Positions 1 through 25,558 of a stretch of 25,558 bases of DNA are shown in pieces. The DNA is from a virus. A program made the translations under genes and the position numbers. The number at the start of each line of letters is the position of its first letter. The first letter of the stretch is position 1. The stretch lies in the IMG/VR virus record IMGVR_UViG_3300032242_001590, positions 1-25,558 of that record; one strand, written 5' to 3'. The notes under the pieces are model-generated. The model ran no database searches. It saw only the letters and a program-made list of their open reading frames with translations, and was not told the origin of the DNA.

Positions 1-1
1 G

Positions 2-328
2 CGAGGACGCGTCTTCACTCCCAAAAGCACCGCGGATTTTGAGAGGCACATTCGGAAAAGCACTAAGCTGCAATATCACCTGGCGAACTTGGAACCGTTC
101 CAGGGAACCGTCGAGATCACTTTCGCGTTTGAGTATAAGCGCCCGAAGCGGACCACTCTGGAGATCCCTCGCGCCGACTTGGATAACTTGGTGAAAGCGG
201 TTCTTGATGGATTGAATGAAGTGGCATTCGTGGATGACAAACAGGTTGCATTGATCGCCGCCTCAAAAGGTTGGAGCGATCGGGACATGATTAAAGTTTC
301 AATTACGGAATTTAATAAGGGGGGTTGA
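2..328 (+). CDS. rusA: RusA-family Holliday junction resolvase (5' partial)
   Basis: Crossover junction endodeoxyribonuclease of the RusA family, which cuts four-way DNA junctions during phage recombination or before packaging. The frame is open to the left edge, so the start is missing; the residues before the first possible internal start still look like RusA (RGRVFTPKSTADFE). The diagnostic core is RADLDNLVKAVLDGLNEVAF followed by VDDKQV: the DLDN acidic pair and the later DD match the metal-binding aspartates, and the K of NLVK matches the conserved lysine. The visible part is 108 codons, so only a short N-terminus is lost. It is the only rightward gene in the left arm and converges on the small gene at 349-528. 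Family assignment is confident; activity is inferred. Confidence 0.88.
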   Translation, partial: RGRVFTPKSTADFERHIRKSTKLQYHLANLEPFQGTVEITFAFEYKRPKRTTLEIPRADLDNLVKAVLDGLNEVAFVDDKQVALIAASKGWSDRDMIKVSITEFNKGG

Positions 329-335
329 TCCCCCT
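318..335 (-). terminator. possible terminator hairpin between convergent genes
   Basis: AGGGGG (318-323) can pair with CCCCCT (330-335) around a 6-nt loop. It overlaps the stop of the RusA gene and lies 14 bases past the stop of the leftward gene at 349. Read on the minus strand the stem is followed by TATTAAATT, which is only moderately T-rich, so termination is plausible but weak. Confidence 0.35.
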
Positions 336-348
336 CACCATCCAAAAT

Positions 349-528
349 CTATTGGGCGTCGAGCGAAAGTGATTCGCACCCGCATTCCGGGCAACACTCA
401 GGTTCCAGCATCAATGCCATTCCCTTGGTGAGGGATTCATTGCTCACCCACTCGCAGTTATCGCACGCAAAAAAATACGCGGGTGGTGGTTCATACCAGG
501 CATCATTTTTCGGGATCACATACAGCAT
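349..528 (-). CDS. small cysteine-rich protein, probable zinc-binding, 59 aa
   Basis: Unrecognised small protein. The reading frame has a good AGGAG ribosome site seven bases before the ATG. The sequence contains FACDNCEW near residues 20-27 and CCPECGC near residues 45-51, so two CxxC pairs about 20 residues apart, the spacing of a small zinc ribbon. The stop lies 20 bp from the RusA stop, in convergent orientation. Upstream (544-577) is a palindromic repeat that could be its operator. Zinc binding is inferred from the cysteines; a nucleic-acid or protein-binding role is possible but not shown. Not a known family to me. Confidence 0.72.
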   Translation of the reverse strand: MLYVIPKNDAWYEPPPAYFFACDNCEWVSNESLTKGMALMLEPECCPECGCESLSLDAQ

Positions 529-543
529 ATTGGTTCTCCTGTT

Positions 544-615
544 ACTGCAATTGCAGTTCTTTTTACTGCAACTGCATATTTAGGGTCTAATCCGACCTAG
601 TTGATCAACTGCATA
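544..615. promoter_or_regulatory. palindrome and direct repeats upstream of the 349-528 gene
   Basis: ACTGCAATTGCAGT at 544-557 is a perfect 14-bp palindrome. A second, imperfect copy, ACTGCAACTGCAT, follows at 565-577, and the 10-mer CAACTGCATA occurs at both 569-578 and 606-615. The cluster sits just before the ribosome site of the leftward gene at 349-528, where a regulator would bind. The rest of 578-703 is A+T-rich and holds no gene that I can see. Operator function is an inference. Confidence 0.45.
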
Positions 616-703
616 GGTTGTTGAACTAAGTCAATCGAAAAACAACGATCTCAATTAAAAATATAATCGAGTTTAATAGAATATCAACTTAATCCGTCGG
701 TCT

Positions 704-1126
704 TTAAACCCGCCGCCTAAAGTATTTGAGAGTCGTCCTGAGATTCCAAAACACCTTCTCCGGGAAGGGAATCCCGTACAGGGTCACGTTTTCCTCAATC
801 TTTTCACGCCAATACTTGGTTAAAAGGACGCCCTCGAAACCCCCGGTCTTTCTCCAAGTCGCATTTACCCGCCGATAGAACTGGGACAATTGTTCCAGGC
901 GCATGATCTTTACTTGGACCTTATCGGCGAAAAACGGATCATGTTTCAGAATATACGGGGAATCCTCAAAGTAGTTCAGGGTCTTTTCGATCCGCTTCAA
1001 CTGATCGCGCCAAGAGTCGGCCGCGGGGTTGCCTGGTTCGTCGGCTAGCTTAAATCGTAATCTCACGGCCAGCTTTTCAAGGGCGGCCTTGCGCTTTGCT
1101 CTCGCTTGCTTTGGGTTTTGTCTCAT
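704..1126 (-). CDS. hypothetical protein, basic and helical, 140 aa
   Basis: Unrecognised protein. I chose the ATG at 1126 because it is preceded by GGAAAGGAAACACA, a good ribosome site; the frame is open further upstream, but that part (GQGAPPHRIQ) looks like non-coding sequence. The N-terminus (MRQNPKQARAKRKAALEKLA) is strongly basic. The rest is rich in charged, probably helical residues with scattered aromatics (YFEDSPYI, TLYGIPFPEKVFW) and ends in FRRRV. The charge suggests nucleic-acid binding, but no known motif is visible. It has gene-free DNA of about 600 bp upstream and 175 bp downstream. Confidence 0.68.
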   Translation of the reverse strand: MRQNPKQARAKRKAALEKLAVRLRFKLADEPGNPAADSWRDQLKRIEKTLNYFEDSPYILKHDPFFADKVQVKIMRLEQLSQFYRRVNATWRKTGGFEGVLLTKYWREKIEENVTLYGIPFPEKVFWNLRTTLKYFRRRV

Positions 1127-1722
1127 TGTGTTTCCTTTCCATTGTATTCGGTGCGGGGGGGCACCCTGCCCACCATCCAAAATTCTAATAGGCACGCCAA
1201 GGAGGCCCCGGCGCTGCCGCGACCCGGCCGCAATCCCGCCGCGTACGTTTCCAAACAATAGCTTGCGCGGATTGATCCGGATTGAACCCCGGCCCGCATT
1301 GATCCGGACCCCGAATAGGTTTCATCGGTTTTATCGGTTTCGATCCGGCTGGTTTGGTAATGTTTCAATTTGTTCATAAAATCGTTTTTGTTATGTAAAC
1401 CCGAAAACCTCAATTTCGACCCTAAACTCGACCCGTTGATTCAACTGGACCCATAGAACTACGCGTAATCATTAGGGAATTCCGCGCGTATCGCTCGACG
1501 TTGCCACCAGAATTTTTTTCGGGGGGGCCTCACCAACCCTACCAACCCCCCCGTCCGGCCGCTTAAAACGGCAAATTGGGGGCCTAGCGGGGCGTTTTGA
1601 TTAGACGTCCAGGGCGCCCGTTTTAAGGGCCTGAGGGGCAACCCATGCATTGACCACAATAATCGGGCCGGACGCGTTAAAACGGCAAATAAAGAGGAAT
1701 GCGGGGCCATTAGGTGCGCCGC
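1127..1722. other. gene-free, G+C-rich stretch with short repeats
   Basis: I see no convincing gene here. Open frames exist on the minus strand but lack ribosome sites and look random (runs of R, P, G). The stretch contains ATTGATCCGGA twice (1271-1281, 1298-1308), a CGGATTGA pair at 10-bp spacing (1268 and 1278), and a 14-bp repeat described separately. It also has long C or G runs (near 1520 and 1547). It could be an origin, a decayed gene or a regulatory region; the sequence does not decide. Confidence 0.5.
1563..1690. repeat. 14-bp direct repeat with a third inverted core
   Basis: TTAAAACGGCAAAT occurs exactly at 1563-1576 and 1677-1690. The core TTAAAACGG also occurs inverted at 1618-1626. 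Each direct copy has a GCCGGAC- or GTCCGGCC-like sequence on its left side. Three copies of a 9-bp core within 128 bp of gene-free DNA suggest protein binding sites or iterons, but there is no further support. Confidence 0.5.
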
Positions 1723-1986
1723 CTATTCGGTGATGGGGTTGAATATATCGGCCCCATAAGCGCGGGCCTCCATAACGGCCGCCGCGTGATCGCGGGTTTC
1801 GGTATGGCAAACGGCCCCCAATTCATCAAACAGTGTCGCGCGCCAGCCGGCTGCCAGGCATGACGGGGAAACGATAATGAACCGGGTTAGGGTTGCCGTA
1901 TTGAAACGACGGGTTTCGGGCGCCAGCGCCGCCGCTTGGGCGCGATATGCGGCCCGCTCTTTTAATATTTTTTCGATCAAGTCCAT
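1723..1986 (-). CDS. hypothetical small protein, 87 aa
   Basis: Unrecognised protein. The ATG at 1986 has a GAGG ribosome site eight bases upstream. The N-terminal 25 residues form a probable amphipathic helix (IEKILKERAAYRAQAAALAP), followed by a beta-like stretch (RFIIVSP, WRATLFDE) and an alanine-rich helix (HAAAVMEARAYGADIF). Composition is that of a real globular protein rather than a shadow frame. It is separated from the gene upstream by the hairpin at 2008-2031, so it may be expressed at a lower level than the rest of the leftward operon. Confidence 0.62.
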   Translation of the reverse strand: MDLIEKILKERAAYRAQAAALAPETRRFNTATLTRFIIVSPSCLAAGWRATLFDELGAVCHTETRDHAAAVMEARAYGADIFNPITE

Positions 1987-2007
1987 GGAGTGGTCCTCAA
2001 ATACAAA

Positions 2008-2031
2008 GCCCCCAGGCCGAAACCTGGGGGC
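2008..2031 (-). terminator. 9-bp hairpin ending the upstream leftward operon
   Basis: GCCCCCAGG (2008-2016) pairs perfectly with CCTGGGGGC (2023-2031) around a 6-nt loop. On the minus strand the stem is followed by TTTGTATTTG, a mediocre T tract, and it stands between the stop at 2039 and the start at 1986. It may act as an intrinsic terminator, or as an attenuator for the gene at 1723-1986. Confidence 0.55.
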
Positions 2032-2038
2032 GGGGGGG

Positions 2039-2344
2039 TTAGTTCTGTTTCATCAATTCCAGCTTGCGGCCGCGCTTCAATAACCGGCCGCCGCTAATGG
2101 TGCCGGCCCGTATCGCGTACAATTCAGCGCCAGGGGTTTCATTCACAAGAGCAAGAGCGCTATCCATGGCGTAGAAAACGCGCTCTTTGATTGATCCGTC
2201 AGGGGCGCCCGTTTCATACGCAACCAGATACCCGGCCAATTGCTCGACAATTGCGCCAGGGTTTCGGCATGCATTACACGTTCCGTTTTTCAGCCAGTGC
2301 GGGGCGAATTCTCGCCGGCAAGAACTGCAATTTTCTTTTTTCAT
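2039..2344 (-). CDS. small zinc-finger-like protein, 101 aa
   Basis: Unrecognised protein with a clear N-terminal zinc-finger-like motif: CSSC at residues 6-9 and CNAC at residues 23-26, 13 residues apart, with an HW between them. The remainder is helical and alanine-rich, with a basic tail (RLLKRGRKLELMKQN). Its ATG overlaps the TGA of the gene at 2341-2556 (ATGA), so the two are probably translationally coupled. Zinc binding is inferred from the cysteine spacing; DNA or RNA binding is plausible given the basic tail. Confidence 0.7.
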   Translation of the reverse strand: MKKENCSSCRREFAPHWLKNGTCNACRNPGAIVEQLAGYLVAYETGAPDGSIKERVFYAMDSALALVNETPGAELYAIRAGTISGGRLLKRGRKLELMKQN

Positions 2345-2556
2345 GCTACACCCACCAATTTGTCATAAGCGGCCGCCGCTTCATCCATATCGTAAAATTT
2401 GTAAATGGTGGCTACGGCCCCGCCCCCGAACGGCAAGTGACGCCCTTGCTTCACTTCCCAATAGTGCCGGCCTTCACCACAATAGTACCCCCACAATTCG
2501 AAGAATAGCCGGCCGCGCTGATGGTCTTGGTGTAGTTTTGGAGTCCTGTATTTCAT
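2341..2556 (-). CDS. hypothetical small protein, 71 aa
   Basis: Unrecognised small protein. The start at 2556 follows AAAGGAAACCAAATC, the leader shared by several genes of this operon. It is basic at the N-terminus and rich in aromatics in the middle (RLFFELWGYYCGEGRHYWEV), ending with a helix (DEAAAAYDKLVGVA). The glycine- and aromatic-rich centre followed by a helix suggests a compact alpha/beta fold. It is coupled to the next gene by an ATGA overlap. Two tandem hairpins lie just upstream in the leader (2594-2637). Confidence 0.66.
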   Translation of the reverse strand: MKYRTPKLHQDHQRGRLFFELWGYYCGEGRHYWEVKQGRHLPFGGGAVATIYKFYDMDEAAAAYDKLVGVA

Positions 2557-2593
2557 GATTTGGTTTCCTTTGGTTGTTGTTCTGACTGGTCAT

Positions 2594-2637
2594 CGTCAGG
2601 CCCCGCCTTACGGGACGACTCCCCAAAGATAGGGAGT
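2594..2637 (-). other. two tandem hairpins in an intercistronic leader
   Basis: ACTCCC (2618-2623) pairs with GGGAGT (2632-2637) around 8 nt, and CCCG (2602-2605) pairs with CGGG (2611-2614) around 5 nt, with CGTC/GACG (2594-2597, 2614-2617) as a possible alternative outer stem. They lie between the stop of the gene at 2646-2879 and the start of the gene at 2341-2556. No T tract follows, so they are more likely processing, stability or translation-control elements than a terminator. Confidence 0.45.
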
Positions 2638-2645
2638 TTCGACCT

Positions 2646-2879
2646 TTATGTTTCAATTTCGATTTCAATTTCATGAATCAGAAAAACGACGCGCCACGGA
2701 TCATACCAAGTCGAGGCCTCTTCCATGCCGGCCGCTTCCGCGTCTTCCCTGGTATCGAAAAAGTATTTCGCTTCCATGATTGGGAAATCTTTCTTCAGGC
2801 CGTTTTCGGGCGTCAGATATAGCCCGCTGAGCGCCATATGATTTCTTAACTCGATCATATATTTTTTTTGTGTTTTCAT
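2646..2879 (-). CDS. hypothetical small acidic protein, 77 aa
   Basis: Unrecognised protein. I chose the ATG at 2879, which follows AAAGGAACTGAAATC, rather than the in-frame ATG 11 codons upstream, which has no ribosome site. The sequence suggests an alpha/beta fold: MIELRNHMALSG, then EAKYFFDTREDAEAAG, then WRVVFLIHEIEIEIET. The C-terminal alternating IEIEIE is a low-complexity acidic beta-type tail coded by a short ATTTCGATTTCA-like repeat. It belongs to the leftward operon. No function can be assigned. Confidence 0.66.
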   Translation of the reverse strand: MKTQKKYMIELRNHMALSGLYLTPENGLKKDFPIMEAKYFFDTREDAEAAGMEEASTWYDPWRVVFLIHEIEIEIET

Positions 2880-2920
2880 GATTTCAGTTCCTTTTTTTGT
2901 TGTTGTTTTCAATTCGAATA

Positions 2921-3484
2921 TTACGCGTACCAGCTACAATAGGTGGGGCGCCCGTCCCATACAGTCAGGGAAATAGAAGAATTAACCTTGATGGACGTGG
3001 AGAGGGGCGAGAGCTTGAACGTTTCGGGGGCGCGGCTGCCGCCTTCCAGGTTGGCGACAACCTTAGCGGCCGCCCATGACGTGGCTTCAACCTGTTTTTT
3101 GTAAATTTCTTCAAGGGTCACCTTGAACCCCTCAACCTTGATCACGCGATAAAACTCGACGTTTGTCTGTTCCCAACCCCAGGAACACGTCAGGATCACG
3201 CCGGGTTTCAGCGACGCGCGAAATTCGGCAGCGCGGGCCTTGCGGGCGGCCTTTTCGTTCTCTTTGGCAATTTCGGCGCGCTTGAGGGATTCAACGTAGA
3301 GCTGAATGGCTTCAGAACGGCCCTGAATGGAGGGATACCGATAGCGAAACCAGGGTTTCGACGAAGTGCCGAAATAGCCAATTGCGCAAGGGTTGCCGGC
3401 CGGATCGGCGTAGGTGTAGATGACGCCCTTGGACGTTTCGAAAGTAAGAGTGGCGTTTTCGGGAATGTAGCGTGGAGTTTTCAT
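2921..3484 (-). CDS. conserved hypothetical phage protein, 187 aa
   Basis: The start at 3484 follows AAAAGGAAAATAAATC. The N-terminal half contains GYFGTSSKPWFRYRYPSIQG near residue 37 and then a charged helix (LKRAEIAKENEKAARKARAA). The C-terminal half has GVILTCSWGWEQTNVEFYRV near residue 95, a motif (SWGxxQTNxxFYxV) that I recall from uncharacterised proteins of phages and plasmids. The tail end (TVWDGRPTYCSWYA) is also typical of that group. The family has no known activity, and the helix between the halves may be a linker or coiled coil. Confidence 0.78.
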   Translation of the reverse strand: MKTPRYIPENATLTFETSKGVIYTYADPAGNPCAIGYFGTSSKPWFRYRYPSIQGRSEAIQLYVESLKRAEIAKENEKAARKARAAEFRASLKPGVILTCSWGWEQTNVEFYRVIKVEGFKVTLEEIYKKQVEATSWAAAKVVANLEGGSRAPETFKLSPLSTSIKVNSSISLTVWDGRPTYCSWYA

Positions 3485-3510
3485 GATTTATTTTCCTTTT
3501 ATTGTTTTGG

Positions 3511-3669
3511 TTATTTGTTGAGGTATTGAGCAATTCCGCGCGCCATGGTGATGACCATTGTCATAAATGCGGCGCAAGCAATAACTGCCGTGACGTCATG
3601 GCCGCTTGTGCCTGAATGGTTGCAAACTGTCATTGTGGCGATTGATGCGATTACGATTAGAGTTTTCAT
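3511..3669 (-). CDS. small membrane protein, 52 aa
   Basis: Unrecognised small protein starting at 3669 after AAAGGGGGCGCATAATC, a strong ribosome site that overlaps the end of the gene upstream (stop at 3672). Two hydrophobic stretches are visible: LIVIASIATMTV (residues 4-15) and VTAVIACAAFMTMVITMA (residues 26-43), joined by a short polar loop. This suggests a small two-pass or hairpin inner-membrane protein. A holin is possible in principle, but there is no endolysin nearby and it lies in the early-type operon, so a host-envelope or superinfection role is just as likely. Confidence 0.62.
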   Translation of the reverse strand: MKTLIVIASIATMTVCNHSGTSGHDVTAVIACAAFMTMVITMARGIAQYLNK

Positions 3670-3671
3670 GA

Positions 3672-3881
3672 TTATGCGCCCCCTTTCAGGTTGTGCATGA
3701 CAAACGCCAGATGATTAGAAGCGTCGGTCAAGTCGGTGAATTGGGATTGATTTAACTCAGCAAGCAAGGTTTCGGCAGAAACCGGGGCGTCAATCTTACC
3801 GATACGACAGCCGTTAAAAGAAACCCAGAACTCAGGTTTCGAGTAGATTTTTTCAAGGTCAAATTGGTTGGTGCGTTTCAT
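3672..3881 (-). CDS. hypothetical small protein, 69 aa
   Basis: Unrecognised protein. The start at 3881 follows AAAGGAACTAAAAAATC. The sequence reads as strands and a helix (EFWVSFNGCRIGKIDAPV, then SAETLLAELNQSQ, then HLAFVMHNLKGGA) and has no known motif. It is the first gene after the promoter at 3932-3961, and its stop lies two bases from the start of the small membrane protein gene, so the two are probably made together. Confidence 0.64.
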   Translation of the reverse strand: MKRTNQFDLEKIYSKPEFWVSFNGCRIGKIDAPVSAETLLAELNQSQFTDLTDASNHLAFVMHNLKGGA

Positions 3882-3931
3882 GATTTTTTAGTTCCTTTAC
3901 TTGGGCCGCCTTATTGCTGCCCTATGAATCA

Positions 3932-3961
3932 AAGATTATATCACGGTTAGATAATACGCAA
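3932..3961 (-). promoter_or_regulatory. leftward promoter, copy 1
   Basis: On the minus strand TTGCGT (3956-3961) is followed after 15 bp by TATAAT (3935-3940), with TGA just before it to give an extended -10 (TGATATAAT). The block CCGTGATATAATCTT is identical to that at 4707-4721. The predicted start of transcription, about 3928, is 47 bases before the start of the gene at 3672-3881. Confidence 0.75.
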
Positions 3962-4015
3962 TAAAAAAAGAGGCCAGGACGAAAATAATTCCGGCCCGGC
4001 CCCAAGTGATTAATA

Positions 4016-4663
4016 TCATGCCGTTTTTGCGGCCGCCCCGTCGACCAGGGCCTGAATTTTCTGATAGTATTTCTCGCGGGCCTTGAGAGTCTTGGCGTTT
4101 TTCAACCCATACACGGCCCCCGTGGCGTCAGAATAGATGCGGAAATACTCTTCGGATACATGGGCGCCTTTCATGGAGTTAACCAGCGCCAGAACGTCCC
4201 GGAAACGCGCGCCCTGGATGCGGGCCGCTTCCGATACTTTCGCCCCGTAGCGCACGCGGCCGGACTCGACCACGCGCTCACTCCAGGCCGCCAGGCCCGC
4301 CCCATGATTCTTACCTCCACAAGCACAATCACAATTCGGGCCGATCGCTTGAGTACAGCGCCCGTCGCAGTCACAAACGGCATCAGTACGCACCCAGGTA
4401 TAGCCGGACACGCGCCCCAGGTACTCAAAGGACTCGCCCCCGCATCCACAAACGAGATCACCATGGGCGGCATTACCCGGCACTGTCACGGGCGTCAAAC
4501 AGTCATTACACCGAAAGTAATGCGCCCGCTGAGAGGACGCCACGCCCACGAACGTCAGGCCAGCCTTTACTTTGCCGGCGGCAACCAGGGCGGCAGCCAT
4601 CTCAGGGGTTGGGGTTGTATCGATCAAAAGGGATTCACGCGTCAGTCTATTGTCGAGATTCAT
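4016..4663 (-). CDS. cysteine-rich protein with zinc-binding clusters, 215 aa
   Basis: I chose the ATG at 4663, which follows GGAACAAATC. An earlier in-frame ATG at 4705 would lie at or before the predicted start of transcription. The middle of the protein holds CNDC, CGCGGE, CDCDGRC and then NCDCACGGKNHG, about twelve cysteines between residues 50 and 120. The CxCDGRC...GPNCDCxCGGKNHG segment is one I recall from uncharacterised phage and actinobacterial proteins. The cysteine pairs suggest two or more zinc sites. The C-terminal part is helical and basic (KTLKAREKYYQKIQ). It may bind nucleic acid, but no activity is known. Confidence 0.76.
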   Translation of the reverse strand: MNLDNRLTRESLLIDTTPTPEMAAALVAAGKVKAGLTFVGVASSQRAHYFRCNDCLTPVTVPGNAAHGDLVCGCGGESFEYLGRVSGYTWVRTDAVCDCDGRCTQAIGPNCDCACGGKNHGAGLAAWSERVVESGRVRYGAKVSEAARIQGARFRDVLALVNSMKGAHVSEEYFRIYSDATGAVYGLKNAKTLKAREKYYQKIQALVDGAAAKTA

Positions 4664-4706
4664 GATTTGTTCCATTTCTATCGGGCCGTGGTTGGCTTGA
4701 TTCACT

Positions 4707-4736
4707 AAGATTATATCACGGCACCATAGAATGCAA
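4707..4736 (-). promoter_or_regulatory. leftward promoter, copy 2
   Basis: On the minus strand TTGCAT (4731-4736) is followed after 15 bp by an extended -10, TGATATAAT (-10 hexamer at 4710-4715). It shares CCGTGATATAATCTT and the same 15-bp spacing with the copy at 3932-3961. Transcription would start near 4703 and lead into the gene at 4016-4663. Confidence 0.75.
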
Positions 4737-4848
4737 CCCCTAACCGCAAATTATTTTCAGGCCCCCCCATTCCCTTGCAATCCCCGGCAGCGCCCCACGC
4801 CCCCCAGGGCACAACCAGGGCAACCAATTCACCAACCCCCTCAACAAG

Positions 4849-4877
4849 TTAAGATAACTTCATAATCTCTATATTAT
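4849..4877 (+). promoter_or_regulatory. possible rightward promoter for the structured RNA
   Basis: TTAAGA (4849-4854), then 17 bp, then TATTAT (4872-4877) fits a sigma-70-type promoter with four matches in each hexamer to TTGACA and TATAAT or better. It would start transcription close to 4884, where the first helix of the candidate RNA begins. Bases 4737-4848 upstream are C-rich and hold nothing else that I can recognise. Confidence 0.4.
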
Positions 4878-4883
4878 TAAACC

Positions 4884-5719
4884 CCGTTAACAGTTCAGCG
4901 AATACACCGAAACAACCCCAGAACGGCCAGATTGAGTAGCAGAAGAGGGTAAGGAATGCATAACCCGGCAAAGAAAAACAAACTACCCGCTGGATACTCT
5001 CCGGGGGACGCAGGGCTAAACCCGCGCAAGTGTGCGTAACCCTTCGGGAATATAGCTTATGCAAGGGGCATGCCGCAACGGATCGAGTCGAGGGATTCAA
5101 CCGGACAAGTTCTATGCCAAGATCCGCGTAGTGGGAAAAAAAAATTGAAACTGGAAGAGAAGCACTTCCGCAAATCGCTACTATTTTTGTCCACTTGACT
5201 AATCCGCTCAGGATCTCCTAGATTTTGATGATTTGGTAAGTACCTGGGGGGAGTTTTTCTTATGAGGGGAGGGGGTCCGATCAGATCCTCTTCTCGGACT
5301 TCCAATCGGTTTAGATTCGAGCCAGAGGACAGTTGAAGGGGATTCTTAGATACAATTCTAGAATAGATTGGTGATCCCTTCACCTAGTCCTCTAACGATC
5401 AAGTTCCCATTCTTCCAATTCGGATGAGTTCTCGCCTTCGTTACAGTGGTAGTCCTAGATTCCGGTTGCAACGTCTAGGTGTGTTCCCTCGCTCACGCGC
5501 TTTGGCCCTGCGGTATATGGGAAGAACGATTATCTTCCCTGGGGTGCAATCCCCACTTTACCCGCGACAGACAGGATGCTCCTACCAGAGCATATGAACT
5601 AAAACTTTTTCTTGATTAACTTTGCCTGATTCGGCTAGGATCTTCCCAAGTAAGAGTTTTTCGTCCAAAAAAACTATATCTCAAAAGGGCGGTCGGTTGC
5701 AATAACTGATCGCCTTTTT
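4884..5719 (+). ncRNA. candidate large structured non-coding RNA (about 840 nt)
   Basis: No credible gene lies in this stretch, but the + strand is full of complementary segments. Examples: CCGTT/AACGG (4884/4922); CGCA-AGTG-TGCG (5025-5036); a CC(UUCG)GG tetraloop (5041-5048); CGGATC/GATCCG (5079/5121); AGTGG..AAAAA/TTTTT..CCACT (5130/5184-5195) enclosing GGAAG/CTTCC; AGGATCT/AGATCCT (5210/5283) crossing GTCCGA/TCGGAC (5275/5294); AGAGGAC/GTCCTCT (5324/5387) enclosing TGAAGGG/CCCTTCA; CCTAGA/TCTAGG (5454/5474); GGGAAGA/TCTTCCC (5519/5533); TGGGG/CCCCA (5540/5551); ATGCTC/GAGCAT (5576/5588); and a 14-bp helix with one mismatch (5601-5614 with 5647-5660). An intrinsic terminator closes it. Size, position next to the terminase genes and complexity recall GOLLD and ROOL RNAs of phages, but I cannot show membership. 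Promoter and 5' end are uncertain. Confidence 0.7.
5688..5719 (+). terminator. intrinsic terminator of the structured RNA
   Basis: GGCGGTCGGTT (5688-5698) pairs along its whole length with AACTGATCGCC (5704-5714), nine Watson-Crick pairs and two G-T pairs, around a GCAAT loop, and is followed directly by TTTTTC. It is a textbook rightward terminator. As no protein gene lies upstream on this strand, it marks the 3' end of a non-coding transcript. Confidence 0.85.
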
Positions 5720-5752
5720 CATTTCTTTTACTCTACGAATTATTTGCATCTC

Positions 5753-5768
5753 ACGGATTAACGGATTA
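5753..5768 (+). repeat. tandem ACGGATTA repeat before the terminase genes
   Basis: ACGGATTA occurs twice in tandem (5753-5760, 5761-5768), ten bases before the start of the small terminase gene. Short direct repeats here could be part of a packaging (pac or cos) site or a regulator site; they may also arise by chance. No clear promoter is visible between 5720 and 5778. Confidence 0.35.
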
Positions 5769-5778
5769 ACTTTGTTTT

Positions 5779-6213
5779 ATGCCCAATCCGAATCCAAGCC
5801 CGGCAACACGATGGAAGAAAGGTCAGTCAGGGAATCCGTCCGGCCCTGCGCTCCAGGACAAGGCTGTAACGGCTTTGAAGCGGATGGGTGCCCAAGAGCT
5901 TGCTGAGACGTGCGAAATGATCCTGAAGGCAAACAGAGCGGAATTAGCGGCCATCCTGGAAGACCCGAACACTTCCATGCTCCAAGTGAATCTGATATCC
6001 GCAATTCTTGCCGACACACAGAAGGGATTGACCTATACGCTGGACAAGCTCTTGGAGCGCGTGGTCGGTAAACCCAAAGAGCGGATCGAGCTTTCTGGTG
6101 ACCCGGACAACCCAATGACCATGCAAGCCGTTCAAGTTCTAATCTCTCTGCCGGACAATGGTCGAGCAGAACCGTCAACCGTGATATTCGATACCCCGAA
6201 GGACAAGGGATGA
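5779..6213 (+). CDS. terS: terminase small subunit (DUF5681-like N-terminus)
   Basis: Probable small terminase, which recognises the packaging site and hands DNA to the large subunit. The N-terminus has RWKKGQSGNPSGPA (residues 11-24), the KxGQSGNPxGRP signature of DUF5681 proteins found before large terminase genes. Residues 27-100 are helical, as expected for the DNA-binding and oligomerisation parts. Length (144 aa) is normal for a small terminase. The ribosome site is weak (GGA about 15 bases upstream). The gene comes just after the RNA terminator and is followed by overlapping genes leading to the large terminase, which supports the role. Confidence 0.78.
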   Translation: MPNPNPSPATRWKKGQSGNPSGPALQDKAVTALKRMGAQELAETCEMILKANRAELAAILEDPNTSMLQVNLISAILADTQKGLTYTLDKLLERVVGKPKERIELSGDPDNPMTMQAVQVLISLPDNGRAEPSTVIFDTPKDKG

Positions 6214-6299
6214 CGGTTTATTGTCCGATCTGTCAAAAAGAGTATTTGTACATTGAATGGAAGGTATGGGTGATTTGTGAATCCTGTGCCGAAAGCTAA
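6210..6299 (+). CDS. 29-aa zinc-ribbon-like microprotein between the terminase genes
   Basis: The ATG at 6210 overlaps the TGA of the small terminase (ATGA) and follows GAAGGACAAGGG, a good ribosome site. The product contains CPIC at residues 5-8 and CESC at residues 23-26, a pair of CxxC knuckles with a tryptophan-rich stretch between (YIEWKVW), which looks like a miniature zinc ribbon. It overlaps the start of the large terminase by 23 bases in another frame, so it may couple translation of the two subunits. It is very short, and no family is recognised. Confidence 0.55.
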   Translation: MTVYCPICQKEYLYIEWKVWVICESCAES

Positions 6300-7641
6300 T
6301 AAGATCCTGGCGCCTCAACCGGGGCCGCAGTCCATGTTCTTATCCTCAAAGGCCGATATTGCTTTCTACGGTGGCGCCGCAGGTGCCGGTAAATCCTTTG
6401 CCCTGCTCCTGGAACCTTTACGGCACTTCAACAATTCCCGGTTCGGTGGGGTCATCTTTCGGCGAACATCCGTCCAGGTCCGGAACCAAGGCGGTCTCTG
6501 GGATGAATCGGCCGACATCTACACGCCCCTGGGAGCGGTCCCCCGGCAATCCTACTTGGAATGGTTGTTTCCATCTGGTGGAAAGCTGAAATTCGCCCAT
6601 CTTGAGACCGAACAGAACATTTATGACTGGCAAGGGGCGCAGATCGCTTACATCGGGTTTGATGAGGTGACCCATTTCACCGAGAAACAGTTTTTCTATA
6701 TGTTGTCCCGGAACCGGTCCATGTCCGGAATCCCCGGATACATTCGCGCGACCTGTAACCCGGACACGGATTCCTGGGTGCGTCGGTTTATTGACTGGTA
6801 CATTGATGAACAAGGGTATCCCATTGCCGAACGGGCCGGGGTTCTTCGCTGGTTTATTCGTGTCGAGGATGAAATCCGGTGGGGAAACTCTAAACAAGAG
6901 CTTATGGACAAATACGGCGACGACGTTTTGCCGAAATCCATGACCTTTATCCCCGGAAAGATTTACGACAACAAACTATTGCTTGAAAAAGATCCGTCTT
7001 ATTTGTCCTCGCTTAAAGCATTGTCTCGGGTGGAGCGCGCGCGTCTCCTGGAAGGCAATTGGAACGTTCGATCTGCCGCTGGTCAATACTTTCAGCGCAC
7101 TTGGTTTCAAGTGATTGATGCTTTGCCCGCAAGACCAATCATGACCATTCGATATTGGGACCGGGCCGCTACAAAACCGTCAGAAACCAATCGAGATCCG
7201 GATTATACCGTGGGGCTAAAATTGAATCGGTACGAGGACGGTACCTGGGTGGTATCGGATATTGTTCGAGTCCGTGAATCCCCGCTCAACGTTGAGAAGG
7301 TTGTTCGGAATACCGCAACGCAGGACGGGTTTGGGTGCATTGTGGCAATCGAACAAGATCCCGGATCGGCGGGCGTTGCGGATGCGGATAACTATGTCCG
7401 ATTGTTGGCGGGATTCAACATCCGCGTGCGGAAACCCTCGAAAGACAAGGTGACCCGCGCGCTTCCCGTGTCCGCGCAGTGTGAACACGGAAACGTCAAG
7501 CTCCTCAAAGGGTCATGGAATGATTCGTTTTTAAATGAACTGGAAAATTTTCCGGATGCAAGTCATGATGACCAAGTGGACGCATTTTCGGGGGCATTCA
7601 ATGAACTGGCAACAGGCTTTTCGATCCTCGATGTTCTCTAA
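6277..7641 (+). CDS. terL: terminase large subunit
   Basis: The DNA-packaging motor: an ATPase that pumps DNA into the prohead and a nuclease that cuts the concatemer. The N-terminal half has Walker A GGAAGAGKS (residues 32-40) and Walker B IAYIGFDE (D129, E130). The C-terminal half is an RNase H-like nuclease with acidic residues in RYWDRA (D295), IEQDPGS (D361) and SHDDQVDA (D431, D432, D435). Length, 454 aa, is normal. The start is a GTG; the frame upstream of QPGPQSMF matches the family, and the start falls within the microprotein gene. Next gene: portal, nine bases on. Confidence 0.96.
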   Translation: MNPVPKANKILAPQPGPQSMFLSSKADIAFYGGAAGAGKSFALLLEPLRHFNNSRFGGVIFRRTSVQVRNQGGLWDESADIYTPLGAVPRQSYLEWLFPSGGKLKFAHLETEQNIYDWQGAQIAYIGFDEVTHFTEKQFFYMLSRNRSMSGIPGYIRATCNPDTDSWVRRFIDWYIDEQGYPIAERAGVLRWFIRVEDEIRWGNSKQELMDKYGDDVLPKSMTFIPGKIYDNKLLLEKDPSYLSSLKALSRVERARLLEGNWNVRSAAGQYFQRTWFQVIDALPARPIMTIRYWDRAATKPSETNRDPDYTVGLKLNRYEDGTWVVSDIVRVRESPLNVEKVVRNTATQDGFGCIVAIEQDPGSAGVADADNYVRLLAGFNIRVRKPSKDKVTRALPVSAQCEHGNVKLLKGSWNDSFLNELENFPDASHDDQVDAFSGAFNELATGFSILDVL

Positions 7642-7650
7642 GGAGATGAT

Positions 7651-9621
7651 ATGGAAGAAATGAAGAAAAAACGCGGTCGGCCCCGGAAGATTCTGGAAAA
7701 TGCTGCGACCGAAAAAACGGTGGTTGTAAACGGTTTGTCCCAGGCGATTATGGGGTTTACCCCAGGCGGTCCCGGAACTCAGCTTGACCAGACGGACACA
7801 ACCTTTCTCAATAACCGTTGGTACTTGGTTTCCAATATGCGTCCGCTCCTTTCGGAGCTTTACGCGGAACATGGCCTGATTCAAACCGTGGTGAACGTAC
7901 CGGTGGATGACGGGCTTAGGGGCGGGGTTGAAATCCGATCCCGGCAACTGTCTGAAGAAGATTTGGCTAGCCTGGTGAATGTGATTGAGCGGAATGACGA
8001 CATTAACACCGTCGGTCAGGCACTGAAGTGGAACCGTCTTTACGGTGGCGCGGGCGTGGTGATCATTACCGATCAAGATCCAATGACCGAATTTGACCAA
8101 AGCTCAATTACGGCAGATACCCCGCTTGAGTTCCGCGCGGTCGATATGTGGGAATTGTTTTGGGATAAACAAAACGACGAAGCGTATGACCCCACCCTTC
8201 AAGAAACCAAATTCGAGTATTTCTCTTATTACGGAACCAAACTCCACAAATCCCGCGTATTCCGGATGAAGGGCCTTCAGCCACCGTCCTTCATTCGCCC
8301 ACGTCTCCGAGGTTGGGGTCTGTCGGTAGTGGAATCTTTGATTCGGTCGATTAACCAATACTTCAAGACCAACGATTTGTGTTTCGAAGTATTGGATGAA
8401 TTCAAGCTCGACATTTACAAGATCAAGAACTTGACGACCACTCTGTTGTCTGCCCAGGGAACCGCACAAATCCAACAGCGCGTGCAACTGGCAAACCAAC
8501 AGAAGAACTTTCAAAACGCCATCACAATGGATTCCGAGGACGATTACGTTCAAAAGCAACTTTCGTTTTCGGGGATTGCTGAGATTTTGGAGCAGATCCG
8601 GATTCAAATCGCATCCGACCTTCGTATGCCGATCACAAAGATTTTCGGTATCAGCGCGTCCGGGTTCAACTCTGGCGAAGATGATATTGAAAACTATAAC
8701 GCAATGATTGAATCCGAGATTCGGTCAAAATGTAAGTATGACATTCTGAAGGTGATTGAAGTTCGGTGCCAGCAATTGTTTGGATTTGTCCCGGACGATC
8801 TTTCCATTCATTTCAAACCGCTTCGCACCCTGTCTGGGGAGCAAGAAGAGAACGTCAAAACCCAAAAGTTCAACCGCTTGATTGCGGCGAGACAGTCGGG
8901 AGAAATTGACCCAATCGAGTTTCGTAAGTGCATAAACAAAGATGATTTGTTGCCGCTTAAAATGGAAGCTGAAGACGTTTCAATGATTGAAACCGATGAG
9001 GATATGGCGGCAGACGGGAGCGACGAAATCCCAGGCCAGCAAAAGTCATACTCTCGCGCCGCAACCCTGGAATCTGAAAAGCGGTACGGCCGGATGATGA
9101 ATTATTTCACTGAAGCCGACCATATCAAGATCCCATTCGAGAAGGACAAGCATCCCAGGGACGCGGGTGGGGTTTTCAGAACTCACGGGAAGACTTCAAA
9201 AGAAGTAAAAGAGCGTGACCAATATGCGCGCCGGAAAGAGAAGCTCAAGATGGACGGTAAAGTGTATGTTGTCGTTTGGCGTGAGTCCGATAAAGGCGAA
9301 AAGGCCATCGTCATCAAACAAATGGCACCATCTGCCAGGGACAAGGTAAAAGCGCACTTCGGGAAGGGATATTCGGTTGAAAGCTATTCCGAAAAACCTT
9401 CTTTCGAAGAAGGCCACATCCGCAAGCATGAAAACGACATTATGCCAGAAGAAGCACAAACCGTTTTGGAAGACTTGACCAAGGCGTCGATTCAGAATCC
9501 TGGCGATGTTGATGAGGCGACCTGGGAAAAGGCTAAAGAGGCGTGCATTAAAGAATACGGGAAGATCAAATATCCCGTGGTCATGACGATTTACAAAGCG
9601 ATGATGAAAGGAAAGAAATGA
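7651..9621 (+). CDS. portal protein (DUF1073 type) with C-terminal extension
   Basis: Forms the dodecameric ring at one capsid vertex through which DNA passes. The start has a strong AAGGAG six bases upstream. After a basic leader (KKKRGRPRK) the DUF1073-type core runs to about residue 460, with LYGGAGVVII, RVFRMKG and GISASGFNSGEDDIENYN as typical blocks. Residues 466-656 are extra: a KHPRDAGGVFRTH segment near 501, a lysine-rich alpha/beta part, and a tail WEKAKEACIKEYGKIKYP that resembles C-terminal modules seen in other phage head proteins. The usual core is about 430-480 aa, so this is a fusion. Some databases label DUF1073 proteins as Acb1 anti-CBASS proteins; the HxT pair of that enzyme is not visible. 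Confidence 0.93.
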   Translation: MEEMKKKRGRPRKILENAATEKTVVVNGLSQAIMGFTPGGPGTQLDQTDTTFLNNRWYLVSNMRPLLSELYAEHGLIQTVVNVPVDDGLRGGVEIRSRQLSEEDLASLVNVIERNDDINTVGQALKWNRLYGGAGVVIITDQDPMTEFDQSSITADTPLEFRAVDMWELFWDKQNDEAYDPTLQETKFEYFSYYGTKLHKSRVFRMKGLQPPSFIRPRLRGWGLSVVESLIRSINQYFKTNDLCFEVLDEFKLDIYKIKNLTTTLLSAQGTAQIQQRVQLANQQKNFQNAITMDSEDDYVQKQLSFSGIAEILEQIRIQIASDLRMPITKIFGISASGFNSGEDDIENYNAMIESEIRSKCKYDILKVIEVRCQQLFGFVPDDLSIHFKPLRTLSGEQEENVKTQKFNRLIAARQSGEIDPIEFRKCINKDDLLPLKMEAEDVSMIETDEDMAADGSDEIPGQQKSYSRAATLESEKRYGRMMNYFTEADHIKIPFEKDKHPRDAGGVFRTHGKTSKEVKERDQYARRKEKLKMDGKVYVVVWRESDKGEKAIVIKQMAPSARDKVKAHFGKGYSVESYSEKPSFEEGHIRKHENDIMPEEAQTVLEDLTKASIQNPGDVDEATWEKAKEACIKEYGKIKYPVVMTIYKAMMKGKK

Positions 9622-9929
9622 TGAACTGGCAACCCGGTATTACCCTGGAAGAAATGGAACGTGAGGTAATTATTACCGCTCTTCGGTTTTATCAATGGAA
9701 CCGCACCCGCACTGCGGACGCACTTGCCGTGTCGGTTCGGACCATTCAGAACAAGATCGCGCTTTATCTGGAACAAGAATTCATTCAAAAGTCTGAATTT
9801 GAAAAGATCAAACCAGAACCAGAGATCGAACCGGAACCCGAACCAGAACCGGAACCAGAAGCCGTTATGCGTCGACAGATGGATGCGGCTAAACGCAAAC
9901 TCATTCTTCGGGATCGCCGCGAGGGATGA
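9618..9929 (+). CDS. Fis-type helix-turn-helix protein with EP-repeat linker, 103 aa
   Basis: The N-terminal half (LEEMEREVIITALRFY, then NRTRTADALAVSVRTIQNKI, residues 10-47) matches the Fis/NtrC C-terminal helix-turn-helix (HTH_8), which binds DNA as a dimer. It is followed by a Glu-Pro repeat tract (residues 65-82, coded by tandem GAACCN hexamers at 9812-9861) and a basic helix (MDAAKRKLILRDRREG). The start at 9618 overlaps the portal stop; a second ATG at 9621 is possible, and GGAAAG lies upstream. A DNA-binding protein inside a virion operon is uncommon: it may control late transcription, package with DNA, or dock to the portal. Fold confident, role open. Confidence 0.85.
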   Translation: MMNWQPGITLEEMEREVIITALRFYQWNRTRTADALAVSVRTIQNKIALYLEQEFIQKSEFEKIKPEPEIEPEPEPEPEPEAVMRRQMDAAKRKLILRDRREG

Positions 9930-10888
9930 TAAAGCTCAAGCCGATTGATACCGATCCCAAAGATGAAGAGGCTTTGAAAAAAGAAGTCATTCGTCTACTC
10001 GAAGAGGAATTCTTTGCTCCTCTGTTGAGGATTGTGGGCATCAAATCGGTGAAGCAGATTAAAAACGCGAAAGAAGATTTAATTAGCGCAATTCGATCTG
10101 GCAAAATCGTTTACAGTAGAGGAAAATTCAGGGGGAAATTTGACTCCACTCTCACAAGGGAACTTCGGGGTCTCCGCGCGGAATGGGATCGCCGCCATGA
10201 AGGTTGGGCGATCCCACTCTCCGAACTTCCAATGTCTGTCCGCGTGGAGGTTGGTCTAGCAACCGCACGAATAGAAGAAAAGACCAAAAAGTTTGTTGAT
10301 GCTCTCTCCAAGTTCGATACGGAAAAAATTGCCGAGAAATTAAAGGCCAAAGGTTTATTTGACGCATCGCTTACCAAAACGCAGAAAAAAGTTAAGCGGT
10401 CATTGTCGGTCATCGGCGTTGAACCGGAATTGTCTGAAGACCAGAAAAATTTGATTGCCACCGAATACACGACGAACCTTCAGAAGAACATCAAGGGATG
10501 GTTGGATGAGGAAATCGTTCGGATGAGAACCAAGGTCCAGGAACTCACGATGAGCGGCATTCGGTATGAGAATTTGGTTCAACCGTTGAAAGACGCATAT
10601 GGAGTTAGCCTAGAAAAAGCAACGTTTTGGGCCAGGCAAGAAAACAACTTGATGGTTGCCAAATACCGCGAATCCCGGATGAAAGATGCCGGGGTGGAAA
10701 CCTATGAATGGCGAACCGTGGCCGGATCTCCCCTTCACCCAGTTCGGGATTCTCACAAGGCGCTCGACGGAAAAATTTTCTCCTGGGATAACCCGCCGAT
10801 TACGACCGCACCAGGCAAAACTCAGCGCCGGAATCACCCAGGCGAAGATTACAATTGCCGTTGCATTGCGATTCCTGTGATAGAATAA
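9926..10888 (+). CDS. Mu F-like minor head protein
   Basis: Minor head/morphogenesis protein of the Mu gpF (SPP1 gp7) family, found just after the portal and present in a few copies inside the head. The C-terminal domain is clear: ATFWARQENNLMVAKYRESR at about residue 230, then GVETYEWRTV, RDSHKALDGKIFSW and finally NHPGEDYNCRCIAIPV, where the H, C and C residues are the family's probable metal-binding set. The N-terminal 200 residues are helical and charged, as usual. Length 320 aa is in the normal range. The start overlaps the stop of the helix-turn-helix gene by 4 bp. Confidence 0.93.
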   Translation: MIKLKPIDTDPKDEEALKKEVIRLLEEEFFAPLLRIVGIKSVKQIKNAKEDLISAIRSGKIVYSRGKFRGKFDSTLTRELRGLRAEWDRRHEGWAIPLSELPMSVRVEVGLATARIEEKTKKFVDALSKFDTEKIAEKLKAKGLFDASLTKTQKKVKRSLSVIGVEPELSEDQKNLIATEYTTNLQKNIKGWLDEEIVRMRTKVQELTMSGIRYENLVQPLKDAYGVSLEKATFWARQENNLMVAKYRESRMKDAGVETYEWRTVAGSPLHPVRDSHKALDGKIFSWDNPPITTAPGKTQRRNHPGEDYNCRCIAIPVIE

Positions 10889-10895
10889 TAATCGA

Positions 10896-11219
10896 ATGAA
10901 ATTCTCGTTGCAAAACGGACAAGAAAAATACGGCACCACTGAGAATGCGGAATACCAAGATCACAAGGTTGAGCTTGATAAACCATTTCGCACGCCCGAC
11001 GGACCAAAGAAATTTTCCGTTTATGTAAAAAATCCAAAAGGGAATGTCATCAAGGTCAATTTTGGTGACCCCGACATGGAAATCAAGAGAGACGACCCGG
11101 AGCGGAAAAAGTCATTTCGGGCCAGGCACCACTGCGAATCACAAGACGATAAAACAACCCCCGCGTATTGGTCATGTAGAATGTGGGGAAAAGAAAAGGT
11201 CGGAGACGTAGGAAAGTGA
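10896..11219 (+). CDS. conserved small head-cluster protein, 107 aa
   Basis: Conserved phage protein of unknown role. The core reads FSVYVKNPKGNVIKVNFGDP, then KRDDPERKKSFRARHHC and DKTTPAYWSCRMW (residues 40-97). I recall this pattern from DUF5754/DUF6321-like proteins in many phages and large viruses; the exact family label is uncertain. H78, H79, C80 and C94 could form a metal site. The ribosome site is weak, so translation may depend on the gene 7 bp upstream. Its stop overlaps the GTG start of the protease. Its position between the Mu F-like protein and the protease suggests a head-assembly role. Confidence 0.8.
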   Translation: MKFSLQNGQEKYGTTENAEYQDHKVELDKPFRTPDGPKKFSVYVKNPKGNVIKVNFGDPDMEIKRDDPERKKSFRARHHCESQDDKTTPAYWSCRMWGKEKVGDVGK

Positions 11220-12373
11220 AAATAACTAACGCCAAAACATTGCCGAAAATCTTTTATGGCCTCCACATGGTGGAAGGCGTCGCGGAATACAAAGAACCGC
11301 AGATCAACAATGGAAATCCTTATCGCATTTTTGTCGGAGAGACTTGCATCAAAAACATGGACGGAACTTTCTCGGGACGCCCCGTATATGTTCGTCATGT
11401 GGATGATGTAAACCTGGACAACCTTCAGGCAGAAGCCGACGGGTATGTTGTCGAGTCTTTTTTCAACAAGACCGATGGCAAACATTGGGCCAAATTCATC
11501 GTTGTTTCTGATCGCGGACACGAAGCAATCCGTTCCGGGTGGAAGCTCTCGAACGCGTATATCCCCAAAAAATTTTCCGGTGGCGGGTTGTGGCATGGGG
11601 TTGAGTATCTGAAGGAAGTGGAAGAAGCGGAATACGAACATCTTGCGCTGGTTCCAAACCCCCGGTACGAGGAATCAATTATTTTGACACCGGAAGATTT
11701 TAAAGCCTACAATGATAAAAAAGAGTCTGAATTGAAAAAATTTTCAAACTCGATAACTAAAGGAGCAAAAGGAATGTTCAGCTTTTTCAAAAAGTCCAAA
11801 GTAGAGAACACCGCCGATTTCGAAGAAATGAGCGTTATTCTCCCCAACAGCAAAGTCGAGAAGACTCTTTCTCAGATTATTAACGAAAACGACGAATCTG
11901 AGATGAAAAAACACGACGCTTATCCGATGGCAAACATGGATCATCATGTAAAAATCAACGGCAAGATGATGAAGCTCAATGATGTTATGGAAATGCTCCA
12001 CGGCCTCATGAAGAAGCATGAAGATGCTGCCGATCATGAGAAAAAAGAATCCCCTGCTGAAGAAAAAGCAGAACACAAAGAAAAAGCGATGCACGATGAC
12101 GAGTCTGCCGAAAAGCACGCCAAAGGCAAAGACGGTCACATGATGCACGAAGACGCAAAGAAACATGACATGAGCGACGAGGAAGCCAAGAAAAAGGCTC
12201 TCGAACTCGCAGAACACGAAGAAGAAGAAATCGAAGAGGAACTTCACAAGAAGAAGAACCATTTCGAGACTTTGAAAAATGCTGAACTCAATGCAATTGC
12301 ATCCGCGAAAGTGATTGAAACTTCCATGGATCAGGTGGCAAGGGGCAAGGCGCGTTACGGTTCGGGCAATTAA
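11216..12373 (+). CDS. head maturation protease (DUF2213-like) fused to scaffold region
   Basis: Cleaves capsid-assembly proteins inside the prohead. The GTG at 11216 overlaps the previous stop (GTGA); an ATG at 11183 in the same frame is poor because it adds a purely basic shadow tail. Residues 1-170 match DUF2213 proteases: IFYGLHMVEGVAEYKEP, PYRIFVGETCIKNMDGTFSG, RPVYVRHVDDV, YEHLALVPNPRYEES. Residues 187-385 are Lys/Glu/His-rich with long predicted helices (for example HEEEEIEEELHKKK), typical of a scaffolding protein. So protease and scaffold are one gene, as in lambda C/Nu3. Total 385 aa. Catalytic residues cannot be fixed by eye. Confidence 0.88.
   Translation: MKITNAKTLPKIFYGLHMVEGVAEYKEPQINNGNPYRIFVGETCIKNMDGTFSGRPVYVRHVDDVNLDNLQAEADGYVVESFFNKTDGKHWAKFIVVSDRGHEAIRSGWKLSNAYIPKKFSGGGLWHGVEYLKEVEEAEYEHLALVPNPRYEESIILTPEDFKAYNDKKESELKKFSNSITKGAKGMFSFFKKSKVENTADFEEMSVILPNSKVEKTLSQIINENDESEMKKHDAYPMANMDHHVKINGKMMKLNDVMEMLHGLMKKHEDAADHEKKESPAEEKAEHKEKAMHDDESAEKHAKGKDGHMMHEDAKKHDMSDEEAKKKALELAEHEEEEIEEELHKKKNHFETLKNAELNAIASAKVIETSMDQVARGKARYGSGN
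11774..12373 (+). CDS. nested scaffold protein from an internal in-frame start
   Basis: Inside the protease gene, AAAGGAGCAAAAGGA is followed by an ATG at 11774 in the same frame (codon 187). This would give a separate 199-aa scaffold, made in larger amounts than the protease fusion. The product begins MFSFFKKSKVEN and has repeats of DHEKK, AEHKEK and HMMHEDAKKH, with strong charge and likely coiled coils, as scaffolds do. Lambda C/Nu3 sets the precedent. The ribosome site is seen; use of the start is inferred. Confidence 0.65.
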   Translation: MFSFFKKSKVENTADFEEMSVILPNSKVEKTLSQIINENDESEMKKHDAYPMANMDHHVKINGKMMKLNDVMEMLHGLMKKHEDAADHEKKESPAEEKAEHKEKAMHDDESAEKHAKGKDGHMMHEDAKKHDMSDEEAKKKALELAEHEEEEIEEELHKKKNHFETLKNAELNAIASAKVIETSMDQVARGKARYGSGN

Positions 12374-12398
12374 TCATTTTTAAAAAAGGAGAATAAAA

Positions 12399-12863
12399 AT
12401 GCCTCTTAATATGAACCAATTTAACATCTCTGCTGTAAAAGGGATGGTCGATCTGAAGGTAGGACCGGCGAACATTGTTTCTTGCGAAGTGGATACATCT
12501 TCGGCTGGAAATCTTGTTCCTGGACAAGCGGTTAAAATCGTTAGCACCATTGGCGGTATTCCGAACGTTGTAGAATGTTCGGCAGCCTCTGATGATGTTT
12601 TCGGAATCATCGCTTACGACATCAAAAGCACTGCGTTTGGTGCCGGGGACAAAGTGGAAATCGCTTTCTCTCGCGGAACCGCTGTTTACATGGAAGCATC
12701 TGCCGCGATCTCTGCTAACGCAAAGGTCATGATTGTGCTTTCTGGACAGAAAGTCGCAACTGCAACCACTGGCAACATGATTGTTGGACGCGCTTTCGAC
12801 GCCGCAAGCGCATCTGGCGACCTGATCCGGATCATTGTCGATCTTCCGGGCAGCCTGGCTTAA
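12399..12863 (+). CDS. capsid decoration/cement protein (DUF2190-like)
   Basis: Probably stabilises the expanded capsid by binding its outer surface. It follows AAAAAAGGAGAAT, a strong ribosome site, and stands directly before the major capsid gene, the usual place for cement proteins. The 154-aa sequence is a beta-rich, glycine/alanine-rich chain: PGQAVKIVSTIGG, DVFGIIAYDI, GDKVEIAFSRGTAVYMEA and VGRAFDAASASGDLIRIIV are repeated blocks of the DUF2190/cement type. No cysteine cluster or enzymatic motif is seen. A head-fibre protein is the alternative. Confidence 0.8.
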   Translation: MPLNMNQFNISAVKGMVDLKVGPANIVSCEVDTSSAGNLVPGQAVKIVSTIGGIPNVVECSAASDDVFGIIAYDIKSTAFGAGDKVEIAFSRGTAVYMEASAAISANAKVMIVLSGQKVATATTGNMIVGRAFDAASASGDLIRIIVDLPGSLA

Positions 12864-12889
12864 TTAACAACCAATAGGAGAACATGAAA

Positions 12890-13903
12890 ATGTCTAAAAT
12901 CCTGAATAGCAAAGGCGAACCGATTGTTCTGAATGATCGGGAACTCCGCGTAGCAAACGCACTTCAGCGCCAAGTAAACGCACTTGGTTACGAAGTCAGC
13001 ATTACCACTCTCTCGACCATCGTTAAGAAGGTTTCTGAGCAGAAGTTTTTCGAAATCGCTCCGGCAGATTATCTCCCGGTCCGCGTTGGCGAAGGCTCCT
13101 GGTCTTCTAACCTGGTCACCTACCGTTCGTTCCAGCTTGCCGAAGATTTCTCTACCGGTGTGATCAACACTGGCGGGAATTCTGCACGTCTTGCTCAAGC
13201 GGACGCGGGCGTTGACTCCATTACCGTGAAGGTCCGTAACTGGGCCAAAGGCATTTCTTGGTCAATTTTCGATCTCGAACTTGCTGCAAAATCCGGAAAT
13301 TGGGATCTCGTGACTGCCAAAGAAAAAGCGCGTAAACGCAATTTCGACCTCGGCATTCAGAAGATTGCATTCCTTGGACTTCAGGGTGATTCCTCCGTTC
13401 TTGGTCTTTACAACCAAGTCGGCGTGACCAACGACCTGACCACCATCACCGCTCCAATCGCCGGAATGAGCGCCGCAACCTTGAACACCCTTCTCTCTGT
13501 AATTATTGAGAAGTATCGTTCGAATTGCGCTCGTACCGCATATCCGACTCACTTCATCATTCCTGAGTCTGATTACAACGGATTGGCGTCTATGACTGAC
13601 GCGGCTTTCCCGCTGAAGACCAAGCTCCAGGTTCTCGAAGAAGCGTTCCAGCTTATTACCCGGAACAAAAACTTCAAGATCCTCCCTTGTGCATACGGCG
13701 ACAGCGCGTACAACAGCCTCAGCGCGACTCGTTATGTTCTCCTGAACTATGACGAAGAGTCCCTCCGCATGGATCTCCCTGTGGATTACACCAACACCCT
13801 GGCGAACAGCATCGACAACTTCAACTTCCAGAACGTTGGATATGCTCAGTTCACCGGAGTTCAGGCGTATCGTCCAGCAGAACTCCTGTACTTCAGCCGT
13901 TAA
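12890..13903 (+). CDS. major capsid protein (DUF2184 type)
   Basis: Shell-forming protein with the HK97 fold, assigned through the DUF2184 family and position. AGGAG at 12876-12880 stands nine bases before the ATG at 12890, which I prefer; an ATG at 12884 is only three bases away and would add two residues. Typical blocks are EIAPADYLPVRVGEGSW, LAQADAGVDSITVKVRNWAK, ARKRNFDLGIQKIAFLG and the C-terminal RPAELLYFSR. Codon use is biased to a few C-ending codons (ACC, CTC, AAC), unlike neighbours, as expected of the most highly made protein. A strong terminator follows. Confidence 0.92.
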   Translation: MSKILNSKGEPIVLNDRELRVANALQRQVNALGYEVSITTLSTIVKKVSEQKFFEIAPADYLPVRVGEGSWSSNLVTYRSFQLAEDFSTGVINTGGNSARLAQADAGVDSITVKVRNWAKGISWSIFDLELAAKSGNWDLVTAKEKARKRNFDLGIQKIAFLGLQGDSSVLGLYNQVGVTNDLTTITAPIAGMSAATLNTLLSVIIEKYRSNCARTAYPTHFIIPESDYNGLASMTDAAFPLKTKLQVLEEAFQLITRNKNFKILPCAYGDSAYNSLSATRYVLLNYDEESLRMDLPVDYTNTLANSIDNFNFQNVGYAQFTGVQAYRPAELLYFSR

Positions 13904-13922
13904 TTTCTAATCGCAATCACAC

Positions 13923-13958
13923 GCGCCCCGGTATCAGCTTGATGCCGGGGCGTATTTT
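13923..13958 (+). terminator. strong intrinsic terminator after the major capsid gene
   Basis: CGCCCCGG (13924-13931) pairs with CCGGGGCG (13945-13952), continued by a T-G pair and ATCA/TGAT around a 3-nt loop, and is followed by TATTTTC. It lies between the capsid gene and the first connector gene, so it likely reduces transcription of the neck and tail genes relative to the capsid. Confidence 0.88.
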
Positions 13959-13973
13959 CAAGAAAGGGGAATC

Positions 13974-14405
13974 ATGGCTTTCGTAATACCGACCGCGACA
14001 GACTTTAAAGCACACTTTACCCGTGATTTTCCGTATGGAACAATGACGAATACCGTTTTGGATTCGGACATTAACAAAGCAATTTCTGAAGCGGGGGTAA
14101 ACTTTAACGATGCCCTATTCAGCGATCAGAGTTCTTACTCTCTTGCTTACCTTTATCTTACCGCTCATTATCTTGTTATGGATCTAAGGGCATCCACCCA
14201 GGGTATTTCTGGGGATTTCCCTTGGTTGAATAACTCCAAATCCGTCGGGTCCGTGTCCGAGGGGGTCAGCATTCCCGAATTCATGCTCAAAAATCCCATG
14301 CTCTCCCATTTTGGGAAGACTTATTACGGGGTCAAATACCTGTCTTTGGTAATGCCAAGAATTGTTGCGCCAATCTTCAGCACTCCAGGAGCGACGCAAC
14401 CGTAA
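13974..14405 (+). CDS. head-tail connector/adaptor (DUF4054-like)
   Basis: Adaptor that binds the portal ring and begins the neck. It has an AAAGGGGAATC leader before the ATG. The 143-aa sequence shows the DUF4054 pattern: TATDFKAHFTRDFPYG at the N-terminus, SDINKAISEAGVNFN, YSLAYLYLTAHYLVMDLR in the central helix, and a C-terminal KTYYGVKYLSLVMPRI. It is the first gene after the capsid terminator and stop-start overlaps the next gene, as connectors usually do. Confidence 0.85.
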   Translation: MAFVIPTATDFKAHFTRDFPYGTMTNTVLDSDINKAISEAGVNFNDALFSDQSSYSLAYLYLTAHYLVMDLRASTQGISGDFPWLNNSKSVGSVSEGVSIPEFMLKNPMLSHFGKTYYGVKYLSLVMPRIVAPIFSTPGATQP

Positions 14406-14881
14406 TGGCAATCGTACTCGACATGAAAAAACTGAAAGAGTTCGAGGCGAAACTGAAGGAAGAAGTCACGATCAAGGTCGGGGTTTTGGAAAAAAAGAAC
14501 GCCAGGCCGACCGATGCCAAATACGACAATGCGGGCATTGGCAAAAAGCATGAGTTCGGTTTGTTCTCTCCTGAAATTGGCAAACGTCTTCCCAAAAGGT
14601 CATTTTTGATGATGCCGCTTAAAACCCGGTATATGTCTACCCTTGAAAGCAAAAAGTGGGCCTCAAAAGAAGACTTTGAAAAGATCCTGGACCCGGTCGA
14701 GGGGATCAAGTTTTTCAGAAAATTCGGTGAATTGGCAACCCGGATTATTGATGACGCATTCAAGACCGGGGGGTTCGGGCAATGGAAACCGTCTGACATG
14801 AGCTTCAAAAAGGTTCATCAGACCCTGGTTGAAACGTCCCAATTGCGCCGTTCGATCACTTACAAGGTGGTAAAAAAATGA
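14405..14881 (+). CDS. neck/tail-completion protein (virion morphogenesis, gp10-like)
   Basis: Minor structural protein at the head-tail junction. The ATG shares one base with the TAA of the adaptor gene. The N-terminus is a charged helix then VTIKVGVLEKK; a central GKKHEFG and LPKRSFLMMPL match the IPxRPFLR block of HK97 gp10/virion-morphogenesis proteins; the end GFGQWKPSD and LVETSQLRRSITYKVV match the GWxPLs ... LxxTGxLrrSIxYxV signature. Length (158 aa) is normal. It overlaps the next gene by 4 bases. Confidence 0.82.
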   Translation: MAIVLDMKKLKEFEAKLKEEVTIKVGVLEKKNARPTDAKYDNAGIGKKHEFGLFSPEIGKRLPKRSFLMMPLKTRYMSTLESKKWASKEDFEKILDPVEGIKFFRKFGELATRIIDDAFKTGGFGQWKPSDMSFKKVHQTLVETSQLRRSITYKVVKK

Positions 14882-15261
14882 AATCATTGATTACCAATGC
14901 CAACTCTTTGACCCTTGATAAGATTTCTCCAACCGTTCCCCACATGAACCTGACTTCATGGTTTCAAACCATCACGTTTACATTAGTTAAAAAAACGACT
15001 GTAAATTTTGAGGTGGTCGAGACACAAACTCAAATTGTGTTTCAAGGGATTGTCGAGACCGTAGATCCCTCTAAATTGACCGTATTGCCCGTTGGGGAGC
15101 GCCGGTGGAATCAGATGAGCGTTTGGACTACCATTGATTTGGAGTTAAATAACGACGATATGTTTTACTATATGGGCACCCCATACCGTGTCATGAAAAA
15201 ATACGATTGGGCGCCCTACGGTTATTTCCAATATGAATGTTCGGAGGATTTCAAGAAATGA
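14878..15261 (+). CDS. head-closure/collar-type protein, 127 aa
   Basis: Probable neck protein closing the portal channel or joining neck and tail. The start overlaps the upstream stop (ATGA). The second half has FQGIVETVDPSKLTVLPVGE, RRWNQMSVWTTIDLEL and then DDMFYYMGTPYRVMKKYDW with YGYFQYECSEDFKK at the end, a pattern (GxRxW, YRVM, DWxxYGYxxY) of uncharacterised collar-type proteins in related myophages. It sits in the expected order between gp10-like and terminator-like genes. Function is by position and pattern only. Confidence 0.75.
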   Translation: MKSLITNANSLTLDKISPTVPHMNLTSWFQTITFTLVKKTTVNFEVVETQTQIVFQGIVETVDPSKLTVLPVGERRWNQMSVWTTIDLELNNDDMFYYMGTPYRVMKKYDWAPYGYFQYECSEDFKK

Positions 15262-15974
15262 GCTTGAAACTACTTTCCAACAGCACTCAAGTTCTTTCGG
15301 GGGTTACCATGCCCCTGATCGCCCAAGGCGGTACGGCCCCATATACCTATTCGGTAATTGGTAATGGAAGCGTTAATTCCGGTGGGATTTACACTTCGGG
15401 CCTGAAGGTTGGAAAGGACACGGCAAAAGTCGTTGATAGTATTGGGAAAATGGCCGTTTTGGACATTTATACCGGCACCCCTCTTCACCTTTTGTGCGAC
15501 ATTATCCAAACCCAATTAGAATTGGCCCCGGGGCGGGTTTTCATTTGGGATCAAAAGATTATCATGCCGACTGACTTCGGGATGTTTGTAGTGGTCAGCG
15601 AAGCGTATGTTAAACCATTCGGGTCTGCGAATACTTTTGACGGTGTAAATAATTCGCAGATTATCTCCACAAATTGCTATGCCGAGGCGCAGATTGATTT
15701 ATACAGCCGTGGCCCGGAGGCAAGAGATCGCAAAGAGGAGGTAATTTTAGCACTAGCGTCAAACTATGCTGAAGCCCAACAAGAATTGAACGCGTTTTAC
15801 ATTGCGCGATTACCCTCTTCTTTTACGAATCTATCTACATTAGAATATGATTCGGGGACCGCAATTCCTTATAGATTTACAATAAGCGTAGGCTTACAAT
15901 ATCAAGTAAAGAAGATCGTCGGGGCTTCGTACTATGATAATTTTGATGACCCCACGATAATCGAGAATCCGTAG
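15258..15974 (+). CDS. tail terminator-like protein with N-terminal Ig-like domain
   Basis: Probably caps the tail tube and joins it to the neck. The start at 15258 overlaps the preceding stop (ATGA); the frame extends upstream but without a ribosome site. Residues 3-72 read as an Ig-like beta domain (LIAQGGTAPYTYSVIGNG, SGGIYTSG, KDTAKVVDS), like the BIG-type domains used in phage surface proteins. Residues 75-238 (HLLCDIIQTQLELAPGRVFI, DFGMFVVVSE, then the IDLYSRGPEARDRKEEVI helix) resemble tail terminator proteins. The order connector, gp10, collar, this gene, sheath fits. The Ig fusion is unusual. Confidence 0.76.
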   Translation: MSLKLLSNSTQVLSGVTMPLIAQGGTAPYTYSVIGNGSVNSGGIYTSGLKVGKDTAKVVDSIGKMAVLDIYTGTPLHLLCDIIQTQLELAPGRVFIWDQKIIMPTDFGMFVVVSEAYVKPFGSANTFDGVNNSQIISTNCYAEAQIDLYSRGPEARDRKEEVILALASNYAEAQQELNAFYIARLPSSFTNLSTLEYDSGTAIPYRFTISVGLQYQVKKIVGASYYDNFDDPTIIENP

Positions 15975-15986
15975 GAGGATTGAAGA

Positions 15987-17117
15987 ATGGCACAACTTGA
16001 CCTTTCAAACATTATCAATATCTCGGTATCCCAATCCCCTGCGGGAATCGGGGCGCTGAACACTTCTAACATCGCGTTGTTTTCAACCGAAACCCCAGGC
16101 GGCACGTTTCCATCGGGCGGGTATGGTATTTATTTGTCCCCAGATGGCGTAGCAACCGATTTCGGTTCCTCCTCTACCACCTACAAAATGGCACTCGCGG
16201 TATTCAGCCAATCGCCAAACATCCTGGCAAACGGCGGTTACCTGGTAGTGATTCCATTTCTTTCCGCTGAAACCCTGGATGCGGCAATTACCCGCACCAA
16301 GGATCTGGTTCAATACTTTGGGATCATGTCCACCCGGATTGAAACCCAGGTTGATATGCTCGCGGCCGCCGCGGTTGTTCAGGCGCTTCCCAAGATTGCG
16401 TTTTTTGTGTCTAAAACTTCCACGGACGTTGCAAGCGGTGGGAAGCTCGATCTTCTCCGCTCTGGTAACTTTACTCACTCCCGCGGATTGTACTACGGGG
16501 CTAGTGCAACCGTTGATGCTCTCATCATGATGGCGTCTTATGCCGGTCGCGGACTCTCCACCAACTTTTCCGGGTCGAACACCACCCAGACCATGCAACT
16601 TAAAGACTTGGCGGGAGTTCAGCCAGATTCATCCATGACCCAAACCATTTACAATAACTGCCTGACTGCGGGCGTTGACGTATATGCTTCCGTCCAGGGC
16701 GTGGCGAAGGTTCTGACTTCGGGTGCAAACGGGTTTTTCGACGACGTTTACAACCTTCAGTGGTTTGTCATCGGACTCCAGGTTGCCGGATTCAATGCTC
16801 TTGCTCAAAGCTCGACCAAGATTCCGCAAACCGAAAACGGCGTATCCGCTCTCAAGTCGGCATATCGCCAGGTATGTGAACAGGGAGTTAACAACCAATA
16901 CATTGCGCCGGGCCAGTGGACTTCCGCGACGACCTTTGGAAGTCTGACTGACTTCTTGGCAAACATTTCACAGCGTGGGTACTACATTTATAGTTCACCG
17001 GTTTCTCAGCAATTGGCTACCGATCGCGCAGCCCGTAAAGCTCCGTTGATCCAAATTGCAATTAAAGAGGCGGGTGCAATTCATAGCTCAAGCGTAATTG
17101 TAAACGTTAACGTTTAA
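15987..17117 (+). CDS. tail sheath protein (DUF3383-like)
   Basis: Forms the contractile outer tube of the tail; its presence defines the phage as a myovirus. A strong AGGAGG lies upstream of the ATG. The sequence has the DUF3383 features: an N-terminal LSNIINISVSQSPAGIGALN, central VYASVQGVAKVLTSGANGFF and VYNLQWFVIGLQVAGFNAL, and a C-terminal RAARKAPLIQIAIKEAGAIH. Length (376 aa) is on the short side but normal for this group. The tube gene follows at 14 bp, the usual pair. Confidence 0.92.
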   Translation: MAQLDLSNIINISVSQSPAGIGALNTSNIALFSTETPGGTFPSGGYGIYLSPDGVATDFGSSSTTYKMALAVFSQSPNILANGGYLVVIPFLSAETLDAAITRTKDLVQYFGIMSTRIETQVDMLAAAAVVQALPKIAFFVSKTSTDVASGGKLDLLRSGNFTHSRGLYYGASATVDALIMMASYAGRGLSTNFSGSNTTQTMQLKDLAGVQPDSSMTQTIYNNCLTAGVDVYASVQGVAKVLTSGANGFFDDVYNLQWFVIGLQVAGFNALAQSSTKIPQTENGVSALKSAYRQVCEQGVNNQYIAPGQWTSATTFGSLTDFLANISQRGYYIYSSPVSQQLATDRAARKAPLIQIAIKEAGAIHSSSVIVNVNV

Positions 17118-17130
17118 GGGAGAATAAGAA

Positions 17131-17586
17131 ATGGCGACAGTAGCACTTACCGGGGCGGATCTGATCATTATCAACAGCAAAGTCATCAGCGATCTTGCCG
17201 ATGCGGATGTTGCAAGTTTGGAATTTCCAAACAATATTGCCGACGTAAAAACCGGCAAAAACGGAAACTCGATTTATGCTCTCAATGAGAGCGGTAAAAA
17301 CTCGGAACTCACCCTTCGCGTGATTCGCGGATCTGGTGACGACAAGTTTTTGAATCAGCTTCTTTCTTCCCAAAACAACAATTTTGCCGGAACCGTCCTT
17401 TTGGTTGGTGAATTTGTGAAAAAAGTGGGAGATGGTACCGGAAAGATCACAAGCGATACCTATGTGTGTTCGGGCGGGATCTTCACTCGGTTCGTACCGG
17501 CAAAAAGCAACGTTGACGGTGACACCGGGCAATCGGTTTGCGAATACAAGATTAAATTCAGCAACACTCCTCGCGTGTTGACCTGA
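17131..17586 (+). CDS. tail tube protein (DUF3277-like)
   Basis: Builds the rigid inner tube through which DNA passes. AGGGAGAATAAGAA precedes the ATG. The 151-aa sequence is beta-rich: DLIIINSKVISDLADAD, NIADVKTGKNGNSIYALNES, KNSELTLRVIRGSGDDKFLN and ends in VCEYKIKFSNTPRVLT. It lies between the sheath and the chaperone genes, which fixes the role. Usual tube proteins are 140-170 aa. Codon use is close to that of the sheath, as expected for abundant proteins. Confidence 0.88.
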   Translation: MATVALTGADLIIINSKVISDLADADVASLEFPNNIADVKTGKNGNSIYALNESGKNSELTLRVIRGSGDDKFLNQLLSSQNNNFAGTVLLVGEFVKKVGDGTGKITSDTYVCSGGIFTRFVPAKSNVDGDTGQSVCEYKIKFSNTPRVLT

Positions 17587-17597
17587 TAGGAGAGTAA

Positions 17598-17987
17598 ATG
17601 CGGTCTATACAACTGCCAAGCGGGGCCGAACTTAAAATTGGTTTGGCCCCATTTTCTGAAGCAAACGCACTTTTTAAAGCGGTTGGGGTGGAGCTTAAAA
17701 ACCTGAAGGTTACGCTCGACACCGATCTGGATGTGAATTTGTTGAAAGATGTAGTTTGTTCAGCCGTTGCATCTGATAAAATTGAATCGTGTATCTGGGA
17801 TTGCATGAAAAAATGCGTGTATAATGAATCCCGGATCACAAAAGAAACCTTTGAACCGGAAGAGGCGCGTCAAGATTATTACGTTGCCTTGTTCGAGGTA
17901 GCGAAGGAAAACCTTTTGCCTTTTACGAAAAGCCTCTCTGCTCAGTTCGCGGATATTTTGAAAAAAGTAAATCGCGCCCAGGCATAG
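17598..17987 (+). CDS. tail assembly chaperone, short form (gpG-like)
   Basis: Short product of the tail-chaperone pair, which holds the tape measure protein while the tube forms. TAGGAGAGTAA precedes the ATG. The sequence is helical: MRSIQLPSGAELKIGLAPFS, VDLNLL-type helix, EEARQDYYVALFEVAKENLLPF and ADILKKVNRAQA at the end. It sits between tube and tape measure, the conserved place of lambda G. Its last ten codons contain the probable frameshift site. Identification rests on position and the extension. Confidence 0.85.
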   Translation: MRSIQLPSGAELKIGLAPFSEANALFKAVGVELKNLKVTLDTDLDVNLLKDVVCSAVASDKIESCIWDCMKKCVYNESRITKETFEPEEARQDYYVALFEVAKENLLPFTKSLSAQFADILKKVNRAQA

Positions 17988-18160
17988 AGGCATCTGAAGA
18001 CGACTTGTTGATTTTCTTCAGACTCGTAAAGGCGGGATATGGGTCTTATAACGAGGTCAAGGGGATGAACTCCAGAGAAGTCTTGCAAGCACTTTCCTAC
18101 GAAAAATTCCTCTCTGATTATGAAGATGCGTATTATGATTTAATCAAGAGGGAGTCGTAA
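17598..18160 (+). CDS. tail assembly chaperone, -1 frameshift fusion (gpG-T-like)
   Basis: The -1 frame stays open past the stop at 17987 and ends with TAA at 18158-18160, two bases before the tape measure gene. If the ribosome slips at GAAAAAAG (17960-17967), the product goes from ILKK to SKSRPGIEASEDDLLIFFRL and on to YDLIKRES, a 187-aa fusion. The extension has no ribosome site or early ATG of its own, yet reads as a real helical protein (NSREVLQALSYEKFL). This is the arrangement of lambda G/GT and of many myophages. Slippage itself is inferred. Confidence 0.78.
17960..17967 (+). other. probable -1 ribosomal slippery site
   Basis: GAAAAAAG at codons TTG AAA AAA GTA of the chaperone short form. 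Two adjacent AAA codons let tRNA-Lys re-pair one base back (GAA AAA). The exact slip point is not the canonical XXXYYYZ in this register, but six A in a row just before the end of the short form is the usual context. No strong downstream hairpin was found by eye. Confidence 0.6.
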
Positions 18161-18162
18161 TC

Positions 18163-19332
18163 ATGAAAGTCGGCGAGTTATTTGTTGATTTTAAAATCCG
18201 AGGATCAGACGACTCTGTAAAGCAGACCAGGCAAGTTAGAAGCTCCATGTCTTCCCTCAAGGACATGGCGATTGAAACAAAAGCCGCCATTCTTGCCGCC
18301 GTTATTGCCCTTGAAAAGCTCTTGAAGGCTCCGATGGAAACCGGGTCTTCGTTGTATGTGGTTTCTCAATATACCGGTGAAACCGTCGAAAACATTCAAA
18401 AGATTCAGGCGGCACTTTCTGGGGTTGAGCCGGGCAAGGTTCTGGGTTTTTATCAACAAATTTTTGATAAATTGTCCGAGTTTCAAACTAGCGTTGGCCC
18501 GATCATGGGCGAGGGTCTTGCCGGATCATTCTTGGTTCCAAAAGAAGAAGACTTTAGAACGGCCACCGCTTTCGTAGATTACTTGCGCAAGGTTGTTCAA
18601 TCCCCCGAAATGACCAAAGCCCAGGCCGCGATGTTGGGCAAGCAATTGGGGGTCGATCCTGAAGTTCTGGTTGCCCTGAGAGAACAGGCGCTGAAAAACC
18701 GGTCGATTTTAGACTTCTCCCCGGTGGCGGGCATTTCCCAAGGCAAAGCCAAACAAATGTATGGCATCCAAGGGCAATACAATCAGGTTGTAGAGGGTGC
18801 CAAAAAGGCAATGGCCTCCCTAACGGCCGCAATTGGCCCCAGCGTGCTTCAAACCGCATCGAATGCGGTAACGGCCTTCTCTCAACTTGCAACCGCTCTG
18901 ACGGACATTGCGAAAGCCCTACAGATTCTAGAATACTCCAAGTCTACAATGGACGGTTTTGCTCAGGGATTGTCGGCATTGGCAACCGCTGCAAAGGACA
19001 TTACCAAGGTTTTTGGTGGTAAAATGTCGTTCGGGGATGCGTTTAAAGAACTTTTAAAGGTTGCTCCAAGCATTTACAAAATGACCCCTAGTGGATTGAT
19101 TTTGAATCCGCTTCAAAAAATGTTCGAAATGGTCCCTCATAAGACCACGGAGGAAGAAGAAAAACTAAGAAAGAATCTTCTGATCCCTGGGGCGCATGGG
19201 CAAAACACAATCAATCAAACCATTCATATTGATGGAAGCGTGGAGGATAGCGCCGAAAGAATTGCTCAGGTGATTTCTGAAAAAACCAAACAGGCGTACT
19301 ACCAATTTTCATCGCGGGCGCAAATAGCATAA
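18163..19332 (+). CDS. tape measure protein (short)
   Basis: Sets tail length and is ejected with DNA. It follows the frameshifted chaperone by two bases, the conserved order. The start MKVGELFVDFKIRGSDDSVK is typical of tape measure proteins; then helical, alanine-rich sequence (MASLTAAIGPSVLQTASNAV, FAQGLSALATAAKDIT), and the end has NTINQTIHIDGSVEDSAERI, the common tape measure C-terminal block. At 389 aa it is short; by the approximate rule of 1.5 angstrom per residue it predicts a tail near 58 nm. Confidence 0.88.
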   Translation: MKVGELFVDFKIRGSDDSVKQTRQVRSSMSSLKDMAIETKAAILAAVIALEKLLKAPMETGSSLYVVSQYTGETVENIQKIQAALSGVEPGKVLGFYQQIFDKLSEFQTSVGPIMGEGLAGSFLVPKEEDFRTATAFVDYLRKVVQSPEMTKAQAAMLGKQLGVDPEVLVALREQALKNRSILDFSPVAGISQGKAKQMYGIQGQYNQVVEGAKKAMASLTAAIGPSVLQTASNAVTAFSQLATALTDIAKALQILEYSKSTMDGFAQGLSALATAAKDITKVFGGKMSFGDAFKELLKVAPSIYKMTPSGLILNPLQKMFEMVPHKTTEEEEKLRKNLLIPGAHGQNTINQTIHIDGSVEDSAERIAQVISEKTKQAYYQFSSRAQIA

Positions 19333-19333
19333 T

Positions 19334-20152
19334 ATGGCAATCAATAGCGCATCAGCAAACATAACTTCACTCTCAAACCTGGCGATCATTAACCCAAACA
19401 AAAATACGGGTTATCAGGAACAATCCGCGGCGATCCCTGCGGGAGCGCAAGAACCCTCTTTGAACGGGAAACAGTACCTGTTTCATATTGAAGGCGAAAA
19501 CGCGATTGAACTGCAAAGCGATATTACCGATTCGTATGTTGAAACCAACTCTGCAATCAATGACCACATTGCACTGCGACCCGAGCGCGTAACGGTACAG
19601 GGGTTCATTGGTGAGCTTAACGACGTGTTCCCAATCGCTCCAGCGGGCGTTGGTCTGTCGTTCCTGACGCAGAAATTGACTACCTTGGCGGCATATACCC
19701 CGGATCTGTCTGTAACTGCTCTGACCGCCCTAAATAACGTCGTTCTTGCCTACCAGGTGGCGGCAAACCTGGCATCTACCGTAGGTCAAAACCTTTCTTT
19801 AAAATCCGGATATATTACAAAACAGGCGTATTTTTTTGGAATCTTCTCTTCAGCATGGAGAAACAGAACCCTTTATACGATTCAAACGCCATGGTGCAAA
19901 TACACCAACATGGCAATTGAAAGCCTCCGGGCCAGCCAGGACGCAAGCACTCGGATGATTAGTGATTTTGAGATCACATTCAAAAAAATGCGGTTCATTG
20001 ATACCACCATTTCGCAAACACTTTACCCCGACACGCAAAAAGATGGTCAACTGGCGTCGCAATCCTCAGTTAATCAGGATCAAGGGGAAAACACACTGTT
20101 GCAATCTGCAACAAGTTTTGACTCGTTTTTGTCGTCAATTACGGGGAGCTAA
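19334..20152 (+). CDS. Dit-like baseplate/distal tail protein
   Basis: Probable first baseplate protein at the end of the tube. The N-terminal part after residue 45 has QYLFHIEGENAIELQSDITD, NDHIALRPERVTVQGFIGEL, the pattern (DHxxxxPxxxxxxGFIGE) of Dit-like N-terminal domains. A later block, ESLRASQDASTRMISDFEIT and FKKMRFIDT, is also typical. It has no clear ribosome site; the ATG is one base after the tape measure stop, so it probably depends on coupling. Length 272 aa. Confidence 0.76.
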   Translation: MAINSASANITSLSNLAIINPNKNTGYQEQSAAIPAGAQEPSLNGKQYLFHIEGENAIELQSDITDSYVETNSAINDHIALRPERVTVQGFIGELNDVFPIAPAGVGLSFLTQKLTTLAAYTPDLSVTALTALNNVVLAYQVAANLASTVGQNLSLKSGYITKQAYFFGIFSSAWRNRTLYTIQTPWCKYTNMAIESLRASQDASTRMISDFEITFKKMRFIDTTISQTLYPDTQKDGQLASQSSVNQDQGENTLLQSATSFDSFLSSITGS

Positions 20153-20154
20153 CT

Positions 20155-20499
20155 ATGTATGACGTTCAGCAAATTACTAACTTTGCAAAACAGACTCAAT
20201 CGCTGTTATTCCCGGACGGAACTGCCATTTCTTTGACGCTGGAATATAAACCCATGCAATACGGGTGGTTCATCACCAAGCTCGTATATGGAACGTTTCA
20301 GCTTCAAAATATCCGAATTGTAATTAGCCCAAACTTTCTCTATCAGTACAAAAACCAAATCCCATACGGGATTGGATGCTCCAGCAAAGACGGTGTTGAA
20401 CCGGTAAATCAACAGGACTTTAATAGCGGCAGATGTAGATTGTTTATTTTGAATTCTGACGAAGTTAAACAGCTTGGGGCATACATAAATGGCAATTAA
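20155..20499 (+). CDS. baseplate plug protein (Pam3 gp18-like)
   Basis: Small protein that seals the baseplate hub. GGGGAG lies 7 bases before the ATG. The sequence has FPDGTAISLTLEYKPMQYGW, TFQLQNIRIVISPNFLYQYK, QIPYGIGCSS and DFNSGRCRLFILNSDEV, which agrees with the cyanophage Pam3-type plug family as I recall it. Length (114 aa) is normal. It overlaps the hub gene by 11 bases. Confidence 0.84.
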   Translation: MYDVQQITNFAKQTQSLLFPDGTAISLTLEYKPMQYGWFITKLVYGTFQLQNIRIVISPNFLYQYKNQIPYGIGCSSKDGVEPVNQQDFNSGRCRLFILNSDEVKQLGAYINGN

Positions 20500-21439
20500 G
20501 CTGAACCGGGCATATGAATTTAGGGTGCAAAGGGAGGATTCGACTTATCGAGTTATCAAAAATCCCATCACCATTAAATTCACCATTCAGCGAAACAACC
20601 TTTTGTCATCCAATTCTGCCACGTTTGAGATTTACAACCTTTCACCAAGCACTCGAAAAGAGATTAGGCGGGATGACTGGAACCTGAAATACGACAAAAA
20701 CGTTCTATTCATGGCCGGATATGGGGACAACTTGTCGATTTGTTTTAGCGGCAAGGTTCAAATGGCCGCATCCGTTCGGGAAGGCGTGGACTTTATTACC
20801 ACGGTGGAAGGGTTCGACAACCCAATTGCAATTGCAGAAGCCCCTTTTTCCAAGGCATACAAAAAGGGTGATAGTTATTTGGTTTTGATGAATGACGTTG
20901 TTGGTCAGCTTTCCTCAATCGGTGTACAACGTGGCGCGATCAGTAAAAGGTTTTATGTGCCCGAAACCAATTCATTTTTAACGCTCGATCAGATTGTTTT
21001 TCAAAAAGACATTACAGTTCAAGGAAGCTGCATGGACGTTTTGAGGAACTATTTTGGCCCAAAGGTTTTTATTGATAATGCGACCGTCAATTATTTGAAC
21101 GAAGACGAATATGCGCGGGCATCCCTGGTGAAGATTTCGTCTCAAACCGGATTATTGGGAACCCCTCGCCAGGCCAACAAGGTGGTTTATGTCGACATTC
21201 TGTTTCAGCCGGGCATTCGTTGTGGGCAGCTAATCACCCTCGATAGCATTGAGGGAGCAATTTACGAACAAACTCTCAACAAAATGCCCCCTAAAAACCC
21301 CAACTTCAATGGTGATTATCGGGTTATGGGGATCACCCACAAAGGGACCATTTCAGGATCTGTCGGCGGTGAGGCCGTAACGACCCTGGCTTTGACCAAA
21401 TTTATCGTAAAACCCAATGAGGTATTAGTCGGTGGGTAA
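20489..21439 (+). CDS. baseplate hub protein
   Basis: Trimer-type hub below the tube. The N-terminal half fits the hub fold: IKLNRAYEFRVQ, NPITIKFTIQRNN, ATFEIYNLSPSTRKEIRRDD, VLFMAGYGDNLSICFSGKVQ. The C-terminal half has YFGPKVFIDNATVNYL, PGIRCGQLITLDS and DYRVMGITHKGTISGSVGGE, the last block being typical of hub proteins in gp27/gp44-like families. Length 316 aa is normal. The gene overlaps both neighbours. Confidence 0.85.
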   Translation: MAIKLNRAYEFRVQREDSTYRVIKNPITIKFTIQRNNLLSSNSATFEIYNLSPSTRKEIRRDDWNLKYDKNVLFMAGYGDNLSICFSGKVQMAASVREGVDFITTVEGFDNPIAIAEAPFSKAYKKGDSYLVLMNDVVGQLSSIGVQRGAISKRFYVPETNSFLTLDQIVFQKDITVQGSCMDVLRNYFGPKVFIDNATVNYLNEDEYARASLVKISSQTGLLGTPRQANKVVYVDILFQPGIRCGQLITLDSIEGAIYEQTLNKMPPKNPNFNGDYRVMGITHKGTISGSVGGEAVTTLALTKFIVKPNEVLVGG

Positions 21440-22175
21440 TTTTACTATTCAGCCACTTCCGGCGTTTTATCAGTTTGTAGACCCTACCCTTAGGGATGTT
21501 CTTGAGACCCTTAAAAAAGAAATCTTTCTGACCATGAATTGCGTGGCAATCGGGACGATTCAAACCTTCAACTCGGCAGATTGTACCGCACAAATTCAGA
21601 TCAATTACCCTCGCGTGTTTGTTCAAATGGATTCCGCGGGGGTTACAAAGAACGAAACCCAACCATACCCGCTTTTGATGCAAGTTCCTTGCGTGGTTCT
21701 GTCCGGGGGCGCGGCTGGATTGACTTTTCCAATTTCACCGGGCGACTCATGCGTTGTTCTTTTTAATGATCGGGACTTCTCAAATTGGTTTGCAAGCGGC
21801 GCCACCACCGCCCCACCCGCGTCCTTGGACCATCACGGAATGGGCAACGGGATTGCAATTGTCGGGATCAGGTCGGCGGCAAATCCAATTGCGGGATATG
21901 ACACGACACACGCAAAGTTATACAACGGCAACACCCAGGTTGCGGTTTCGGCAAGCAAAGTCAAAATTGACAATTCTACATATAACTTGAAAACCGAATT
22001 AACCAACCTTTGCACAAAACTAAATGATTTATGCACGGCAATTAAAGCCATTACTGTGTCAGGCGTTACCCCTGGGGGCGGTGTAAGTGGAACTCCAGTA
22101 AACTCGGCAACTTTTACAACACTCTCATCGGATATTTCGACAATTTCAACACACTTGGTGGGGTTATTAGAATGA
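21432..22175 (+). CDS. baseplate puncturing spike (Gp138-like)
   Basis: Membrane-piercing spike at the tip of the baseplate. The GTG start at 21432 overlaps the hub stop and follows GAGG. The Gp138-type OB-fold runs from residue 36: MNCVAIGTIQTFNSADCTAQ, LLMQVPCVVLSGGAAGLTFP, ISPGDSCVVLFNDRDFSNWF, then SLDHHGMGNGIAIVGI. The C-terminal third is a Thr/Ser/Gly-rich chain (VSGVTPGGGVSG) with helical heptads before it (LTNLCTKLNDLCTAI), as in trimeric spikes. Length 247 aa is normal. Confidence 0.88.
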   Translation: MGNFTIQPLPAFYQFVDPTLRDVLETLKKEIFLTMNCVAIGTIQTFNSADCTAQIQINYPRVFVQMDSAGVTKNETQPYPLLMQVPCVVLSGGAAGLTFPISPGDSCVVLFNDRDFSNWFASGATTAPPASLDHHGMGNGIAIVGIRSAANPIAGYDTTHAKLYNGNTQVAVSASKVKIDNSTYNLKTELTNLCTKLNDLCTAIKAITVSGVTPGGGVSGTPVNSATFTTLSSDISTISTHLVGLLE

Positions 22176-22543
22176 TTGTACGCGCTTTGGACACGAATCA
22201 CGATTGGACCTTTGGCAAAGGAAAAAACAACTATTTGGTCAACAATTCGGCCGTTGCCCAATTGATTCAGACTAACCTTTTATCCTACACCGGGGACTGT
22301 TTTTTTGACCTGAATGCCGGGATTGATTGGTTAAACATTATCGGCTCCAAGAATCTTCCACAGGCCCAAATTGCCATTAACAACACGATTTTGAACACCC
22401 CGTATGTTCAAAGCACCGTTGAACTTAGCGTTAATTTAAATCAAAATAGAAGCATGACAGTCACCTATCAGGTTGTTAGCTTGTATTCAGAAAACAAATC
22501 TACCGGTGGATCGGTGACAATCGGAGGACAGATCAATGCCTAA
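22172..22543 (+). CDS. baseplate wedge protein (gp25/gpW-like)
   Basis: Wedge subunit that joins the baseplate to the sheath. The start overlaps the spike stop (ATGA). The sequence has RALDTNHDWTFGKGKNNYLV, SAVAQLIQTNLLSYTGDCFF, DLNAGIDWLNIIGSK, NNTILNTPYVQSTVELSV, the pattern of gp25-type wedge proteins in Mu-like and Pam3-like phages. Length (123 aa) is normal. It comes just before the gpJ-like gene, as expected. Confidence 0.86.
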   Translation: MIVRALDTNHDWTFGKGKNNYLVNNSAVAQLIQTNLLSYTGDCFFDLNAGIDWLNIIGSKNLPQAQIAINNTILNTPYVQSTVELSVNLNQNRSMTVTYQVVSLYSENKSTGGSVTIGGQINA

Positions 22544-23729
22544 CAGTATCGGAACAAGCGGATTAACCGTCAAAACATACTCGGAGCTTTTGTCCCAAAT
22601 GGTGGCCGCTTACCAAGCCATTTATGGGACCGACATTAACCTGGATTCCTCCACCCCGGACGGACAGCTTTTAAATATCTTTATTCAGGCAATCCTCGAC
22701 CAAGAAGACTTGTTGGTTCAGATCAACAATAACTTCGACCCTGATCTGGCATTTGGCACGATTCTTGATCAAAGGGTGGCGCTTAACGGGATTCAGCGTA
22801 AAGCCGGAACTCACACGATTACCAACATTAACATCACGACCACTCAGGCCCTTACGCTGCAAGGACTGGACTTGTTTCCATCGAATCCTTACACGGTGGC
22901 AGATTCCCAGGGAAATCAATTCCAATTGATCACGACCCAATATCCGGCGTCTGCCGGGGTCTACACCTATTCGTTCCAGGCCAGCGCACCCGGAGAGGTT
23001 CTTACGGTTCCAAACTCGATTACGGTTCCGGTCAGCGTTGTTTTGGGAGTTTCCAACATTAACAACCCAAGCGCCTATACTTCATTGGGATTGAACGAAG
23101 AAACAGACGGACAGCTTCGCCTCCGTCGTCAACAATCCGTTTCCATCGGATCACAGGGTTATTTGGCCGGCCTGTTAGCCGCACTTAATAATATCAACGG
23201 CGTAACTACCGCCCAAGTTTATGAAAACGTTACTGATATTACCGACTCATACGGGCTTCCGTCACACTCAATTAACGTTGTAATTGGTGGCGCTGTTGCA
23301 CCTATTGATGTTGCTAGTGCCATCTATCAAAAACGCAATGCCGGGTGCGGAATGTATGGCGCTCAAAGTTATACCATTACCCAGGTAGACGGATCATTCT
23401 TTACAGTAAAGTGGGACGTTGTTACCCCCCTTCCGCTTTATATTAAGTTTAACGTTACTTCGATTGATGGAATTAATGCGCCTTTGGCAACCCAGATTAA
23501 AAACAAGCTGCCAAGCATTTGGGTTCCTGGGGTCGCTCAAACCGTAGATATTACCGAGCTTGGAACTTATGTTCAGCAAATTGATCCAAATTCATTGGTA
23601 ACGGTCACGGCGGGATCTCAAGGGTTCAGCCTCACCGGGACAGGTGGATGGGCAAACGTCTTAAACACAACCCTTAGAAACAACCAATTTGCTCTTAGTT
23701 CCGCTAACATCACAATAACGGTGATCTAA
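22536..23729 (+). CDS. baseplate J-like wedge protein
   Basis: Baseplate wedge protein of the gpJ/gp6/Mu gp47 family, which forms the hexagonal frame that triggers sheath contraction. CGGAGGACAGATCA precedes the ATG. Typical blocks are LDSSTPDGQLLNIFIQAILD, DPDLAFGTILDQRVALNGIQ, RKAGTHTITN, LNEETDGQLRLRRQQSVSIG and VYENVTDITDSYGLPSHSIN (the gpJ core). Length 397 aa is normal. It overlaps the wedge gene by 8 bases and the next by one. Confidence 0.93.
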   Translation: MPNSIGTSGLTVKTYSELLSQMVAAYQAIYGTDINLDSSTPDGQLLNIFIQAILDQEDLLVQINNNFDPDLAFGTILDQRVALNGIQRKAGTHTITNINITTTQALTLQGLDLFPSNPYTVADSQGNQFQLITTQYPASAGVYTYSFQASAPGEVLTVPNSITVPVSVVLGVSNINNPSAYTSLGLNEETDGQLRLRRQQSVSIGSQGYLAGLLAALNNINGVTTAQVYENVTDITDSYGLPSHSINVVIGGAVAPIDVASAIYQKRNAGCGMYGAQSYTITQVDGSFFTVKWDVVTPLPLYIKFNVTSIDGINAPLATQIKNKLPSIWVPGVAQTVDITELGTYVQQIDPNSLVTVTAGSQGFSLTGTGGWANVLNTTLRNNQFALSSANITITVI

Positions 23730-24349
23730 TGACAACGAATGATATCGTAAATTATTACATTAACCTTTTAATCGTCCAATACAACAACAAGGCGAAAGCC
23801 AGGGCGACGGTTGATGCGGTAGTTCGACCGATTATCATGGACCAATTGCCGGTTCAGGTTCAAAACGCGTATAACATTGATACCGCGGTTGGGGTTCAAC
23901 TCGATACAATCGCAAAGTATGTTGGCGTATTAAGAAGTGCAAACACGCTTTCTGGATATGTCACTCTGTCGGATGCTGATTTTAGGCAATTGATTAAATT
24001 TGGGATCATTGTAAACAATGGCGGCTCCAGCCTTTACGATATTCAGCAACGCCTTTACAGCTTTTTCCCCGGTAATTACTTGGTTTACGATTACCGAAAT
24101 ATGCACATGGATTACGTTTTGAGTACCGCAATTGGCACAAGCGCCTTGGCGGTAATGCTGGTGGCACAAAAACTGTTGCCCCGCCCAATGGCAGTTCAAC
24201 TCGGCGCGTTAATTTATATTGCAAATCTTGCAAACATTTTTGGGATGAGAACTTACGACACCCCACCGTCTAATGTAACTGGATTTAATAAGTACACGGG
24301 TTATACTACAAACACGCCGTGGATTAGTTATACTAACGCGATCACTTAG
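23729..24349 (+). CDS. baseplate/tail protein (DUF2612, gpI-like)
   Basis: Baseplate periphery protein that links the frame to the tail fibres. TAATG overlap with the gpJ-like stop. The N-terminus YYINLLIVQYNNKAKARATV and then YNIDTAVGVQLDTIAKYVGV match DUF2612; DADFRQLIKFGIIVNNGGSS and PRPMAVQLGALIYIANLANI follow. The tail end (TYDTPPSNVTGFNKYTGY) is irregular, probably fibre-contacting. Length 206 aa is normal for the family. Confidence 0.88.
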   Translation: MTTNDIVNYYINLLIVQYNNKAKARATVDAVVRPIIMDQLPVQVQNAYNIDTAVGVQLDTIAKYVGVLRSANTLSGYVTLSDADFRQLIKFGIIVNNGGSSLYDIQQRLYSFFPGNYLVYDYRNMHMDYVLSTAIGTSALAVMLVAQKLLPRPMAVQLGALIYIANLANIFGMRTYDTPPSNVTGFNKYTGYTTNTPWISYTNAIT

Positions 24350-24357
24350 GGAGATTT

Positions 24358-25512
24358 ATGGCGAAATTACCGCGAGTTTATCAAAAGATTTTTGCTTCGT
24401 CGGCCGGAACCGGTCAAATTGGGAAATATGGATCTTTGGCGGCGGGTTCTCCCGCAACCACCACTGACCCGGCACAGATGCAATCGCTTTCAAATTGGTT
24501 GGGCGGTTGGTTTTCTGGGGTTGTTGGATCTAACTCCCCAGCAATTGAAGACATGAATGCCGTTCATTATGTCGGCTTTTACCAATTGGCATATCTGATG
24601 CAACAAGGGATTGCAGAATACGACGCCACAACCGAATACTATATTGGATCAATGGTTCAAGATGGCAACGGCGCGGTGTACGTTTCATTAACTGGAACGA
24701 CCGGATCACCAAACGTTGGGAATGCCGTAACAAGCACCACAAATTGGAAGCCATACGGCAAGAAAATCGCATCTCCAACAACCACCTATACTGCCACAGC
24801 AAATGACGACATTATTCTCGCAGATCCAACTTCGGGGTCATTTGTTGTAACGCTTCCTGCCGTTTCCAGCAATCTAAACAAAACGTATTATATTAAAATG
24901 ATGGGGTCTTCTCTTAACACGGTAACAGTTAAGGGTAACGGCGCCGAATTAATCGACGATCTTAATACCTATCTCTTGTCAGGATATGGCGCCATTTACG
25001 TTCATTCTAACGGGACCAAATGGAGCATCATTTCCTCATATAGCAAAGCAACCATTCCAACCGGGTCAATTATCCCATATTCAGGATCTTCGGCCCCATC
25101 AGGATTCTTGTTTACAGACGGATCTTCTCTGTCCACTACAACATATGCCAACCTGTTTGCATCCATTGGATATACTTATGGGGGATCGGGAGCGAATTTT
25201 AGTCTTCCAGATACCAGAGGTATCTTTTTAAGGGGTGCGGGTACTAACGGTAGCATGACCACTTCAAATGGTACGGCATATTCTACTACACTTGGAACAA
25301 AACAGAACGATCAGCTTCAAGGCCATTATCATAGGATATATCAAGGAGCGGGCCAAGGTGGTTTACAGGGTGGGGCCGCTTGGGCAAATACTCAAAGCGG
25401 ACTTCAAAATTTAGGTGTTGATATTTCTAACGATGGAACAAATGGAGTTCCTAGGGCGGGTAACGAAACACGCCCCGCCAACCTGGGTGTAAATCACATT
25501 ATTAAATACTAG
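24358..25512 (+). CDS. tail fibre with C-terminal collar domain
   Basis: Receptor-binding fibre or part of it. AGGGAG precedes the ATG. The N-terminal 110 residues (FASSAGTGQIGKYGSLAAGS, LSNWLGGWFSGVVGSNSPAI, MNAVHYVGFYQLAYLMQQGI) are the conserved baseplate-attaching part. A beta-rich middle follows (TATANDDIILADPTSGSF), then a phage tail collar domain near residues 233-293 (PTGSIIPYSGSSAPSGFLFT, YANLFASIGYTYGG, FSLPDTRGIFLRG) and a tip with QLQGHYHR and ETRPANLGVNHIIKY. The HxH motif is typical of metal-binding fibre tips. Length 384 aa. Confidence 0.9.
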   Translation: MAKLPRVYQKIFASSAGTGQIGKYGSLAAGSPATTTDPAQMQSLSNWLGGWFSGVVGSNSPAIEDMNAVHYVGFYQLAYLMQQGIAEYDATTEYYIGSMVQDGNGAVYVSLTGTTGSPNVGNAVTSTTNWKPYGKKIASPTTTYTATANDDIILADPTSGSFVVTLPAVSSNLNKTYYIKMMGSSLNTVTVKGNGAELIDDLNTYLLSGYGAIYVHSNGTKWSIISSYSKATIPTGSIIPYSGSSAPSGFLFTDGSSLSTTTYANLFASIGYTYGGSGANFSLPDTRGIFLRGAGTNGSMTTSNGTAYSTTLGTKQNDQLQGHYHRIYQGAGQGGLQGGAAWANTQSGLQNLGVDISNDGTNGVPRAGNETRPANLGVNHIIKY

Positions 25513-25522
25513 GAGAAAGCAC

Positions 25523-25558
25523 ATGAACTTTTATTGTTATGATGAAAAAGGCTTTTAC
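25523..25558 (+). CDS. start of the next gene, possibly tail fibre assembly (3' partial)
   Basis: A strong AGGAG eight bases before an ATG begins a frame open to the right edge: MNFYCYDEKGFY. The pattern of a short N-terminus ending in YDEKGFY, just after the fibre gene, is typical of tail fibre assembly chaperones, but twelve codons cannot settle it. Confidence 0.5.
   Translation, partial: MNFYCYDEKGFY

Follow-up and report, generated by a model that had tools for sequence, protein, structure and literature searches.

What is encoded in the gap that separates the early from the late genes of this phage? The 25,558 bases analysed here (the window) make up a linear IMG/VR virus entry and come from a contractile-tailed freshwater phage. 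Leftward early genes (approximately 0.4-4.7 kb) are followed by a gene-free gap and then by the rightward genes terS, terL, portal, head, sheath, baseplate and tail-fibre. A preliminary description had proposed that positions 4884-5719 specify a large structured RNA, either a new member of the GOLLD or ROOL families or a new class. As it had also stated, there is no credible gene between the leftward ORF, which ends at 4705, and terS, which starts at 5779; tRNA genes and members of Rfam families are absent from the whole window. The comparisons described below, made at the level of sequence, indicate that the gap is real and that strong selection acts on it as a folded RNA. Genes in the window use Shine-Dalgarno sites, and terS lacks a ribosome-binding site of its own. 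Just upstream of the gap, positions 4750-4850 are strongly C-rich and C-skewed (GC skew of about -0.49 over 4700-4899), a feature that is not kept in the homologue introduced next. A small Fis-like helix-turn-helix ORF carrying an EPEPEPEPEPE repeat lies behind the portal gene (9618-9929).

A homologous region ahead of terS in a related phage, which the preliminary description had asked for, was found. This sole true homologue is a gap likewise located ahead of terS on the phage contig L005 (JAIXYK010000064.1; G001:C54; 44,175 bp). The ends of the contig overlap by approximately 265 bp, and it is thus a near-complete phage genome; the differences within the overlap are a strain mixture. The contig is filed in a pond 'Bacteroidetes' MAG. 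Shine-Dalgarno sites are unusual for Bacteroidetes, and since the related genes of the window have them, the binning or the host of the L005 phage is doubtful. Elsewhere on this contig, locus L038 includes a single tRNA-Asn with the unusual anticodon ATT (7731-7815), which on a circular genome would be approximately 11 kb away from the RNA, and an FkbM-type methyltransferase gene (361-1068) that adjoins the tail-fibre region.

The two TerL proteins are 92% identical, and the terL genes agree at 52% of third positions and at only 36% of fourfold-degenerate sites (75/206). The latter value is near random, and neutral sites are therefore close to saturation. Against this background the gap is conserved far above neutral in a series of blocks (Table 1), the first of which (5042-5112) includes the hairpin TATGC-AAGGG-GCATG as well as one strand of a possible long-range helix. 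The terminator (84%) and the region between it and terS (5720-5778; 85%) are conserved as well. The boundaries originally assigned to the RNA stand in part: selection is demonstrable from approximately 5042 to 5719, and placing the 5' end near 4884 depends on a single, weak match to a promoter.

Table 1. Features of the gap and its surroundings in window coordinates, with changes and identities relative to L005
Feature	Position	Strand	Observation
Possible early leftward promoter TTGCA..TATAAT	4714..4740	-	Read from sequence
Possible RNA promoter TTAAGA-17-TATTAT	4849..4877	+	Predicted start ~4884; 9/12 consensus, chance level
Variable 5' part of presumed transcript	4884..5041	+	42% identity; transcript membership inferred
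Conserved 5' block	5042..5112	+	69% identity, ungapped
GCCGCA, possible 5' strand of long-range closing helix	5072..5077	+	Pairs with UGCGGU 5509-5514
Second conserved block (CTTCCGCAAATC...ACTTGACTAAT)	5156..5206	+	82% identity
Conserved core of RNA	5291..5597	+	93.7% identity; 300 aligned bases, 19 substitutions
Long helix PL, 10-nt bulge UAGAUUGGUG	5324..5393	+	z -4.0 in window and L005
Pseudoknot 5' strand UGGUAG	5447..5452	+	T5447/A5587 to G/C
Hairpin H1 (CCUAGA/UCUAGG), 14-nt loop, palindrome GUUGCAAC	5454..5479	+	Stem invariant
Possible irregular helix closing H2 and H3 (CCU..CU..CGCG / CGCG..AG..AGG)	5487..5575	+	RNAalifold consensus; invariant
Hairpin H2, 7 bp, loop ACGAUUA	5519..5539	+	G5520-C5538 to A-U
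Hairpin H3, 5 bp, loop UGCAAU	5540..5555	+	G5543-C5552 to A-U
Hairpin H4, 6 bp, loop CUACCA	5576..5593	+	C5579-G5590 to U-A
Sequence-variable linker, long hairpin possible in both phages	5598..5682	+	47% identity
Intrinsic terminator	5683..5719	+	17 stem pairs, then T-rich tail
Possible late promoter TTGCAT-17-TAACTT	5743..5778	+	Predicted start on terS ATG; weak consensus match
Probable terS	5779..6213	+	DUF5681-like N-terminus (below Pfam cutoff); phrog_15125; position ahead of terL
terL	6277..7641	+	phrog_979, E 3e-169

Folding energy contributes little to the argument. The region 4884-5719 folds with a z-score of -4.5 on the + strand and -1.85 on the - strand relative to shuffled sequences; when the terminator is removed the score is unremarkable (approximately -1.95), and 4884-5200 alone folds no better than shuffles (z +0.26). 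Because the terminator carries most of the signal, we set the z-score aside as main evidence. The energetic reasoning that first drew attention to this locus is consequently weak, and the case rests on comparison with the homologue.

The strongest support comes from a 149-nucleotide 3' module (5445-5593) that aligns with L005 without gaps. Of its 11 differences, eight make up four exactly compensatory pairs, one in each of hairpins H2, H3 and H4 and one in a pseudoknot, so that the covariation called for in a homologue is present. The remaining three fall at positions that are unpaired in the model, and no pair is broken. When the same substitutions were placed at random (400,000 trials), at least three hairpin pairs were obtained in 77 trials and all four, including the pseudoknot, in a single trial. 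Hairpins H2-H4 are already present when the window sequence is folded alone. The pseudoknot takes up the entire six-nucleotide loop of H4 (5582-5587), which pairs with 5447-5452. It was discovered by scanning, and we therefore applied a look-elsewhere control, in which 5 of 1500 column-shuffles gave any such match over six loops. At least one pseudoknot, as had been claimed, is thus confirmed, and it carries a compensatory change from U-A to G-C. Compensatory changes above chance, together with reading frames that are broken between the two phages (see below), identify the element as a structured non-coding RNA.

The proposal that the gap contains a dozen complementary pairs holds for the long helix PL and for H2, H3 and H4, although a count of pairs is itself weak evidence. 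A UUCG tetraloop noted near 5048 did not survive, as it is closed by just two pairs, is unstable, and is absent in L005. Several additional pairings are candidates. The strands 5072-5077 and 5509-5514 are paired in the RNAalifold consensus of 5036-5600 and were also recovered by a loop scan; this pairing would cross the possible helix 5487/5563. The same scan found that GATTGG (5366-5371) in the bulge of PL is complementary to CCAATC (5302-5307), and the loop of H1 is complementary to that of the terminator. All of these candidates, some of which cross or exclude one another, are invariant in both phages and thus lie beyond the reach of a covariation test. The palindrome in the H1 loop reads UUGCAA in L005. 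The hairpin that is possible in the variable linker has z-scores of -1.5 in the window and -6.7 in L005.

A rho-independent terminator had been described at the end of the gap, and an intrinsic terminator is indeed conserved in shape in L005, where one change is compensatory and three others preserve pairs as G-U. The consensus energy of this terminator is -18.7 kcal/mol on the + strand versus -5.0 kcal/mol on the - strand. Consensus folding of the core is equal on both strands, with no preference for +, and we infer the + strand assignment from the terminator.

Promoters are less clearly defined. The candidate at 4849-4877 is the top scorer upstream of the RNA, but it is weak and not conserved. 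In L005 a weaker candidate, CTTACA-16-TACTAT, lies approximately 147 nucleotides before the conserved block, compared with 158 nucleotides in the window. Beyond the terminator, the promoter-like site ahead of terS has identical hexamers and spacing in L005, with the predicted start likewise on the terS ATG. A short direct repeat, GATTAACGGATTAAC, at 5755-5769 adjoins the terS start and is kept in L005; it could be a site for a regulator or for TerS. A Bacteroidetes-type promoter ahead of terS was set aside, since one match was found with 0.9 expected and the genes use Shine-Dalgarno sites. On the other side of the gap, a conserved promoter-like TTGCA..TATAAT faces leftward immediately ahead of the early operon GTG (4705), within a segment (4707-4757) that matches L005 275-324 at 82%. 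Together with the site at terS, it suggests that early and late transcripts may have short leaders or be leaderless.

The RNA appears rare. It is absent before terS in L002 and L003, whose TerL proteins are 75% identical, and is therefore dispensable in this phage group. The other 900-bp gap in L002/L003 (2190-3117) gave no match to the RNA and folds without signal on the + strand; L002 also has a probable HNH homing-endonuclease ORF (4489-5004) that separates terS from terL, whereas in the window a short gap lies between these two genes. No further copy was found by BLASTN against phage and plasmid records or among terL and portal relatives in IMG/VR, and five DNA patterns searched against IMG/VR gave either zero matches or sequences that on checking were non-homologues. 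Approximately 700 sampled Bacteroidota genomes yielded no third member, and an RNA covariance model run over 24 loci and 295 genomes recovered the two known members only; a single match among the 295 genomes (E 0.003) was taken as chance. In the nearest cultured terL relatives, phages of Methanoculleus and Rhizobium, genes rather than a gap precede terL. The class is accordingly rare in what was searched, with two members, although records closely related to the genome of the window may have been excluded from some searches.

The main rival to a stand-alone RNA is a cis-acting leader of the late operon, in which the fold, together with a phage or host factor, would control transcription past the terminator at 5719 and into terS. 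Such control would resemble that of lambda Q/6S RNA or HK022 put RNA, where a much shorter structured RNA with a terminator stands ahead of late genes. The location fits, since the RNA immediately precedes the late operon and shares its orientation, and its strong terminator is 60 nucleotides ahead of terS, for which, as noted, a ribosome-binding site is lacking. The H1 loop and the terminator, whose complementarity is invariant, may offer an alternative antiterminator pairing. However, no such pairing was found to covary with the stem of the terminator, and known antitermination sites are far smaller than the core, which ends approximately 85 nucleotides before the terminator, with a variable linker between them. 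In addition, the window RNA differs from the lambda and HK022 systems in having, in both phages, a conserved promoter-like site downstream of the terminator, with which readthrough would be unnecessary. Because this site is conserved between the terminator and terS, the late genes need not depend on the promoter of the RNA. The site suggests, at the modest strength of such promoter matches, that the late genes have their own promoter and that the RNA stands alone rather than serving as a leader. We regard regulation in cis as unlikely.

Conservation as DNA is less probable still. A packaging (pac) region, or an origin of replication that forms hairpins in single strands, could well sit at the junction of the leftward early and rightward late modules, adjoining terS, and both the compensatory changes and the equal folding of the core on the two strands would also fit extruded single-stranded DNA. 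In contrast, the T-rich tail is on the + strand, and three of the changes in the terminator preserve its stem only through G-U pairs on that strand. A search for iterons and direct repeats found none, and the 300-nucleotide core with its 94% identity is, to our knowledge, larger than all known pac sites.

Membership in a known family was assessed with cmscan against all 4227 Rfam families, at the gathering threshold and at relaxed E-values of up to 5-10; chance matches to terminator-like hairpins were the only result, and HEARO, OLE, raiA, and the group I and II introns gave no match. Models for GOLLD (RF02032) and ROOL (RF03087) were also scored directly with E up to 10. GOLLD, for which there was no positive control, had no match in the window, and ROOL had none in the window or in G001, although the ROOL model recovers the known copy on L. 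salivarius plasmid pMP118 (E 1.1e-29). A highly diverged member of either family would share the similar size, phage host, variable 5' and conserved 3' regions, pseudoknot and loop complementarity (PMC12286853), yet these searches and the lack of a tRNA in the window make that reading very improbable, and the proposal of a new GOLLD or ROOL member was not borne out. Because no catalogued RNA family matches, the RNA probably represents a new class.

The least tenable alternative, a strongly constrained gene for a small protein, is refuted for the core: ORFs of up to 108 amino acids can be written in the window, but the longest frames within 5150-5600 differ between the window and L005, single- and double-base gaps break every frame, substitutions are blind to codon position, and the search in L005 for a conserved protein frame at the same place found none.

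We therefore favour, with moderate confidence, a stand-alone structured non-coding RNA of approximately 680-840 nucleotides, encoded on the + strand and ending at 5719, that would act in trans as a folded molecule. The RNA would be made from its own promoter during infection, with a presumed 5' end near 4884. Its 3' core (5291-5597) would fold into a compact domain of several helices, held in place by the pseudoknot of the H4 loop, leaving the 5' part and the pre-terminator linker free to vary, as in GOLLD. Antisense action finds little to pair with, as 13-nucleotide matches are absent in the window and number one in C54, within the non-conserved linker. The RNA would most likely fold into a stable particle, either as a single copy or as several copies joined by loop-loop contacts, and this particle could serve the phage as a scaffold or as a binder of a protein or RNA partner. 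More tentatively, several copies might assemble through loop-loop contacts around the time of packaging into an RNA particle unrelated in sequence to GOLLD and ROOL. Contacts that could be used in such an assembly are the palindromic H1 loop and the H4 loop with 5447-5452.

If this reading is correct, large structured RNAs arose in phages more than once. The proposal of a large structured non-coding RNA of a new class is supported, with two members. In both, the RNA keeps its place next to the packaging genes of a small phage genome, and at the DNA level it is more strongly conserved than they are. Because this place by terS and terL is fixed, a role late in infection or in packaging could be tested directly.

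Among known phage RNAs, the phi29 packaging RNA (174 nucleotides) works with a gp16-type motor rather than with TerS/TerL. The window RNA, compared with it via Rfam only, resembles it as a phage RNA near packaging functions for which loop-loop contacts are possible. GOLLD assembles as an RNA-only 14-mer cage and ROOL as an octameric one; these structures are solved and the functions are unknown, and an unrelated RNA of like kind would be an independent case. Vibrio phage ICP1 carries an abundant non-coding RNA of approximately 800 nucleotides in an ORF-less gap with no nearby tRNA, belonging to no known family (PMC7567579), and unclassified phage RNAs of this size are thus known; the window RNA plausibly acts in a manner comparable to GOLLD, ROOL and the ICP1 RNA. 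By description, the window RNA is similar to the ICP1 RNA in length, ORF-less location, absence of a tRNA neighbour, and unclassified status. The ICP1 RNA differs in that it adjoins lysis genes and has RNA-seq support. GOLLD and ROOL are large phage RNAs that are often near tRNA islands and form RNA-only cages; GOLLD is phage-borne, exceeds 800 nucleotides, and is rich in hairpins and loop contacts, with a well conserved 3' region and a less conserved 5' region, while ROOL is a phage or prophage RNA of approximately 600 nucleotides with pseudoknots and a variable linker (PMC12286853). The window RNA differs from both in lacking a covariance-model match, and it has no tRNA neighbour (an array is usual, but not universal, for GOLLD) and no tRNA island as for ROOL, from which it also differs in genome place. 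Its likeness to them is confined to size, phage host, an independent terminator, a loop pseudoknot, and a conserved 3' core with a variable 5' part, which for the comparison with GOLLD amounts to 94% identity over 5291-5597 versus 42% over 4884-5041. The window RNA is probably a new and rare class of large phage RNA that is akin to GOLLD and ROOL and a member of neither.
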